Assembly (NCBI RefSeq): GCF_023028105.1
Contig: NZ_CP095491.1
Location: 930,001-994,000 of the forward strand
Source: Halosolutus gelatinilyticus
Lineage (GTDB): Archaea > Halobacteriota > Halobacteria > Halobacteriales > Natrialbaceae
DNA length: 64,000 bases
Direction: 5' to 3'
The position numbers and the translations under genes are program-made. Under the pieces are notes generated by a model. The model saw only the letters and a list, made by a program, of their open reading frames with translations, ran no database searches and was not told the DNA's origin. Below are positions 1 through 64,000 of the stretch, in pieces. The number at the start of each line of letters is the position of its first letter. Position 1 is the stretch's first letter.

Positions 1-239
1 CCGCGCCCGCCCGCAAGGACGAAATTCTGGAAGCGATCGACGCGACGAACGGCGACGCGATCGCGATCGGATCGGACCCGATCGAGACCGCGCTCGATCG
101 GCTTCACCGCGGCGGGTTCTACGTCGAGCCGACCTGTGCGGTCGCGCCTGCTGCGCTCCGGCGGTACCGCGAGGCGGACGTGCTGTCCGAAGACGACGTC
201 GTCGTCCCGCTCACCGGGAGCGGACTGAAAACCCTCTGA
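1..239 (+). CDS. threonine synthase, C-terminal part (truncated by window edge)
   Basis: The reading frame is open from the window edge to the TGA at 237-239. It encodes the C-terminal 78 or so residues of a PLP-dependent enzyme of the threonine synthase/tryptophan synthase-beta fold. The end of the protein contains the typical features of this family: a helix on an AIDATNGDAIAIGSDP-like stretch, GGFYVEPTCAVAPAAL, and the terminal VVPLTGSGLKTL, in which the SGLK segment lies near the cofactor phosphate/ring site. The enzyme converts O-phosphohomoserine to threonine. The PLP lysine lies outside the window, so a paralogous threonine-synthase-like protein cannot be excluded. Confidence 0.8.
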   Translation, partial: APARKDEILEAIDATNGDAIAIGSDPIETALDRLHRGGFYVEPTCAVAPAALRRYREADVLSEDDVVVPLTGSGLKTL

Positions 240-301
240 GAGCCCGCGACGATCGACGCGGGATCAGGAGATTCATTAGCGGTCCGGGCCAGGTACCCAC
301 G

Positions 302-976
302 ATGAGTATACCGTCGTTCGCCATCGGAATCGCCGGCGGCACGGGCGCCGGGAAGACGACGGTCGCACGGACGGTCGCGGAAACCGTCGGCGAGGCCGTC
401 ACGCGGATTCCGATCGACAACTACTACGAGGACCTCTCCCACCTCACGATGGATGAGCGGGAGGCGATTAACTACGATCACCCGTCCGCGTTCGAGTGGG
501 AACTACTTCGGGAGCACCTCGACGCGCTGCTGACCGGCCAGTCGATCGAGATGCCCCGGTACGACTTCGAGGTGCACAACCGGAAGGACGAGCGCGTCAC
601 CGTCGAACCGTCGGACGTGATCGTCCTCGAGGGAATCCTCGCCCTCCACGACGAGGCGATCCGCGAGATGCTCGATCTGCGGGTGTACGTGATGACCGAC
701 GCGGACGTCCGCATCCTCCGGCGGATCGAGCGCGACGTCATCGATCGCGGGCGCGACCTCGAGGGCGTCATCGAACAGTACCTCGGGACGGTCAAACCGA
801 TGCACGAGCGGTTCGTCGCGCCGACGAAGAAACACGCCGACGTGATCATTCCGGAGGGCGCCAACCGGATGGCGATCGACCTCCTCACCGAGAAGGTGCT
901 GGCCGAACTCTCCGAGGGCGCGGGCCGCACCGACCCCGAACTCGAACTCTCGATCGACGGGCCGCCGGTGGAGTGA
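302..976 (+). CDS. udk: uridine kinase
   Basis: Protein of 224 aa, the usual length for uridine/cytidine kinases. It phosphorylates uridine (and cytidine) with NTP in pyrimidine salvage in the cytoplasm. The N-terminus carries a Walker A loop, GGTGAGKTT (about residues 12-20). It is followed by the family's IPIDNYYEDLSH segment, by HPSAFEWELL (a substrate-binding aspartate region in the family) and by the Walker-B-like VIVLEGILAL. The lid region contains RRIERDVIDRGRDLEGVIEQY, with conserved arginines. The ATG at 302 follows an AT-rich ATTCATTAG at about 25 bp upstream, suggesting a leaderless transcript. Confidence 0.93.
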   Translation: MSIPSFAIGIAGGTGAGKTTVARTVAETVGEAVTRIPIDNYYEDLSHLTMDEREAINYDHPSAFEWELLREHLDALLTGQSIEMPRYDFEVHNRKDERVTVEPSDVIVLEGILALHDEAIREMLDLRVYVMTDADVRILRRIERDVIDRGRDLEGVIEQYLGTVKPMHERFVAPTKKHADVIIPEGANRMAIDLLTEKVLAELSEGAGRTDPELELSIDGPPVE

Positions 977-1099
977 GACCGACGGCCGGGCCCGATCGCG
1001 AACCGCCGGGATCGAACGCCTCGTCGCGACCGAGGCCCGATTCTGTGGGAGAATAGACATATTGATGGTTTTGCACGCGAAACAAACTGACTATCCCGC

Positions 1100-1984
1100 A
1101 TGGTCCCGCTTCGAGCCCTCCCCGGCGAGTTAACCGACGAGTCGGTGCGGTTCGCGATCCTCGTCGGCCTCGCGTCGGTTCCGTTCACCGTCGGCCTCTC
1201 CTGGCAGCCGAGCGCCGACGACGCCGTCGTCACCGTCGGCGGGCGGATTTCGTCCCTCCCGCTGCTGCTGGCCGGGCTGCTCGTCGGCTTCCGCTACCGG
1301 CGTCGAGCGGTCGACACGCGCCGCGCAGGGGTGTGGGCCGGGCTCGTCGCCGCGATCGGACCGGGGCTCGTCTACGCTGCGAACGCGGTCGCCACGGTCC
1401 GATCGGAATCGTCGGAACTGGCCGCGCTCGCCGTCGTCTCGACGGTCGGCTCGATCGCCATCGGCGCCGTCCTCTCCGTTTTCGTCGTGACGGCCGGCGC
1501 GGTGTTCGCCGACTGGGTGCTGCCGCGGCTCGATCGCGATCGGCGCGCAGTCGACGCTCGAGACGACATCGACCGGCCCGTCGCCGATTCGCGGTGGTGG
1601 CTGGTCGTCGCCGCGTACGCGCTCGCCGCTCCGGCGTGCGTGGGCGCGATCGTTCTGGGGCTGCCCGACGACGGCGTCGGATTCGCCTTCGGATTGCTCG
1701 GACTCGCGGTACTGGGGCCGCTCGCGATCGTCGCGCTCGTCGGACTGTTCATCGAGGTAACCGCGCCTCGAGGCCGGGACGGCTGGATCCCGAACGCGTG
1801 GGCGTACGTCGGCGTTCCGATCGGCGCCTACGTACTCGCCGCCGCCGGCGCCTCACTTCAGAGTGCGCGGGACCCGTCCGGATACGGTATCGCCGGATTC
1901 GTCGTCGCGCTCTGGATCGCAGCCGTCGTCTACCTCGTTCGAAGACGCCGGCACTCGGCCGCGCTGTCGATCCGACGACGGTGA
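1100..1984 (+). CDS. polytopic membrane protein of unknown function
   Basis: Protein of 294 aa with about eight hydrophobic segments, for example FAILVGLASVPFTVGL, LPLLLAGLLVGF, AGLVAAIGPGLVYAANAV, WWLVVAAYALAAPACVGAIV, FGLLGLAVLGPLAIVALVGL and GIAGFVVALWIAAVVYLV. It ends in a short arginine-rich cytoplasmic tail (VRRRRHSAALSIRRR). No catalytic or transport motif was recognised. It lies upstream of argS in the same direction with a gap of 58 bp, so it may be co-transcribed, but nothing links it functionally to tRNA charging. The ATG at 1100 is the first start of the hydrophobic frame. Confidence 0.75.
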   Translation: MVPLRALPGELTDESVRFAILVGLASVPFTVGLSWQPSADDAVVTVGGRISSLPLLLAGLLVGFRYRRRAVDTRRAGVWAGLVAAIGPGLVYAANAVATVRSESSELAALAVVSTVGSIAIGAVLSVFVVTAGAVFADWVLPRLDRDRRAVDARDDIDRPVADSRWWLVVAAYALAAPACVGAIVLGLPDDGVGFAFGLLGLAVLGPLAIVALVGLFIEVTAPRGRDGWIPNAWAYVGVPIGAYVLAAAGASLQSARDPSGYGIAGFVVALWIAAVVYLVRRRRHSAALSIRRR

Positions 1985-2042
1985 GTGCGGCCTCCCGACG
2001 AAACCCGACATTCCTTTAGTCGGCCCCTGAATACGAGCGGGT

Positions 2043-3884
2043 ATGTTCATAGCCCTACGCGCCGAGGTCGAGGACGCCCTCGAATCGGCACTCGCCGATC
2101 GCGGCTTTCCCACGGACGATCTCGGGATCGAAGAACCCCCCGAAGACGTCGAGAGCGTGCTCGCCTCGAGCGTCGCCTTCCGACTCGCGAGCGAGGCCGG
2201 CGCCCCGCCGCCGCAGGTCGCCGGAGAGATCGCAGAGGCCATCGACGCGGACGATCTGATCTACGTCTCCGCGGTGCAGACGCAGGGGCCGTACCTCAAT
2301 TTCCTGCCGAGCGACGCCTATTTCTCGGAAACGTTGGAGACGGCGACCGACGAGACGTACGGCGCGCTCCCCGATCGCCGGGAGTCCGTCGTCGTCGAGC
2401 ACACGAGCGCGAACCCGACGGGGCCGGTCCACGTCGGCCGCGCGCGGAATCCGATCATCGGCGACGCGGTGGCGAACCTGCTCGAGTACGCCGGCTACGA
2501 CGTTTCCCGTCACTACTACGTCAACGACGCGGGTCGCCAGATCGCGACCTTCACCTGGGCCTACGAGACGTTCGACGAGGAGGATCTGGAGAGCGACCCG
2601 GAGCGCGATCGGATCGAGTACGACCTCGTGCGCTACTACCGGAAGGGCAACGCCTTCCTCGACGAGGCCAGCGAGGAGGCAGTCGCCGAAGCCGAAGCCG
2701 AGATCGAGGCGATCATGCAGGGCTTAGAGAAGGGCGACGAGGAGACCTATGAGCGCGTCAGCGAGGTCGTCGATCAGGTTCTCTCGGGGATGAACGCGTG
2801 TCTCGAACGCCTCCCCGCCGAGTTCGACGAGTTCGTCAAGGAGACGAGGTTCATGTTCGACGGTTCGACGGACGATCTCGTCGATCGCCTCCAGGACTTA
2901 GACGAGGCCGTCTACGAGGACGACGCGTGGCAACTCGACCTCGACGCGTACGGCATCGACAAGAACCTCGTCTTCCTGCGCGCCGACGGCACCTCGCTGT
3001 ACCCGACTCGCGATCTCGCCCACCACGAGTGGAAGTTCGACAACTACGATCGCGCGGTGACGGTGCTCGGCGAGGACCACAAGCTTCAGGCGAACCAGCT
3101 CCGGACGACGCTCGAACTGCTGGGCAACGATACTGGTCAGCTCCGCCAGGTTCTCTACTCGTACGTCAACCTGCCCGAGGGGAAAATGTCCACCCGTCGC
3201 GGCACGGGCGTCGACCTGGACGACCTGCTCGACGAGGCGATCGAGCGCGCCCGCCAGGAGGTCGAGGACCGCCTCGACGATCGCATCCGCGACGACGACC
3301 TGGACGACGAGGACATCGAGCGCATCGCCCACCAGGTCGGCATCGGCGCGGTCCGCTACGACATCGTCTCGAAGCAGCCGACGAAGGCGATCACCTTCGA
3401 GTGGGATCAGGCGCTCGACTTCGAAGCGCAGTCCGCGCCGTACGTCCAGTACGTCCACGCACGCTGCTGTGGCATCCTGGAGGAGAGCGCGGCGCGAAGC
3501 GCCGCGGAAAATGCGAGCGGGCAGAGCCCGCGAGCAGCCGGCTTCGACCCCGATCGCGGCCTCGCGGATCAGGACCTCGACCTCGAGTCGGCGGCCGACG
3601 CCGACCTGCTCGCGACGGCCGCAGAGCGGAACCTACTCGAGACGATCGCCCGGTTCCCGGCGGTCGTCGACGAGGCCGCGGGCGATCTCGAACCGCACGC
3701 GATCGCGACCTACACGCGCGAGTTCGCCGATCGGTTCAACGCCTTCTACCGCGAGTGTCCGGTGCTCGCCGACGACGTCGATCCCGAGGTCCGGGACGCG
3801 CGCCTCGCGCTGGTGGCGGCGTCGAAACACACCGTCGCGAACGCCCTCGGCATTCTCGGCGTCGAGGCGCCACGCTCGATGTAG
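2043..3884 (+). CDS. argS: arginyl-tRNA synthetase
   Basis: Class I aminoacyl-tRNA synthetase of 613 aa that charges tRNA-Arg. It starts with the ArgS-specific N-terminal tRNA D-loop-binding domain (residues 1-110). It continues with the catalytic core holding [14 protein letters not shown] (HIGH-type signature, about residues 123-136), a YVNDAGRQ segment, and EGKMSTRRG (KMSK-type loop, about 378-386). The C-terminal DALR-type anticodon-binding domain ends at [10 protein letters not shown]. Odd feature: bases 3484-3545, between catalytic core and DALR domain, encode an alanine/serine-rich stretch built from two near-perfect DNA palindromes. It looks like an in-frame repeat insertion and is listed separately. 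Confidence 0.96.
3486..3541. repeat. in-frame palindromic repeat insertion inside argS
   Basis: Two hairpins lie side by side. The first is at 3488-3506 (8-bp stem CGCGGCGC, loop GAA, stem GCGCCGCG). The second is at 3517-3531 (6-bp stem GCGGGC, loop AGA, stem GCCCGC). They are translated as roughly [18 protein letters not shown] within argS without breaking the frame. Short GC-rich palindromes with a GAA-type loop are familiar as dispersed repeats in haloarchaea. That these were inserted, rather than arising locally, is inference from their composition and from the absence of such a linker in ArgS proteins I know. Confidence 0.6.
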
Positions 3885-3976
3885 CTTCCTCCGGCGCGGA
3901 AGACGCACAGGGAACGGAGGGAAGCGAGAGCGATCCGACCCGGGCGCGTCGATCGACCCCGGGAATTCGGTCGCGA

Positions 3977-4633
3977 CTATCCGGCCGTCCCGACGACCCG
4001 GTCGTAGAACTCGTCCTCCGTGAGTCGTCCGGTTACGTACCCGACGATCCACCGAGAGCGGGCGTGGAACGAACCCACGCGGTCGCCGTCGCCGTCGACG
4101 AGTGTGAATTCGACCCGGTCGATCGCCCCCTCGAACCGCTCCGGGTCGGTCACCGCCGCCTCCAGATCCGACCCGAGCGATCCGAGTTCGTCGTAGAGTT
4201 CCACCCGATCGGTCGTCGTCGTTGTCGCGTCGACGCGGACCGTCGATCCGTCGCGCTCGACTCGATCGACGGTCACCCGATCGCTCCCGATCGTAAAGGC
4301 GTCGGCATCGAATCCGGGAATGCCGTTCCGATCGAGGGCATCGGCGTCGTCGCCGCCGCTGTCGCTGTTTCCGGTATCGTCGGCCTCTTCGGACTCCGTC
4401 TCTCCCTCCTGTGCGGAGCCGTCGCCGTCCTCGGTATCGCCGTTCCGGTCCGTGCCATTACCGTCGCTCCCGTCGCCATCCTGGGCGGAAGCGTCTCCGT
4501 CAGCGTCCGAATCGGTCCCGTCGGCGTCTTCGGACTCGTCGTCGAGAGGATCGTCGGTGTCGGAACTGGAACAGCCGGCCAGCGCGGCTGCGAGGGCGAC
4601 ACCGCTGCTCGCCAAGAGCGTTCGTCGGTCCAT
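3977..4633 (-). CDS. Tat-type lipoprotein, paralog A of a tandem pair
   Basis: Protein of 218 aa. The start is taken at the ATG ending at 4633, giving MDRRTLLASSGVALAAALAGC: a twin arginine, a hydrophobic stretch and a lipobox cysteine at residue 21, typical of haloarchaeal Tat-exported lipoproteins. Longer upstream readings lack a signal. A long Asp/Glu/Gly/Ser-rich linker (residues about 22-95) precedes a folded domain that ends in RWIVGYVTGRLTEDEFYDRVV. This last segment resembles a SHOCT-like C-terminal helix motif (short G-x-L-T-x-D-E-F repeat). It is clearly homologous to the next gene at 5243-5806. Role unknown; likely exposed on the outer face of the membrane. Confidence 0.75.
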   Translation of the reverse strand: MDRRTLLASSGVALAAALAGCSSSDTDDPLDDESEDADGTDSDADGDASAQDGDGSDGNGTDRNGDTEDGDGSAQEGETESEEADDTGNSDSGGDDADALDRNGIPGFDADAFTIGSDRVTVDRVERDGSTVRVDATTTTTDRVELYDELGSLGSDLEAAVTDPERFEGAIDRVEFTLVDGDGDRVGSFHARSRWIVGYVTGRLTEDEFYDRVVGTAG

Positions 4634-4656
4634 GGCCGGGCCGTCCCTCGACGAAC

Positions 4657-4666
4657 TGATTAGTAA
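4657..4666 (-). promoter_or_regulatory. TATA-like element of lipoprotein A
   Basis: On the minus strand TTACTAATCA lies 24-33 bp upstream of the ATG at 4633, the expected spacing for a leaderless haloarchaeal promoter. The same element, with flanking GTTCGTACC-type sequence, is found upstream of paralog B. Confidence 0.5.
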
Positions 4667-5242
4667 CCGGTTCGTACCGGTTCCACGCCGAAAATTTCCC
4701 GAGCGACGTACCGTTCCGACGCGCGCAACCGCGCTGTGAGGCCTCGAAACGGACGGTTCGACGTGCGACCGATCGAGATCCCGCTCCGAATCGATCGGGA
4801 CGACCGACCGTCTCGCGGACCCGGTAGCCGCCCCGTTCGGCCGAACGGCGAACCGATGGCTGCGAGTCGGCGGCGCCAGAACTCGCGTTTCGGAGCGGGA
4901 GGGTCCGGCGACCGCCGGTTCGAATTCGATGCGCGGCGACAAGACCGTCAACGTCGGTTCCGTCGTTGACCCGCTGCGATGGGCGGGCGCCGAGCCGCCG
5001 CCATCGACGTCTCCACTGATCCTCCACCTCTCGTCATCCTTGATCGTCAGAAGGAGCGGTGCGAGGCCGCCGTGAAAGCCTTCGGGCCCGATTGGCGGCC
5101 GAACCACGCCTCGAGCCAGGCGGCGTCGGTCTGCATCGCGGCGAACGCGTCCGATGCCGTCGGCGATCGGGCGCCGCGAACGGCGTAGCCGCTCTTCCGA
5201 GACGGACGCGATCGAAGGAGAAGGCGCGATCGCGACGGCCGA
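4667..5242. other. intergenic stretch between the two lipoprotein paralogs
   Basis: About 575 bp between the promoter of paralog A and the stop of paralog B. Open frames here are arginine-rich and codon-atypical, so I do not call a gene. A minus-strand frame reads about ...DAAWLEAWFGRQSGPKAF before a stop near 5046. It looks more protein-like than the rest but has no convincing start; it could be a gene remnant. Confidence 0.4.
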
Positions 5243-5806
5243 TTACTTCGCCGTCGCCTGAACCAGATCGTAGAACTCGTCGTCCGTCAGCTGGCCGTTC
5301 GCGTACTTGACGATCCACTTCGTGTAGACGGAGAACGAGACCACGTGATTGCCGTCGGTATCGACGACCGAGAAGCGGACGACCTTGATCTCGGCTTTGA
5401 ACCGATCCAGATCGTAGGTCACCTTATCCATGTCGTGCCCGAGCGAGTCGAGCTCGTTGCGGAGTTTCTCAGTATCAGTCGTCTTCGTCGTCGCGGTGAC
5501 GTGGACTTCGTCGCCGTCGCGCTTGACGCTGTCGACGCTCACCAGATCGCTTTTCATCGAGAGGTCGCCGGAGTCGAAGCCGGGAACGTCATCGAAATCG
5601 GCGCCCTTGTTGGAGTCGGTACCGTCGTTGCTGTCACCATCACTGCCGTCGTCGCCATTCTGACCGGAGTCAGTGCCGTCGGCGTCCGAGTTGGACCCGT
5701 CATCCGCGTTGTTGGGGTCATCGTCGCCGGTGTCGGAACTGGAACAGCCGGCGAGTACGGTTGCGAGGGCGGCTCCGGAGCCAAGGAGGAGTTTTCGTCG
5801 CTCCAT
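5243..5806 (-). CDS. Tat-type lipoprotein, paralog B of a tandem pair
   Basis: Protein of 187 aa starting MERRKLLLGSGAALATVLAGC: twin arginine plus lipobox with the cysteine at residue 21, exactly as in paralog A. An acidic Asn/Asp/Ser/Gly linker follows. The folded C-terminal domain has VSVDSVKRDGDEVHVTATTKTT (compare VTVDRVERDGSTVRVDATTT in A), DLDRFKAEIKVVRFSVVD, and the terminal KWIVKYANGQLTDDEFYDLV, again SHOCT-like. It is a shorter-linker duplicate of paralog A in the same orientation. The start was chosen because it gives the export signal; the frame continues open upstream without one. Function unknown. Confidence 0.75.
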   Translation of the reverse strand: MERRKLLLGSGAALATVLAGCSSSDTGDDDPNNADDGSNSDADGTDSGQNGDDGSDGDSNDGTDSNKGADFDDVPGFDSGDLSMKSDLVSVDSVKRDGDEVHVTATTKTTDTEKLRNELDSLGHDMDKVTYDLDRFKAEIKVVRFSVVDTDGNHVVSFSVYTKWIVKYANGQLTDDEFYDLVQATAK

Positions 5807-5830
5807 GGTCCAGACATCCCTAGACGGTGT

Positions 5831-5840
5831 GATTAGTAAT
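5831..5840 (-). promoter_or_regulatory. TATA-like element of lipoprotein B
   Basis: ATTACTAATC on the minus strand, 25-34 bp upstream of the ATG at 5806. It is embedded in a block (about 5813-5862) that matches the upstream block of paralog A (about 4642-4688), including TGATTAGTAA and GTTCGTACC. Confidence 0.5.
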
Positions 5841-5862
5841 GAGTTCGTACCAGTCCCCACCC

Positions 5863-6138
5863 GTGACCCTCCCGACCACCCTACTGTCCCGTTACCCGGA
5901 ACACCGGTAACATCTCTCATACCCCGCGTATTCGGCGTTTGGACTGACAGGATCGATCGGACCCGCTGTCAACGACCCTGATCGTCTCGATACGACGGTA
6001 GTCACCCCGTTCGAACGAACGTCGGGTAGATCACACGACTCGGCGTCTCCAGGCCGCACCTATGGGAACGGTAGGGGTTGACAATAGACGTTTCAACCGG
6101 GGATCAGGTACCGCTTTCGAGAGCAGCCGTCGCCTCGA
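5863..6138. other. intergenic stretch, no gene seen
   Basis: It separates the lipoprotein B promoter from the 3' end of the convergently oriented MinD-type gene region. There is no credible coding frame, repeat or RNA structure that I can recognise. Confidence 0.4.
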
Positions 6139-7029
6139 TCAGTGATCGGTCTCGGCTTCCGTGATCGCGCTGGACACGTCGTCGTGTGCGGCTTCCCGCT
6201 TCCCCTCGTCGGCCGATCGATCCGTTGGGCGGTCGTCGGTACGAGCCGTCGATCGGTCCGACTGGGACTCGGTGGCCGACGGCGCGGGATTCCGCGCCGT
6301 CGGCGGCCGGCCGGGAGCCTCGATTCCGGCTACGTCGCCTGCGAGGCGCCGGTACGCGAGGGCGGCGGGGCCGTCGGGGTCGTGGACGACGAGCGGCGTC
6401 CCGGCGTAGACGCTCTCGCGAGCCGCCGGGTCCTCGGGGATCGTTCCCAACAGCTGAAGGTCGAGCCGCGCAGCGAGTTCCTCGTAGGAGACGTCCGTGT
6501 CCGGTCGCGTCCGGGTGACGACGAGGCCGGCGACCTCGCCGCCGGCGCGGCCGGTCAGTTCGAGGGTCTTCTTGGCGTCGTGGACCGCCGCGGGCTCCGG
6601 TGTCGAGACGAGAACGACGGCGTCGGCGAGGCCAAGCGGGAGAACGGTTTCGTGACTGACGCCGGCACCGACGTCGAGGATCACGTAGTCGTAGGTCGAT
6701 CGAAGTTCGGCGACGACGTCCCGGAGTCCTTCGGGGGACGTGTCGGCGTACGCGTCGAGGTCCGTCCCGCTCGGGACCGCGACGATGTTGTCCGTTAGCT
6801 GGTACGTCGCGTCGTCGATCGACGCGTCGCCGGCCAGCACATCGTGGAGCGTCGTCGAATCGGGGCGCAGGCTGACGAACCCGGCGAGATTCGCCATGCC
6901 GAGATCGGCATCCACGAGCGCAACCCGCTCGCCCGCCTGTGCGAGCGCCGTCCCGAGATTCACCGTCGTCGTCGTTTTCCCGACGCCGCCTTTTCCGCTG
7001 GCGATAGCGTAGACCGTCTCTTGAGACAT
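6139..7029 (-). CDS. MinD/ParA-family P-loop ATPase
   Basis: Protein of 296 aa. The N-terminus carries the deviant Walker A motif of the MinD/ParA class, ASGKGGVGKTTTTVNL (signature lysine plus P-loop lysine, about residues 11-26). It continues with VALVDADLGMANLAGF (switch I region) and YVILDVGAGVSHETVLPLGLADAVVLVSTPEP (switch II/Walker B region). The core ends near residue 240. A Ser/Arg/Asp-rich tail of about 55 aa follows (APSATESQSDRSTARTDDR...), presumably disordered. Haloarchaea carry several MinD homologues; in Haloferax, MinD4 affects positioning of chemosensory arrays and archaella. I cannot assign this one to a specific paralog. It is divergently transcribed from the aRF1 gene. Confidence 0.88.
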   Translation of the reverse strand: MSQETVYAIASGKGGVGKTTTTVNLGTALAQAGERVALVDADLGMANLAGFVSLRPDSTTLHDVLAGDASIDDATYQLTDNIVAVPSGTDLDAYADTSPEGLRDVVAELRSTYDYVILDVGAGVSHETVLPLGLADAVVLVSTPEPAAVHDAKKTLELTGRAGGEVAGLVVTRTRPDTDVSYEELAARLDLQLLGTIPEDPAARESVYAGTPLVVHDPDGPAALAYRRLAGDVAGIEAPGRPPTARNPAPSATESQSDRSTARTDDRPTDRSADEGKREAAHDDVSSAITEAETDH

Positions 7030-7177
7030 ACTGGAGTACTGTCCGGACTGTGGAACGGCAACACCTTAAATCGTAACCACACCTCGCGGGGGAAACGGCC
7101 CCCGGCGATCGGCTCGCGGTGGCACGCTACACGGTGTGTCAAAGGATACTTACCCGCAGCACTGTTTTGTACGGCCA

Positions 7178-8437
7178 ATGAGCCAGGAGGGCGAGCAGGA
7201 GCAATCCGACCGGAAAAAATACGAGTTCCGGAAGGTCATCGAGGACCTCAAGCAGTACGAGGGCTCCGGTACGCAGCTAGTCTCGATCTACGTTCCCGAC
7301 GATCGCCAGATCAGCGACGTCGTTCAACACGTCACGCAGGAACACAGCGAAGCCGCCAACATCAAGTCCAAACAGACCCGGACGGCCGTCCAAGACGCGC
7401 TGACGAGCATCAAAGATCGACTTCGATACTACGACACCTATCCGCCGGAAAACGGGATCGTGCTGTTTTCCGGCGCCGTCGACTCGGGCGGCGGCCAGAC
7501 CGAGATGGTGACGCAGGTACTCGAGAGTCCGCCCCAGCCGGTCGAGTCGTTTCGCTACCACTGCGATTCGGATTTCCTCACCGAACCCTTAGAGGAGATG
7601 CTGGCGGACAAGGGGCTGTACGGCCTGATCGTCCTCGACCGGCGCGAGGCCAACGTCGGCTGGCTGAAGGGCAAACGCATCGAACCCGTCAAGTCAGCCT
7701 CCTCGCTCGTCCCCGGCAAGCAGCGCAAGGGTGGACAGTCGGCCCAGCGGTTCGCCCGCCTGCGGCTCGAAGCGATCGACAACTTCTACCAGGAGGTCGC
7801 GGGGATGGCCAACGACCTGTTCGTCCCGAAGCGCCACGAACTCGACGGCGTTCTCGTCGGCGGTCCCTCGCCCACCAAAGACGAGTTCCTCGACGGCGAC
7901 TACCTCCACCACGAAATCCAGGATAAAGTCCTCGGCAAGTTCGACGTCGCCTACACCGACGAGTCCGGCCTGAAAGACCTCGTCGACAACGCCGAAGACG
8001 CGCTGGCCGACGCCGAGGTGATGAAGGACAAGAAGGTGATGGAGGAGTTCTTCGAGGAACTCAACGCCGGCGACCTCGCCACCTACGGCTTCGAGCAGAC
8101 CCGACGGAACCTCGTGATGGGCGCGGTCGATCGGCTCCTTATCAGCGAGGACCTTCGGCGGGACGTCGTCACCTACGACTGTCCGGAGTGCGGCAACACC
8201 GATCGCGAGGTGATCGATCGGCGGAAGTCGACGCCGGCCCACGACTGCACCGAATGCGGCACGACGGTCGAGGCCACCGAGGAGGATCGCGAGGACGCGA
8301 TCGATCACCTCATCGAAATCGCCGAACAGCGGGGCACGGAAACCAAGTTCATTTCGACCGACTTCGAGAAGGGCGAACAACTGTACAACGCGTTCGGCGG
8401 ATTTGCGGGCATTCTGCGGTACAGTACCGGCGTCTAA
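7178..8437 (+). CDS. prf1: peptide chain release factor aRF1
   Basis: Class I archaeal release factor of 419 aa that recognises all three stop codons and triggers peptidyl-tRNA hydrolysis. The N domain contains the NIKS motif (ANIKSKQTR, about residues 61-69), used in stop-codon recognition. The M domain contains the catalytic GGQ loop (KGGQSAQRF, about 184-192). The C-terminal domain carries a zinc-ribbon-like pair (CPECG ... CTECG, about 333-365). I prefer the ATG at 7178 (MSQEGEQEQSDRKKYEF) over an in-frame upstream start at 7136, because homologues begin close to the KKYEFRKVIE segment. Confidence 0.95.
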   Translation: MSQEGEQEQSDRKKYEFRKVIEDLKQYEGSGTQLVSIYVPDDRQISDVVQHVTQEHSEAANIKSKQTRTAVQDALTSIKDRLRYYDTYPPENGIVLFSGAVDSGGGQTEMVTQVLESPPQPVESFRYHCDSDFLTEPLEEMLADKGLYGLIVLDRREANVGWLKGKRIEPVKSASSLVPGKQRKGGQSAQRFARLRLEAIDNFYQEVAGMANDLFVPKRHELDGVLVGGPSPTKDEFLDGDYLHHEIQDKVLGKFDVAYTDESGLKDLVDNAEDALADAEVMKDKKVMEEFFEELNAGDLATYGFEQTRRNLVMGAVDRLLISEDLRRDVVTYDCPECGNTDREVIDRRKSTPAHDCTECGTTVEATEEDREDAIDHLIEIAEQRGTETKFISTDFEKGEQLYNAFGGFAGILRYSTGV

Positions 8438-8785
8438 ACCGACGCCACGCGCTCGTCCCGGGGACGCAATCGCGCGACCGAGCCACCTTCATACCGCTCG
8501 ATCCACCCTGCGACGATCGTCCTCACGAGTCCGGAAGCGAAATCGTCGCGAATCCGGAACTCACACGTCGCGAACACGGGAGGCTACGTCAGCCGACCGG
8601 AACGATATCGATCGGCGTCACGACGAGCTGCACCGTTCCGATCCACACCGCTTCGCACCGTTCCAATTCGGCCGATTTCGCGCCGAACGGGTTCCCGTCC
8701 GACAGGGTGTGGCCGCGGCCGACGAGATCGCGTCTGGGGCCGGCCGTTCGGAACCTCTCGGCGATCTGTCTCGACATCGGCGGAG
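8438..8785. other. intergenic stretch between aRF1 and the FilR1-type regulator
   Basis: About 350 bp. Apparent frames here are arginine/histidine/threonine-rich shadows without starts or conserved motifs. I see no gene, RNA or repeat. Confidence 0.4.
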
Positions 8786-8792
8786 TTTTATT
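8786..8792 (+). promoter_or_regulatory. TATA-like element before the FilR1-type regulator
   Basis: TTTTATT lies 31-37 bp upstream of the ATG at 8823, in a local AT-rich island in otherwise GC-rich sequence. Confidence 0.4.
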
Positions 8793-8822
8793 CGATCGGC
8801 AATTGGTATTGGCATAGGGTCG

Positions 8823-9608
8823 ATGTCTTCGCCAAGTCCCACACTGGACGTCCTCGAGACGGTTGCCCGCAGAGAGCCGCTCCTCTCGAGCCTCGCGGAG
8901 CAGCCCCGCGACAAGCGAGACCTCGTCGACCACCTCGACTGTTCCCGATCGACGATCGACCGGGCAGTCCGCGAGCTCGAGTGGCTCGAATTCGTCGACC
9001 GAACGGACGGCACCTATCGGCTGACCGCCGCGGGACGGCTGGCGCTCGCGGAACATCGCCGCAGCGCCGCCGTCTTCGAATCGATCGAAACGCGCAGTCA
9101 CCTGCTGGGGCACATGCCGCCCGATGCGCCGATGTCGGCGGCCATGCTTGAGGGCTCCGAGGCGACGGAGCCGCCGTCGCACGCGCCGAACGAACCCCTC
9201 CAGGAACTCACCTGCTACCTCGATCGGGCCGACCGGGTGCGAGCGATCGCCGGGGCGGAGCGGATTCCACAGCTCCGCCGGCGGTTGTACGATCGGACGG
9301 TCAACGGCGACCTCGATGCGGAGCTGCTCATGACCGACGATCTCGCCGAGTTCATCGTGGCCGAGTATCCCGAACAGGTACACGACCTCGCCGTCGCCGG
9401 CGCGGTCGACTTCTACGTCGTCGACTCGCTCCCCTACGAACTCACGATCTTCGAGTTACCGACCGGCTCGCAGGTGTTCCTGTTCGCCATCCAGGAGACG
9501 GATATCAAGGCGGTTCTCACGAACGATTCGCAGGCCGCTCTCGAGTGGGCCACCGGCGTGTACCGCCGGTTCCGCACCTCCGCGAAGAAGCTGTCACCGC
9601 CGGAATGA
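8823..9608 (+). CDS. winged-HTH transcriptional regulator with FilR1-like C-terminal domain
   Basis: Protein of 261 aa. Residues about 8-75 form an ArsR/MarR-like winged helix: LETVARREPLLSSLAEQP, then the recognition part DLVDHLDCSRSTIDRAVREL, then the wing WLEFVDRTDGTYRLTAAG. The C-terminal domain (about residues 120-255) resembles the FilR1/DUF1724 ligand-binding domain seen in methanogen FilR1/MsvR-type regulators. In that domain VRAIAGAERIPQLRRRLYDR and the LTIFELPTGSQVFLFAIQE region are typical. Haloarchaeal genomes hold many such regulators; the effector is unknown. The start at 8823 follows a TATA-like element. Confidence 0.8.
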   Translation: MSSPSPTLDVLETVARREPLLSSLAEQPRDKRDLVDHLDCSRSTIDRAVRELEWLEFVDRTDGTYRLTAAGRLALAEHRRSAAVFESIETRSHLLGHMPPDAPMSAAMLEGSEATEPPSHAPNEPLQELTCYLDRADRVRAIAGAERIPQLRRRLYDRTVNGDLDAELLMTDDLAEFIVAEYPEQVHDLAVAGAVDFYVVDSLPYELTIFELPTGSQVFLFAIQETDIKAVLTNDSQAALEWATGVYRRFRTSAKKLSPPE

Positions 9609-9704
9609 CCGCCGACCGCTGACCGTCAATCGGCGGATCTCACACCGGGCGCGGGTGGCGATCGCAGTCCGCGCCGCGGAGCGTCGAGCCCGTGCCGCGG
9701 ACGC

Positions 9705-9950
9705 TCAGAGCGTTCCCCGAAGGTAGACGGCGTCGTCGGTGATCTCCTCGATGCTCCCCTCGTCGAGTGGATGCGCCCGTTCAGATGCGCTTCCCCAGCC
9801 GAGTTTCGCCTTGATTGTATCCGCGAGACCCGGATCGGGATCGACGTAGCCCCGCCCCTCTTCGACCGCGACGAGCAACCCGACCTCCGTGCCGTCGGTG
9901 TTCAGGACTCGTTTCCCTTCGTCGGCTCTCGTGATCCGTTCTCGCGTCAT
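9705..9950 (-). CDS. PRC-barrel-like small protein
   Basis: Protein of 81 aa beginning MTRERITRADEGKRVLNTDG. It has the short beta-barrel pattern of PRC-barrel domains: KRVLNTDGTEVGLLVAVEEGRGYVDPDP, then KAKLGWGSASERAHPLDEGSIEEITDDAVYLRG. The same domain, with the same LGW(S/G) and IEEI/VDEIS-AV-L landmarks, starts the large acidic protein at 21738-23363. The frame is open upstream, but only the ATG ending at 9950 gives a start directly before the domain. PRC domains often mediate RNA or protein interactions or membrane association. In this genome the role is unknown. Confidence 0.7.
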   Translation of the reverse strand: MTRERITRADEGKRVLNTDGTEVGLLVAVEEGRGYVDPDPGLADTIKAKLGWGSASERAHPLDEGSIEEITDDAVYLRGTL

Positions 9951-10224
9951 ACTATCCCCGGGTCGGCGGGAGGCTATCGGTCGAGTCGGCGCAGACGTCC
10001 GCATCCGGTCGGCGATCGAACCGTCGCGACCGGTCTGCCGAATGAAGGGACGTAGACGCAATAAACGGCCGAAATCGTTTTCATCGGGCAGGATACCCTT
10101 TCCGCGCGTTCGTTTGCTAATCTGCGATTGGGACCGGAAACGGCGGACCGACGTGACGACAATCCGACCCTGCGACGACACAACAGAAGGGTTATGACGG
10201 TAGTCGCGTATTACACCTCGATCA

Positions 10225-10968
10225 ATGGCCGAGTCCGCCGCCGTCCCCGCGTCGATCGACGATCCGCGCGTTACGCCCCGATTCTATCGGTGCGTCCCCG
10301 GACACGCCGACCGCGACGTCCACCTCCTCGGCGTCGTCCACGACCACCCCGCCAGTATCGCCCGCGTCGAGCGCGTCCTCGAAACGATCGACCCGGACGT
10401 GCTCGCGCTCGAGTTACCCGCCGCCGCGCTGCCGCTGTACCGCGCCTACGCGGACGGTGGTGACGCCGGCCCGCCCCGCTTCGGTGGCGAGATGAGCGCC
10501 GCGATCCGCGCGGCGCCCGACGCCGATGTCGTCGGTATTGACGCGCCAAACTGGTCGTTCCTTCGACGGCTCGTCGCCCGACTGGTCGCCGATCGCGTCT
10601 CTCCGTCGACCGCACGGCGAGTCATCTCGAGCGTCGGCGGCGCCACGCGGTCGGCGCTGACCTGTCGCATCGCGGCGACCCTCACGCACGCGACCTCGAT
10701 GACCATCGCCTGCGACGATCCGATCGAGTACGGCTGTACGCGCGCCGATCCGCCGGCCGAGCAAGCGGCCCACGAGCGGTCCCACGTCGCCGGCGTCCAG
10801 GCGCTGCTCCGGAGCGTCGACACCGACAGGAGCGCGCTGGCCTACCGGGACAAAACGCGCGAACGCTGCATGGTCGACCGCCTCGAATCGGCGCGCTCGA
10901 CCGGCGACGTCGTCGCGGTCGTCGGCGTCGATCACCTGGAGGCGCTCGCGACGGCGCTGGCCGACTAA
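10225..10968 (+). CDS. TraB/GumN-like family protein
   Basis: Protein of 247 aa resembling the TraB family (named for the enterococcal pheromone-shutdown protein; an EreA/ChaN-like putative metal-binding fold). Landmarks are the N-terminal HLLGVVHDHPASIARV segment, with the family's Gly-x-x-His, the VLALELP segment with an acidic residue, and the C-terminal VVAVVGVDHLEALATAL. It lacks the C-terminal transmembrane helices present in longer archaeal TraB proteins, so it may be soluble. Biochemical activity is not established for the family in archaea. Context is uninformative: no operon partner within 200 bp. Confidence 0.65.
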   Translation: MAESAAVPASIDDPRVTPRFYRCVPGHADRDVHLLGVVHDHPASIARVERVLETIDPDVLALELPAAALPLYRAYADGGDAGPPRFGGEMSAAIRAAPDADVVGIDAPNWSFLRRLVARLVADRVSPSTARRVISSVGGATRSALTCRIAATLTHATSMTIACDDPIEYGCTRADPPAEQAAHERSHVAGVQALLRSVDTDRSALAYRDKTRERCMVDRLESARSTGDVVAVVGVDHLEALATALAD

Positions 10969-11004
10969 CCTGCGACTACCGGAACGAGATCGCGAACCGA
11001 ACGC

Positions 11005-11319
11005 TCACCGGCGAGCGGGCGGTTCGATCAGGATTTCGCCGTCGCCGCTGACCGTGACGTAGTGGCCGTCGATCACGAACGAGAGGGTGCCTCCGGCGCG
11101 AGGCGTGCCGTCGTATCGGGGACGAAAGAGCCCGTCGAGCGCGTCGGGATCGACGGTATCGTACAGCGAGATACGGCTGTCCGTCACGTCGACGCCCGTG
11201 CAGTCGGCCAGCGCGTGGATGATAGTCGTACTCAGCGTCGCGGGCCCCTCGGGATCGTGAACGGCGCGATACACGGGTGGAGAGCGAGACCGCGATGCGG
11301 GGGGAGTGGAGTCGTACAT
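11005..11319 (-). CDS. HalOD1 output domain-containing protein
   Basis: Protein of 104 aa consisting almost entirely of a HalOD1 domain, a haloarchaeal output domain found alone or fused to response regulators. The diagnostic elements are LSTTIIHALADCTGVDVTD, the LYDTVDPDALDGLF segment and the strand pair GTLSFVIDGHYVTVSGDGEILI. A short Ser/Arg/Pro-rich N-terminal stretch precedes it. Presumably an adaptor or output module in signalling; no receiver domain gene is adjacent. Confidence 0.82.
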   Translation of the reverse strand: MYDSTPPASRSRSPPVYRAVHDPEGPATLSTTIIHALADCTGVDVTDSRISLYDTVDPDALDGLFRPRYDGTPRAGGTLSFVIDGHYVTVSGDGEILIEPPARR

Positions 11320-11512
11320 ACCTGTTCGTCTTCCTCGACCACTCGGCGCTTGGAGACCAAAAGCGTAATCATCGATTACTTGCCAGAACGTCGCGTTAGC
11401 CCGCCCCTTCGGTTCGGAAATCGGAACCGTCTCGATCGCCGCCCGATCGCATCGCGGTCGGCGAAACGCGATCGACGCCCGGACGGATCGCCGCGGCCGA
11501 TCGCGGGCCGCG

Positions 11513-11842
11513 TTACTGTCGGAGCGCCGAGACGCAGTTCCAGCAGTAGGTGAACGTCTGGTCGGCCGCGTTCCGAACGCCGCAGTGTGGGCAGCGGATC
11601 GTTTCGCCCTCGAGTTCGAGGGCGCTCGCCCGACCCTCGGGTTCGACGTCGCGAGCGTCGTCGGTCGCGCGGGGATACCGATCGGGGCCGGGCGAGGAGT
11701 ACGAACTCGCGCGGTCGGGATCGGCGAACGACGGCGGACTCGGGCTTTCGCCGTCCTCGCGACGGACGTACACGTAGTAGAGTACCACGTGAAGCAGGGC
11801 GAACAGCACCACGTATCCGATGAGCCAACCCCAGAGCTCCAT
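11513..11842 (-). CDS. single-span membrane protein with C-terminal zinc ribbon
   Basis: Protein of 109 aa from the ATG ending at 11842 (MELWGWLIGYVVLFALL...); a start 21 bases upstream is also possible. One hydrophobic helix (residues about 5-24) is followed by a polar linker rich in Ser, Pro, Asp and Arg. The C-terminal zinc-ribbon knuckles are CPHCGVRNAADQTFTYCWNC, with four cysteines in two C-x2-C pairs. It is a haloarchaeal conserved architecture: membrane anchor plus cytoplasmic zinc ribbon. Function unknown. Confidence 0.75.
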   Translation of the reverse strand: MELWGWLIGYVVLFALLHVVLYYVYVRREDGESPSPPSFADPDRASSYSSPGPDRYPRATDDARDVEPEGRASALELEGETIRCPHCGVRNAADQTFTYCWNCVSALRQ

Positions 11843-12056
11843 CACCGTGCGATACGTTCTCAACGCACTTGGATATTCACTGTCTCATCGCTCGGTGACA
11901 GTCACGGCGGCGTATCGGTCGACGGAACCGGAGATGGACGCGTAACGATAGCAGGGGGACAGAGACCGCAGCCAGCTACCCGGACGCGGAGGCGGACGAT
12001 CGATTCACCGGTGGACGGGGTCGGTCGCCGATCGAGTCGGCGGGACGAGCGGCGGA

Positions 12057-12968
12057 CTAATCGGTGCGCCGGTGAGGGGGTTCCAGATCGCGCTCGAACT
12101 CGTCGAACGCCTCGAACTCGGCCGGGAGTTCGTACTCGATTCGGCGCTCTTCCTGGCGGTTGACGCCGGCCTCGTCGACGGGCGTCGCGACGCCCTCCCA
12201 GCCGGGTTTGATCTTGGCGCTCTTGGCGGGCATTCCGACGGCGATGTGGTGGGCGGGGATGTCGTGTTGGACGACTCCGCGCGCGCCGACGATCGCGTTC
12301 TCGCCGACCCTGTTGCCCGCGCGGACCATCGAGTCGTAGGTGAGTCGGACGTCGTCCTCGACGATCGTGTGGTAGTTGCGGACCTCGGTCTGATCGACGA
12401 CGTCGTGATCGTGGCTGTAGATGTGGACGCCGTCGGAGATCGAAACCCGGTTACCGATGGTCAGTTTCCCGCGGTCGTCCAGGTGGACGTCGTCGTGAAT
12501 GATCGTGTTATCGCCGACGGAGATGTTGTGGCCGTACGTGAAGGTGATTCCCTTGAAGAACCGGCAGCCCTTGCCGCACTCCTCGAAGAGGTGGCCCGCG
12601 AGCATCCGGCGGAATCGGAGGGCGAACTCGACGTTGTCCGCGATCGGCAGGCTGTCGAACTGCCGCCAGAGCCACTGGAGGTGCTTCGATCGGCGGAATC
12701 GATCCTCGTCCTTCTCGGCGTAGTACTCGCTTTCGAGGGTGGTGTTGCAGGGGTCGTAACTCTGGAGGCGAACCTGCTCTGCGGGGGAGACCTGCTCGCC
12801 CGCCCGCCACCGCTCGTACGCCTCCCGGTCGCCGGAGAGGTCGATCAGAACGTCCTCGACGACGGAACAAGTGTCCTCGTCGCCGGAGAGTCGCTCGTCG
12901 ACCTCGTCGATGAACTCGCGCATGCCTGCTTCCGCTTCGGCGGGAAGCGAGACGTACCGCTTTGTCAT
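12057..12968 (-). CDS. hexapeptide-repeat (LbH) acyltransferase
   Basis: Protein of 303 aa. An N-terminal helical region (residues about 1-120, including CSVVEDVLIDLSGD) precedes a left-handed beta-helix acyltransferase domain of the maltose/galactoside acetyltransferase type. Repeats are visible as HNISVGDNTIIHDDVHLDD, LTIGNRVSISDGVHIYSHDH (the HDHD segment holds the usual catalytic histidine) and VRAGNRVGENAIVGARGVV, followed by HIAVGMPAKSAKIKPGW. It probably transfers an acetyl or acyl group from CoA to a sugar or other acceptor; substrate unknown. The start is taken at the ATG ending at 12968 (MTKRYVSLPAEAE); an ATG 24 bases upstream is an alternative. Confidence 0.85.
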   Translation of the reverse strand: MTKRYVSLPAEAEAGMREFIDEVDERLSGDEDTCSVVEDVLIDLSGDREAYERWRAGEQVSPAEQVRLQSYDPCNTTLESEYYAEKDEDRFRRSKHLQWLWRQFDSLPIADNVEFALRFRRMLAGHLFEECGKGCRFFKGITFTYGHNISVGDNTIIHDDVHLDDRGKLTIGNRVSISDGVHIYSHDHDVVDQTEVRNYHTIVEDDVRLTYDSMVRAGNRVGENAIVGARGVVQHDIPAHHIAVGMPAKSAKIKPGWEGVATPVDEAGVNRQEERRIEYELPAEFEAFDEFERDLEPPHRRTD

Positions 12969-13161
12969 ATCCCGAGGTATTACTGCCGGCATTGATAGTG
13001 GTTCGGTTGTGCGTTCAGTTTGTCGGTCGTCACTCACGTCCGCATTCCTCCGCAAGGGGTACCGTGTAACGTACGTTGCAGATAGCCTTGAGGTGGCGTC
13101 AAAATCGCGTCCTCGCTTCGTTCGGCGGACGGGTTCTCTCCGGGAAATCGCTCGAGAACGC

Positions 13162-13542
13162 TTACTCGAGCGCCCTCTCCGTGATGTCGGAGTCGATCTC
13201 GTCATCGGATCGGGCGCGTCCCCCTCGTTCGGGTCCCGGTGTCGGATCGACCAATCGGGCGACCTTTCGGTCGAACTCGTCTTCGTCGAGTTCCCCGTCG
13301 ACGTACTGTTGTTTCAGTCGGTCGAGCGAATCGGCAGGTTCGGAGAACGCTAATTCCGGCTCGTCGATCCCCAGGATTTCGTTGCCGACGATGGGTAGCA
13401 ACGGGACGAGTAACAGCCACCCGACGACGAATACGGCGACCGCCGCCTGCAGACTCACGAACAGTCCGGTGAGGAGGCCGAGCGGCAGCGTCAGGACTGC
13501 TACGAGCGCAGTGGTCAACCCGACCGGATCGTTATGTCTCAT
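13162..13542 (-). CDS. SHOCT-domain membrane protein
   Basis: Protein of 126 aa beginning MRHNDPVGLTTALVAVLTLP. Two membrane helices (about residues 8-28 and 32-52, VAVFVVGWLLLVPLLPIV) are followed by a cytoplasmic segment. Its SHOCT motif is LDRLKQQYVDGELDEDEFDRKVARLVD (described here as residues about 75-100). It ends in a charged tail. This arrangement is widespread in haloarchaea; SHOCT domains are thought to mediate oligomerisation. Divergent from the aldo/keto reductase at 13691. Confidence 0.82.
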   Translation of the reverse strand: MRHNDPVGLTTALVAVLTLPLGLLTGLFVSLQAAVAVFVVGWLLLVPLLPIVGNEILGIDEPELAFSEPADSLDRLKQQYVDGELDEDEFDRKVARLVDPTPGPERGGRARSDDEIDSDITERALE

Positions 13543-13690
13543 GTCACGTCTTCCGTGGCACGGGACCAAAATATTTCGCGATAGGATCGATACTCGGGGT
13601 ACTCGAGGGATCCGCGGTTCCAAACGAAGCGCCGATCCGCCAAGGCCGAGTTCCGCACGCAATAAGTCCCCTCAATACGAACCCTTGAGC

Positions 13691-14746
13691 ATGCACTACC
13701 AGCAACTCGGCGATTCCGACGTCGAGGTCAGCGAGATCGGCTTCGGCGCCTGGGTCGTCGGCACCGACTGGTGGGGAGATCGGAGCGAGGACGACGCGAT
13801 CGAGATGATCCACCACGCCCTCGATCGCGGGATCACCTACTTCGACACGGGCGACGTCTACGGCCACGGCCGCAGCGAGGAGTTGATCGGCCGAGCCCTC
13901 GCGGACCGACGCGATGAGGTCACGATCGCGACCAAGGTCGGCTACGACTTCTACAACAACCCGCAGGCCGGCCACGGCGAACTCCCGAAGGAGATCGAAC
14001 CCGACTACGTCCGGGACGCCGTCGAGGGGAGCCGCGATCGCCTCGGCGTGGAGACGATCGACGTCCTCCAACTTCACAACGCGAACGTCGAAGAAATCAC
14101 CCCCGACGTGCTCGAGGTGCTCGACGAACTCGAAGAGGAAGGGATGATCCGCGCGCGCGGGCTCGCGCTCGGGCCGTCGATCGGCTGGCTCGCCGAGGGC
14201 GACCTGGCGATCGAAGAGGAGTTCGACTCCCTGCAACTCGTCTGGAACGTGCTCGAACAGGAGGTCGGCAACCACTTCCTGGAGACGATCGACGGGACGG
14301 GATCGCAGACCAGCCTCATCCCCCGCGTGCCACACTCCTCGGGTATCCTGAACGAGCAGGTGACGCCCGAAACCGAACTCGACGCGGGCGACCACCGCGG
14401 GTTCCGCCCCGACGAGTGGTACGAGACCGGCTGGGAGAAACTCGAGAAACTGCGGTTCTTAGAGCGGGACGGCGAGCGAACGATGGGCCAGGCCTCGATC
14501 GCGTGGTTGCTCTCGCACGAGCCGGTCGCGACCGTAACGCCGACGTTCCGCACCGCGGACGATATCGACGAGTGGGCGGCCGCCAGCGACGTGCCCAAAC
14601 TCTCCGACGAGGAACTAACTCGCGTGGAAGAGCTGTACGAGACGAACTTCGACATCGACCGCGACGACGGGATGGACTCGCTGCGATCGTCGGTCGGCGG
14701 CACGGATATCGAGTCCGCCGGCCTGGACAAACTCGCCGCGGACTGA
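13691..14746 (+). CDS. aldo/keto reductase
   Basis: Protein of 351 aa starting MHYQQLGDSDVEVSEIGFGAW. It is an NAD(P)H-dependent oxidoreductase with the AKR TIM barrel. The catalytic tetrad landmarks are visible: the aspartate and tyrosine in YFDTGDVYGHGRSEELIG (about residues 53-70), the lysine in ATKVGYD (about 81), and the histidine in DVLQLHNAN (about 125). The C-terminus has the cofactor-binding region around GQASIAWLLSHEPVATVTP. It belongs to the group often found in haloarchaea with a variant of LQLHxP. Natural substrate unknown. The ATG at 13691 matches the conserved N-terminus. Confidence 0.92.
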   Translation: MHYQQLGDSDVEVSEIGFGAWVVGTDWWGDRSEDDAIEMIHHALDRGITYFDTGDVYGHGRSEELIGRALADRRDEVTIATKVGYDFYNNPQAGHGELPKEIEPDYVRDAVEGSRDRLGVETIDVLQLHNANVEEITPDVLEVLDELEEEGMIRARGLALGPSIGWLAEGDLAIEEEFDSLQLVWNVLEQEVGNHFLETIDGTGSQTSLIPRVPHSSGILNEQVTPETELDAGDHRGFRPDEWYETGWEKLEKLRFLERDGERTMGQASIAWLLSHEPVATVTPTFRTADDIDEWAAASDVPKLSDEELTRVEELYETNFDIDRDDGMDSLRSSVGGTDIESAGLDKLAAD

Positions 14747-15005
14747 GTCTTTGGGCGATCGATTCTCCGGCCGCTGCGGTTCGCCCCTTCTCGACGATCG
14801 GCGCTTATTGCGGGATCCGGAGCGCACGATCGCGACCAGACCCGATACCTGACCGAGCCGCGCGAGCACGGCGGCGCCCGTCCCGGTGACGATCGGGATC
14901 GCCAGGTGTGCGAGCAGGAGCAAGGAGAGGAGCGGAATCGCGAACCTCCGGCGACCGGGGCCGCCGCTCGCGTTCACGTCACTGGAATCGGCGGAGCGGC
15001 GATTC

Positions 15006-15806
15006 CTATTCGCCGGCCGTCAGCCACTCCTCCCACGTCACCGAGCCGACGGTCCGATCGGGACAGAGCGCGGCCCCCGATCGGAACGCGGCGGCGGTCG
15101 ATCCGGGGAGCGGGAGGCGGACGATCGGCCGTCTCGACCCCGTCGCGTCGCGGTAAGCACGCGCGAGATCCCCCACGGTTCGCGCCGCTGGACCGCCGAC
15201 GTCGGGGACCCGCCCCCCTGGTTCGGGTGTCGCGCGCTCGACGATCGCGTCCGCGGCCTCGCCCACGTCGATCGGTTGCAGCCGAAACTCGGTCGGGAGC
15301 GGCCAGATCGGCAGGCGCGAGACCGCCTCGAGCAGGTCGAAGACGAACGGGTGAAACTGCGTCGCGCGGACGATCGTCGACGGGACCGCGCTCCCCTCGA
15401 CGGATCGCTCGGCGGCCAGTTTGTGCTCGTAGTACGAGAGCGGGATCTCGTCCACGCCGACGATCGAGACGTAGACGACGTTCGAGACGTCGGCCTCGGC
15501 GGCCGCGTCGAGGAGCCGTTCGGTTCCGCGAATGTCGACCGCCTCGCTGTCGCCGCGAGGAGCGGACGCCGCGTGAACGACGACGTCGACGCCTTCGACG
15601 GCCGATCGGAGTCCGGTCCCGTCGAGCAGATCGAGTTCGACCCAGTCGACGTCGGCGGCGTCGCTGCGGTCGGCGGCGCCACCAGCGGTGGGCGGCGATC
15701 GACTCGCCGCGCGAACCTCGTGTCCTGCCTCGCGCAACCGGGATCGAAGCGCCCGCCCGAGCGTTCCGGTTGCGCCCGTAAGCAGCGTTCGGTGCGTTCC
15801 GTTCAT
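15006..15806 (-). CDS. NAD(P)-binding atypical SDR (NmrA/SDR-a type)
   Basis: Protein of 266 aa (start at the second of two adjacent ATG codons). The N-terminus has the nucleotide-binding glycine motif LLTGATGTLGRALRSRL (about residues 7-23), followed by an NADP-type basic position (RAASRSPP). The core contains VDVVVHAASAP and the SIVGVDEIPLSYYEHKLAAE segment, with the Tyr-x-x-x-Lys pair (YYEHK). The architecture matches extended/atypical short-chain dehydrogenases related to NADH-ubiquinone oxidoreductase 39-kDa-like or NmrA-like proteins. Substrate unknown. Divergent from the bat-type regulator at 15892. Confidence 0.85.
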   Translation of the reverse strand: MNGTHRTLLTGATGTLGRALRSRLREAGHEVRAASRSPPTAGGAADRSDAADVDWVELDLLDGTGLRSAVEGVDVVVHAASAPRGDSEAVDIRGTERLLDAAAEADVSNVVYVSIVGVDEIPLSYYEHKLAAERSVEGSAVPSTIVRATQFHPFVFDLLEAVSRLPIWPLPTEFRLQPIDVGEAADAIVERATPEPGGRVPDVGGPAARTVGDLARAYRDATGSRRPIVRLPLPGSTAAAFRSGAALCPDRTVGSVTWEEWLTAGE

Positions 15807-15862
15807 CACGGGGCAGTTGTGATCGGATCGCCGAATACGCGCTGCCGGATCCGTCCGTGGGG

Positions 15863-15869
15863 TTTATAG
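15863..15869 (+). promoter_or_regulatory. TATA box of the bat-type regulator
   Basis: TTTATAG, 23-29 bp upstream of the ATG at 15892; spacing suggests a leaderless mRNA. Confidence 0.55.
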
Positions 15870-15891
15870 TATCGCCCTCGACTGACCAGAT

Positions 15892-16551
15892 ATGAAACAC
15901 GTCCGGCTCACCCTGGATGCGGGTGGCCGCGAAGACGAGATCCACCCGATGTACGACCTGCTGGTCAACGCACCGTACGTCGATCGGGCGACCGCGATGC
16001 ACTGGAACTTCACCGGGGAGGAACTCGGGATCATGCACTACGTCGAGGGGGATCGCAAGGCGTTCCGGGGCCGAATCGAGGCGATCGAACCGGTCCGCTC
16101 GTACGAACTCGTCCCCGCCGGCGACGCGGCCTTCTACGCCTACATCAGGGACGCGACCACGGAACCGCTCAGAGACGTGTTCGAACTCGCCGATCGCGCG
16201 CCGGCGCTCGTGATCCCGCCCGTTGAGTACGCGGACGGGACGGTGTCGTACTCGATCGTCGGGCCGCCGGCGGAGATTCAGACCGCGATCGACGGACTCC
16301 CGGAGCCGATCGCGGTGACGGTTACCGAGATCGGCGGGATCGAGGCGGCGCCCGGCGTCGCCGACTCGCTGCTCTCCGAACGCCAGCGCGACGCGATCGA
16401 GGCCGCCCTGGCGCTCGGCTACTACGAACTCCCGCGAAGCGCGAGCCACAAACAGGTCGCGAACGCGATCGGCTGTGCTCCGAGTACGGCCGCCGAACAC
16501 ATTCGAAAGGCCGAGTCCAAACTGCTACGGTCGATCGTCGGAAGCGAGTGA
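15892..16551 (+). CDS. bat-type HTH transcriptional regulator
   Basis: Protein of 219 aa. The C-terminal 55 residues form the HTH_10 (bat-type) domain: LLSERQRDAIEAALALGYYELPRSAS, then the recognition part HKQVANAIGCAPSTAAEHIRKAESKLL. The N-terminal region (residues 1-150) is a sensor-like domain without PAS/GAF hallmarks I can name. Bat-type regulators are numerous in haloarchaea; the founding member controls bacteriorhodopsin genes. No target is evident. The BASS transporter downstream has its own TATA box. Confidence 0.88.
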   Translation: MKHVRLTLDAGGREDEIHPMYDLLVNAPYVDRATAMHWNFTGEELGIMHYVEGDRKAFRGRIEAIEPVRSYELVPAGDAAFYAYIRDATTEPLRDVFELADRAPALVIPPVEYADGTVSYSIVGPPAEIQTAIDGLPEPIAVTVTEIGGIEAAPGVADSLLSERQRDAIEAALALGYYELPRSASHKQVANAIGCAPSTAAEHIRKAESKLLRSIVGSE

Positions 16552-16664
16552 CGACGAGACAACCGCGCCGGGGCTGGCGTACGGGGTTATTGTGACGGGG
16601 CGCATTCGCGAGGCTTCGGGGGACGCGCATCGACGGGACTCGTCCTCCACGAGTGTAGAGACAG

Positions 16665-16671
16665 TATTATA
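16665..16671 (+). promoter_or_regulatory. TATA box of the BASS transporter
   Basis: TATTATA, 51-57 bp upstream of the ATG at 16722 and about 22-27 bp upstream of a GTG at 16692. The transcript would therefore start close to the GTG, with either a short leader to the ATG or leaderless use of the GTG. Confidence 0.5.
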
Positions 16672-16721
16672 CGGTGTTCTTCCCCAGTTGAGTGTACTTT
16701 CCGCAGGGACGTGAGACACGA

Positions 16722-17708
16722 ATGATGGTATCGACGCAGTTGGAACGGATCGGACAGGTCACGAGCAAGTACTTCGTCGTCTGGGTGCTGGCCTTCTCCG
16801 GGATCGCGCTCTACGCGCCCGGCGCGTTCACGCCGATCGCCGACTACATTTCGCCGCTGCTGGGCGTCATCATGCTCGGTATGGGCCTGACGCTGACGCC
16901 CGACGACTTCCGGCGGATCGTCGAGCGGCCGCGGGATGTCTTCATCGGTGCGACGGCCCAGTGGCTCGTGATGCCCCTGGCCGCGTACGCCCTGGTCGTC
17001 GCGCTCGCGCTTCCCTGGGAGGTCGGCCTCGGCTTGATCCTCGTTGGCGCGGCGCCGGGCGGCACCGCCTCGAACGTGATGACGTACCTCGGTCGGGGCG
17101 ACGTCGCGCTGTCGGTGACGATCACGTCGCTGACGACGATCGCCGCCCCGATCGTGATGCCGGCGTGGGCCGTCCTGCTGGCCGGCGAGTCGATCGCGGT
17201 CACGTTCGCCGAGATGGCCGAGTCGATCGTCCAGATCGTCCTGGTACCCGTCGTCGCCGGACTGGTCCTTCGGTACGTCCTGGACAGGCGCGCGCCGGCC
17301 GTCGCGAAGATGGGGCTGTCGATCTTTCCGGCGATCAGCGTGATCACCATCGTCGCCATCGTCGCGGCGGTGGTGGGGCTGAACGTCGAGAACATCCTCG
17401 CCGCGAGCGCGGTCGTCTTCCTCGCCGTCGTCCTGCACAACGGACTCGGCCTGGGGGCCGGCTACGGCGTCGGGCGGCTCGCGGGAATGCCGGAAGACCG
17501 CGCCCGGGCGTGCGCGTTCGAGGTGGGACTCCAGAACAGCGGCCTGGCCGTGACGATCGCCGTGGCGTTTTTCGACCCGATCGCCGCGTTGATTCCGGCG
17601 CTGTTCAGCGTCTGGCACAACGTGACTGGCCCGGCGCTCGCGACCCTGTTTACCAGAATCGACGGCGCACCGGCCGCCGCGTCCGAACCGGCCGCCGGCG
17701 CCGACTGA
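16722..17708 (+). CDS. bile acid:sodium symporter (BASS) family transporter
   Basis: Protein of 328 aa with 9-10 hydrophobic helices. It has the family landmarks FTPIADYISPLLGVIMLGMGLTL, the VGAAPGGTASNVMTYLGRGD crossover motif (about residues 108-127) that forms the sodium/substrate site, and AFEVGLQNSGLAVTIAV (about 267-283), the second crossover. It transports organic anions with sodium across the cytoplasmic membrane; substrates in archaea are uncertain (pyruvate, pantoate or similar are known in relatives). A GTG 30 bases upstream is an alternative start. Confidence 0.88.
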   Translation: MMVSTQLERIGQVTSKYFVVWVLAFSGIALYAPGAFTPIADYISPLLGVIMLGMGLTLTPDDFRRIVERPRDVFIGATAQWLVMPLAAYALVVALALPWEVGLGLILVGAAPGGTASNVMTYLGRGDVALSVTITSLTTIAAPIVMPAWAVLLAGESIAVTFAEMAESIVQIVLVPVVAGLVLRYVLDRRAPAVAKMGLSIFPAISVITIVAIVAAVVGLNVENILAASAVVFLAVVLHNGLGLGAGYGVGRLAGMPEDRARACAFEVGLQNSGLAVTIAVAFFDPIAALIPALFSVWHNVTGPALATLFTRIDGAPAAASEPAAGAD

Positions 17709-17815
17709 TGGCTTCGACCGGGTCGGCGCCGTTTGCAGCCCTGGTAACTCTTAAGTTTCCTAAAGGAGCTACGGCATATACGCTTTTATCTCGCAACGGA
17801 GTGCCACACGATAAC

Positions 17816-18274
17816 ATGACCAACGTAACGTACGTCGAGAAGGCCTGCGCATACGTCACGCGCAACTCGGGCGAGTTACTGGTCTTCGAGGGCCCGGGTC
17901 ACGACGGCTTGCAGATTCCGAAGGGGACGCTCGAACCGGGGGAGTCACCGCGGGACGCGCTGTTCCGGGAGGTGATGGAGGAGAGCGGCCTCGGGACGTT
18001 GAACGCGACCCGCCACCTCTCGACCGACGTCTGGACCCGCCGGCGATCGCCGCCCAAACGATACGTCCGCCACTTCTTCCACGCGATGGTCCACGAACCC
18101 CGCGATCGGTGGATCCACACCGTCGCCGACGGCGGCGAGGAACACGGCTCCGAGTTCGAACTCTACTGGATCGACCCGACGACCGACCGCCAGTTCGCGC
18201 TCGATCTCGACGACTACGTCTCGCTCCTGCCGAGCGCCGATCGGGCCGGCGATACCCCGCAGGCCGCCGACTGA
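17816..18274 (+). CDS. NUDIX hydrolase
   Basis: Protein of 152 aa. A complete NUDIX box lies at about residues 40-62: G-x5-E-x7-R-E-x2-E-E-x-G, seen as GTLEPGESPRDALFREVMEE followed by SGL. Family members hydrolyse nucleoside diphosphates linked to another moiety, using Mg2+ held by the REXXEE glutamates. Substrate unknown. The preceding gene ends at 17708. The start at 17816 (MTNVTYVEKACAYVTR) is chosen because an AT-rich CTTTTATC lies about 30 bp upstream and the NUDIX fold starts at once. Confidence 0.9.
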   Translation: MTNVTYVEKACAYVTRNSGELLVFEGPGHDGLQIPKGTLEPGESPRDALFREVMEESGLGTLNATRHLSTDVWTRRRSPPKRYVRHFFHAMVHEPRDRWIHTVADGGEEHGSEFELYWIDPTTDRQFALDLDDYVSLLPSADRAGDTPQAAD

Positions 18275-18372
18275 CTCCCGCTCAGTCTTCGCCGACGGCG
18301 TACCGAAGACGATAGCCCGACCGCACGCGCGAGGGGAACTCGCGGACCGCCGGGTGTCGACGGCGCCTCGGC

Positions 18373-19824
18373 TCACTTCGAGAGCGCCCGCTTCACGGCC
18401 GCGGCGACGGTCGTCGCCTTTTCGGCCAGATCCTCGGCCACCAGTCCGTCGGCGACGGCGTCCTCGAGTTCATCCTCGTCGACGATCGCGACCGACCCGT
18501 CCGGGCGCTTGATCACGTCGACGTAGAGGTCGACGTACCGGGCGCAGTCGGGGAACAGTTCGACCGGCGTGCAGACGTTGACGTAGGTTCCCTTGGCGGC
18601 GCCGTCCGCGCTCTTGTACGTCGTCGGGTACCACCACCGGCCCTCGCGGAACTTCGTCACGGCGACGTCGCCGTCTTCCTTGGGCACGTCGAGCGCGTCG
18701 TAGGTGCCGCCGCCGCGCATCGATCGCTCGACGGTCATCGAACCGTCCGCGTCCCGCGCCGTGACCTCACCGCGGCCGAGCGAGATCAATCGACCGTCGG
18801 GTTTGCCGTGGTCGATTTCGAGCCGATCGCCTCGCGCGGGGCCGAACTGGCGGGCGACGGCGTCGAACGGGAAGTCGGCATCGACGGTGGCCCCTCCGTC
18901 GGCGGATTCGGTCCCCGCCGACCCGCAGATCGCCTCCGCGAAGTCCACGGCGGCGCTCGCGGCCCGATCGGCCGCCTTGGTCCGGTGGTGGCCCGCCATC
19001 GTCGTCTCGACCGCCCGGCGGACGCGGTCCAGCGCGAATCGCGACTCGCGGCCGAACCAGAGCCAGACGGTCCGCTGTGGGGTCGCCAACTCGGCCGGGT
19101 CGTCGGGTTCGTCCGGCGCGCCGTCGAGTTCGGCTTCGAGCGATCGGACGCGGTCGACGGCTCGGCCGAGTGCGTCGCCCATCGCCTCGAGATCCGCGTC
19201 GGCCGCGCCGTGCTGCCAGCGTAGGCCCCACCCGTCGGGGACGTCGGCCGAGAGGAGGTCGGTCATGCCGACGAGTTCGTCCGCGCGCTCGCCCCGCAGG
19301 GCGGCCGAGACGCCGCTGCGATCGCGCGAGAGGGTGCAGAGTCCGTCGCCGACGTCGAGCGTCGGCACGACCCGCGGCCGATCGTCGTCCCACGGCGGCG
19401 TCGGCTCGCGGACCTGCACGCGGTACCGGTTCCCGCCGTCGACGTAGCCGTTCACGTCGTCGTACTTGAGATAGCCTCGACGGCCGCCACCGAGGTCGAC
19501 GACCGCGCCGCCGCCACCGCCGGCGTCGAGCACTTCGGCGTCGTACACCGCGCCCCGGGGAACGTCGGCGTCCCAGGCGAACGCGTCGATCGCGATCGAG
19601 CCGAGTTCGTCGACGACGGCCGCGACGGCGTCGGATTCGCCGGAGACCTCGAGACCCTGCCTGTCACGGGTCGTCTCGATCGAGACGAGCGCCGGTGCGG
19701 TCGCGAAGGCGTCGTCGAACCGCTCCCGGATCGGTTCGGAGGCCTGGACGACGTCGAGCCCGTTCTCGGTCAGGCGCTGTGTCACTGCGGTCGCGTAGAT
19801 GCCGCGGACGCGAACGGTCGTCAC
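18373..19824 (-). CDS. FAU-1 family RNA-binding protein / ribonuclease
   Basis: Protein of 483 aa. It matches the archaeal FAU-1 family: an N-terminal region (residues 1-130) with an S1-like RNA-binding barrel (GGGGAVVDLGGGRRGYLKYDDV is the strand region) related to RNase E/G, and a C-terminal DUF402-type domain. The DUF402-type part is seen in WWYPTTYKSADGAAKGTYVN and RYVDLYVDVIKRPDGSVAIVDEDELEDAV. FAU-1 of Pyrococcus binds AU-rich RNA and has been linked to 5S rRNA maturation. The gene lies 43 bp downstream of the DUF protein at 19868-20245, probably in one transcript. Confidence 0.88.
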   Translation of the reverse strand: MTTVRVRGIYATAVTQRLTENGLDVVQASEPIRERFDDAFATAPALVSIETTRDRQGLEVSGESDAVAAVVDELGSIAIDAFAWDADVPRGAVYDAEVLDAGGGGGAVVDLGGGRRGYLKYDDVNGYVDGGNRYRVQVREPTPPWDDDRPRVVPTLDVGDGLCTLSRDRSGVSAALRGERADELVGMTDLLSADVPDGWGLRWQHGAADADLEAMGDALGRAVDRVRSLEAELDGAPDEPDDPAELATPQRTVWLWFGRESRFALDRVRRAVETTMAGHHRTKAADRAASAAVDFAEAICGSAGTESADGGATVDADFPFDAVARQFGPARGDRLEIDHGKPDGRLISLGRGEVTARDADGSMTVERSMRGGGTYDALDVPKEDGDVAVTKFREGRWWYPTTYKSADGAAKGTYVNVCTPVELFPDCARYVDLYVDVIKRPDGSVAIVDEDELEDAVADGLVAEDLAEKATTVAAAVKRALSK

Positions 19825-19867
19825 GCTCGTCCCTCCGTCGATTGGCGACTGACTTCCGCCACGGCGA

Positions 19868-20245
19868 TCACCGGAGCGTCTCCCGATCGGCCGCGAACCG
19901 AACCCGATCGTGGATCGTCGGCCCGAGCGTCAGTTCGACGATGTCGTCCCCCAGGATCCGACCGCCCTCGACGTAGACGCCCCACGTGTCGAAGCGGAGC
20001 CAGCCGCGCATCTCGTCGGCGTGCGTGGTGAGGTCGAGCGAGTCAACCGTGTGCTCGGGATACTCGTCTCGCGAGTGGGCCATGTCCATGTCGGAGTAGA
20101 CCGTCTCGCGGCCGTCGAAAAAGGCCTCGAGCGCCGCCGCGTCCTCGGCGACGGCCTCGACGATCGCCTCGGAGGCGGCCCGCAGGTCGTCGGTATCGAG
20201 ACCGACGTCGCGAAGCGCCTGCTGCGTGCGCTGATCGAAGTGCAT
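19868..20245 (-). CDS. conserved haloarchaeal protein of unknown function (DUF7532-like)
   Basis: Protein of 125 aa, acidic and apparently soluble. It has a helical N-terminus (MHFDQRTQQALRDVGLDTDDL) and a beta-rich C-terminus: MRGWLRFDTWGVYVEGGRIL, then VELTLGPTIHDRVRFA. The central MDMAHSRDEYPEHTVDSLDL segment is characteristic of this haloarchaeal family, which I believe corresponds to DUF7532. It is probably co-transcribed with the FAU-1 gene downstream. Function unknown. Confidence 0.75.
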   Translation of the reverse strand: MHFDQRTQQALRDVGLDTDDLRAASEAIVEAVAEDAAALEAFFDGRETVYSDMDMAHSRDEYPEHTVDSLDLTTHADEMRGWLRFDTWGVYVEGGRILGDDIVELTLGPTIHDRVRFAADRETLR

Positions 20246-20347
20246 ACGGGCGGGTTCGGACGGGAGGGCTTTGTGGATTCCGAGTTCGCCGCGTCGGTCA
20301 GTCGACGGTCGATCGGTTGGCGATCCGTCGTCACCGGCCGATCGGCG

Positions 20348-20506
20348 TTAGTCGTCGGCGGGACTCTCGGCCGTTTCGGAGGAACCGACGGCGGTCGGTG
20401 TCGTCTCTCGCGACTCCGCGGAGACGCCGTTCTCGACATCGTCCGCGTCGGCGTCGTCCGATGTGGGCGGTGCGGTGTAGAGGATTCCGCGGCTTCGGCT
20501 GTACAT
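20348..20506 (-). CDS. small acidic protein (52 aa)
   Basis: Short frame from the ATG ending at 20506 to a TAA at 20348-20350. It begins MYSRSRGILYTAPPTSDDAD and ends in a Ser/Glu/Asp-rich tail (...SSETAESPADD). The composition fits the haloarchaeal proteome. On the minus strand an AT-rich TGTATAAGG lies about 40 bp upstream. No domain recognised; coding status is inferred from composition, start, stop and promoter only. Confidence 0.5.
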   Translation of the reverse strand: MYSRSRGILYTAPPTSDDADADDVENGVSAESRETTPTAVGSSETAESPADD

Positions 20507-20627
20507 GATTGTCGGCTATCGCGTCCGTGGTAGGATAAGCATCCCCCTTATACAGATCACGAGAGTCAATATCATACTAGGTCGACCGCGCCGAACGCTT
20601 ACCGGTTAGGCCATCGTACCGGTCGGC

Positions 20628-21635
20628 ATGCAGCGCAGGCGCGACCCGGTAGACAGAGCGAGCGACGGATCGACCGATCTGTACGACGTCTCGACGTGGG
20701 AGCCCAGATCGATCGTCGATCTGCTCGCGTACACGATCTACAACGGCATCAGCTACGGGTTTCGCGCGATCGTCCTCGCGGTGGCGCTCGGGATCACGCT
20801 CGCCCTGCTCGTGCAACCGGCGGTGCTCGTCCTCGACGATCCGTGGCTCGGCGCGTTCTTCGGCCTCTCGATCGTCCCGGCGGCGTTGCTCGCGGCCTTC
20901 ATCTGGTACACCGACATCACGACGAGCGAGCCGCTCCGCCTGCTCGTCGCGACGTTCGTGCTGGCGGTCCTCTTCGCGACGTTCGCCGCGGTCGTGAACT
21001 CGGTGATGGCGCCGTATATCCAGCCGATCGCGATCGTCGGTCCGATCCTCTTTTTCTACCTGATCGTCGGTCCGGTCGAGGAGACGGTGAAACTCCTCGC
21101 GGTTCGCGTGTACGCCTACCGCAGCGACTCCTTCGACGCGGTGGTCGACGGAGCAGTCTACGGCGCGGTCGCCGGACTGGGATTCGCCGCGATCGAGAAC
21201 GCGATCTACATCGCGGGAACGGTGTCGGAGGCGCAGGTCGGGATCGTCTCCGCCGCGACCGGCATCGCGACCGTCCGGGCGCTCGTCGGCCCCGGCCACG
21301 TGATCTACTCCGCGATCGCGGGCTACTACCTCGGCCTGGCGAAGTTCAACCGGGAGTACGCCGGTCCGCTCGTGGTCAAGGGGCTGCTCGTGGCGTCGTT
21401 CGTCCACGCGACGTACAACACCACCGTCGGGATCGTTCCCGGCCTGATCGCCAGCGCCGTCCCGATCGGTCCCGGACTCGCGTTCATCGCCTACGTGGTC
21501 GTCTACGACGCCGCGATCGGCTACTATCTCTACCGGAAAATCGCCCGGTACCGCCGGGCCTACCGCGCGGCCAGGGACGACACGGGCGAGCCGCCGGAGT
21601 CGGAACTGACCGAATTCGAGCCCTCGCAGCGCTGA
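20628..21635 (+). CDS. PrsW-type intramembrane protease
   Basis: Protein of 335 aa with about eight membrane helices. Family hallmarks are GPVEETVKLLAVRVYA (the E-E-x-x-K motif, about residues 147-151), AVYGAVAGLGFAAIENAIY (G-x-G-F-A-x-x-E-N, about 178-196) and, in later helices, GHVIYSAIAGYYLG and VVASFVHATYN-like histidines; these glutamates and histidines form the putative metal site. PrsW enzymes cleave membrane-embedded regulators such as anti-sigma factors in bacteria; haloarchaeal substrates are unknown. Possible partners are not evident nearby. Confidence 0.88.
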   Translation: MQRRRDPVDRASDGSTDLYDVSTWEPRSIVDLLAYTIYNGISYGFRAIVLAVALGITLALLVQPAVLVLDDPWLGAFFGLSIVPAALLAAFIWYTDITTSEPLRLLVATFVLAVLFATFAAVVNSVMAPYIQPIAIVGPILFFYLIVGPVEETVKLLAVRVYAYRSDSFDAVVDGAVYGAVAGLGFAAIENAIYIAGTVSEAQVGIVSAATGIATVRALVGPGHVIYSAIAGYYLGLAKFNREYAGPLVVKGLLVASFVHATYNTTVGIVPGLIASAVPIGPGLAFIAYVVVYDAAIGYYLYRKIARYRRAYRAARDDTGEPPESELTEFEPSQR

Positions 21636-21737
21636 TCGGGCCGTACGGGAACCGAGCAGTTCGACTTCGGCCGCTGTGCCGTCTCGCGCGCGGTTGCAGG
21701 CAGCACAGGCTTGCGGCGAACCGGCGGAGTGGCGCTC

Positions 21738-23363
21738 ATGTGCGCGACGTTTTCGAGCGGCGACGTCGAGAAGCGGGTCGAAAACGCCAACGGCGAGGAA
21801 ATCGGGGTTATCACGGCGATCGAAGGGAAGGCCGACGTCGCCCGGGTCGAACCGCGATCAGACGTGATGGATTCGACCAGGGCCGCCTTGGGCTGGAGCG
21901 GTACCCATGAGGACACCATTACGATTCACGCGGACGCCGTCGACGAAATATCGAGCCAGGCCGTCCGCCTCCGGGCGGAATCGATGATAGAAACCGACGC
22001 GTCGACGGACGCGTCCCCGGACTCGACTGCGGACGTGGAAAGCGACGATCCCGATCCGCGGAACAAACGCGAGGCCGAGGGACCGACGGTCGTCGAATCG
22101 ACGAGCGAAACGGCCGACGCGGAGCCGTCGCCGGCCGATCCCGCGGGGACGAGCGACCTCGACGAGCGAGACGCGGATCGATCCGGAGACTCCGACGCGG
22201 ACGAGTCCGATGGCGCTGACCCCGACGAAGCCGACGAGTTCGAACCGTTCGACGCCGCCGAGGCGACGACCGCGGCCGAGGAACCCGAACCGATCGGCGA
22301 GCCGGCGATCGATTCCGCGGGGAGCGGTCCGGGCGGCGGCGAGCGCGATTCGACGGCCGTCCCGGACGCCACTGACGACGTGAAAGTGTCGGAGGCGTCG
22401 GAGACCAGCGAACCCGAAGAGCTGAACCTCGCCGACGAACTGAACATCGGGATCGACGCCGACTCGCTCGAGGACGTCGGCGGCTCGGACGACGATCGGG
22501 AGTCCGACCGCGCGGCCGCGAGCGGCGATCGGGACCTGACGGACGATGTGAGCCGGGGCGTCGACGTCGAAGCCGCGGTCGACGACCCCGGCGCCGAGGC
22601 GGGCGACGACGCGAACGACATCGAATCGATGGATCTGGCCGACGCGCTGGACCGCGGCGCCGATCTCGAGTCGGTCGCGGAGGCGGAGGCAGACGAATCG
22701 GACGCCTCGAAGACGATGGAGTTGGCGGCCGAACGCGGCGGAAACGAAGAACCGGCGGCGAAGATCGATCCCGGCGTCGACGCCGTTTCGGCCGCGGAAC
22801 CCGATTCAGAGTCGAAACTGGAGATCGATCCGGAGACGCTCGCCGGCCCGGGAGCCGATCTCGAGTCGGGGACCGAAACGGCGGCCCGCCGGTCGGGTCC
22901 GGACGAGAGCACGTCGACTGCGGACGGCGAAGGCCGATCGGAATCCGACCGCGGCCGATCGTCGAGCCGGTCGTCCGAACGGGGCGGCCGATCATCGCCC
23001 GTCGATGCCGCGTTCGCCGCCCAGCGGACCGCGATGCGGGCGGCGATCGAGGGACCGCTGCAGGTCCAGCGTCGAACGCTCGAACTCACATCGGCGACAA
23101 CGCGAAACTACTTCGAGACGGTCGCCGCGATGACGACGCCCGCGGACGACACTCGGGAGGAACGCCAATCCCTCGAAGCCGCCGAGTCGGAACCGAACGG
23201 CGAGCGCCGCTCGCGGACGCTCGAGGAACGGCGCGAGCACATTCGAGAGCTACAAGACCGGGTGAACGAACGGCTGGACCGCGGGGACGATCGCATCGCG
23301 GACCTCTTCGAGCGGCAGATCGATCTGCTCGAACGGTACCAGCAGCAGCTCGATCGCGACTGA
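21738..23363 (+). CDS. large acidic PRC-barrel protein with coiled-coil C-terminus
   Basis: Protein of 541 aa in three parts. Residues 1-82 form a PRC-barrel-like domain (VEKRVENANGEEIGVITAIE, then STRAALGWSGTHEDTITIHA). It is homologous to the 81-aa protein at 9705-9950. Residues about 83-425 are a low-complexity Asp/Glu/Ser/Ala/Pro linker with semi-repeated LADELNIGIDADSLEDV and LADALDRGADLESVAEA units. Residues about 430-541 are helical: AAFAAQRTAMRAAIEGPLQV, QRRTLELTSATTRNYFETVA, ending in a heptad-like coil (ERREHIRELQDRVNERLDRG). The amphipathic helix region is phasin-like in general appearance, but I cannot assert homology. The start at 21738 is the nearest ATG before the domain. Confidence 0.75.
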   Translation: MCATFSSGDVEKRVENANGEEIGVITAIEGKADVARVEPRSDVMDSTRAALGWSGTHEDTITIHADAVDEISSQAVRLRAESMIETDASTDASPDSTADVESDDPDPRNKREAEGPTVVESTSETADAEPSPADPAGTSDLDERDADRSGDSDADESDGADPDEADEFEPFDAAEATTAAEEPEPIGEPAIDSAGSGPGGGERDSTAVPDATDDVKVSEASETSEPEELNLADELNIGIDADSLEDVGGSDDDRESDRAAASGDRDLTDDVSRGVDVEAAVDDPGAEAGDDANDIESMDLADALDRGADLESVAEAEADESDASKTMELAAERGGNEEPAAKIDPGVDAVSAAEPDSESKLEIDPETLAGPGADLESGTETAARRSGPDESTSTADGEGRSESDRGRSSSRSSERGGRSSPVDAAFAAQRTAMRAAIEGPLQVQRRTLELTSATTRNYFETVAAMTTPADDTREERQSLEAAESEPNGERRSRTLEERREHIRELQDRVNERLDRGDDRIADLFERQIDLLERYQQQLDRD

Positions 23364-23416
23364 TGAGCGACCCCGATCCGATCGACCCGAGCGGGTGCCG
23401 GCGGTCGATCGCTCGC

Positions 23417-24022
23417 TCATTCGAGGTGGGCTTCGAGCAACCGCTCGACGTACTTCGCGAGCACGTCGACCTCGAGGTGGACGGGATCGCCGGGTTCCTT
23501 CTCGGAGAGCGTCGTCAGGTCGTACGTCGTCGGGACGATCGCCGCGGTGACGCGGCCGCGTTCCTGATCTAGCTTCGCGACGGTGAGACTGATCCCGTCG
23601 AGGGTGATCGACCCCTTCTCGACGACGTACCGATCGTACCCCGCGGGGAGTTCGAACTCGAAGTACCAGTCTTCCTCGACCGACTCGACGTCCGCGACGG
23701 TCGCGACCGCGTCGACGTGCCCCTGCACGACGTGGCCGTCGAACCGCCCCGACGCGGGCATCGCTCGCTCCAGGTTCACCGCGTCGCCCGCCGCGAGCTC
23801 GCCGAGATACGTCCGATCGACGGTCTCGCTCGCGAGGAAGACCTCGAACCACGCGTCCTCTTCGTATCGTTCGACGGTGAGGCACGCACCGCTGACGCTG
23901 ACGCTCTGTCCGCGTTCGAGACTCGTCGCGACCTCGTCGGCTCCGATGCGGAGGCGGAGGCCGTCCTCGGTTCGATCGCGCGCGACGATTTCGCCGGTCT
24001 CCTCGACGATTCCCGTGAACAT
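23417..24022 (-). CDS. ribE: riboflavin synthase
   Basis: Protein of 201 aa, standard length for the alpha-subunit type enzyme that dismutates two 6,7-dimethyl-8-ribityllumazines into riboflavin. It begins MFTGIVEETGEI, the universal start of this family. It shows the two tandem lumazine-binding barrels: first with VSVSGACLTVERYEEDAWFE and RAMPASGRFDGHVVQGHVD, second with GSITLDGISLTVAKLDQERG and IVPTTYDLTTL. Many archaea use a different, RibC-type synthase; haloarchaea use this bacterial-type form. Confidence 0.95.
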   Translation of the reverse strand: MFTGIVEETGEIVARDRTEDGLRLRIGADEVATSLERGQSVSVSGACLTVERYEEDAWFEVFLASETVDRTYLGELAAGDAVNLERAMPASGRFDGHVVQGHVDAVATVADVESVEEDWYFEFELPAGYDRYVVEKGSITLDGISLTVAKLDQERGRVTAAIVPTTYDLTTLSEKEPGDPVHLEVDVLAKYVERLLEAHLE

Positions 24023-24042
24023 ACTCGTAGCTGCGAGCGGAC

Positions 24043-24050
24043 GGATAAAG
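24043..24050 (-). promoter_or_regulatory. TATA box of ribE
   Basis: CTTTATCC on the minus strand, 21-28 bp upstream of the ATG at 24022, indicating a leaderless transcript. Confidence 0.5.
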
Positions 24051-24154
24051 ACGTTCCGAATCCGGTACGAGTAACAATTTCGAGATGGATAACCGTCCGG
24101 TGACGCGTTCGACAGTCGCCGCGCTTTTGACGAGACTCGTCCTATCGGCGTCCA

Positions 24155-24409
24155 ATGGCAGGCATCATCGACACGGTCAAACTCGCGGGGACCCTCGTGC
24201 TGGCACTTCCGGCGGCGCTGGCCGGTCTCGATCTGCTGCTGGTTCGCGGTGAGACGTTCACCGGCGGTGCATTAATCGTCCTCGCCGTTCTGCTCGTCGT
24301 CGTCCAGCAGCGGCTCACCACGCCGGGCGACGTGCCCGAACTCGTCGCCAAGCGGCTCTTCGGATCCGTCGTGAAAGAGCCGGAATCCGACACCGAACCG
24401 GACGAGTGA
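24155..24409 (+). CDS. small membrane protein (DUF7533-like)
   Basis: Protein of 84 aa with two membrane helices: LAGTLVLALPAALAGLDLLL and FTGGALIVLAVLLVVV. A conserved QQRLTTPGDVPELVAKRLFG segment and a short acidic tail follow. It fits a haloarchaeal family of about 80 aa that I believe is DUF7533. A CTTTTGA element lies 25-31 bp upstream of the ATG. Function unknown. Confidence 0.75.
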   Translation: MAGIIDTVKLAGTLVLALPAALAGLDLLLVRGETFTGGALIVLAVLLVVVQQRLTTPGDVPELVAKRLFGSVVKEPESDTEPDE

Positions 24410-24559
24410 AACGGCTCGCCCCGGCGATCGGGCAATTCGAGTTCCGAACCGCGAATTCGGGAGACGAGTGCCGACGCCGATGTTCGAGACGCGTCGCCGC
24501 CGATCGCGTAATCTTTCTCCTCGACCGCGTCGAAAAATTCGACCGGCGTTCTCGAAACC

Positions 24560-24769
24560 ATGGCAGCGACACAAACGCATGAAGCGCTTCCGACGTGGAT
24601 CGGTATCTGTCTCTCCGTTCTCTTAGCCCTGGGTCTCGCCTGGGCCTTCCTGACGGCGAACATCATCGCGTTCGTCGTGATTCTCGTCTCAGTCGGATTG
24701 ACGGCGTTTACCCTTCACCTGTTCTACCGGCTGGTCCGCGCCGTCGAGCGCATCGCCGAACGGATGTAA
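24560..24769 (+). CDS. small two-helix membrane protein, paralog of the one at 60221-60439
   Basis: Protein of 69 aa: a polar N-terminus (MAATQTHEALPTW), two helices (IGICLSVLLALGLAWAFL and IIAFVVILVSVGLTAFTL), and a charged juxtamembrane end, HLFYRLVRAVERIAERM. The final segment closely matches YLFYRLVLAVERMSYRL of the 72-aa protein at 60221-60439. This indicates a family of tiny membrane proteins in this genome. Function unknown. Confidence 0.75.
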   Translation: MAATQTHEALPTWIGICLSVLLALGLAWAFLTANIIAFVVILVSVGLTAFTLHLFYRLVRAVERIAERM

Positions 24770-24812
24770 CGCCGGAGCGATCGGCTCCGAACCGCGGGGC
24801 CGTCTCCCGACC

Positions 24813-25907
24813 CTATTCCGGATACGCCGACGGCGCGATCGATCGCGACGGTGCCGCGAGCCACTCGACCCCGGCGTCAGCCCTCGCGAGCAGGTCCGCG
24901 AGTCGGATCCAGCGGTCGGGCGCGAACTCGACGGCGGCCTCGATTCGAACTACCGATCGGGATTCGATCCGGTCGCCCCCATCACGGGGTCGCTCGGCGG
25001 ATTCGAGGCCGACGCCCGCCACTCGCGTCTCGATCGGACGCTCGCCGAACCCGAAGCCGCGGATTTCGGCTTCGAGATCCGCCTCGACCGCGGTCACGGA
25101 GTGGGCGTCGGCCGTGAGCATCGCCCGCGCCGAGCGGAACGCCTGCGTGACGCCGACGTGCGCCCGTCGCTCCTCGCCGCCCTCGCTGTCGACGACGAGG
25201 GTCCGGACGAGGCCGCCGTAGTAGCCCGTCGACTCGCGAGGTGCGACGGCGACGACGATCGGCTCTCCGGGTCGAAGCCCCGCGCCGCGATCCGGGAGCG
25301 TAACCGCCGTGTTTCGGTCCGGAAAGCCGCCCGCCGCGACGATCGCCTCGTCGATCGTCCGTCGCAGCCGGTCGGCCGTCACCGCTCGTCCGGCGGCCAC
25401 GAGCCGGCCGTCCTCGACCGTCGCGTCGGCGAGCAGTGCCCCGCCCCGCCGAAGTCCGGCCGCCGCGGCCGACTGGGCCGCCTCGATTCGAGCGCGCTCG
25501 TCGCTCATCTTTTTCGATCGCGCGCGCTCGACGGCGTCCGTCGAGGCGAGCGAAAAGCCCGCCCGTTCGAGGTAGAGCGCCGCGTCGTGCGGGATCCGGG
25601 CCGGCGTGAGGACGGTCCCCGTTCCGACCCGCTCGGCCAGTTTCGCGGCCAGGTCGTCGGCCGGATGGCCCGACGCGCGGTCGCTCGAAACTGCGTACCA
25701 CTCGGCACCGTCGAACGCGATCGCGCGGGTATCAGCGGCTCGGGACGCCGAACCGTCGGTGAACGATCGCGAACCGGCGGCGGCCGATCGACAGTACCGG
25801 ATCGCGGGATCGCGATCGGGACCGGCGTGGGCGAACGCGACCGCGCCGCGGGATTCGAGCGCCGCCGCCAGCGCTTCCGCGAGCGGCGTTCCGTCGCGGC
25901 CGGTCAC
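24813..25907 (-). CDS. M24 (creatinase/aminopeptidase-fold) family protein, probably without metal ligands
   Basis: Protein of 364 aa starting at a GTG (25905-25907) that overlaps the helicase stop (GTGA), implying translational coupling. The N-terminal part resembles the prolidase N-domain (AVAFAHAGPDRDPAIRY, then SDRASGHPADDLA...). The C-terminal half follows the pita-bread layout (LRRTIDEAIVAAGGFPDRNT, then LRPGEPIVVAVAPRESTGYY, then GGLVRTLVV). However, the positions of the usual ligands are changed: the D-x-G...SD-x-TRT region reads VAVAP...YYGGLVRT, and the GHG region reads VAGVGLES. I infer a non-catalytic or altered protein. Confidence 0.75.
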   Translation of the reverse strand: MTGRDGTPLAEALAAALESRGAVAFAHAGPDRDPAIRYCRSAAAGSRSFTDGSASRAADTRAIAFDGAEWYAVSSDRASGHPADDLAAKLAERVGTGTVLTPARIPHDAALYLERAGFSLASTDAVERARSKKMSDERARIEAAQSAAAAGLRRGGALLADATVEDGRLVAAGRAVTADRLRRTIDEAIVAAGGFPDRNTAVTLPDRGAGLRPGEPIVVAVAPRESTGYYGGLVRTLVVDSEGGEERRAHVGVTQAFRSARAMLTADAHSVTAVEADLEAEIRGFGFGERPIETRVAGVGLESAERPRDGGDRIESRSVVRIEAAVEFAPDRWIRLADLLARADAGVEWLAAPSRSIAPSAYPE

Positions 25908-27772
25908 GGCGCTTCGGCTTCGACCTCGTCGGCCGCCGCGTCCGCGGGTTGCTGTGCCTCCTCGATCAGGTCCTCCAGGGACCGATCGGTCAGCCGGTTT
26001 CGAAGCAGGACGTCGATCGTGAGCGTCGGCGCGCCGTCGACGAGGTTCTCGAGGAGGACGAGTCGTTCGCGGGCGCGGGACATCCCGACGTAGAAGACCC
26101 GGCGCTCGTTGTCCGTGAGGACGGGAACGGGGGAGGTGGTCTTGGTGAACTCCTCGCAGCCCGGGATAGCCTCGGGGTCGTCCACCGTCGCAACCATCTG
26201 CTCGACGACCTTCTCGGTGAGGTCGGTCGCGACGAAGACGTGATCGGCCTCGCGACCCTTCGCGGAGTGGATCGTCCCGACGCGGACGCGGTCGGTGTCC
26301 ATGCCGCTGTACTCGCCGATCGCGAAGTACGATCGGACGCTTTTCTTCTGGAAGTTGGTCACCTTGCGGAGCATGTCCGAGGCCGAGGCGGGACCGGGCA
26401 TGAACGGGACGTGGTCCTGGACGACCTCGGCCGGCACGGTCAACTCCTCGAGATCCTCGACGCCGGCTTCTTCCTGGAGCTCGTCGATGGCGTCGAAGAA
26501 CTCGTCGCGCTCGTTCGTCCCGAACGCCGACTCCTGGAGCATGTCCGCGAGACGCCGGGCCTGCAGGCCGTCGATGTCGGCGCCGCGATCGATGGCCTCG
26601 ACCGCGCGGACGTACTGGGTGAGCCGATCGGTCCACATCCGCTGGTCGGTCAGCGACGTGAAGGGGACGCCCTCGGTGATGAACTCGTCGATGAACTGGA
26701 ACATCTGGTAGCGGGCACGGAACAGCACCATGATGGTTCCGTCGTCCTCGACGAGGGCGCGTCGAACCATGCGAACGACGTCGAGCATCGACGCGTTCGC
26801 GCGGGCCTCGACAGCACCGCCTTCCTTGCGCGGTTTGAGGTCCTTGTCCTGGCGGTGTTCGATGTGGCGGATCTCCTTGTTGACCGCGTTGAGGACGTTC
26901 GACGGTAGCCGATAGGAGTTGGGGAGGATGATGTCCTCGTCGACCTCCTCGTCGAGCAGGAGCGCGGGATCGGCGCCCTGCCAGGAGTAGACGACCTGGT
27001 CGTCGTCGCCGGCGATCAGGACCCTCTTCATGTGGGGTTTCCACTCCTCGTAGACGTCGTACTGCAGCGTCGTGATGTCCTGGAACTCGTCGATCACGAG
27101 GTAGTCGACGCTCGGAAGCAGCGATCGCTGCTTGACGCGCTCTAACATGTCCGCGAAGCCGATCTTGCCCTGCTCGCCCTTGTAGGTGCGCCAGCCGCGG
27201 ATCGCCTCGGGAACGTCGATGCGGTCGTCGTCGCTGGGCCAGGTCGGCGTATACTTGTTGCCCTCCTGCGCGTTGGGGTCGATCTCGGGCGGGAGTCGGA
27301 CTTCCTCTTCGTCCCACTGGAAGGGGACGTCGTACCAGTCCGCGACGTCGCGGTTCGTCCGCTGGAGCCACTGACTCGTGGCGATAATCTTGTTTCCGAT
27401 CGTCGTCGATCGGGCGGTTCGACGGCCGGCGCCGCTGTACTCGTCTTCGAACTCGAGCCCGTACTCCTCGCAGAACTCCTCTTTGTCCTTTTCGCCGATG
27501 ACGTCGCCCCGAGAGAGATCGAGGAGTTCGTACGCCTTCGCGTGCATCGTACAGACGTTCCCCTGCAGCGCACGCGGACTCTCGTCGAGTCGCTCGGCCA
27601 GTCGTTCGCGAACCTCCTGGGCTGCCGCTCGCGTGTACGAGACGACGAGGATATCCCGGAACGTAACGCCCTCTTGTTCGAGGATCTCTTCGACGTGGTC
27701 GAGCAACGCGGTCGTCTTCCCGCTGCCCGGACCACCGAACAACCGGGTCACCTTCGTCTCCGTAGTAGCCAT
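25904..27772 (-). CDS. UvrD/Rep-type superfamily 1 DNA helicase
   Basis: Protein of 622 aa. SF1A motifs are in order. Walker A is GGPGSGKTT (about residues 13-21), motif Ia is ILVVSYTRAAAQEVRERL, Walker B is YLVIDEFQDITTLQ, and motif III is AGDDDQVVYSWQGADP. Motif V is VRVGTIHSAKGREADHVFVA and motif VI is VFYVGMSRARERLVLLE. It unwinds DNA 3'-5' in repair or replication restart. It is shorter than bacterial UvrD (about 720 aa) and lacks a nuclease domain. The downstream M24-like gene overlaps its stop codon. Confidence 0.94.
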   Translation of the reverse strand: MATTETKVTRLFGGPGSGKTTALLDHVEEILEQEGVTFRDILVVSYTRAAAQEVRERLAERLDESPRALQGNVCTMHAKAYELLDLSRGDVIGEKDKEEFCEEYGLEFEDEYSGAGRRTARSTTIGNKIIATSQWLQRTNRDVADWYDVPFQWDEEEVRLPPEIDPNAQEGNKYTPTWPSDDDRIDVPEAIRGWRTYKGEQGKIGFADMLERVKQRSLLPSVDYLVIDEFQDITTLQYDVYEEWKPHMKRVLIAGDDDQVVYSWQGADPALLLDEEVDEDIILPNSYRLPSNVLNAVNKEIRHIEHRQDKDLKPRKEGGAVEARANASMLDVVRMVRRALVEDDGTIMVLFRARYQMFQFIDEFITEGVPFTSLTDQRMWTDRLTQYVRAVEAIDRGADIDGLQARRLADMLQESAFGTNERDEFFDAIDELQEEAGVEDLEELTVPAEVVQDHVPFMPGPASASDMLRKVTNFQKKSVRSYFAIGEYSGMDTDRVRVGTIHSAKGREADHVFVATDLTEKVVEQMVATVDDPEAIPGCEEFTKTTSPVPVLTDNERRVFYVGMSRARERLVLLENLVDGAPTLTIDVLLRNRLTDRSLEDLIEEAQQPADAAADEVEAEAP

Positions 27773-27885
27773 TGTACCTGTTCAGGGCCGCAACGCCCAT
27801 AAGTCACGTGGGTTCGGTCCGATAGAAACGCGTCGGCCGATCGTCGTTCGCGATCGCGAGCGGCCGGAGGTCGATCGACCGTCGA

Positions 27886-28044
27886 TCAGGGGTTGCGCGG
27901 CGAGCGGGCGGTTCGCACGTCGGCCCCGTCGCGGATCTTGTCTTCGCAATCCGGACAGACGCGGGGATCGTCGACGCCACGCGGCGTGAAGACGCGTGCA
28001 TAGGCGCGGGTCACGAACGACCCGCAATTTTGACATTCGGGCAT
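27886..28044 (-). CDS. 52-aa zinc-finger protein (DUF7563-like)
   Basis: Short frame from the ATG ending at 28044: MPECQNCGSFVTRAYARVF then RVCPDCEDKIRDGAD. It has two C-x2-C knuckles (C4/C7 and the CPDC pair) forming a treble-clef-like zinc site, a type common among haloarchaeal CPxCG small proteins; I believe it is DUF7563. Upstream on the minus strand an AATTATAAC element lies about 35-45 bp from the start. Such small zinc-finger proteins have been linked in Haloferax to motility, biofilm and stress phenotypes, but this one is unassigned. Confidence 0.75.
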   Translation of the reverse strand: MPECQNCGSFVTRAYARVFTPRGVDDPRVCPDCEDKIRDGADVRTARSPRNP

Positions 28045-28191
28045 TGGTATCGTCAGTACTACGTTGGGAACAAATACGTTATAATTGTATCGTCTAGTAA
28101 GGAATTAAAAACCGTTTCAGAGCGCCACGACGCAGTCACCGCGCTCCGGAGGCGGCTGGATCGACGAACCGAGAGAAGCGATGAGCCGCGG

Positions 28192-28377
28192 TTACCGCGT
28201 TGGTTCCCACCCGCAGACGGTACACGACGTGGCGGACGTGTCGTGAAGTCCGCCGCACTCGGGGCACTGCTTCTTGTTATACTCGTGCTCCCACCCGACT
28301 CGCTCTACCGTGTGACCGCGATCCGCGAGGAATTGATCGAGGACATCGTCACCGGCATCGTTGGGTGAGGTTGCCAT
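28192..28377 (-). CDS. 61-aa zinc-finger protein (HVO_0416-like)
   Basis: Protein of 61 aa from the ATG ending at 28377: MATSPNDAGDDVLDQFLADR, then EYNKKQCPECGGLHDTSATS and a CTVCGWEPTR end. Four cysteines in CPECG...CTVCG form one zinc ribbon. The pattern agrees with the HVO_0416-type haloarchaeal zinc-finger family as I remember it. The longer open frame upstream of the chosen ATG crosses the promoter and is not coding. Spacing to the TATA box fits a leaderless mRNA. Confidence 0.8.
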   Translation of the reverse strand: MATSPNDAGDDVLDQFLADRGHTVERVGWEHEYNKKQCPECGGLHDTSATSCTVCGWEPTR

Positions 28378-28400
28378 AGGTGTGTGAAAGCACACCACAC

Positions 28401-28407
28401 TATTAAA
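28401..28407 (-). promoter_or_regulatory. TATA box of the 61-aa zinc-finger gene
   Basis: TTTAATA on the minus strand, 24-30 bp upstream of the ATG at 28377, within a short AT-rich patch. Confidence 0.6.
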
Positions 28408-28540
28408 TGGTTGGGTTGGCCATAGATCCTGCCTAATGATTTCGAACAGGTCACGAACTCGAGCCGTCGATCCGGACGGCGACTGCCCACAGAGCGGGTG
28501 ACCCGCGGACTTTTTGCTCGTCTCGTGCGTACGTGCGCGC

Positions 28541-29425
28541 ATGAGCGACCTGCGCCTCGACGCGACCCAACTCGATCGCTACTCGAGACACGTGATCATG
28601 GACGAGATCGGTCCCGAGGGACAGAAGCGGCTGCTCGACGGGAGCGTCCTCGTCGTTGGCGCGGGCGGGCTGGGATCGCCGGCGATTCAGTATCTCGCGG
28701 CGGCCGGCGTCGGCCGACTCGGAATCGTCGACGACGACGACGTCGAACGATCGAACCTCCAGCGACAGATCGTCCACGGCGACAACGACGTCGGCCGTCC
28801 CAAGGTCGAGAGCGCGGCCGACTACGCGGCCGGGCTCAATCCCGACATCGACGTCGAGACCTACGAGACGCGCCTCACCGCCGAGAACGTCGGCGATCTG
28901 GTCGACGACTACGACGTCGTCCTCGACGCCAGCGACAACTTCGGCACCCGGTACCTGCTCAACGACCACTGCGTGCTCACCGGGACGCCGCTCTCCCACG
29001 GTGCGATTTACCGCTTCGAAGGGCAGGTCACGACGTTCACGAACGATCGAGGCGAGGGCGCGGATGAGGATAGCGACGACTCGCGCGAAGGGACCGGTCG
29101 AAGTGGGCCCGCCCCGCCCTGCTACCGGTGCGTCTTCCCCGAAGCGCCCGAACCCGGCACCGTCCCCGACTGCGCCACCACGGGCGTCCTCGGCGTCCTT
29201 CCCGGAACCGTGGGCTGCATTCAGGCCACCGAGGTGGTGAAGTACCTGCTCGGTAAGGGCGAGTTGCTCGAAGGACGGCTCCTGATGTACGACGCGATGG
29301 ACATGACCTTCGAGACCGTTCCGGTCCAATCGAACCCGGCGTGTCCGGTCTGCGGCGACGACCCTGAAATCGAGTCCGTCGACGATGCGACCTACGAAGG
29401 AACCTGTTCGCTGTCGGCGGATTGA
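28541..29425 (+). CDS. ubaA: E1-like SAMP-activating enzyme UbaA (MoeB/ThiF family)
   Basis: Protein of 294 aa. UbaA adenylates the C-terminus of the small archaeal ubiquitin-like modifiers (SAMPs) for protein conjugation and for sulfur transfer in tRNA thiolation and molybdopterin synthesis. Visible hallmarks are the nucleotide-binding LVVGAGGLGSPAIQYLA (about residues 32-48) with the following DDDDVERSNLQRQ acidic/arginine motif, and VVLDASDNFGTRYLLND. The catalytic cysteine lies in PDCATTGVLGVLPGTVG, and two zinc-binding C-x2-C pairs are present (CYRC and CPVC). An acidic loop (residues about 170-195, EGADEDSDDSREG) precedes the first pair. Confidence 0.93.
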   Translation: MSDLRLDATQLDRYSRHVIMDEIGPEGQKRLLDGSVLVVGAGGLGSPAIQYLAAAGVGRLGIVDDDDVERSNLQRQIVHGDNDVGRPKVESAADYAAGLNPDIDVETYETRLTAENVGDLVDDYDVVLDASDNFGTRYLLNDHCVLTGTPLSHGAIYRFEGQVTTFTNDRGEGADEDSDDSREGTGRSGPAPPCYRCVFPEAPEPGTVPDCATTGVLGVLPGTVGCIQATEVVKYLLGKGELLEGRLLMYDAMDMTFETVPVQSNPACPVCGDDPEIESVDDATYEGTCSLSAD

Positions 29426-29426
29426 T

Positions 29427-29642
29427 TCACCCGCGGTCATGTTTCGTCCGCTCGTGGTACCACCCGCCGAACGCGTCGAGCGGCAGGATCAGCCACCTGG
29501 CGAACGCGACGGCGACGACCGCCAGCGCCGCGAGCACGACGCCGAACGCGAGCGCCTCCATCGCACCCACCGTGTTTCCAAACGCGTTGTAGCCGGCGAC
29601 GACAGCGCCGAACCCAGAGCGATCCGGCCATACGTTTGGCAT
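29427..29642 (-). CDS. small single-span membrane protein
   Basis: Protein of 71 aa, convergent with ubaA and ending one base after its stop. The core is the hydrophobic EALAFGVVLAALAVVAVAFA helix, followed by RWLILPLDAFGGWYHERTKH. A shorter start at the internal methionine before EALAF would give 44 aa. No family recognised; the coding call rests on composition and the typical membrane-helix plus charged-tail layout. Confidence 0.55.
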   Translation of the reverse strand: MPNVWPDRSGFGAVVAGYNAFGNTVGAMEALAFGVVLAALAVVAVAFARWLILPLDAFGGWYHERTKHDRG

Positions 29643-29716
29643 CTCTCGGCGGACATTTAGTCCCGCGTTCGAGACGACGAGACTACCCGCGAGCGACGGG
29701 ACCGCTCCCGAAACGG

Positions 29717-30502
29717 CTAGCTCCGCAGCAGGCCGCCGTCGATCGGCACCTCGACGCCGTTGACGAAACTGGCGCGCGGGCTCGAGAGGAAGGCGACCAC
29801 CTCGCCGAGCTCGCGCGGATCGCCGATGCGGTCCATCGGAATCTCGCTCGCCATGTCGGCCAGTCCCTCCTCGTAATCATCATACGTGCCGCGTTCGACG
29901 CGAGCCTCGACGAGTTCCTCGATGCGCGCGGTCTCGATCGTCCCCGGCAGCACCGCGTTGGCCCGGATCTCCGGCGCGAACTCGCGGGAGATCGTCTTCA
30001 CGAGGCCGATCACGCCGCGACGGACGGCGTTCGAGAGCAGGAGTCCGTCCGCTACTTCTCGGACCGTTCGGGACGTGATGCAGGTGATCGTCCCGTACTC
30101 GGAGTCGAGCAGGTGCGGGTGGGCCTCCTCGATCGTCCAGACGACGCTCATCACCAGCAGATCGTAGGACTGGTACCAGTCCTGTTCGTCGGTCTCGAGG
30201 AACGTCGTGCTCGGCGGCCCTCCCGAGGAGGTGACGACGTGATCGAGGCCGCCGAAGGCGTCGACCGTCTCGTTCACGAGGTGCGAGACGTCGTCGGGAT
30301 CGGTGAGATCCGTCTGGACGGCGAGCACGTCTCCTTCCGCCGTTTCTTCGAGATCCTCGCGCGCCGCGTCGAGCCGATCGGCGTCGCGCCCGCAGATCGC
30401 CACGTTCGCGCCCTCCTCGGCGATCGCCTGCGCGCTCGCGAAGCCGAGACCGCTCGAAGACGCGGTCACCAGCGCACTGTTCCCGTCGAGTTCGAGATCC
30501 AT
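29717..30502 (-). CDS. short-chain dehydrogenase/reductase
   Basis: Protein of 261 aa from the ATG ending at 30502 (MDLELDGNSALVTASSSGLG). Classical SDR features are the cofactor motif TASSSGLGFASAQ (T-x3-G-x-G variant, about residues 13-25), the HVVTSSGGPPS segment in place of NNAG, and a catalytic-loop region TCITSRTVREVADGLLLSNA. In that region the canonical Y-x3-K pair is not obvious: the usual YxxxK reads VADGLLLSN. The C-terminal GVEVPIDGG matches typical SDR ends. The altered active site resembles the 3-oxoacyl-ACP reductase-like FabG subgroup that lacks the canonical tyrosine, so activity is uncertain. Confidence 0.85.
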   Translation of the reverse strand: MDLELDGNSALVTASSSGLGFASAQAIAEEGANVAICGRDADRLDAAREDLEETAEGDVLAVQTDLTDPDDVSHLVNETVDAFGGLDHVVTSSGGPPSTTFLETDEQDWYQSYDLLVMSVVWTIEEAHPHLLDSEYGTITCITSRTVREVADGLLLSNAVRRGVIGLVKTISREFAPEIRANAVLPGTIETARIEELVEARVERGTYDDYEEGLADMASEIPMDRIGDPRELGEVVAFLSSPRASFVNGVEVPIDGGLLRS

Positions 30503-30638
30503 ACTGGGTTCGAGGAAGGCGGGATACAAATCTCTCGGGGATCGAAGTCGGCGAAGCGATCGTTCCTACGACGATCAGCGGCTCCCGAGGCGGACATTCA
30601 GTTTGTGTCGACTGAGAAGTGGAGGCGATCGAGCACAA

Positions 30639-30646
30639 GCACCGAT
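30639..30646. repeat. left 8-bp target-site duplication
   Basis: GCACCGAT immediately before the left inverted end; identical to the sequence at 31978-31985 directly after the right end. Confidence 0.85.
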
Positions 30647-30691
30647 GGCTTTGTTGAACCCCTCAAGATATTACAACTCTTGGATGCTGAT

Positions 30692-31759
30692 TCAGTGGTG
30701 AGCGTTCAGTCGTAAGGCGATATATTCGGCGTCGGGACCCACACCACGGATGGTAGCAGAAACGGGTGTTCGCTGGAAGGGGAGACCAAGGAAGTACAGC
30801 CCCGGTTCCTCAGTTACCACACCCTTCTCGTGAATTGGATACCCGTTCTCGTCGAGAGTTAGTCCCGGGAGATCGATCCACTCGAATCCGGGCCGGAATC
30901 CCGTTGCCCAGACCACGACATCCACGTCAAGGACCTGACCGTCTTCAAGACGTGGCTTACCGTCTGTCATCCCCTCTGTCCGAGCCACCCGTTCGACACC
31001 ACTTTGGCGGATGTCTGCTGGCGTAAGACGAATCAGTGGATCTCCTTGTCCCAGACTGCGCTTTTTTATCTTCCGACCGAGCCAGGTATCAACTGTGAAT
31101 ATAGTACCGGATAGCCACCAGAAGAGTCGCGAGTTGAATAACCAACAAGGGATATGACCGGTATCACGACCTGACAGCCACGTGCTACGCCCATCACCAG
31201 TTAGCTCAACAGCGATTTCAGCCCCCGAATTCCCGGCACCGACGACGAGGACACTACCAGCAGGAAGCTGGGCAGGATTCTGATAGTCACTTGAGTGGAG
31301 CTGAGTAATTGACGGGGTGAGCTCGTCAGCGAATTTGGGAATATACGGACGTTGGAACGGACCTGTTGCCACGACAACGTTGGTTGCAGTCAACCGGTTT
31401 GATTCGGTTTGTAGCACGTAGTAATCGTTGTTCCGAATGAGCGCCTTAACTCGCGTATTGAGACGTATTGGGAGGGTGAGTTCGGTAGCGTACGTCTGTA
31501 AGTAGTCGGCCATCTCGTCCTTGGTCGGGAAGTAGTCGTCGGATGCGGGGAACGACATCCCCGGTAAACTGCTATTCCGGGCCAAGGTGAACAGACGCAA
31601 CGAATCCCACCGATTGCGCCACGTATCTCCGATACAATCACTGGCGTCCAGAATGAGGAAGTCACGATCCTGCTCCTCCAAATAGTACCCTATGGATAGA
31701 CCAGCTTGACCGCCGCCAATCACGACGGTATCGAAATGCAGTTGAGATCTACTAGTCAT
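30692..31759 (-). CDS. FAD/NAD(P)-dependent monooxygenase-like flavoprotein (CzcO-like), cassette passenger
   Basis: Protein of 355 aa. An N-terminal FAD-binding Rossmann motif, VVIGGGQAGLSIGYYLEE (about residues 12-29), is followed by the flavin monooxygenase-type WRNRWDSLRLFT segment. A second NAD(P)H Rossmann motif, VLVVGAGNSGAEIAVEL, is at about residues 166-182. VVWATGFRPGFEW is the ATG motif. It ends with a GLYFLGLPFQRTPVSATIRG segment. Relatives (CzcO/flavin-containing monooxygenase-like) oxygenate N-, S- or carbonyl substrates; the physiological substrate is unknown. Base and codon use is clearly less GC-rich than in neighbours, and the gene lies wholly within the cassette ends, so it is probably horizontally acquired. 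Confidence 0.9.
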   Translation of the reverse strand: MTSRSQLHFDTVVIGGGQAGLSIGYYLEEQDRDFLILDASDCIGDTWRNRWDSLRLFTLARNSSLPGMSFPASDDYFPTKDEMADYLQTYATELTLPIRLNTRVKALIRNNDYYVLQTESNRLTATNVVVATGPFQRPYIPKFADELTPSITQLHSSDYQNPAQLPAGSVLVVGAGNSGAEIAVELTGDGRSTWLSGRDTGHIPCWLFNSRLFWWLSGTIFTVDTWLGRKIKKRSLGQGDPLIRLTPADIRQSGVERVARTEGMTDGKPRLEDGQVLDVDVVVWATGFRPGFEWIDLPGLTLDENGYPIHEKGVVTEEPGLYFLGLPFQRTPVSATIRGVGPDAEYIALRLNAHH

Positions 31760-31818
31760 ATACAGTCTTACTCATCCTAATGGAGCAGTTTTATGTATTA
31801 CTTGGGTGGCTCAAATCC

Positions 31819-31977
31819 GGCCTTGTTGAAATCCTCAGCCGGTGATAGGACTCACCAGTCGTGCTGAATACGGAGCGCGTATCGGCCACGAAGCAAGTCA
31901 GCAATCGTTCAGCGTTGAGGGTGTACTTACCGCCAAGGGCGGCGAGCTTATCACTTATTACGGGGCTCAACAGAGCC
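31819..31977. repeat. nested IS-end-derived segment inside the cassette
   Basis: GGCCTTGTTGAAATCC at 31819-31834 is a third copy of the terminal sequence. It pairs in inverted orientation with the right end of the cassette, bounding 159 bp. The interior has a readable frame on each strand but no recognisable transposase motif. It looks like an internally deleted IS or MITE-like remnant that supplies the right end of the larger cassette. Confidence 0.55.
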
Positions 31978-31985
31978 GCACCGAT
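31978..31985. repeat. right 8-bp target-site duplication
   Basis: GCACCGAT, identical to 30639-30646, directly after the right inverted end (...CAACAGAGCC). Confidence 0.85.
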
Positions 31986-32305
31986 CGGGTCGTGATCCAC
32001 GGCTGTCTCGCGAACGGCGACTCCCGCGACGAACTGTCAGTACGAGATGGTTCGATCGAAGCGGAGACGGAGGACGCGCTCGTCGTGACGATGCAGATAA
32101 CGCGCAAGGAGACTGACGAACTGGTGCTCACCGCGCCGACGCTTCGTCACTATCGCCTCGTCGTCGACTTCGCGGGCGATCCGCCGCCGAGATGCGAGAT
32201 CGAGCACCTTGACACCGACGAGAACCGGCAGTACAGGGTGATAAAAGCGTTTCAACCGTCGGACGGGCCGGATATGGTGCGGGTATGAAAATCTTCCGCT
32301 GGGAC

Positions 32306-32803
32306 TCACTCCTGCCGACGAACCCGAACCATTCCCTCGGAGGTGACGCCGACGATCAGCGGTTTCGCGACCTGCCGTCCGGAGACGGCGTTCCCGGCGG
32401 CGTCGCTGACCACCTTCATCAGGTCCGGCGCGGTGTGATCGACCTTGACGCCGGCCTCGTCGCAGGCCTCGTACACCATCTGCGGCACGTCGTAGAGATC
32501 GGTTCCCGCAGGCACGCGAACGCGAACCGGCGCGCGGAGCGCCTCCGCGAAGGCGACCGTCTCCTTCGCTTTCGCCAGGTTCTCGCGCGCGCTGGCCTCG
32601 ATCGAGGAGACGTTCGCGCGCGAGGTCCCCAGCTCCGCGGCGATCTCAGCCTGCGAGACGTCGCGCTCGCGGAGGGCGAGCACTTGGGCCTGTCGGTGGG
32701 TCAACGCGCTCGTTTCGGGATCGAACCCGATGTCGTCGAGCAACGCCTCGACCTCCTCGATCACGGCGATCGCCTCCGGGAACCTCGCACGCTCATGCGT
32801 CAT
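32306..32803 (-). CDS. Tfx family DNA-binding protein
   Basis: Protein of 165 aa from the ATG ending at 32803 (MTHERARFPEAIAVIEEVEA). Residues about 40-90 form a sigma-70 region-4-like HTH: LTHRQAQVLALRERDVSQAE, then IAAELGTSRANVSSIEASAR. They are followed by the Tfx C-terminal domain, which contains LRAPVRVRVPAGTDLYDVP and AGVKVDHTAPDLMKVVSDAA. The founding Tfx of Methanothermobacter binds upstream of formylmethanofuran dehydrogenase genes; haloarchaeal homologues are of unknown target. Confidence 0.88.
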   Translation of the reverse strand: MTHERARFPEAIAVIEEVEALLDDIGFDPETSALTHRQAQVLALRERDVSQAEIAAELGTSRANVSSIEASARENLAKAKETVAFAEALRAPVRVRVPAGTDLYDVPQMVYEACDEAGVKVDHTAPDLMKVVSDAAGNAVSGRQVAKPLIVGVTSEGMVRVRRQE

Positions 32804-32928
32804 TCTACACGACGCCGACGTGATAGCTTCCACGGTCCGCCGAATCCGAGCGCCGGCCGAGGCGAGCGATCGTCGAACGGCGCTTTCCGGCGTTGAGGTC
32901 TCAGGTCTCGGGGACGGCGAGAGTCCGT

Positions 32929-33921
32929 TCAGTACTCCAGCTCCCAGCGGTCGTCGCCCAGCGCCGCCAGTCCGTCGCTCACGCCGTCGGCGAGTCGATA
33001 CTCGTCACCCTCGCGGACGACGGTGCCGGCCCGTTCGAGGTGCTCCAGGTGGGCGTAGGACTCGCCGGGGCCGTGGAGGATGTGGATCCCGTCGAGATCG
33101 CCGAACAGATCGGCGCTGACGGTCCAGGTGTCGCAGGGCCCGAGTCGATCGAGCGCCGCGAGCACGCGATAGGCCCGTTCCTCGTGGTGGTCGATGATGT
33201 ACGCGGCCCGATCGGCCGGATCGTCGATCGGGTCCCGGTGGCCAGGCCACGCCCGGCGGTAGTCCGCGTCGACGATCCCCTGGAGGGTGCGGAGATACTT
33301 CACCAGCGGATTGTCGACCCGGACGTCGGCGCCACCGACGTTCGGCGTGTACACCGGGAGCAGGGCGTCGCCGGTGAACGCCGCCGATTGCCCGTCGAGT
33401 TCGGTTTCGAAGATGCAGAGACCGGCCGCGTGGCCGGGGGCGTGGACCACCCGTAGATCGTGACCCGCGACCGAAAACGTCTCGCCGTCCTCGATCGGCG
33501 TTACGGTCGGAAGCGCGCCCGTCGCCTCGGCGTCGACCTGCCGCTCTCTGAGAATCGCCCGTCCGTCCTCGGGGATCCCCCACCGCTCGAAGTACGACTC
33601 GTGTAACTCGCGGAGGTCGGCCCACGCGTCCTCGTCGCCGGCGACGAGCGGCGCGTCCCGCTCGTGGACGTGGACCTCGGCCCCGCTTTCGGCCTGGATC
33701 TCGCCGGCCAGTCCGGCGTGATCGTGGTGCCAGTGCGTGAGAAAGATCCGATCGACGTCGGCGAAGGCGAACCTGCGTTCCGCGAACGCGGCTTCGAGTT
33801 GCTCGCGCGTCGTCGCCGTCCAGTCGCCGGTGTCGATCAGCACCGTCTCCTCGCCGTCCGAGAAGAGGTACGCATTATTGTCGCCCTCGAACGCGGCATT
33901 CGACAGCGGAATCCGTTCCAT
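32929..33921 (-). CDS. metallo-beta-lactamase fold hydrolase
   Basis: Protein of 330 aa. The zinc-binding signature T-H-W-H-H-D-H-A-G is present (FLTHWHHDHAGLAGEI, about residues 60-75). Later histidines are seen in VVHAPGHAAGLCIF, aspartate in AAFTGDALLPVY, and RAWPGHRDPID. A C-terminal winged-helix-like region follows (THE-LEHLERAGTVVREGDEYRLADG type), as in LACTB2/glyoxalase II-related proteins. It probably hydrolyses a thioester, ester or nucleotide-type substrate with a dinuclear metal centre; substrate unknown. Confidence 0.9.
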   Translation of the reverse strand: MERIPLSNAAFEGDNNAYLFSDGEETVLIDTGDWTATTREQLEAAFAERRFAFADVDRIFLTHWHHDHAGLAGEIQAESGAEVHVHERDAPLVAGDEDAWADLRELHESYFERWGIPEDGRAILRERQVDAEATGALPTVTPIEDGETFSVAGHDLRVVHAPGHAAGLCIFETELDGQSAAFTGDALLPVYTPNVGGADVRVDNPLVKYLRTLQGIVDADYRRAWPGHRDPIDDPADRAAYIIDHHEERAYRVLAALDRLGPCDTWTVSADLFGDLDGIHILHGPGESYAHLEHLERAGTVVREGDEYRLADGVSDGLAALGDDRWELEY

Positions 33922-34314
33922 ACCGCCCGTGGCGCGGGCACCGAGAAAATCCTTGTGCGTTCAGCGTCGCGTTCGAATAGCGCCTCGATCGGTCCAGAGC
34001 GAGAAAAACACCAAGAACCCCCGAAACTCGCCGACTCCCAGACCTCGACTGGATTCCGGCAGTGACGGTCGCGGTGGCGCTCACGGCTTCGTGGAATCAG
34101 TTCGAGACGTTTCGACCCGAGTATCCACGAGACGACCGCGATCGGTGCGACGATCGGACGCGAACCAGTGCCAACACGAACGATCGCCGAACGTCGCCCG
34201 ATCCACCGGTCGGCCGGCGGATTACGGGTGTCGCGACTGGCACGTGCGTCTTGGCGGTCCGAAAATCCGCTCCGCCGACCGTCGGTCGGTGACTGTCCAC
34301 TCCCCGCGTGGGAC
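33922..34314. other. intergenic stretch, no gene seen
   Basis: About 390 bp between the divergent start of the hydrolase gene and the 3' end of the TRAM gene. Open frames are short, arginine/threonine-rich and lack promoters. I see no repeat or RNA fold. Confidence 0.4.
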
Positions 34315-34788
34315 CTACGAGCCCCAGAAGTTCTCCCGGCTTCCGAGCCGTTCTCGGTGGGGCCTCCGCTTGCTATCAGTATCGTCCGCGTCCTCCGTCT
34401 CATCCGTCGCTGTAGACTCGTCGCCGTCGTCCGCGTCGTCTTCGTCCTCCTCATCTAGCGGCAGCATCTCGAGTTCCTCCGCTCGCGCGTGGTTGTTGTG
34501 AACCCGCGTGATTTCGACGCGAGCGCGCGCTTCCGGCAGGACGCCGTCGACGAGCACGATGAACCCGTCTTCGGTGCGACCGACGCCGGCGCCGCTCTCG
34601 TGCATGTCGACGACGTCGATGATGACCTCTTCACCCGCCTTGACCGGCTGGGTTTTCAGATCGTCGATCGGCTGGCTGTAGTGATTGCACCACTCTTTGC
34701 CACCCCGATCGCCGTAGTGTGCACATCCCATTCCCGAGATTCGCTCTGAGAAACTCGGGCAATCGTCGGCAAGTGGACAGTCTGCCAT
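34315..34788 (-). CDS. TRAM-domain protein with N-terminal cysteine motif
   Basis: Protein of 157 aa. The N-terminus is cysteine-rich (MADCPLADDCPSFSERISGM, then GCAHYGDRGGKEWCNHY). The central TRAM domain, about residues 48-105, is seen as VKAGEEVIIDVVDMHESGAG, VGRTEDGFIVLVDGVLPEAR and ARVEITRVHNNHARAE. It is a predicted RNA-binding barrel, as in tRNA-modifying enzymes; single-TRAM proteins act as RNA chaperones in some archaea. A strongly acidic tail follows. A GGTTTAACG element lies about 25 bp upstream on its strand. Confidence 0.88.
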   Translation of the reverse strand: MADCPLADDCPSFSERISGMGCAHYGDRGGKEWCNHYSQPIDDLKTQPVKAGEEVIIDVVDMHESGAGVGRTEDGFIVLVDGVLPEARARVEITRVHNNHARAEELEMLPLDEEDEDDADDGDESTATDETEDADDTDSKRRPHRERLGSRENFWGS

Positions 34789-34957
34789 GGCGGTTACTAC
34801 CGGTGGCGTCGTTAAACCGTTTCCGTCTCGGAGAGAGAGTCGGGAAGATCACAAAACGCTGGTAGTTTTTGTCCCGGTTATATTTATGCACGTAACCTAT
34901 AATGGGACTATTCAAAAACTATGGTAGATAAACCCGAGCTACACCATAAATCGTTTC

Positions 34958-34970
34958 GAAAAGGTTTACG
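34958..34970 (+). promoter_or_regulatory. BRE/TATA-like promoter of etfBA
   Basis: CGAAAAGGTTTACG: a purine-rich BRE-like stretch followed by a TTTAC core 26-30 bp upstream of the ATG at 34995. Confidence 0.45.
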
Positions 34971-34994
34971 GGGCGGGCGTTGACGTAATCGACG

Positions 34995-35786
34995 ATGAAA
35001 ATCCTCGTTACGGTCAAAGAAGTCGCGACCGTCGAAGACGAGTTCGAAATCGAGGGGACCGAGATCGCGGATCGGTATCTCGGCGCCGATCTCAACGAAT
35101 GGGACGATTACGCGATCGAAGAGGCCGTCCAGCTCCAGGAAGCGGGCATCGCGGACGAGGTCGTCGCCGTGACGATCGGCCCCGAAGACTGCGAACAGAC
35201 GATCCGGCAGGCGCTCGCGAAGGGAGCCGATCGCGCCGTTCGCGTCTGGGACGACGCCCTGGAGGAGGTCGACCTGCTCGACGTCGGCGCGAAAACGGAA
35301 ATCCTGCGAGCCGTCGTCGAGGAGGAGACCCCGGACCTCGTGCTCACGGGCGTCCAGTCCGGCGACGACAGCTGGATGGCGACCGGCGTTTCGCTCGCCG
35401 AAGAACTCGGCTACGAGTGGGGAGCCGTCGTCAATCACCTCGAACACGACTTCGACGACGGCGTCGCCTCGGTACGCCGAGAACTCGAGGGCGGCGTCGA
35501 GGAGCTCACCGAGATCGAACTCCCCGCCGCGTTGACGATCCAGACCGGGATCAACGAGCCGCGCTACGCGAGCCTGCGGGGCATCCGACAGGCCCAACGG
35601 AAGGAACTCGCCGTTCGGAGCCTCGCCGAGCTCGGCGTCGACGAGAGCGCCGTCGAGAGCGAGGTGCGGCTGACCGACATGTACGAACCCGAAAGCGAGA
35701 GCGATGCGACCGTCTGGGAAGGAAGCGCAGACGAGACGGCCACACAGCTGGGTGAGCTGCTTCGCGAGAAGGGGGTGGCACAATGA
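34995..35786 (+). CDS. etfB: electron transfer flavoprotein, beta subunit
   Basis: Protein of 263 aa. EtfB/FixA binds AMP (or FAD in bifurcating types) and forms the ETF heterodimer that accepts electrons from acyl-CoA dehydrogenases. Signature parts are MKILVTVKEVATVEDEFEIE, then LNEWDDYAIEEAVQLQEAG, then VVAVTIGPEDCEQTIRQALA with DLVLTGVQSGDDSWMATGVS. The family pattern near residue 185 (PAALTIQTGINEPRYASLRG) is present. Its end overlaps etfA by four bases (ATGA), so the two are translationally coupled. Confidence 0.94.
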   Translation: MKILVTVKEVATVEDEFEIEGTEIADRYLGADLNEWDDYAIEEAVQLQEAGIADEVVAVTIGPEDCEQTIRQALAKGADRAVRVWDDALEEVDLLDVGAKTEILRAVVEEETPDLVLTGVQSGDDSWMATGVSLAEELGYEWGAVVNHLEHDFDDGVASVRRELEGGVEELTEIELPAALTIQTGINEPRYASLRGIRQAQRKELAVRSLAELGVDESAVESEVRLTDMYEPESESDATVWEGSADETATQLGELLREKGVAQ

Positions 35787-36736
35787 CGAACGTCCTCGCG
35801 GTCGCGGACCACCGCCGCGGCGACCTGCGCGACGTCAGCTACGAGATCATCACCGCCGGCCGCCAGCTGGCGGACGAAACCGGGGGCGACCTCCACCTCG
35901 CCGTCGTCAGCGGCACCGTCGACGACTTCGCCGAGAAACTCGATCGCGAGGGCGTCGACGTCATTCACACCGTCGATCACGGTGAGGAGTTCAACCACGA
36001 CATCTACGCCCAGGCGACCATCCAGCTGTACGACGACGTCGCTCCGCAGTACGTGGTGACGCCCAACAGCGTCAACGGGCTCGACTACGCGCCGGCGGTG
36101 GCGGCCCGACTCGACCTGCCGATCGTCACCGACGCCGTCGCGCTGGACGCCGACGGCGATACGCTGACCGCGACCCGCGAGATGTACGGCGGGAAGGTCG
36201 AAACCACCACCGAACTCGACGGGCCGGCGGTCATCTCGATCCGCGAAGGGGAGTGGCCCGCCGCCGAAGGGACCGGCGACGCGACGATCGGGGCCTTCGC
36301 TGCCGAGATCGACGAAAGCGAGGTCGGTTCGACCGTGACCGGCTTCGAGGAAGTCGGCGGCGGCGACGTCGACATCAGCGAGGCCGACCTGCTCGTCTCC
36401 GTCGGACGGGGTATCGAAGAGGAGGAAAACCTCGAACTCATCCGGGACCTCGCCGACGCGCTCGGCGCGACGGTCTCCTCCTCGCGTCCGATCGTCGACA
36501 ACGGCTGGCTGCCAAAGAACCGACAGGTCGGCCAGTCCGGAAAGGTCGTCACGCCCGACGTCTACATCGCGATCGGCATCTCGGGGGCGGTCCAGCACGT
36601 CGCCGGCATGAAGGGCTCGGACACGATCGTCGCGATCAACACCGACCCCAACGCGCCGATCATGGACATCGCCGACTACGCGATCGTCGACGACCTCTTC
36701 GACGTGGTTCCGGCGTTGATCGAAGAATTCCAGTAA
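35783..36736 (+). CDS. etfA: electron transfer flavoprotein, alpha subunit
   Basis: Protein of 317 aa. The N-terminal EtfAB-like domain ([20 protein letters not shown]) is followed by the C-terminal FAD-binding domain. In this domain [60 protein letters not shown] and [20 protein letters not shown] are the conserved FAD loops. It partners EtfB. No ETF-quinone oxidoreductase gene is adjacent, so the electron acceptor gene must be elsewhere. Confidence 0.95.
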
Positions 36737-36741
36737 GTACG

Positions 36742-36845
36742 CGGTTTGGAGCGAGCGCGGTTCGGAGCGAACGAAGTGGGCGAGAACCGAGATTACGCGA
36801 ACGGGGAACGGAGTGACCCGTGAGCGAACGAAGTGAGCGAGAACC
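36742..36845. repeat. cluster of haloarchaeal GAACGAAGTGAGCGAG-type short repeats
   Basis: Several imperfect copies of GAGCGAACGAAGTGAGCGAG and related GAACGGAGTGACCC units lie in about 100 bp directly after etfA (for example near 36762-36785 and 36822-36843). Such sequences are scattered between genes in many haloarchaeal genomes. They may act as terminator or REP-like elements, but the function is unknown. Confidence 0.7.
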
Positions 36846-37230
36846 GGGGCGATCTGTAATCGGAACGATCGGGAACCGCGATACGCGAGCGGTATCGATC
36901 CGATCGGCGCGGTTCTCTTCCGATCGGACCGCGCCGCGCTCGGGGACACCGACTTCTGAACGGACGACGACGACGTCGAGCATCCGTGAACACGGCGGAG
37001 AGCAGGTCCGCGGATGGAGAGGGACGGCCGGTGGGTCAGGTCGAGATTAGTCGATCGGCGACGATCCGAAACGCCCGATTGCTAGTGAATCTATCACCAA
37101 GTCGAAGGACTCGATCTCGAGCGATCCGTCCCACAATGAGTATCGTATTCTCCAGAATTATCGAATGACAGAGTGCATCTATCGATGTAAATTGCGAATG
37201 TCTAATACATTCTGAAGAGAGTTTCCCACA
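36846..37230. other. intergenic stretch upstream of the binding-protein gene
   Basis: About 385 bp without a credible gene. The right half is noticeably AT-richer than the left, as expected of an upstream regulatory region. No operator palindrome was recognised. Confidence 0.4.
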
Positions 37231-37234
37231 CATC

Positions 37235-37240
37235 TATATA
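37235..37240 (+). promoter_or_regulatory. TATA box of the basB-like gene
   Basis: TATATA, 23-28 bp upstream of the ATG at 37263 in an AT-rich patch; leaderless spacing. Confidence 0.65.
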
Positions 37241-37262
37241 CTATCGATCAGATACGAAATCT

Positions 37263-38531
37263 ATGTCGTTTCGTCCGAATCGGCGGGAGTTACTGACAGC
37301 CGCTGGCGTTGGGGGATGCAGCGCCCTCGCGGGCTGTCTCGGAACTCTCTCCGATCTTGATGTTCGTGATGTCGACGACGGAGACGTCGGTGGTACCGAT
37401 CGAACGCTCAAACTGGGCGTCATGCAACCGATCACCGGCAACCTCGGTTCGGTTGGTGCACCGATCCGGGACGCCGCGATACTCCCGGTCGAGCAAGTCC
37501 AAGGCGAGATCGATCTCGAGATCGACTACGAGGTCGCGGACACCGCGACCTCGCCGGCGGCGGGCGTCAAGGGTGCGGCCGCCCTCGTCAAAGCCGGGTA
37601 TCCGATGGTCAACGGGCCCTCGGCCTCCGACGTGACGCTCCAGGCGACCCAGCAGGTGCTCATTCCCCACCGGGTCGTCAGCTGCTCGCCGGCCTCGACG
37701 TCGCCGACGATCACGGCGCTGAACGACGCCGGCCTCGTCTTCCGGACGGCGCTGTCGGACTCGCTCCAGGCGGTCATCCTCGCCGAGCAGGCCGCGACCG
37801 ATCTCGGGCACGATACCGCGGCCACGATGTACGTGAACAACGACTACGGCTGGCAGTTGAGTCAGGCGTTTTCGCAGTCGTTCCGAACCGCCCACGCCGG
37901 GACGGTGTCGGCGCAGGTTCCGCTGGACGAGGAAAGCGACTCCTACGCCGCGGAAATCGACGAAGCTCTGGCGGACGATCCGGGGCTGGTGGTCGTGATC
38001 GGCTACCCCGACACGGGCACGCAGCTGTTCTCCGACATGGGAACGAAGATGGACGAGGTGGACATCCTCGTCACCGACGGCCTTCGCGACGGCGGGCTCC
38101 ACGAGGAGGTCGAGTACCCGATCGACGGCATCCGCGGGACGGCGCCGCTGGTCGGCGGCCCCGGCGAGCAGTTCTTCTCCGAGCACTACCGGAAGACGTA
38201 CGGCAACGATCCGGGGATCTTCACGGCTCACGCGTACGATTCGACGGCCGTGCTCCTGCTCGCCAACGCGTACGCCGGACAGAACGACGGGACGGCGATC
38301 AGGAACGCCATGCAAGCGGTTACGAACGGACCCGGCGAGGTGGTCGAACCGAAGACGCTCGCCGACGGGATCGAACGCGCGGCACAGGGTGAAAACGTCG
38401 AATATCGGGGCGCCTCGAGCCCGCTGTCGTTCGACGAGAACGGCGACGTGACGGACGCGACCTTCGAGTACTGGGAGTTCGATCAGAATGCAGACGGTGG
38501 AATTACTGAGATTGACAGGGTGAGTACGTAA
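37263..38531 (+). CDS. BasB-like amino-acid-binding lipoprotein (periplasmic binding protein, Leu/Ile/Val type)
   Basis: Protein of 422 aa. It begins [20 protein letters not shown] with a twin-arginine signal and a lipobox cysteine at residue 25 (SALAGC). The mature part is a type I periplasmic-binding fold: [60 protein letters not shown] and [15 protein letters not shown]-like [15 protein letters not shown]. No permease or ATPase gene is near. Its stop overlaps the start of a chemotaxis transducer (TAATG). In Halobacterium, BasB-BasT is the pair that senses branched-chain amino acids and related ligands, so a sensory rather than transport role is likely. The true ligand is unknown. Confidence 0.85.
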
Positions 38532-40981
38532 TGTCTCCACTCGCAAAACTGGTGCCGTCGTTCGTCAGGCGGCGATACCTCGCGAAGTTCGTGATCTCGA
38601 TCCTGGCGGTCGTCGTGGTCATCGGCGCCGTCGGCACGGTCAGTTACGCACAGATCGACCGGACGGTTCGCACCGATTCGAACGAACAACTCGAGTCGAC
38701 CGCCGAGCTCCAGGCGGACGGGATCGGCGACTGGGTCGAATCGATGCGGGTCCAGACGCGGTCGGCGTCGGCCTCGCCGGTGTTACAGGAGGGCGATCCG
38801 CAGGAAGTCCAGGGCGAGATCGTCGAGGCGCAGGCGCGCATGTCCGTCGACGTGCGGGCGATCCACTACGTGGACACCGAGAACCGCGAAGTCGTCACGA
38901 GCACGGACGAGCAACTCCGCGGCGCGTCGTTCGCCACCATCGACGACCCGTGGACGAACACCAACTTCGCGAGCGAGCTCGCGTTCGACGGCGCGGTCTG
39001 GAACTCCGAACGGGCCTACAATTCGCCGTCGCTCGGCGACCAGGTGATGGCCTTCGCCAGCCCGGTTACCGAACGCGACGATCGCGTCGTCGTCGTCATC
39101 GGCACGCTCGAGTACCGCGTCCAGCAACTCCAGCAGGAGGGCGCGGCGTCGTCGACGGCGATCGTCGACGCCAACGGAGCGCCGATTCTGCAGCCCGTAA
39201 ACGCGCCGATCAAACGGACCTCGATCGACGAAGGGGCGCTCGAGGACGCCCTCGGCGGTCGACTGACCCGCGTCAACGACGGGGATCACGTTCGAGCGTA
39301 CGTTCCGGTCGGCAACACGCAGTGGGTCGCCGTCACGAGCGTCCCGACCGACCAGGCCTACGGCGTCGCAAACGACGTCGGCACCAACGTCGCGATGATG
39401 GTGCTCGTGAGTCTGGTCGCACTCGGGCTCGTCGGCGTCGTGCTGGGACGGCAGACGGTCATCCCGTTGGCCGAGTTGCGCGATCGGACGGAAACGATGG
39501 AGGCGGGGGACCTCGACGTCGACCTCGAGACCTCCCGGACCGACGAGATCGGGCGGTTGTACAACGGCTTCGACAGCATGCGCACCTCGCTGCGGAATCA
39601 GATCGAAGAGGCCGAGGCCGCGCGCGAGGACGCCGAGCAGGCGCGGGCTGAAACCGAGGCGATCAACCGCCACCTCGAGGCGAAAGCCGACGAATACCGC
39701 GACGTGATGGAACAGTGTGCGGCCGGAGACCTGACTCAGCGGCTCGACCCCGAAAGCGAGAGCGAGGCGATGTCCGACATCGCCCACTCGTTCAACTCGA
39801 TGGTCGACGAGCTCGAGGAAACGACCGCGAGCGTCAAGAGCTTCGCCAACGAGGTCGCGGTGGCGAGCGAAGAGGTGACGACGAGCGCCGAGGAGGTCCG
39901 CTCGGCGTCCGAGCAGGTGACCGAGTCCGTCCAGGAGATCTCCGACGGCGCGGACGAGCAGAACCAGCACCTGCAGGCGGTCGCAAACGAGATGGGGGGC
40001 CTCTCGACGACAACCGAGCAGATCGCGGCCTCCTCGAACGAGGTCGCCGACCTGGCTGAGCGGACGGCCGAAACGGGCCGGCTCGGCCGCCAGGCGGCAC
40101 AGGAGGCGATCGACGGGATGCACGAGATCGAATCCGAGTCGGTCGAAGCGGTCGAGGCGATCGAGGCGCTCGAGGCGGAGATGGAACAGATCGACGAACT
40201 GGTCGAGTTCATCTCCGACGTCGCACAGCAGACGAACATGCTCGCGCTGAACGCCAACATCGAGGCCTCTCGCGGCGGCGCCGGTGACGACGGCGGGAAC
40301 GGGTTCGCTGTCGTCGCCTCGCAGGTCAAAGAGCTCGCGGCGGACACGCGGGAAACCGCCGAAGACATCGAGAAGCGACTCGAACAGATCAACGAGCGGA
40401 CCGATCACACGGCGACGGAGGTTCAGAAGACCGCCGATCGCATCTCGACGCACGTCGACTCCGTCGAGAACGCCGCGGCGGCGCTCGACGAGATCGCGGA
40501 GTACGCCAACCAGACCAACGACGGCGTTCAGGAGATCTCCGCGGCCAGCGAAGAGCAGGCGGCGTCGACGCAGGAGGTCGTCGCGATGACGTCGGCGGCG
40601 ACCGACATCTCCGAGACGACGGCCCAGGAGGCCCAACACGTTGCGGCCGCCGCGGAGGAACAGACGTCGGCGCTCGCCGAGGTGTCCGACAGCGCGAACT
40701 CGCTTGCCGGGCAGGCGGCCCAGCTGAGCGAGGCGCTCGATCGGTTCGAGACCGACCAGCAGGCGCAGTCCTGGGCGTCCGACGCCGACACCGAACTGAC
40801 CTTCGACGAGGGCGGGGCGGCCGCCGAGCCCCTCGACGGAGTCGAAACGGAGCGGCCGCCGAGCGACGAACCGGCCATCGGAGACGACGAGGACGGCACC
40901 GCGACGGAGGCCGAAACCGAGACGTCGGACGCCGCGGAGAGCGACGATCCGTTCACGTTCGATCAGGTAGACGAGTCGTAG
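38531..40981 (+). CDS. BasT-like methyl-accepting chemotaxis transducer
   Basis: Protein of 816 aa. TM1 is at about residues 19-41 ([20 protein letters not shown]), an extracellular dCache-like sensor is at about 42-284, and TM2 at about 285-309 ([20 protein letters not shown]). Two HAMP-like regions follow (around 310-365 and 390-450, [20 protein letters not shown]). The long signalling coiled coil has its hairpin tip near residues 555-595 ([40 protein letters not shown]), which contacts CheA/CheW. The tail is acidic. Coupled by start/stop overlap to the binding protein upstream, as for basB-basT. Confidence 0.9.
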
Positions 40982-41003
40982 GTTCGGCGGAACCGTCACG
41001 TAC

Positions 41004-41010
41004 TTTTTAT
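41004..41010 (+). promoter_or_regulatory. TATA-like element of the polyprenyl synthase gene
   Basis: TTTTTAT, 21-27 bp upstream of the ATG at 41031; leaderless spacing. Confidence 0.5.
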
Positions 41011-41030
41011 CCCCGTTCTAAACGCTGCCA

Positions 41031-41873
41031 ATGGAACTTCTGGAGCGCCGTCGGGCGCTGATCGAGGAGCGTCTCGTCGAGGTCGTCGACGGGGTCGAAC
41101 CCGAGACGCTCAGCGATGAAGTTCGCCACGTGACGCTCTCGGGGGGCAAGCGAGTCCGGCCGATGGTGACGATCCTCGCCTGCGAAACCGTCGGGGGAAC
41201 GGCCGAGGACGCGGTGGATTTCGGCGTCGGGATCGAACTCGTCCACAACGCGTCGCTGGTCGTCGACGACATCATCGATCGCTCCGAACTGCGCCGCGGG
41301 ACGACCAGCGCCTGGGCCGAGTTCGGCTACGGGCCGGCGATCATCACCAGCGACGGGCTGCTCGGCGAAGCGTTCGCGCTGTTCTCGTCGGATCCGAACG
41401 CGACGCAGGTCGTCGCCGAGTCGATGGTCGAACTCGGCGTCGGCGAAGCGACCGAACTGTCGGCCAAGCCGACCAACGAGGAGGAGTACATGACCCTCGC
41501 CAGGCGCAAGACCGGCGCGCTGTTTCGGGCCGCGGCCGAACTCGGCGCGATCGCCGCGGACTCGGACCCGTTCACCGTCGAAGCGCTTGGCGAGTACGCC
41601 GAACGGATGGGGATCGCCTTCCAGATCAGAGACGACGTCCTGGACGCGGTCGCCGATCCGCGCGAACTCGGCAAACCGACCGGCCACGACGCCGCGCTCG
41701 AACGACCGTCGGTCGTCCAGGTGACGGACCTCACGCCCGAGGAGGCGAACCAGCGCGCCCGATCGGAAGCCGATCGAGCCATCGACGCCCTCGATCGGGT
41801 CGAAGTCGTCGATCGGCAGGCCAAGGACTACCTGCGCGAGCTGGCGGAGTTCGTCGTCGAGCGGGAACGCTGA
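41031..41873 (+). CDS. trans-isoprenyl diphosphate synthase, short form
   Basis: Protein of 280 aa. It condenses isopentenyl diphosphate with an allylic diphosphate to a longer polyprenyl diphosphate, as needed for archaeal lipids and quinones. First aspartate-rich motif: SLVVDDIIDRSELRRG (about residues 77-92). Second: FQIRDDVLDAVADPREL (about 199-215). Substrate-binding arginines are in SGGKRVRPMV. The family is normally about 320-350 aa; here the part after the second motif is short, and the usual G-K-x-T lysine (after GKPTGHD) is replaced by ERPSVV. Whether it makes geranylgeranyl or another chain length cannot be read from the sequence. Confidence 0.85.
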   Translation: MELLERRRALIEERLVEVVDGVEPETLSDEVRHVTLSGGKRVRPMVTILACETVGGTAEDAVDFGVGIELVHNASLVVDDIIDRSELRRGTTSAWAEFGYGPAIITSDGLLGEAFALFSSDPNATQVVAESMVELGVGEATELSAKPTNEEEYMTLARRKTGALFRAAAELGAIAADSDPFTVEALGEYAERMGIAFQIRDDVLDAVADPRELGKPTGHDAALERPSVVQVTDLTPEEANQRARSEADRAIDALDRVEVVDRQAKDYLRELAEFVVERER

Positions 41874-41894
41874 CAGCGGCCGGGCCCCTCGCGC

Positions 41895-43004
41895 TCACCG
41901 AGACGTTCCGTCGGGTTTCGGATTCGTCTCCGAGAACCGCGATTCGGCGACGGCGAGCGTGAGCGTGCTCACGATACCGAGCAGCGTCCCCGCCGTAAGC
42001 GCCGCCGCGAGGTAGGTGATTCCCACCTCGTCGAGGAGGAAGTACGCGCTCACCGCGTGAAGGACGACCGCGATCGCGAGCACGTAAAACGGCGCGTTGA
42101 GGTACCGCCACTCCAGCGTCCCCGCGATGTACTCGTCGGTAATCTGGCCGAGGCTGGTGGTGATCCCGGCGGCGGCGAACCAGTGGATCGAACCGTAGAC
42201 GAGCGCCGCGAGCTGGACGAGGACGCCGACCTCGCCGTCGGTCGACGCCGTGACGCCGTCGAGCGTGTTCACGCCGCTGACTCCGCCGACGACGAGCAGG
42301 GCGGTGGCGACGACGTACGCCAGCAGCGTCGTCCGGCCGGCGTACAGCGATCGGCGACCCCACTCGACGGCCGCGTCGAGTCGTTCGCCGAGACCGAGTC
42401 CCCGCGAGATGAGGTAGAGTCCGAGCAGGGCCGACGTCGTGCCGAGGAAAAAGCCCGGCATTTCGAGCAAGGTGCCGATCAACGCGAGCGGATAGATCAA
42501 CAGGAGGATGCCGAGCGGGATGAGCACCGTCCCTCGCGTCTCGGGGTCGTTCAGGACCTGTTTGAACGTGTAGTACATCGACTCCAGATTCTGGGCCTGC
42601 CTGACGACGACCCGTCGAACACCGTCGATCGGAACCCGAGACCGGATGATCGGAATGACGGACTCGTCCTGTGCGCCGTCGGTGACCACGAGCGCGGTGA
42701 CGTCCTCGGCCGTCGAGAGGCTCGCGAGAACGGTGTCGACTTCGTCACCGACCTCCCGGTTCGCCTGCACGTCACCCTGATCGTTGCCGGTGACGACCGC
42801 GACCTCGACGCTCTCGTCGCGCTCGTCCAGGTCGTCGTAGATGTGCAACCCCTGGAAGATGACGTTCCCGTCGGAGTCCTCCGGGTCCGCGGTCGCGAGC
42901 GCGACGGCCGCCTCCTCGACGGGATCGCGGCCGATAACCGGCGTCGAAAAGCCGGTCTTTCGACCGAGGTCGTCGTCGAGGTCGACACAGAGGACCAACA
43001 GCAT
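41895..43004 (-). CDS. DUF373 family membrane protein
   Basis: Protein of 369 aa from the ATG ending at 43004 (MLLVLCVDLDDDLGRKTGFS). The N-terminal DUF373 domain has that conserved start, IGRDPVEEAAVALATADPED and VLASLSTAEDVTALVVTDGA. The C-terminal half has six to eight helices (LIPLGILLLIYPLALIGTLL, LLAYVVATALLVVGGVSGVN, YVLAIAVVLHAVSAYFLLDE and others). DUF373 is an archaeal membrane family of unknown function. The reading frame stays open far upstream, but only this start matches the family's N-terminus. Divergent from the radical SAM gene. Confidence 0.88.
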   Translation of the reverse strand: MLLVLCVDLDDDLGRKTGFSTPVIGRDPVEEAAVALATADPEDSDGNVIFQGLHIYDDLDERDESVEVAVVTGNDQGDVQANREVGDEVDTVLASLSTAEDVTALVVTDGAQDESVIPIIRSRVPIDGVRRVVVRQAQNLESMYYTFKQVLNDPETRGTVLIPLGILLLIYPLALIGTLLEMPGFFLGTTSALLGLYLISRGLGLGERLDAAVEWGRRSLYAGRTTLLAYVVATALLVVGGVSGVNTLDGVTASTDGEVGVLVQLAALVYGSIHWFAAAGITTSLGQITDEYIAGTLEWRYLNAPFYVLAIAVVLHAVSAYFLLDEVGITYLAAALTAGTLLGIVSTLTLAVAESRFSETNPKPDGTSR

Positions 43005-43166
43005 CGATCGAACCTTCGACCGCGGGGTATTTCCATCTTCTGGAGACGACAGAATCGCTCGCCGTCGAGGCGGCGAGCGACCCGGTCTGTGAACGGCTAT
43101 CGAGGCGCGAGACCGGCAGTCGCGTTTCGCACGGCTTTTGAGGCTCGGACGGCTATCTCGCATCGA

Positions 43167-44162
43167 ATGATCTCGAAGGGCTGTGAGCAGTGCGCGAAAG
43201 GCGGCAAGATGGTGCTGTTCGTCTACGGCTACTGCGACCAGCGCGACTGCTTTTACTGCCCGCTCGGCGAGAACCGCAAGAACGTCACCGACGTCTACGC
43301 CAACGAGCGCCTCGTCGAGAGCGACGACGACGTCATCACCGAGGCCGAGCGGATGGACGCCCTCGGCACGTCGATCACCGGCGGCGAGCCCCAGGAGGCG
43401 CTCGATCGGACCTGCCACTACCTCTCGCTGCTGAAAGACGAGTTCGGCGAAGACCACCACACCCACCTCTACACGGGGATCACGGGCGGCCGCGAGAACA
43501 TGCGCCGCCTCTCGGAGGCGGGACTCGACGAGATCCGCTTTCACCCGCCGCTCGAACTGTGGGGCGACCTCCACGGCACCGAATGGGAGGAGATCCTCTA
43601 CGTCGCCCGCGAGGAGGGGCTCACCCCCGCGTTCGAGATCCCCGGCATCCGCGCCGAAGAGGAGTTCCTCGAGTTCTTGGACGAGGGCGCGGCCGACTTC
43701 TGTAACGTCAACGAGTTCGAGATGTCCCAGGGGAACTACCGTCGGATGCAAGAGCAGGGGTTCGAACTCAAGGAGGGCCACATGAGCGCCGTCGACGGCG
43801 ATCGCGAGGAGATCCTCGACGTGATGGGCGACCACGAGCGCGTCTACTTCTGTACCTCCGTGTTCAAGGACGCCGCCCAGCACCGTCGCCGTCTCAAGCG
43901 CATGGCCCGCAACGTCCGCCGGGAGTTCGATGACGTTACCGACGACGGCACCCTCGTCTACGGAAAAACGTACGCCGATCCGGAACGGCTCGCGGAACTC
44001 GGCGTCCCCGAGGAGTTCTACACCGTCAAGACCAACCACGTCGAGGTCGCCTGGTGGCTCCTGGAGGAGATGATCGAGGAGGGAGATATCGACGACGGAG
44101 AAATCGTCGAGCAGTATCCGACGTACGACGGGCAGGTCGTCGAGCGGACGCCGCTGGTGTGA
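43167..44162 (+). CDS. radical SAM protein (COG2108-like)
   Basis: Protein of 331 aa. After GCEQCAKGGKMVLFVYGYCD comes the iron-sulfur cluster motif C-x4-C-x2-C (CDQRDCFYC, about residues 24-32), followed by PLGENRKNVTDVYANERLV. It continues with the SAM-binding-type GGEPQEAL (GGEP motif, about 75-82) and LYTGITGGRENMRRL. It resembles the archaeal group annotated as pyruvate-formate-lyase-activating-enzyme-related (COG2108), usually with C-x3-C-x2-C. The expanded spacing is unusual. No partner glycyl-radical enzyme is nearby. The reaction is unknown. The start at 43167 is supported by the conserved MISKGCEQC N-terminus. Confidence 0.88.
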   Translation: MISKGCEQCAKGGKMVLFVYGYCDQRDCFYCPLGENRKNVTDVYANERLVESDDDVITEAERMDALGTSITGGEPQEALDRTCHYLSLLKDEFGEDHHTHLYTGITGGRENMRRLSEAGLDEIRFHPPLELWGDLHGTEWEEILYVAREEGLTPAFEIPGIRAEEEFLEFLDEGAADFCNVNEFEMSQGNYRRMQEQGFELKEGHMSAVDGDREEILDVMGDHERVYFCTSVFKDAAQHRRRLKRMARNVRREFDDVTDDGTLVYGKTYADPERLAELGVPEEFYTVKTNHVEVAWWLLEEMIEEGDIDDGEIVEQYPTYDGQVVERTPLV

Positions 44163-44518
44163 CGCGCTCGTACCGCGAGCGAGCAACGCGAACGAAACGG
44201 CATCACCCGCGGGCGTCACGGAATGAAACGTATGAAACGATCCAAAACGGGGCCGTCGAGGATCGACGAGCGGCTTCGAGGCGTGTCGGAATCGGATCGC
44301 GGCGTCCGGTGAACGCGATGAAAGATACTCGACGATCGACGGAGTCCGGACCCGCGGCCGACGGGCACCGTCCGGATTGGAGACCTGATAACGATCGTTG
44401 CGAGACCGGAAACAGTGCGTCGACGGCCGTTTCGGCGCCGCGTCATCCGGCGGCGATCGTGGAGCGACGCTTATCGAGTCTGTAGTAATGAGGTCCCGTC
44501 CGGAACGAGCGGCTACAG
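44163..44518. other. intergenic stretch, no gene seen
   Basis: About 355 bp. It contains a few GAACGAAAC/GCGAGCGAGC-type short repeats just after the radical SAM gene. No frame here has a credible start with haloarchaeal composition. Confidence 0.4.
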
Positions 44519-45298
44519 ATGCAATTCCGAACCGTCGCCGCCGTCGCGGTGGCACTGCTCGTGATCACCTCGGGGTGCAGCGCCTTGGGGGGATCGCAGG
44601 CGGACGACCCGTCGAACGAAACCGAAACGGATTCGGACGAACTCGCGAACGCTGACGACGAGGCGGACGCCAACGAATCCGCAGCCGAAGACGGCGCCGC
44701 AACCGATAACGGAAGCGACGCTGACGCCGACGATCCGGGCTCCGAGGGCGGCAATGAGTCCGAGAACGAGACGCAAACGGAGCCCGAGGACGACACGGCG
44801 GACGCGGCGTGGTACCCGCCGGAGGAACCGAACCGTCCGCTGGAAGACAAGCGGGAGGACCGGATCGAGAGCGTCGAATTCGTCGACAAGGAGCCGGCGG
44901 CGGACGGCGAAGGGTACTCGAACTTCAACCTCGAGGTCGTCGCCAACACCAGCATGAAGAACGTCGATCCGCCGGAACACGGCAATGTGATCGGCGAGCC
45001 GTACTTCTTCGTCAAGATCAACGAGGGGCCGGGTAACCGAAAGATCATCGAGCGCACGGGACACGTCCGGATGGCGGAGAACGGCACGTTTCACATCGAC
45101 GTTCGACCCGCCGGGATCGAAGAGTTTGGCGACGGCCCGCTGACCGTCGAGGTATTCCTGATGGACGAGGACAAAGACTGGGACGACATCTACGATTCCG
45201 TGGGGACGAAAATCCACTTCAACCCGGACGCCGACTCAGAACAGAACGCCGACGGTGACGACTCGAAAACCAACGATTCGGAGACGAACGAGACCTGA
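44519..45298 (+). CDS. lipoprotein with acidic linker
   Basis: Protein of 259 aa starting MQFRTVAAVAVALLVITSGC: a Sec-type signal with lipobox cysteine at residue 20 and no twin arginine. Residues about 21-100 are Asp/Glu/Asn/Ser-rich with little order. The folded part (about 105-240) contains EFVDKEPAADGEGYSNFNLE, MKNVDPPEHGNVIGEPYFFV and TGHVRMAENGTFHIDVRPAG, an immunoglobulin-like beta pattern. The tail is acidic again. Function unknown; expected on the outer membrane face. Confidence 0.7.
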   Translation: MQFRTVAAVAVALLVITSGCSALGGSQADDPSNETETDSDELANADDEADANESAAEDGAATDNGSDADADDPGSEGGNESENETQTEPEDDTADAAWYPPEEPNRPLEDKREDRIESVEFVDKEPAADGEGYSNFNLEVVANTSMKNVDPPEHGNVIGEPYFFVKINEGPGNRKIIERTGHVRMAENGTFHIDVRPAGIEEFGDGPLTVEVFLMDEDKDWDDIYDSVGTKIHFNPDADSEQNADGDDSKTNDSETNET

Positions 45299-45336
45299 CG
45301 TCGCCCGATCGATCGAACCGCGAGGACTCGTGGCGG

Positions 45337-46653
45337 TCAGTCGACTTCGGTCGGATCGACTTCGGGAAGCGTGATCAGGTTCTCGCGGCCGATCCGCAGC
45401 TTTTCGATCTCGCCGTCGTCGTCCATCTTCGAGAGCAGTTGGGAGACCTTGGCGTTCGACCAGCCGGTCTCCTTGACGATCGTCGCCTGTTTCATCCGGC
45501 CGCCGTTGTGTTCGAGCAGCCGGTGGACGCGTTCCTCGTCGCTCAGCAGTTCGGGATCGACCTCCTCCTCCTCCTCGAACTCGAGGCGCGTTCCGGACTC
45601 GATCGTGAGATCGTCGTCGGACACCGCCGGGGCGGGGCTCGCATGATCCGAACCGCCATCGGTGCCGGCGGCAGCCGCGCCGGTGCCATCCTGATCGTGT
45701 TCCGCGAAGCGCCGCGATCGAAACCGACGCAACCGGTTCAGGAGGAGATCTGCCGGCGGCGAATCGGCGGTCGATCGTCGTCGCGCGAAGAGGTAGCTGA
45801 CTGCCCCGACCGCGAAGACGAGGGCGACGAGGGCGGCGATCGACCAGTTCGGTATTCCGGAAACGGGGGGCGGCGAGGGAGACGCACTCCGGACGAAAAC
45901 GATCTCGATTTCGTCCTCGCTGAACTGGTAGGGGCCGTCCCACTTGAGCGTGGTCGCCGTCTCAAGGGCGTAGCCGGACGGATATTCGATGACCAGGCGC
46001 TGATCGTCGGTCAACGAGAGCCAACTGTCATCGTCGCTCCGGAAGGCGTCACCGAAGTAGATCCGATCGTCGTCGACCTCCGCGAAGTTCGTCCAGGTAA
46101 ACGAATAGGAGATGATCCCGACACGGAGGTCGGAGTCGGTTTCCTCGTCAGTTCCTTCGATGCCCGCCTCTTCAGGCGAAACGATACGCGGTTCATCCCA
46201 ACTGGCGTTTTCGAGTGCCATTTCGCGTCCGGTTTCTTGCTGTGCGGCCCGTCGAAACGTTTCGAACTGCTGCAGATCGAACGGAACGTCCCGTTTCCCG
46301 TTGCGAACCTCGTTGGCGTAGTCGGTAAAGGCGTCCTCTTCGTCGTCATTGCGCAGGAGGAACCGACTCTCGATCGACCACGTCGCGTCGCCGTTCTCGG
46401 CGACGGAGATCCGGATCACCTGTTTCGGCTCGGCAGCGTCGGGTGACGACTGTGCGGTCGCGAGATCTGGAGTAGCAGCGGAGGGCTGTGAGATCGTCGC
46501 GGTAGACGGTTCTGCTATCGACCGATCGCCGTCCTCCATCCTCGCGTGCTCGGGCGCGAGCTGCGATGATGCTGGCGCGGCGACCACCGCCCCGACGAAA
46601 GACGTCGTGAGGAGGGCTGCGAGGGCGAGTGTAACAGCGGTGGATACCCGCAT
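45337..46653 (-). CDS. membrane-anchored secreted domain with cytoplasmic winged helix
   Basis: Protein of 438 aa from the ATG ending at 46653 (MRVSTAVTLALAALLTTSFV, signal peptide). An extracellular domain (about residues 80-260) contains KQVIRISVAENGDATWSIES and FLLRNDDEEDAFTDYANEVR. One helix follows at about 268-290 (WSIAALVALVFAVGAVSYLF). After an acidic linker comes a C-terminal winged HTH: LLSDEERVHRLLEHNGGRMK, QATIVKETGWSNAKVSQLLS, KMDDDGEIEKLRIGRENLIT. The layout matches haloarchaeal membrane-bound regulators (DUF7345/DUF7343-like as I recall). It suggests signalling from the cell surface to DNA; targets unknown. Confidence 0.82.
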   Translation of the reverse strand: MRVSTAVTLALAALLTTSFVGAVVAAPASSQLAPEHARMEDGDRSIAEPSTATISQPSAATPDLATAQSSPDAAEPKQVIRISVAENGDATWSIESRFLLRNDDEEDAFTDYANEVRNGKRDVPFDLQQFETFRRAAQQETGREMALENASWDEPRIVSPEEAGIEGTDEETDSDLRVGIISYSFTWTNFAEVDDDRIYFGDAFRSDDDSWLSLTDDQRLVIEYPSGYALETATTLKWDGPYQFSEDEIEIVFVRSASPSPPPVSGIPNWSIAALVALVFAVGAVSYLFARRRSTADSPPADLLLNRLRRFRSRRFAEHDQDGTGAAAAGTDGGSDHASPAPAVSDDDLTIESGTRLEFEEEEEVDPELLSDEERVHRLLEHNGGRMKQATIVKETGWSNAKVSQLLSKMDDDGEIEKLRIGRENLITLPEVDPTEVD

Positions 46654-46865
46654 ACGTACCAACAGGATGGTAGCCCGGGGGAAAAAACACTTTCCATCGG
46701 AAAATAAAACGTTACCGCGGAATTCGAAGGGTTTTCGGCTGACAGACGCCGATTCGAGCGTCTGTGAAGTGAAACGAAACGAGCAGAAGTCGGAGTAAAA
46801 CGTCGTGAATATTGCAATATAGTAGTGCGACCAGTTTTTGTATCAGGAGTTCATACGGTGGATCG

Positions 46866-48077
46866 ATGAACAACGCGACTCCCGCCCTCCTCGCGTTACT
46901 TCTCGTCTGCTCGCTCGTCGCGATTCCGGTCGCGGCGGGCCCCGGAGACGGGGCGTATCAGGTGCAGCCGGTCATCGAGAATCGAACGACGGACGATTCC
47001 GCAGTTCAAGAGATTCCCAACCGCCTTTCGCTCGTTGATAGCGAGAACACGAGCCATGAACGCGCGACATACGGAAACGACCTCGGGGCGCTCATGGCGA
47101 GTCACGACGTAGAACTGCGGACCGATCACGCGCGGTACGTTCACCTTGACCGGGAGTTCGCGGACGCGAACACCGACGAGCGACGGAAGATGGTCGAGAG
47201 CGTGCGCGGGCAGATTCAAGAGCGGATCAAGGAACTCAAGAGTCGAGAAAAGCGAGCCGTGAAAGCACACGCCAGCGGCAGCCTGTCGACGGCCGAACTG
47301 CTGCAGGTGCTCCTGCAAAATCACAGGGACGCCGCGACCCTCTCGGACGCACTCGACGAGCTCGAGGAGCAGGCAAATCGCATCCCGGGGTACTCGTTAT
47401 CGGCCGATGCCAATCAGACACTGCTCGAGATGCACCGGACGCCGGTTCGATCGCATCTGGAATCGGCCGCGCGCGGTCAGTCCGACGACGCCAGGATCGT
47501 CGTCGAAACGTCAAGCGATGGGTACGTCCTCTCGTACCTCGGAAGCGACTACGTCCGAGAGGTGACCCGGTTCGACAATCGCCGGGTCCCGAACCACGTC
47601 AGCCAGTTCGACGATGTCACGGACGCACTCGAATACACCAAAGAGCAGTACCCGCGGGTGTACGAAGACAGTCCGCCGGTGAGCGCAGCCGGACGCGGGT
47701 CGATAAACCTCTACCAGATCCAGACCACGCACAACCAGGGTCGACTCGAGGTATTTCTCGACGGCGGCACGGGGAGCGTCTACCGCGAAGTACAGGTGTT
47801 GCGCCCCGGACGACTGCCGACCGAAACCCAGACGGTCTGGTCCGAAAACGGGCTCAATCTGACGGTCAACGAGACGCCGCTGGACGGGCCGGTCGAGGTA
47901 ACCGTCGTCGACGCCGACACCGGCGAACCGGTGCAGGCGACCGTCACCGTCGACGGATTCGAAATCGGCACAACCCGCGCCGACGGAACGCTCCGGTTCG
48001 TTCCCACCGCGGGCAAGTACCAGCTGACGGTCGAGACGGACTCCGGTAGCATCGAGGTTCCGGTCCCGGATTACTGA
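46866..48077 (+). CDS. secreted protein with coiled-coil region and C-terminal carboxypeptidase-regulatory-like domain
   Basis: Protein of 403 aa from ATG 46866 (MNNATPALLALLLVCSLVAI, signal peptide to about residue 27). Residues about 95-190 are helical: RRKMVESVRGQIQERIKELK, then LSTAELLQVLLQNHRDAATL. A beta-rich middle part follows. The last 70 residues have the PVEVTVVDADTGEPVQATVT, VDGFEIGTTRADGTLRFVPT pattern of a CarboxypepD_reg/Ig-like fold. Similar proteins, as I recall annotated DUF7096/DUF7094, neighbour pilin and HTH genes in haloarchaea, as here. Surface role inferred. Confidence 0.78.
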   Translation: MNNATPALLALLLVCSLVAIPVAAGPGDGAYQVQPVIENRTTDDSAVQEIPNRLSLVDSENTSHERATYGNDLGALMASHDVELRTDHARYVHLDREFADANTDERRKMVESVRGQIQERIKELKSREKRAVKAHASGSLSTAELLQVLLQNHRDAATLSDALDELEEQANRIPGYSLSADANQTLLEMHRTPVRSHLESAARGQSDDARIVVETSSDGYVLSYLGSDYVREVTRFDNRRVPNHVSQFDDVTDALEYTKEQYPRVYEDSPPVSAAGRGSINLYQIQTTHNQGRLEVFLDGGTGSVYREVQVLRPGRLPTETQTVWSENGLNLTVNETPLDGPVEVTVVDADTGEPVQATVTVDGFEIGTTRADGTLRFVPTAGKYQLTVETDSGSIEVPVPDY

Positions 48078-48138
48078 CGGAGGCGAATTTTCGCCGGATA
48101 GCCGGGAGACGGAAGCGGCGGATTCGATCGGCCGACCC

Positions 48139-48145
48139 TTTATAT
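48139..48145 (+). promoter_or_regulatory. TATA box of the pilin-like gene
   Basis: TTTATAT, 25-31 bp upstream of the GTG at 48170; leaderless spacing supports the GTG start. Confidence 0.55.
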
Positions 48146-48169
48146 CGGAACGAGCGGCCAACACCGTGC

Positions 48170-48670
48170 GTGAGCGGTATCGGGACGACGCCGACGGATA
48201 ACGAGGACGGACCGCGAGGGACCAGTCCGATCGTCGGCCTCATCGCAGTACTCGCGGTGACCGTCTGCCTGGGCGCTATCATCGCCGTCGGCGTCGGATC
48301 GTGGTCGATCGAATCGGGGGCGCCGATGGCGACGTTCGACCTCACCGTCGACGGCGACCGATCGGCGATCACGATCGAACACGTCGCCGGCGACCCGATC
48401 GACGTCGAGGCGCTCTCGGTCGTCATCACCGTCGACGGGACCGAACTGGCGAACCAGCCGCCGGTCCCGTTCGTCGGCGCGAACGGGTTCGACGGAGCGC
48501 CCCGCGGCCCTTTCAACGCGGCGAGCGATTCGACGTGGGAGGCCGGCGAGCGGGCCGGCGTGACGGTCGCCGAGACGAACGCGCCGGAAATCGAGACGGG
48601 AAACGCGATTGCGGTCACGCTCAGCGTCGACGGGCGGCCGGCGGCTTCGCTCGAGGCGACCGCGGACTGA
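48170..48670 (+). CDS. type IV pilin N-terminal domain protein
   Basis: Protein of 166 aa starting at a GTG (SGIGTTPTDNEDGPRG). It has a short polar N-terminus, then RGTSPIVGLIAVLAVTVCLG (about residues 16-35). This hydrophobic H-domain follows a charged residue and is processed by prepilin peptidase in the archaeal type IV pilin family. An Ig-like beta domain follows: MATFDLTVDGDRSAITIEHV, then VEALSVVITVDGTELANQPP. It is probably an adhesion pilus or pilin-like surface subunit; pilus assembly genes are not in the window. Confidence 0.85.
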   Translation: MSGIGTTPTDNEDGPRGTSPIVGLIAVLAVTVCLGAIIAVGVGSWSIESGAPMATFDLTVDGDRSAITIEHVAGDPIDVEALSVVITVDGTELANQPPVPFVGANGFDGAPRGPFNAASDSTWEAGERAGVTVAETNAPEIETGNAIAVTLSVDGRPAASLEATAD

Positions 48671-48699
48671 GGATCGACGCTCGACGGCGGACGAGGACG

Positions 48700-49329
48700 T
48701 CACTCCGATTCCGGGGCGCGGGCGATCGTCGTGATCGCGACGTCGGGATCGTACGACGGCCCCTGGAACATGTGTTTGACGTCCTCGAAGCCGGCCGTCT
48801 TGAACATCCGATCGGCCTCGTACTCGTCGTAAAAGAGCATTATCGAGTCGGCGAGTTTCTGCGCGAGGTAACTGTCGGGGTAGTTCGGCCCGACCACGAG
48901 CACTTGCCCGCCGGGTTTGAGCACGCGGCGGAACTCCCGCAACGCGAGAATCGGGGTCGGCCAGTACTCGATCGATCCGGAGGACCAGACGACGTCGAAC
49001 GTGTTCGTCGCGAACGGGAGCCGCTCGGCGTCGCCGCGGTGGAAGTGCACCGGCGGGCCGCGCTTCCCGAACTTCGAGTAGGCCTTCTCGAGTTGGTGTT
49101 CGCTCTGGTCGATCGCGTACACCTCGTCGACGCGTTCGAGCAGTCCCTCGGTCGCGAACCCGGTACCACAGCCGACGTCGAGCACCGTCATGTCCGTCTC
49201 GAGGTCGAGCAGGGCGAGCGCGTCGGCGCGCATCTCCTCGGTCCAGATGAAGGGGTTGACCTGGTCGTAGACCTTCGAGAGGTACTTGTAGAACAGTCGG
49301 GCCCGAGCCTTGTGCTCCAGAATTCCCAT
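48700..49329 (-). CDS. class I SAM-dependent methyltransferase (MPBQ/MSBQ methyltransferase-like)
   Basis: Protein of 209 aa from the ATG ending at 49329 (MGILEHKARARLFYKYLSKV, then YDQVNPFIWTEEMRADALAL). SAM-binding motif I is MTVLDVGCGTGFATEG (about residues 48-63); post-I is VDEVYAIDQSEHQ; motif II region is TFDVVWSSGSIEYWPTP; motif III is VLKPGGQVLVVGPNYPDS. The N-terminus resembles plant/cyanobacterial 2-methyl-6-phytylbenzoquinone methyltransferase-type proteins, and haloarchaeal homologues are often placed with menaquinone/quinone methylation. Substrate unproven. Confidence 0.82.
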   Translation of the reverse strand: MGILEHKARARLFYKYLSKVYDQVNPFIWTEEMRADALALLDLETDMTVLDVGCGTGFATEGLLERVDEVYAIDQSEHQLEKAYSKFGKRGPPVHFHRGDAERLPFATNTFDVVWSSGSIEYWPTPILALREFRRVLKPGGQVLVVGPNYPDSYLAQKLADSIMLFYDEYEADRMFKTAGFEDVKHMFQGPSYDPDVAITTIARAPESE

Positions 49330-49449
49330 TGGACGTGAGTTTCGACTGAACCGGGATATGTCTGCTGTTATCGGCGGCGCACCGACGGCGGGTAATCGGC
49401 GAATACCGTCTTCTGGAGCGTCGATCGCCGAGACACTTTCGCAACTACC

Positions 49450-49456
49450 ATATACG
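49450..49456 (+). promoter_or_regulatory. TATA box of the ATP synthase operon
   Basis: ATATACG, 30-36 bp upstream of the first ATG of atpH at 49486; expected transcription start is at or a few bases before the ATG. Confidence 0.6.
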
Positions 49457-49485
49457 CGCTCTAGCAAACTTCGACTGCTTAGAGT

Positions 49486-49818
49486 ATGCCGAGGCCAGAG
49501 GTTCTTGAACGACTACAGTCGGTGGAAGAGGAGGCCGACGAGATCGTCGCATTGGCGGAGAACGACCGCGACGAGCGAATCGCCGAGGCCCGGAAACGCG
49601 CCGAGGAAATTCGCACGGAAGCGGAACAGGAGGCCCGAGATCTCACGGAACGCCGCCTCGAGGAGGCGCGCGAGGAGATCGACGAGGAGTGTGAACGCGT
49701 CCTCGAGCAGGGCGAACAGGAGCGCGAGGCGCTCGCCGAGCGCGCCCAAGACCGGGTCGACGAGGTGACGGAGTACGTCGTCGAACTGTTCCAGGAGGAC
49801 GTCCATGCTCAGACCTGA
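49486..49818 (+). CDS. atpH: A-type ATP synthase subunit H
   Basis: Protein of 110 aa, almost entirely charged helix (EVLERLQSVEEEADEIVALA, NDRDERIAEARKRAEEIRTE). Subunit H pairs with E to form the peripheral stalk that resists rotor torque. It is the first gene of the operon; its 3' end overlaps the first atpI start codons by 14 bases. Confidence 0.92.
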   Translation: MPRPEVLERLQSVEEEADEIVALAENDRDERIAEARKRAEEIRTEAEQEARDLTERRLEEAREEIDEECERVLEQGEQEREALAERAQDRVDEVTEYVVELFQEDVHAQT

Positions 49819-52054
49819 ACGAATGAGCAAGGTCTCGGTGACCGGCTCCAAGGGCGTGATGCCCGCGGTCATCGAGACGATCCACGACCTGAACCTGGTG
49901 CACCTGTCCGACTACGACGGCACCTGGGAGGGGTTCGACAACGGCAACCCGATCGAGGGCGCCGAGAACGCCTCCGAGAAGCTGGTGACCGTCCGGGCGC
50001 TCGAGAGTACGCTCGATCTCTCCGAAGACGACACGGCGCCGGGAACGATCGGCGACGACTGGGAGGAGCGACTCGAGGAGATCCGGACGCGCGTCAACGA
50101 GCTCGACGACGACCGAAGCGCGATCCGCGAACAGCTGCGCCAGGTCCGAGAGCGGATCGATCGCGTCGCCCCGTTCGCGGAGCTCGGGATCGATCTCGAC
50201 CTGCTGTCGGGGTACGACTCGGTCGAAGTGCTCGTCGGCGAGGGGCCGCTCGGAGCGGTCGAAGACGCCCTCGAAGCGTCGGACGACATCCGCGCCTTCG
50301 AGACCTTTACCGGGGGCGACGTCGTGGCGATCGTGGCCGCGCCCGCCGAGAGCGCCGAAGCGGGCGTCATCGACGATGCGCTCGTCGGCGTCGAGTTCAC
50401 GCGTCACCAGGTTCCCGACACCGAGAAGAGCCCGAAAGCGTACGTGGACGAACTCGAGTCGCGAAAGCGCGAGCTCGAGTCGTCGCTCGACGAGATCGAC
50501 GCGGAACTCGAACAGATCAAGGGCACGGAGGGATCGTTCCTCCTGCGAGTCGAGGAGGAACTGACGATCGAGGTCCAGCGCGCGGAAGCGCCGCTGCAGT
50601 TCGCGACGACGAACCGGGCGTTCATCGCCGAGGGTTGGATTCCGTCCGACGACTACGACGCGCTCGTCTCGTCGCTGAACGACGCCGTCGGTGACAGCGT
50701 CGAGATCGAAGAACTGGAGCGGGCGGACTACGATCGCCACGGCGTACACAGCCACACCGAGGATATCCAGAAGGGCGCCCCGTCGGCGGCCGAAGAGGAC
50801 GAGAGCGCCGCTGAAGCCGACGAGGAGCCGGAGAAAGCCGTCACGGACGGCGGGTCCGTGGTGACGATGGGCGACGAGCCGCCCACGGTCCAGGACAACC
50901 CCGGGTCGATGAAGCCGTTCGAACTGCTGGTCAAGGCCGTCAGCCGACCGAAGTACAGCGAACTGGATCCGACGATCTTCCTGTTCCTGACGTTTCCGGC
51001 GTTCTTCGGCTTCATGATCGGCGACGTCGGGTACGGGATCATGTACATGGCCGTCGGTTACTACATGGCTTCTCGATTCGACAGCGAAGGGATCGCCAGC
51101 CTCGGCGGCGTGGCCATCTGGGCCGGCGCGTTCACGGTCCTGTTCGGGATGATCTACGGCGAGATCTTCGGGTTGCACGTGCTCGGCGAAGTGCTGTGGC
51201 ACGACCTGTTCCACGTCGACCTGCTCCCGCTCAACAAGGGGCTGGAGCCGGCGGCCGGCGACTTCGCGCTCGGCTGGATGGTCATCAGCGTGTTGGCCGG
51301 GATCGTCCACCTCAACATCGGGTACATCGTGGACTTCTACGAGAACCTGAGCCACGGTGTCAAAGACGCCATCACGCACAGCGGCTCGTGGATCCTGATG
51401 TTAAACGGGATCTGGATCTGGATCTTCTCGGAACACGCCAAGGGCCAGAAGCCGGAGTTCCTCTTCAGGACCTTCGGATCCGACGGGCCGTTCCCGATCG
51501 GATTCAACGGGTTCCCCGAGATGGGGCTGTTCACGTTCCCCGACGTGATCCCGCTACTCGGTGGATCGCTGTTCACGCTCCCGCTGCTGGTCGCACTGGT
51601 CGGGCTCGTGTTGCTCGCGATCGGGGACGCCGTGGAGGTCGTCGAGGCGCTCGACGTCGTCGTCAACGTCTTCTCGTACACCCGGATGGCGGCGGTGTTG
51701 CTCGCGAAGGCCGGGATGGCCTTCGTGGTCAACCTGCTGTTCTTCGGAGCGTACGAGGACCCCCACGGCGAGTTCCACTTCCTCCGGAACCACGAGCCGA
51801 GCTACGTCGCCGAACACTACGGCGGCGAAGCCACCGTCGTCTTCGACGGGCTCATGCATTCGGGTACCGCGGCCCTGTTGGGCGGCATCGTCATCCTCAT
51901 CGTCGGGCACCTCTTGGTGCTAGTGCTTGGCGTGACAAGCGCCGGCTTACAGGCTGTGCGTCTCGAATACGTCGAGTTCTTTGGGAAGTTTTATGAAGGC
52001 GGTGGAGAGAACTACGAACCGTTCGGACACGATCGAAATCACTCAGAGGACTAA
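49805..52054 (+). CDS. atpI: A-type ATP synthase subunit I (a subunit)
   Basis: Protein of 749 aa. The N-terminal cytoplasmic half (residues about 1-375) has coiled-coil arms (ELDDDRSAIREQLRQVRERI) and an acidic loop. The C-terminal half holds eight helices, starting with FLFLTFPAFFGFMIGDVGYG. The ion-channel region is about residues 610-700, including LDVVVNVFSYTRMAAVLLAK, whose arginine is the one that faces the K-ring, and SAGLQAVRLEYVEFFGKFYE. It forms the half channels for proton or sodium passage. A start 18 bases downstream (MSKVSVTGSKG) is equally possible and would reduce the overlap. Confidence 0.95.
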   Translation: MLRPERMSKVSVTGSKGVMPAVIETIHDLNLVHLSDYDGTWEGFDNGNPIEGAENASEKLVTVRALESTLDLSEDDTAPGTIGDDWEERLEEIRTRVNELDDDRSAIREQLRQVRERIDRVAPFAELGIDLDLLSGYDSVEVLVGEGPLGAVEDALEASDDIRAFETFTGGDVVAIVAAPAESAEAGVIDDALVGVEFTRHQVPDTEKSPKAYVDELESRKRELESSLDEIDAELEQIKGTEGSFLLRVEEELTIEVQRAEAPLQFATTNRAFIAEGWIPSDDYDALVSSLNDAVGDSVEIEELERADYDRHGVHSHTEDIQKGAPSAAEEDESAAEADEEPEKAVTDGGSVVTMGDEPPTVQDNPGSMKPFELLVKAVSRPKYSELDPTIFLFLTFPAFFGFMIGDVGYGIMYMAVGYYMASRFDSEGIASLGGVAIWAGAFTVLFGMIYGEIFGLHVLGEVLWHDLFHVDLLPLNKGLEPAAGDFALGWMVISVLAGIVHLNIGYIVDFYENLSHGVKDAITHSGSWILMLNGIWIWIFSEHAKGQKPEFLFRTFGSDGPFPIGFNGFPEMGLFTFPDVIPLLGGSLFTLPLLVALVGLVLLAIGDAVEVVEALDVVVNVFSYTRMAAVLLAKAGMAFVVNLLFFGAYEDPHGEFHFLRNHEPSYVAEHYGGEATVVFDGLMHSGTAALLGGIVILIVGHLLVLVLGVTSAGLQAVRLEYVEFFGKFYEGGGENYEPFGHDRNHSED

Positions 52055-52060
52055 ATAACA

Positions 52061-52336
52061 ATGGTACTTGAATTCGCACCAGAACTGGCGGAATTTGCAC
52101 TGCAAGCAGGAGAATCGGGAGGATCGGGCGGACCGGCGCTCAACGACCCTGGCGCGGCGGCGATTGCGGTCGGCCTCGCCGCCCTCGCATCGGGCTACGC
52201 GGAACGCGGTATCGGCGCAGCCGCGGTCGGCGCGATCGCCGAAGACGACGACATGTTCGTCCCGGGCCTGATCATGACCGTCCTTCCGGAGACGCTCGTG
52301 ATCCTCGCCCTGGTCGTCGTCTTCATCGTCGGATAA
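52061..52336 (+). CDS. atpK: A-type ATP synthase subunit K (membrane rotor ring)
   Basis: Protein of 91 aa with two hydrophobic helices: PGAAAIAVGLAALASGYAER and MFVPGLIMTVLPETLVILAL. The glutamate in the second helix (VLPETLV) is the ion-binding carboxylate. It is a single two-helix hairpin, not the duplicated form found in some archaea. Short gap to atpI (6 bp) and atpE (19 bp). Confidence 0.95.
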   Translation: MVLEFAPELAEFALQAGESGGSGGPALNDPGAAAIAVGLAALASGYAERGIGAAAVGAIAEDDDMFVPGLIMTVLPETLVILALVVVFIVG

Positions 52337-52355
52337 CCACCCCCTTCTCTCACCA

Positions 52356-52937
52356 ATGAGTTTGGATACAGTCGTAGAAGACATTCGAGACGAGGCCCAC
52401 GCGCGTGCGGAGGACATCCGCGCCGAGGGCGAAACGCGCGCCGAAGAGATCGTCTCGGCGGCCGAGGAGGACGCCGAGGAGATCGTCGCGGAGGCCGAGC
52501 AGGAGGCTGAACGCGAGATCGAGCAGCTGCGCGAACAGCGCCTCTCCAGCGCCAAGCTGGAGGCGAAACAGAAGCGCCTGGAGGCCCGCCGCGACGTCCT
52601 CGGCGATGTCCGCGAGCAGGTCGAGGACGAACTCGCGGCCCTCGGCGGAGATACCCGCGAGGACCTCACCCGCGACCTCCTCGACGCCGCGAGCGACGAG
52701 TTCGACGCCGGCGACGACGTCAGCGTCTACGGTCGCACCGGCGACGAGGAACTGCTCGAGTCGATCCTCGCCGACTACAACGGCTACGAGTACGCCGGCG
52801 AATACGACTGTCTCGGCGGCGTCGTCGTCGAGAGCGAGCAGTCCCGGGTCCGGGTCAATAACACGTTTGACTCCGTCCTCGAGGACGTGTGGGAAGACAA
52901 CCTCCGGGAGATCAGTAACCGACTCTTCGACCAATGA
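52356..52937 (+). CDS. atpE: A-type ATP synthase subunit E
   Basis: Protein of 193 aa. A charged N-terminal helix (RAEDIRAEGETRAEEIVSAA) pairs with subunit H. A globular C-terminal domain follows: YGRTGDEELLESILADYNGY, then DCLGGVVVESEQSRVRVNNT and FDSVLEDVWEDNLREISNRL, the diagnostic E-subunit end. It forms the peripheral stalk attached to the AB catalytic ring. The last codons overlap atpC by four bases (ATGA). Confidence 0.95.
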   Translation: MSLDTVVEDIRDEAHARAEDIRAEGETRAEEIVSAAEEDAEEIVAEAEQEAEREIEQLREQRLSSAKLEAKQKRLEARRDVLGDVREQVEDELAALGGDTREDLTRDLLDAASDEFDAGDDVSVYGRTGDEELLESILADYNGYEYAGEYDCLGGVVVESEQSRVRVNNTFDSVLEDVWEDNLREISNRLFDQ

Positions 52938-54031
52938 GTTACAGTGGCTCAAATCCGGAGGGCGGGTCACTCGGCGCCTCGAACCCCGAATACGTCAACG
53001 GTCGCGTCCGATCGCGCCGAGCCTCGTTGTTCGCCGACGAAGACTATCGGAAGCTAGTCCGGATGGGGCCGAGCGAGATCGCGCGGTTCATGGAGGAGAC
53101 GGAGTACGAGCGGGAGATCAACGCGCTCGGCGCGCGCTTTTCCGGCGTCGACCTGATCGAGCACGCGCTGAACCGAAACCTCGCGAAGCACTTCCAGGAC
53201 TTACTCGACTGGTCGGAAGGGCGGCTGTACGACCTCATCGCCCGCTACCTCCGGAAGTTCGACGTCTGGAACATCAAGACGGCCTTCCGCGGGATCTACA
53301 CCGACACCGATCCCGAGGACGTCCGAACCGACCTCATCCGCGCCGGCGAACTCGACGACCGGACGATCGATCGGCTGCTCGAAGCCGACACGATCGAGGA
53401 CGCGATCGACATGCTCGGCCGGACGATGTACTACGATCCGCTCACCGAGGCGTTCGAGGAGTTCGAGGAAACGGGTGCGCTCGTCCCGCTCGAGAACGCC
53501 CTCGACCGGGAGTTCTACGAACGGCTGCTCGCGGACGTCAGCAGCGGGCCGGCCGCGGAGCCCCAGGAGGGACCCGAAGCGCGCTTCATCGAGTTCCTGC
53601 AGGCGGAGATCGACTTCCGGAACGCCCGGAACGCACTGCGACTCGCGCGAAGCGGCGCCGACCTCGATCCGGCGGCCTACTACATCGAGGGTGGCGTCCT
53701 GTTCGACAGGCAGGATCTGAGCCGGCTCGTCAACAACTACGACGAGCTCGTCGACCACATCGCCGAGAGCAAGCGCTACGGCGACCGTCTCTCGGGCGCG
53801 CTGGATCGCCTCCGCGAAGCTGACAGCCTTATCCAGTTCGAGCACGCACTAGACGCCGCGTTGCTTCGGTACTCGGATCGGCTCGCGAACATCTACCCGG
53901 TCTCCGTCTCGGCCGTGCTCTCGTACATCCTCGCGAAGGAACGCGAGGTCGAGAACATCCGAGCGATCGCGCGCGGGCGGGAGGTCGGGCTCTCGGAGAG
54001 CGAAATCGAAGACGAACTGGTGATCCTATGA
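52934..54031 (+). CDS. atpC: A-type ATP synthase subunit C
   Basis: Protein of 365 aa, the V-type d/C subunit that sits between rotor ring K and central stalk. It is helical and of the AC39 family, with ARFSGVDLIEHALNRNLAKH, RYLRKFDVWNIKTAFRGIYT and the terminal YILAKEREVENIRAIARGRE. The end overlaps atpF by four bases (ATGA). Confidence 0.95.
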   Translation: MSYSGSNPEGGSLGASNPEYVNGRVRSRRASLFADEDYRKLVRMGPSEIARFMEETEYEREINALGARFSGVDLIEHALNRNLAKHFQDLLDWSEGRLYDLIARYLRKFDVWNIKTAFRGIYTDTDPEDVRTDLIRAGELDDRTIDRLLEADTIEDAIDMLGRTMYYDPLTEAFEEFEETGALVPLENALDREFYERLLADVSSGPAAEPQEGPEARFIEFLQAEIDFRNARNALRLARSGADLDPAAYYIEGGVLFDRQDLSRLVNNYDELVDHIAESKRYGDRLSGALDRLREADSLIQFEHALDAALLRYSDRLANIYPVSVSAVLSYILAKEREVENIRAIARGREVGLSESEIEDELVIL

Positions 54032-54357
54032 GCCAGGAAATCGCAGTCGTCGGCAGTCCGGAGTTCACGACCGGCTTCCGCCTCGCGGGCGTGCGCCGGT
54101 TCGAGAACGTCGGGGACGCCGACAAGGACGCGGAACTCGACGACGCCGTCACCGAGGTGCTCGATGACGAGGGCGTCGGCATCGTCATCATGCACGACGA
54201 TGACCTCGACTACCTGTCGCGGAACGTGCGCCAGACCGTCGAGACGAGCGTCGAGCCAGTCGTCGTCACCATCGGCAGCGGCACCGGTGGCGGCGGCCTG
54301 CGCGAGCAGATCAAACGTGCGATCGGTATCGACCTGATGGACGAGGAAAGCGAGTGA
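54028..54357 (+). CDS. atpF: A-type ATP synthase subunit F
   Basis: Protein of 109 aa. A Rossmann-like small domain ([20 protein letters not shown], then [20 protein letters not shown]) forms part of the central stalk and couples to the catalytic ring. The gap to atpA is four bases. Confidence 0.94.
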
Positions 54358-54361
54358 TACT

Positions 54362-56125
54362 ATGAGCCAGGCAGAAGAAACCGAAACCGTCGATCGAGAC
54401 GGTGTAATTCAGAGCGTGAGCGGTCCCGTCGTGACCGCCGCGGACCTCGACGCCCGGATGAACGACGTCGTCTACGTCGGCGACGAAGGGCTGATGGGCG
54501 AGGTCATCGAGATCGAAGGGAACCTGACCACGATTCAGGTGTACGAAGAGACCTCCGGAGTCGGCCCGGGCGAGCCCGTCGAGAACACGGGCGAACCCCT
54601 CTCCGTCGACCTCGGCCCCGGGATGCTGAACTCCATCTACGACGGCGTGCAGCGCCCGCTGGACGAGCTCGAGGAGAAGATGGGGTCCGCGTTCTTAGAC
54701 CGCGGGGTCGACGCGCCGGGCATCGACCTCGAGAAGGAGTGGGAGTTCACCCCGACCGCGTCTGAGGGCGACGCCGTCGAACCCGGCGACGTCATCGGCG
54801 AGGTCCCAGAGACCGAGAGCATCACCCACAAGGTGATGGTGCCGCCGGACTACGAGGGCGGCGAGATCACGTCGATCGAGGAAGGCGAGTTCACGGTCGA
54901 GGAGGTCGTCACCGAACTCGACTCCGGCGAGGAGATCACGATGTACCAGGAATGGCCCGTTCGCCAGGCCCGTCCCGCGGCCGAGAAGGAGACGCCAACG
55001 ATCCCCCTGGTGTCGGGCCAGCGGATCCTCGACGGCCTCTTCCCGATCGCCAAGGGCGGTACCGCGGCGATCCCCGGCCCGTTCGGCTCGGGGAAGACGG
55101 TCACCCAGCACCAGCTCGCGAAGTGGGCCGACGCGGACATCGTCGTCTACGTCGGCTGCGGCGAGCGCGGCAACGAGATGACCGAGGTCATCGAGGACTT
55201 CCCGGAACTGGAAGACCCCAAGACCGGGAAGCCGCTCATGTCCCGGACGTGCCTCATCGCGAACACGTCCAACATGCCCGTCGCCGCCCGCGAGTCCTGC
55301 ATTTACACGGGCATCACGATCGCGGAGTACTACCGCGACATGGGTTACGACGTCGCACTGATGGCCGACTCCACCTCACGGTGGGCGGAGGCCATGCGCG
55401 AGATCTCGAGCCGCCTCGAGGAGATGCCCGGCGAAGAAGGGTATCCCGCGTATCTGGCGGCCGCGCTCTCCGAATTCTACGAGCGCGCCGGTCTGTTCCA
55501 GCTGATCAACGGCGACCAGGGATCGATCTCGGTCATCGGCGCGGTCTCGCCGCCGGGCGGCGACTTCTCCGAGCCGGTCACCCAGAACACGCTGCGCATC
55601 GTCAAGACGTTCTGGGCGCTGGACGCCGACCTCGCCGAGCGTCGGCACTTCCCGTCGATTAACTGGAACGAGTCGTACTCGCTGTACCGCCAGCAGCTCG
55701 ACCCGTGGTTCCGCGAGAACGTCGCGGAAGACTGGCCCGAGGTTCGCCAGTGGGCGGTCGACGTGTTAGACGAGGAGGACGAACTCCAGGAGATCGTTCA
55801 GCTCGTCGGCAAGGACGCGCTGCCGGAGGACCAGCAGCTCACGCTCGAAGTCGCGCGCTACCTGCGCGAGGCGTGGCTCCAGCAGAACGCGTTCCACGAC
55901 GTCGACACCTACTGCGAACCCGAGAAGACCTACCGGATGCTCGGCGCGATCCGGACGTTCAACGACGAGGCGTTCGAGGCGCTCGAGGCCGGCGTCCCGG
56001 TCGAGGAGATCGCGGACGTCGACGCCGCGCCGCGGCTCAACCGGATGGGTACCGCCGAGGACTACCACGAGTTCATCGACGAACTCGAATCGGACCTCAA
56101 AGACCAGATCAGAGCGCTGTACTAA
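54362..56125 (+). CDS. atpA: A-type ATP synthase catalytic subunit A
   Basis: Protein of 587 aa. Walker A is [14 protein letters not shown] (about residues 237-250). It has the non-homologous insertion typical of V/A-type A subunits (about residues 115-200) and the [18 protein letters not shown] region. The ATP synthesis/hydrolysis site is at the interface with B. No intein: the length is normal, although some archaea carry inteins at the P-loop. Confidence 0.97.
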
Positions 56126-56127
56126 CA

Positions 56128-57540
56128 ATGAAAGAGTACCAGACAATCACGGAAGTCAGCGGTCCGCTGGTGTTCGCCGAGGTCGACGAACCCGTTGGCT
56201 ACGACGAGATCGTCGAGATCGAAACGCCGGACGGCAGAACCCTGCGCGGACAGGTGCTTGAATCGAGCGAAGGGCTCGTCTCGATCCAGGTCTTCGAAGG
56301 GACCGGCGGCATCGACCGCAACGCGTCCGTTCGCTTCCTGGGCGAGACGATGAAGATGCCCGTCACCGAGGATCTGCTCGGACGGGTCCTCGACGGTTCC
56401 GGGAACCCGATCGACGGCGGCCCGGAGATCGTTCCCGAGGATCGCATCGACATCGTCGGCGAGGCGATCAACCCCTACTCCCGGGAGTACCCCGAAGAGT
56501 TCATCCAGACCGGCGTGTCGGCGATCGACGGCATGAACACGCTGGTTCGCGGCCAGAAGCTGCCGATCTTCTCTGGATCGGGACTTCCACACAACGAACT
56601 GGCGCTGCAGATCGCCCGCCAGGCGACAGTGCCGGAAGAGGAGGAAGGCAACGACGAGGAGGGCTCGGAGTTCGCGGTCATCTTCGGCGCGATGGGGATC
56701 ACCCAGGAGGAGGCCAACGAGTTCATGCAGGACTTCGAGCGCACGGGCGCGCTCGAGCGCTCCGTCGTCTTCATGAACCTCGCGGACGACCCCGCCGTCG
56801 AGCGGACGGTCACACCGCGACTCGCGCTCACCACGGCCGAGTACCTCGCCTTCGAGAAGGACTACCACGTCCTCGTCATCCTTACGGACATCACGAACTA
56901 CTGTGAAGCGCTGCGCGAGATCGGTGCGGCGCGCGAGGAGGTGCCGGGTCGCCGCGGCTACCCCGGGTACATGTACACCGACTTGGCCCAGCTCTACGAG
57001 CGCGCGGGCCGGATCGACGGCCGCGAGGGATCGGTCACCCAGATTCCGATCCTCTCGATGCCCGGCGACGACGACACGCACCCGATCCCCGACCTGACCG
57101 GCTACATCACGGAGGGGCAGATCGTGATGGACCGCTCGCTCAACTCGCAGGGCTTCGAGCCGCCGATCAACGTCTCGCCCAGCCTCTCGCGGCTGATGGA
57201 CGACGGGATCGGCGAGGGTCTGACCCGCGGCGACCACGGCGACGTCGCCGACCAGCTGTTCGCCGCGTACGCGGAGGGGAAAGACCTCCGCGACCTCGTG
57301 AACATCGTCGGCCGCGAGGCGCTCTCCGAGCGCGACAACAAGTACCTGGACTTCGCCGACCGCTTCGAGAGCGAGTTCGTCGACCAGGGCTTCGACACGA
57401 ACCGCACGATCGAGGAAACCCTCGAAATCGGCTGGGACCTCCTTTCGATGCTGCCCGAAGAGGAACTCAACCGCATCGGCGAGGACCTGATCGCCGAACA
57501 CTACCGCGAAGAGGAAGTCGAAGCCGTCCAGGCCGACTGA
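56128..57540 (+). CDS. atpB: A-type ATP synthase regulatory subunit B
   Basis: Protein of 470 aa starting [20 protein letters not shown]. It alternates with A in the hexameric ring. The P-loop position is degenerate ([20 protein letters not shown], about residues 148-167), as in all B subunits. Conserved [20 protein letters not shown] and the terminal [17 protein letters not shown] are present. Two bases separate it from the atpA stop. Confidence 0.97.
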
Positions 57541-57672
57541 TCGGGGTCGCTCCTTCGGATTTTCCGCTTTCGGTATAACGCCCAATTCGTCCGAAAAGCG
57601 GCATGTATCCAGCACTCTGTGCCCGGTACACGCACAACCTGGTTTTCGCCGCCGAATCGGATTGGACACAGC

Positions 57673-57679
57673 TATATTC
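57673..57679 (+). promoter_or_regulatory. TATA box of the interrupted acetyltransferase
   Basis: TATATTC, 22-28 bp upstream of the GTG at 57701; supports leaderless initiation at the GTG. Confidence 0.5.
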
Positions 57680-57700
57680 TGACCGTCCGCCGACAGATTC

Positions 57701-58300
57701 GTGGCCGAACGCTTTCCCGAAACCCTCGTGACCGATCGACTCCTGCTCGAACGGGTCTGTCGCGAGCGCGTCGATCTCGACGGACTCTACCGCATTCGAT
57801 CGGGCGACGAGATGGAGACGATCGCCGAGCACCTTCCGTGGGGACCCCACGAGACGCCGAAGGAGACCGCCGATCTGCTCGATCGAGCCGAACGGGAGTG
57901 GGAGGAGGGCGCCGCTGCACGCTATCTCATCCGGCCGCGGAACCCCGAGTTGGGAGCCGGAGAACTCGCCGGCTACACGAAACTCGAGGTCGACCGGGAA
58001 CGGCGGACCGGATCGCTCGGCATCTGGTTGCGCCTGAAATTCTGGGGCCGGGGCTACTCGGGCGAGCGGGCGCGCTGGTCAAACTCGCGTTCGATCGGCT
58101 GGCCCTCGAACTCGTCGAGATCGCCCACCGGGACGACAACGAGAACTCCCGACGAGCGGTCGAACGGTACGTCGACGAGTACGGCGGGCGGTACGACGGT
58201 CGCTTTCGGAACTTGTCGGCGACGGACGACAACGTGGTCGGCGAACACCGGTACACGATCACGGCCGAGGAGTACGAGACGCCGTCGACGTCGACGGCTA
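57701..58300 (+). pseudogene. GNAT-family acetyltransferase, frameshifted (RimJ/RimL-type)
   Basis: From the GTG at 57701 the frame encodes AERFPETLVTDRLLLERVCR ... GSLGIWLRLKFWGRGYSGER, the N-terminal two thirds of a ribosomal-protein-type GNAT with the start of its acetyl-CoA loop. At about 58069-58073 the homologous continuation moves to another frame (ALVKLAFDRLALELVEIAHR, ERYVDEYGGRYDGRFRNL, HRYTITAEEYET). The break lies in a GGGC-rich run and fits loss of 4 bases (or 1). No stop follows in the second frame near the expected C-terminus. Either a decayed gene or a sequencing error. Confidence 0.75.
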
Positions 58301-58627
58301 ACGACGATCGCGATCGCCCCACTCGTCGTCCCGTCGATCGCGTTCTTCGCTCCGGTCTCCCCACTCCCTTCGTCGATCCCATCCGGTTTCCGGCGGCCGA
58401 TCGTCGCCTCTCGTTCGCTCGGAGCGGTCGTCGCGACCGGTTTCGTCGAGGGTCGAACCGCCGGGCCGACGCGAGGCGCTCCGGCCGCCGCGTTCCGTCG
58501 CGATCCGCTCGGCCTCCGATCGATCGACGACGGTCGGGTCCGACGTTTCGTTCTCGATCGCCAGCCACAACACGAGCGGGATCCCGACGGCGAACAGGAG
58601 GAACAGGAAGACGAGTGCTTCGGCCAT
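58298..58627 (-). CDS. small membrane protein with basic/acidic tail
   Basis: Protein of 109 aa from the ATG ending at 58627: MAEALVFLFLLFAVGIPLVL, then WLAIENETSDPTVVDRSEAE. One N-terminal helix precedes a conserved ETSDPTVVDR motif and a low-complexity Arg/Asp/Gly tail. The helix plus motif matches a small haloarchaeal family as I recall it. Convergent with the acetyltransferase remnant; function unknown. Confidence 0.65.
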   Translation of the reverse strand: MAEALVFLFLLFAVGIPLVLWLAIENETSDPTVVDRSEAERIATERGGRSASRRPGGSTLDETGRDDRSERTRGDDRPPETGWDRRREWGDRSEERDRRDDEWGDRDRR

Positions 58628-58689
58628 CAGTGGGCGATACATCGGTCCGAGTGCACAAAGAATTTATCGCGTGACACGAAGGGAGAGAT

Positions 58690-58893
58690 ATGAAAGACGA
58701 CGATCGCGGCTGCCCGAAGTGCGACCACACCGAAACCGAGATCGATGAGATTTCGACGACCGGAACGGGGCTGTCGAAGCTGTTCGACATCCAGAACCGT
58801 CGGTTCATGGTGATCAGTTGCACGAACTGCGGCTACTCCGAACTCTACCGCGGGCAGTCGAAGGGGGACATGGTCGATCTCTTCTTTGGTTGA
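58690..58893 (+). CDS. zinc-ribbon protein (COG3478-like)
   Basis: Protein of 67 aa: MKDDDRGCPKCDHTETEIDE, STTGTGLSKLFDIQNRRFMV, ISCTNCGYSELYRGQ. Two C-x2-C pairs (CPKC and CTNC) make a zinc ribbon of the COG3478 type, described as predicted nucleic-acid-binding. A TTTATC element lies 22-27 bp upstream of the start. Confidence 0.82.
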   Translation: MKDDDRGCPKCDHTETEIDEISTTGTGLSKLFDIQNRRFMVISCTNCGYSELYRGQSKGDMVDLFFG

Positions 58894-58977
58894 ATCGGCA
58901 CACAGCGCCGTTCGCGCCCCGGACGGCCGGCAAAACTGTAAACAGTTATCCGGCTGGGAGCGCAAGCGTCCCACAAG

Positions 58978-59730
58978 ATGGCCAAGGACGTCAAACCCAC
59001 CCGCAAGAATTTGATGGAGATCGAGGATCGCATCGAACTCTCCGAGCGCGGGCACGGGACCTTAGAGAAGAAGCGGGACGGGCTGATCATGGAGTTCATG
59101 GACATCCTGGACAAGGCCCAGGACGTCCGCGGAGACCTCGCCGACGACTACGAGGAGGCCCAGAAGAAGATCAATATGGCCCGGGCCATGGAGGGCGACG
59201 TCGCGGTTCGCGGGGCCGCGGCGGCGCTGCAAGAACACCCCGAGATCACCACCGAGTCGAAGAACATCATGGGCGTCGTCGTCCCGCAGATCGAGTCCTC
59301 GCGCGTCTCCAAGAGCTTAGACCAGCGCGGCTACGGGATCATGGGCACCTCCGCGCGAATCGACGAAGCCGCGGAAGCGTACGAAGACCTCCTCGAAAGC
59401 ATCATCCTCGCCGCCGAAGTCGAGACGGCGATGAAAAAAATGCTCCGCGAGATCGAGACCACCAAGCGCCGCGTTAACGCCCTGGAGTTCAAACTGCTGC
59501 CCGACCTCTACGAGAGCCAGGAGTACATCGAGCAGAAACTCGAAGAACAGGAGCGCGAGGAGACGTTCCGGCTGAAGAAGATCAAGGACAAGAAAGAACA
59601 GGAGGAGAAGGAAGAACGCCTCGAGCGGGAAGCGGAGGCGGAAGCCGACGAGGCGGACGCCGAGAACGAGACCCCGGACGAAGGGGGGATGGAGCAGTCG
59701 ACAGCGGGTGGCGTTCCGGGCGGCGACTGA
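58978..59730 (+). CDS. atpD: A-type ATP synthase subunit D (central stalk)
   Basis: Protein of 250 aa. The long rotor coiled coil shows the family start [20 protein letters not shown] and the second coil [20 protein letters not shown]. An acidic extension follows (about residues 200-250) that is longer than in most homologues. It transmits rotation between ring K and the AB hexamer. Subunit D is separated from atpB by three unrelated genes and about 1.4 kb, so it has its own promoter or is read from a different transcript. Confidence 0.94.
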
Positions 59731-59753
59731 CGACGATCGCATTCCGATAGCCG

Positions 59754-60167
59754 ATGGCCTGTTCCGAGTGCGGCGCCGACTCACCGATCGTAACTGCTGT
59801 CCCCGACGAGTACCGCGAGTATGCGCCAGACCGCGCCGATAGGGTCGCGATTTGTCCGCGCTGTCTCACCGTCGATCGCGCCAGGGGCGGCGGACGCGAC
59901 CTCGACGCCCCCGACGAACCCGACTTTTCGCGCATCAGCGACGCCTTCCCAACTCGGACGGGGCAGGCGATTCCGCTCGCGCTCGCGATCCACCTGTGTT
60001 CGTCGCTCGCCACGAACCGGACCGCGATCGAGTCGCTGCTCGAGGCAGTCGAACGCGAGGGCGTCGATCCGCTGCTGGCGATCGATCGCCTCCGTGCGGA
60101 TCCAACCGTCGATCCGGCGATGGACCTCGATCGGCGCCAGCACCAGCTCGAACAACTGCTGTACTGA
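59754..60167 (+). CDS. conserved haloarchaeal zinc-ribbon protein (DUF6276-like)
   Basis: Protein of 137 aa: an N-terminal CSECG knuckle, then VAICPRCLTVDRARGGGRDL (second C-x2-C). A helical part follows with PLALAIHLCSSLATNRTAIE, SLLEAVEREGVDPLLAIDRL and the terminal DLDRRQHQLEQLLY. It fits DUF6276 as I recall it. Located 23 bp after atpD in the same direction. Confidence 0.78.
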   Translation: MACSECGADSPIVTAVPDEYREYAPDRADRVAICPRCLTVDRARGGGRDLDAPDEPDFSRISDAFPTRTGQAIPLALAIHLCSSLATNRTAIESLLEAVEREGVDPLLAIDRLRADPTVDPAMDLDRRQHQLEQLLY

Positions 60168-60220
60168 GCCGGCCGATCCGATCTCCTGTCTGTCGCGATC
60201 GCCGACCGCGATCACCGAAC

Positions 60221-60439
60221 TCAGAGCCGATACGACATCCGCTCAACGGCGAGCACTAATCGGTAGAAGAGATACACGACGAACAGCGAGAGCATGATCG
60301 AGAACACCGTGACGACCGCCCACACCCACAGGAGAATTCGCGCCAGTAGGACGGAGTAGGCGAAACTCGCGAGCAGGACGACGAGGAGGGCGATCACATG
60401 GTGGGTGGAGAAACGGTCGCTGATCTGGCTGGTCGACAT
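60221..60439 (-). CDS. small two-helix membrane protein, paralog of the one at 24560-24769
   Basis: Protein of 72 aa: MSTSQISDRFSTHHVIALLV, two helices (VIALLVVLLASFAYSVLLAR and VWAVVTVFSIMLSLFVVYLF), and the terminal YRLVLAVERMSYRL. The end matches that of the 69-aa protein at 24560-24769. Function unknown. Confidence 0.72.
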   Translation of the reverse strand: MSTSQISDRFSTHHVIALLVVLLASFAYSVLLARILLWVWAVVTVFSIMLSLFVVYLFYRLVLAVERMSYRL

Positions 60440-60512
60440 ACGACAACCACCACTTTCCTGAAATAAATCAGTTCCGAGACTCGATCCGCTCGAACGCCGA
60501 GATCCGACCTCG

Positions 60513-60905
60513 CTACTTTCCGGTCGGCGTCACGTTGTCGTTGATCGCCTGTTTCACCTGAAACGCGGCGCTCGCGGCCAGTCCGCGGGCGACTTCGTCT
60601 CGCTCGTCCGCGGAGATGACCTCCTCCGGCGCGTCTTCGAGTTCGGGCGTAAACCCGGCGCTGACGGGGTGGCCGATCGGCGGACGGACGGCGACGGTGA
60701 CCTCGGGGCCTGAGATGCCGCGGGAGACGTCCGCGTCGACGACGTACTCGTCCGGGAGAAACTCGCGGGTGCGGGCGGCGATCCGCGAGACGTCGCGGTT
60801 GAGCACCCGTTTCTGGGCGCTCGAGATATTCGGAATGTCCGCCGTGGCACGCTGCCCAGCGCCCGTCTCTCCCGGCAACCCTGCGTACGGCGTATTTCCG
60901 TTCAT
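60513..60905 (-). CDS. conserved haloarchaeal protein (DUF5811-like)
   Basis: Protein of 130 aa: MNGNTPYAGLPGETGAGQRA, SSAQKRVLNRDVSRIAARTR, EFLPDEYVVDADVSRGISGP, EVTVAVRPPIGHPVSAGFTP. Helical N-terminal half then beta strands, soluble and acidic. I believe it is DUF5811; function unknown. Confidence 0.78.
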   Translation of the reverse strand: MNGNTPYAGLPGETGAGQRATADIPNISSAQKRVLNRDVSRIAARTREFLPDEYVVDADVSRGISGPEVTVAVRPPIGHPVSAGFTPELEDAPEEVISADERDEVARGLAASAAFQVKQAINDNVTPTGK

Positions 60906-61083
60906 GAGAAGTGTGTGCCGCTACCAAAGCGCCCGCGGATCAAAAGGGTTCGGTTCAGAAGAATCGCACAATCTCCGAGTCGATCGTGGGAGGAACGGGT
61001 CGGGAACGCGCCGAACGCTCGCATCTCCGACCGGGAAGACCGGGCCAATCGGCATATCGGCGTGCAATCGACCGGCGGCGACG

Positions 61084-61563
61084 CTAGAGCAGCGGTTCGC
61101 TCTCGCCGTACACCGCGAGGACGAGCGCCGTCGTGTGCGTCCCGGACTCGGCTTGCGCGCTCTCGGCGACGACGTTCGGCTCGTCGAACCGCCAGTCCCT
61201 GAGGTCCTGTCCCGCGTCCAGTCCCTCGCGAACGCGGCGTTCGACGTCCGTGCCGTCCACCTCGCCGGACGTCTCGTAGAACAGTCCGGGACCGCCGTCG
61301 ATCGACTGCGACCAGGCCAGCGCCGCGCTGACGCGGCCGGGTTCGGCGGTCGTGGCGCGGGCCTCGACGACCGTCAGGCGCTCGCCGGCGGGCCCGAGGT
61401 CGGGCGCGGTGCCAACGGCTTCGACGTTCACGTCGGCGGGGATCACGGAAGAGACGGAGACGAGGTTGTAGTTCTCGACGCCGGCTTCGGCGAGGGCCGC
61501 GTCGTAGGAGGCCATCGCCGTGGGCGCTGACGCGGACCCCCAGACGACTCGAATCGTGCTCAT
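61084..61563 (-). CDS. pdaD: pyruvoyl-dependent arginine decarboxylase
   Basis: Protein of 159 aa. The precursor self-cleaves at a Ser-Ser pair within NYNLVSVSSVIPADVNVEAV (about residues 32-51), converting the second serine into the catalytic pyruvoyl group and giving beta and alpha chains. Other family marks: VVEARATTAEPGRVSAALAW and the C-terminal HTTALVLAVYGESEPLL. It makes agmatine from arginine, the precursor for agmatidine at the tRNA-Ile2 anticodon and possibly polyamines in archaea. Confidence 0.93.
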   Translation of the reverse strand: MSTIRVVWGSASAPTAMASYDAALAEAGVENYNLVSVSSVIPADVNVEAVGTAPDLGPAGERLTVVEARATTAEPGRVSAALAWSQSIDGGPGLFYETSGEVDGTDVERRVREGLDAGQDLRDWRFDEPNVVAESAQAESGTHTTALVLAVYGESEPLL

Positions 61564-61764
61564 ACTCGCCTTCGGGGACGGAGGGCGTAAGGGGTTGCGA
61601 TTTTACCGGTCGTCTTCGGACGGTGGGGCCGATCCGTACGATCGACGTGCGCCGAAAACATCGGCTGGACGAGATCGATGTTCACGCGATGACCATCGAT
61701 ACCGAGTCGGGCGGTCGATCGCGGTCATTCGTCTGCAACCGATCGCGAATCAGCGCGACACGCA

Positions 61765-61980
61765 CTATCGGCGGGCGAGCACGACGATACCTGCAGCCAC
61801 GAACCCGGATATCCCGGCGACGAGACCGTACTTCGCCGCCGCCGAGAAGGGCTCGTCACCGATTACCGCCGAGCTACACGCCCAGCTCATCCCAACGGCG
61901 GCCGCGACTGCGAGAACGTGCGCGAACGGGCGATCGTCGAACCAGTCCTCGATTCGTCGGTACGCGAAGGCGAGAGGCAT
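61765..61980 (-). CDS. small two-helix membrane protein
   Basis: Protein of 71 aa from the ATG ending at 61980 (MPLAFAYRRIEDWFDDRPFA); in-frame ATGs 15 and 27 bases upstream are possible. Two helices (HVLAVAAAVGMSWACSSAVI and KYGLVAGISGFVAAGIVVLA) and a short basic end. No family recognised. Confidence 0.6.
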   Translation of the reverse strand: MPLAFAYRRIEDWFDDRPFAHVLAVAAAVGMSWACSSAVIGDEPFSAAAKYGLVAGISGFVAAGIVVLARR

Positions 61981-62108
61981 ACTCGATGGTATCATTCGAC
62001 TCTGCAATGGGTTAATTATTCCGCCGTGGAGCGGATCGTGAGCGCGGTTCCGGTCGTCCCGGTCTCTGACGACGAACCGGCGATCGACAACCGAAAACGG
62101 AAACTGGC

Positions 62109-63341
62109 TTACTGATAGAAGTAGCCCGCCGAGGAGACCACGTCGCTCGAATCGTCGTCCTCGAGTTTCTCCACTGCATCGACGAAGTCGTGGTGGGTGA
62201 CCTCGTCTCGATCGTTCCGGATGGCGAACATGCCGGCCTCGGTCGCGAGGCTCTCGATGTCGGCGCCCGAGTAGCCCTCGGTTTCGTCGGCGAGGGAGTC
62301 GAAGTCGACGTCGTCGTCGACGCTCATGTTTCGAGTGTGGATCTGAAGGATCTGCTCGCGGCCGTCGCGGTCGGGTTCGGGCACCTCGATGAGGCGATCG
62401 AAGCGGCCCGGTCGGAGGATGGCGCGATCGAGCATGTCGAAGCGGTTGGTCGCGGCGATGATGCGGATCTCGCCCCGGGCCTCGAAGCCGTCCATCTCGG
62501 AGAGCAGTTGCATCATCGTCCGCTGAACCTCTGCGTCGCCCGACGTTTTGGATTCGGTGCGGGTGGTCGCGATCGCGTCGATCTCGTCGATAAAGATGAT
62601 GGCGGGTTCGCGCCCGCGGGCCATCTCGAAGAGATCGCGGACGAGGCGCGAGCCCTCGCCGATGAACTTCCGGACGAGTTCGGAGCCGGCCATCTTGATG
62701 AAGGTGGCGTCGGTCTGGTTGGCGACGGCCTTCGCGAGCATCGTCTTGCCCGTCCCCGGCGGGCCGTACAGCAGGACGCCGCTCGGCGGGTCGATGCCGA
62801 CCTCCTCGAACATCTCCGGCTCGGACAGCGGCTGTTCGACGGCTTCCCGCACCTCGCGGACCTGGTCGTCGATGCCGCCGATGTCCTCGTAGCTCACGTC
62901 GGGCCGTTCGGTGATCTCCATCGACTGTGCGCGCGCGTCGGTCTCGGTGGAGAGCACTGACTGGATCGCGAACGAATCGTTGACCGCGACGCGATCGCCG
63001 GGGTCGACGCGCTCGACGATGCGCGGGGAGACGTCGGTGAGCACTTCCTGGTTGTTGCCGTGCTGTTTGACGATGACCTCGTCATCGTCCATCACGTCCT
63101 CGACGGTCGCGAGGTACAGCGACGAGCTTTTGAGCGTCTCGTTTTCGCGTTCGACGCGGTCGACTCGCTCGCGGAGGCGATTTCGGCGTTCGGTGGCGTC
63201 GTCGAGTTGGTCGGACAGCTGCTCGTTGATCTCGACGAGATCCTCGTAGTGGCCCCGGAGCGCCTCGAGCCGCTCGTCGTCCGGAAGATCGGGATCGATA
63301 TCACGGTGTGGTCGATCGGGGATAGACGGGCTTCGAGACAT
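62109..63341 (-). CDS. pan: proteasome-activating nucleotidase (PAN)
   Basis: AAA ATPase of 410 aa that unfolds substrates for the 20S proteasome. It has an N-terminal coiled coil (about residues 25-75, GHYEDLVEINEQLSDQLDDA), then an OB domain (VEDVMDDDEVIVKQHGNNQE). The AAA domain has Walker A GPPGTGKTMLAKA, Walker B IIFIDEIDAI and arginine fingers in LDRAILRPGRFDR. The C-terminus ends SSAGYFYQ: the last three residues F-Y-Q form the HbYX motif that docks into the proteasome alpha ring. The start at 63341 (MSRSPSIPDRPHRD) gives the normal length. Haloarchaea usually have two PAN paralogs; which one this is cannot be decided here. Confidence 0.94.
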   Translation of the reverse strand: MSRSPSIPDRPHRDIDPDLPDDERLEALRGHYEDLVEINEQLSDQLDDATERRNRLRERVDRVERENETLKSSSLYLATVEDVMDDDEVIVKQHGNNQEVLTDVSPRIVERVDPGDRVAVNDSFAIQSVLSTETDARAQSMEITERPDVSYEDIGGIDDQVREVREAVEQPLSEPEMFEEVGIDPPSGVLLYGPPGTGKTMLAKAVANQTDATFIKMAGSELVRKFIGEGSRLVRDLFEMARGREPAIIFIDEIDAIATTRTESKTSGDAEVQRTMMQLLSEMDGFEARGEIRIIAATNRFDMLDRAILRPGRFDRLIEVPEPDRDGREQILQIHTRNMSVDDDVDFDSLADETEGYSGADIESLATEAGMFAIRNDRDEVTHHDFVDAVEKLEDDDSSDVVSSAGYFYQ

Positions 63342-63532
63342 CCTGACGTGCACGGATAAGTCCCCGACGATAAATGTGCCTTTGGGTCCCGGTTGGTTTT
63401 CCGCGATCGGTCGGGCGATCGGTCGACCGGAAGCGGCCGACCAGCGGGGGACGAAACCCGTCCCTCGGCGGCGTAAACCGCGGTTCCGTCCAGTTCGTGT
63501 ATTTCGAAAATCATTATAGTACGTCGGCACAC

Positions 63533-64000
63533 ATGACAAATATGACTCGGTTTCAGCGCCGCGCTACTCTGATCCTCGGAATCGGCCTTCTCGCCTCCGT
63601 CTTCGGGTTCGTCGCGTTTGCGGGGATCGATGGCCTTCGGCCGTCGACGATCAGCGGCGCGGTTCTCCTCGCCGGTGCAGGGGCGGCGGACGTCGCCTCG
63701 TACGCCCGCGACGAGTACCGGATCGCCGGTCGAACGGTGCGCTGGCGTCACCTGTACGCCGTCGGGACGGGGCTGCTCGCGATCGGACTGGTCGTCACGA
63801 CGCTCCCGACGATCGACTCGACGCCGGGACTGGGCGTCGCGACGCTTCTCGGCGCGTCGAGTCTGCTCTTTTTCAGCTACCAGGCGCTGGTCGACGGGCC
63901 GCACCTCGATCTCGACGCCGAGCCCTCGAAAACGCGGCTGCTCGTCGTCGCGCTCGCCGCGATCGGATGCGTGGGTCTGGGGGCAGTCGCCACCATCGTC
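63533..64000 (+). CDS. membrane protein, N-terminal part (truncated by window edge)
   Basis: At least 153 residues, open to the window end. Hydrophobic segments include RATLILGIGLLASVFGFVAF, STISGAVLLAGAGAADVASY, HLYAVGTGLLAIGLVVTTLP and LGVATLLGASSLLFFSYQAL. Two in-frame ATGs lie at 63533 and 63542. An ATTATAG element near 63513-63519 fits a leaderless start at the second better (23-29 bp). No family recognised from the visible part. Confidence 0.7.
   Translation, partial: MTNMTRFQRRATLILGIGLLASVFGFVAFAGIDGLRPSTISGAVLLAGAGAADVASYARDEYRIAGRTVRWRHLYAVGTGLLAIGLVVTTLPTIDSTPGLGVATLLGASSLLFFSYQALVDGPHLDLDAEPSKTRLLVVALAAIGCVGLGAVATIV

Follow-up and report, generated by a model that had tools for sequence, protein, structure and literature searches.

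A probable mobile insertion cassette with ISHla2-type ends around a flavoprotein gene in Halosolutus gelatinilyticus

A flavoprotein gene between inverted ends

The stretch of DNA analysed here (the window, 64,000 nucleotides) covers positions 930001-994000 of one contig (G000:C1:930001-994000) of a host genome that comprises 4.76 Mb in four contigs. Within the window, a block of 1331 bp at 30647-31977 is bounded by two terminal inverted repeats, GGCTTTGTTGAACCCC on the left (30647..30662, plus strand) and GGCTCTGTTGAGCCCC on the right (31962..31977, minus strand), which are identical at 14/16 positions, and it is bordered by two exactly matching copies of the 8-bp sequence GCACCGAT, at 30639..30646 and 31978..31985. 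The block holds a gene on the minus strand (30692..31759) whose reading frame and Pfam domains (Pyr_redox_3, PF13738, 129 bits; FMO-like, PF00743, 49 bits) identify a 355-aa FAD/NAD(P)-dependent flavoprotein monooxygenase-like enzyme. Assignment of the protein to ArsO was rejected, its 222.7 bits against NF040505 being below the cut-off of 425. Upstream of the start codon, on the minus strand, lies an AT-rich stretch, AATACATAAAAC, which, judged by eye, probably supplies the cassette with a promoter of its own.

The features on which a sequence-only reading had based its proposal of a mobile cassette hold. Direct reading confirmed the IS5-type inverted ends and the perfect duplication; the open reading frame list, Pfam and tblastn confirmed a single flavoprotein gene without a transposase, the flavoprotein frame standing alone in 30647-31977 and the ISHla2-type transposase giving 0 tblastn matches inside; and G+C is lower within the block, at 0.53 compared with about 0.62-0.70 for most intervals of the flanking sequence.

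Could the flanking duplication be a coincidence? The end pattern GGCYYTGTTGAAAYCCTC occurs in 41/71 related genomes, and a reversed control gave 0. Facing ends were paired in regions fetched around such ends, with two end mismatches allowed, and their 8-bp flanks were compared; perfect flanks were found for 42/114 facing pairs from the same locus, and flanks with at most one difference for 50/114. Among 16,081 random cross-locus pairs, 2 were perfect and 21 had at most one difference, and a shifted-flank control gave 0/507 pairs. The disparity between the perfect counts for facing pairs and for random pairs excludes a chance origin of the duplication.

The proposed target of insertion

The insertion point falls close to the 5' end of a small open reading frame, a feature that the sequence-only reading had overlooked. 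The 3' part of this frame occupies 31986..32288 on the plus strand, and the joined flanks give an open frame, ...STEKWRRSSTSTD/RVVIHGCLANGDS... (...STSTD/RVVIHGCLANGDS... when joined at one GCACCGAT). In a congener (G001), the homologue of the split frame at the syntenic position is uninterrupted (...YPDEDRVVILGCLVNGNS...), and this lends partial support only to a putative insertion into the small frame. A check for strains with an intact empty site had been proposed, and its outcome is positive in part: the uninterrupted homologue is there, but homology upstream of it is too weak to reveal a single GCACCGAT. A clean empty site with one copy of GCACCGAT was not found for the joined cassette flanks, no relative being homologous across the junction, and no relative had homology spanning the joined flanks of the LtrA and GNAT elements described below; for these three elements, the intergenic stretches are too poorly conserved.

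History of the passenger gene

At E <= 1e-60, the passenger gene has matches in 19/243 genomes of the order, and within the host family these are confined to the window genome and G029; G028, which is absent from these matches, has a further relative of the gene. The closest relatives are a chromosomal gene of Haladaptatus halobius (79% identity), which belongs to another family, and a plasmid gene of Natrinema sp. SYSU A 869 (78%), and the three homologues form a clade with support of 100/99. The gene appears to be foreign to its host. Homology to the Natrinema sequence begins exactly at base 30647 and homology to that of Haladaptatus at 30646-30647, within one base of the end; both extend to just before 31819, the left inverted repeat is linked to the gene in both species, and the outer flanks differ in all three genomes. 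From these shared limits and differing flanks, we infer that the end at 30647 marks a genuine junction and moves together with the flavoprotein gene and that a 159-bp unit beyond 31819, described below, is special to the window-genome copy of the cassette. In Natrinema and Haladaptatus, only one recognisable end lies beside the gene, and no second end whose flank gives a matching duplication turned up within about 40 kb.

These relatives bear on an alternative explanation, in which plasmid integration or homologous recombination brought the gene and the ends and duplication reflect independent IS or MITE insertions together with coincidence. That the closest relatives, one on a plasmid and one on a chromosome, are without a second end is in its favour. 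However, a perfect 8-bp match would arise by chance with a probability of about 1e-4 per pair, homology to the two other species ends at or within one base of the IS end, and the congener has the split frame intact in the syntenic place; additionally, no plasmid flanking genes in common with Natrinema or Haladaptatus were seen, homology stopping at the IS end. We consider this explanation very improbable and favour transposition of a cassette.

A MITE-like unit on the right side

The sequence-only reading had also overlooked a third IS end, GGCCTTGTTGAAATCC, which is located at 31819 and faces right. This A1-type end and the end at 31977, which faces left, delimit a MITE-like unit of 159 bp (31819..31977) that has the size and ends of a MITE and is without a target duplication of its own, such that the flavoprotein gene sits between a solitary end (30647) and the unit. 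The A1 profile, one of the arm profiles discussed below, scores 58 bits at 31819, and the A1 arm at 31819..31882 (plus strand) is 86% identical to the A1 consensus over 64 bp; the left end at 30647 matches the arm profiles only weakly (A2, 16 bits). The first 65-75 bp of the unit match IS or cassette ends in many haloarchaea, and the A1 arm is common to cassettes with other genes (LtrA, GNAT, MMPL and others); a search elsewhere for a full-length second copy of 31819-31977 found none. Because its right side is a MITE-like unit, the cassette differs from a simple IS in which a passenger has taken the place of the transposase.

How, then, might such a block have become transposable? In what we regard as the simplest account, a solitary IS end would already have stood 45 bp past the stop codon of the flavoprotein gene, a MITE-like unit would have come to lie on the other side of the gene, and the block would have become transposable once the solitary end was paired with the distal end of the MITE. 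An ISHla2-type transposase would have bound the two ends, and the whole block would have been inserted into the 5' part of the small frame with duplication of 8 bp.

Autonomous elements and the transposase

In relatives, autonomous elements (L155, 1160 bp; L168, 1238 bp; L202, 1418 bp) have the ends of the cassette together with perfect 8-bp duplications, and they encode a transposase of 273 aa. The transposase of L155 matches the IS5-family model NF033579 of NCBIfam with 219.7 bits (cut-off 140), and a transposase relative with 84.6% identity is annotated as ISHla2 family in Halorubrum lacusprofundi, where the ISHla2 copy has the same ends and two flanks that do not match. Where the sequence-only reading had named IS5-group elements such as ISH1, the matching IS is of the ISHla2 type (IS5 family, NF033579) and not ISH1 itself. 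A full IS with the same ends, which was to be sought in the host, is found with 8-bp duplications in relatives (L155 and L168), but the copy in the host genome is frame-shifted: the closest transposase copy, at C1:1895192-1896009, is split by a frameshift, and it is the only ISHla2-type copy found there. Congeners G001 and G002 have intact copies of the ISHla2-type transposase. Judging from these genomes, past mobility in trans is plausible, and present mobility in this strain is doubtful because the only transposase copy of this type that was found is broken. Around the host IS, its left end occurs twice, as a direct repeat on either side of a PAP2-like gene (L059 / L235, G000:C1:1895141-1897616), and the second copy of this end is broken by the 125-bp MITE listed below for the host.

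Related elements in the host and in other haloarchaea

The sequence-only reading had proposed a search for other cassettes with different passengers, and such cassettes are present both in the host and in many further genomes. In the host, where the survey comprised a pattern search for ends and the regions fetched with them, ends being paired by their flanks, there are five transposase-free elements with perfect 8-bp duplications, the flavoprotein cassette included. The others are an element of 2076 bp with a gene for an LtrA membrane protein, assigned by Pfam (C1:2441886-2443961, duplication GATCGATT), one of 879 bp with a GNAT acetyltransferase, also assigned by Pfam (C1:3175622-3176500, CTTAGCCT), one of 777 bp with a 149-aa protein of no assigned family (C4:1881-2657, AAAAATCG), and a 125-bp MITE with no cargo (C1:1897492, AAGTATTC). 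An ABC-transporter element of 3194 bp (C1:3743433-3746626) has a near-perfect duplication of 7/8 bp.

Across relatives, a catalogue built with a looser end rule than the 114-pair count, a few of whose entries are nested in one another or have the variant end TGCTCTGTTGAATCCG (L199, L207), contains 58 elements with at most one duplication mismatch, 46 of them perfect. Similarity to transposases is seen in 14 of the 46; the 32 without it comprise 20 that are longer than 470 bp and 12 that are MITE-sized. Cargoes in relatives include an alpha/beta hydrolase (L133), a BAT/HTH_10 regulator (L126), a GNAT enzyme (L169) and an MMPL transporter (L176, in genome G027), and a GNAT cargo recurs between comparable ends, with a duplication of 7/8 bp, on a plasmid of Natrononativus amylolyticus (L326 2464-3379). 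One element, L211, has a layout similar to that of the flavoprotein cassette, a 125-bp MITE lying immediately within one of its ends. In other relatives, a transposase and passengers share one element (L117, L128, L142 and L216), the passenger being a PHO4 phosphate transporter in L142 and a histidine kinase in L216. Four matches to the end pattern in viral contigs were rejected as chance matches in low-G+C DNA with no partner ends.

Two of these loci have features of their own. L128 (4463-12785, in G004) is an 8.3-kb element with a perfect duplication, TCACAACG, that carries genes for NosL, NosD, an ABC ATPase, a permease and a helix-turn-helix protein along with an ISHla2-type transposase, i.e. 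accessory nitrous-oxide-reduction genes within an IS-type transposon. At L169 (G042), a 548-bp A2/A1 element (8208-8755) lies inside the terminal part of a larger element with a GNAT gene (7430-8852), and the target of the smaller element matches the IS-end sequence (GGCTCCGT/GGCTCTGT), one element having inserted into the end of another.

Two kinds of arms

Beyond the 16-bp ends, the ISs have arms that we term B1 and B2; a different pair, A1 and A2, is found in most cassettes. Type-A arms stand on both sides of 19 elements, of which 17 are A1+A2 and two are A1-like pairs (one nearly tied with A2), and similarity to transposases was seen in 0/19. The 72-base A1 consensus occurs in 121/195 genomes and 52/67 genera of the order. 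Since these arms are distinct, transposase-free and order-wide, the A-arm cassettes do not look like fresh deletions of ISs.

The arms also bear on the possibility that the locus is an ordinary IS in which the transposase gene was replaced by the flavoprotein gene, through deletion and recombination inside the IS, with the 159-bp unit playing no role. Replacement of this kind is the usual account of mobile insertion cassettes in bacteria, and elements that could be its intermediates, holding both transposase and passengers, exist among the relatives (L117, L128, L142 and L216). Set against this, similarity of either cassette arm to the ISHla2-type arms B1/B2 does not extend beyond the last 16 bp, the right-hand part of the cassette is a separate unit bounded by its own pair of ends, and the end at 30647 stays with the gene in genomes without the right arm. 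We judge such a replacement unlikely, and we continue to favour a block mobilized through a solitary end and the far end of a MITE-like unit.

Mixed elements suggest that A- and B-type arms can be used by a single transposase group: L150 combines a B2 arm with an A1 arm, and in L161 an A1 end is paired with a transposase-bearing end whose transposase frame is intact (G034), each element having a perfect duplication. In both A1 and A2 arms, at all loci, a box, GTGCTGAATAYAGAG, lies about 40 bp from the end; it is possibly a second transposase-binding site. A subterminal hairpin in the arms was rejected, the apparent inverted repeat downstream being, by eye, too poorly kept.

Is there an autonomous IS with A1/A2 arms? 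Transposases that are about 40% alike adjoin A1 arms in several genomes; however, such an IS was rejected as they belong to a second IS (ends GGCYNTGTTTAGACGC) located inside the arm. In several genomes, this second IS is found at nearly the same point of the A-arm subterminal box, between ...GCTGAATACAGRGCGCG and GGCC... (L047 1562(-), L131 1034, L157 10640(-), L180 9856(-), L152 5608(-) and L139 3874(-)), and in the cases checked the adjoining transposase shares about 40% identity with the ISHla2 type. The box looks like a preferred target of the second IS.

Relation to known mobile elements

Mobile insertion cassette (MIC) and transporter IS (tIS) are established terms (PMC3129680). Like an MIC, the block at 30647-31977 is without a transposase, has the ends of an IS group (as in L155, L168 and ISHla2), is flanked by an 8-bp duplication (as are L155, L168 and L202), and carries a passenger of the FAD/NAD(P) oxidoreductase family that is unrelated to transposition. 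Other classes were considered and set aside: the IS5-family transposase of an autonomous ISHla2-group IS is absent; a tIS would have a transposase, as L117, L128, L142 and L216 in relatives do; a length of 1331 bp with a 355-aa gene does not suit a MITE; and a solitary left end, a 159-bp right unit and no transposase do not suit a composite transposon. We therefore read 30647-31977, with a probability of roughly 0.85, as a mobile insertion cassette with ISHla2-type ends of the IS5 family and one passenger, which would have been moved by a transposase acting in trans.

The MIC concept is known from bacteria. The reference list of PMC2266710 includes MIC231, with IS231, in Bacillus cereus and modular variants of it with different passengers. 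MICs of this type share with our cassette the IS ends, the missing transposase, the passenger gene and a duplication of the IS's length (PMC3129680, PMC2266710); they differ in being IS4-family and bacterial, whereas here the ends are IS5-family, the hosts are haloarchaea, and two unequal arm types with many different passengers are common across an order. A qnrS2 mobile insertion cassette of Aeromonas contains a MITE and, like ours, has inverted repeats around a passenger gene (PMC5444012); its internal MITE lies upstream of the gene inside the cassette, with 17-bp repeats and a 4-bp duplication of its own (PMC5444012), whereas in our cassette the MITE-like unit lacks a duplication of its own and its far end doubles as the cassette end. 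ISHla2-type ISs (IS5 family, NF033579) share the terminal 16 bp and, in relatives' copies, the 8-bp duplications, but they have a transposase and B1/B2 arms, neither of which is in the cassette. Transposase-free haloarchaeal MITEs, including the ISH2 type (about 520 bp) with a short open reading frame, have been described; they likewise depend on a transposase in trans, but most are <500 bp and non-coding (PMC3119063), in contrast to the transposase-free cassettes here, which reach about 5 kb and carry enzymes, transporters and regulators. A haloarchaeal MIC family of such breadth was not found in the open literature, subscription papers and ISfinder being outside the search.

Outlook

Haloarchaea trade genes widely, but few descriptions exist of small vehicles for single genes. 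In the elements analysed here, one kind of end flanks about twenty different cargoes, with exact duplications, among them regulators, transporters, a hydrolase, acetyltransferases and an oxygenase, and transposase-free cassettes with so many genes suggest a route by which genes are passed among haloarchaea. More tentatively, and with the odds in our view somewhat against it, the A1/A2 elements may represent a long-lived, order-wide lineage of transposase-free cassettes in which interchangeable genes sit between two unequal conserved arms; such a lineage would depend on ISHla2-type transposases and serve as a general gene shuttle, somewhat like integron cassettes but working by IS5 transposition, with new genes captured by the pairing of a solitary end with the distal end of a neighbouring MITE or IS. 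If these cassettes are indeed moved by a transposase in trans, any gene between two such ends becomes mobile, and predicted cassettes could be listed in every haloarchaeal genome.
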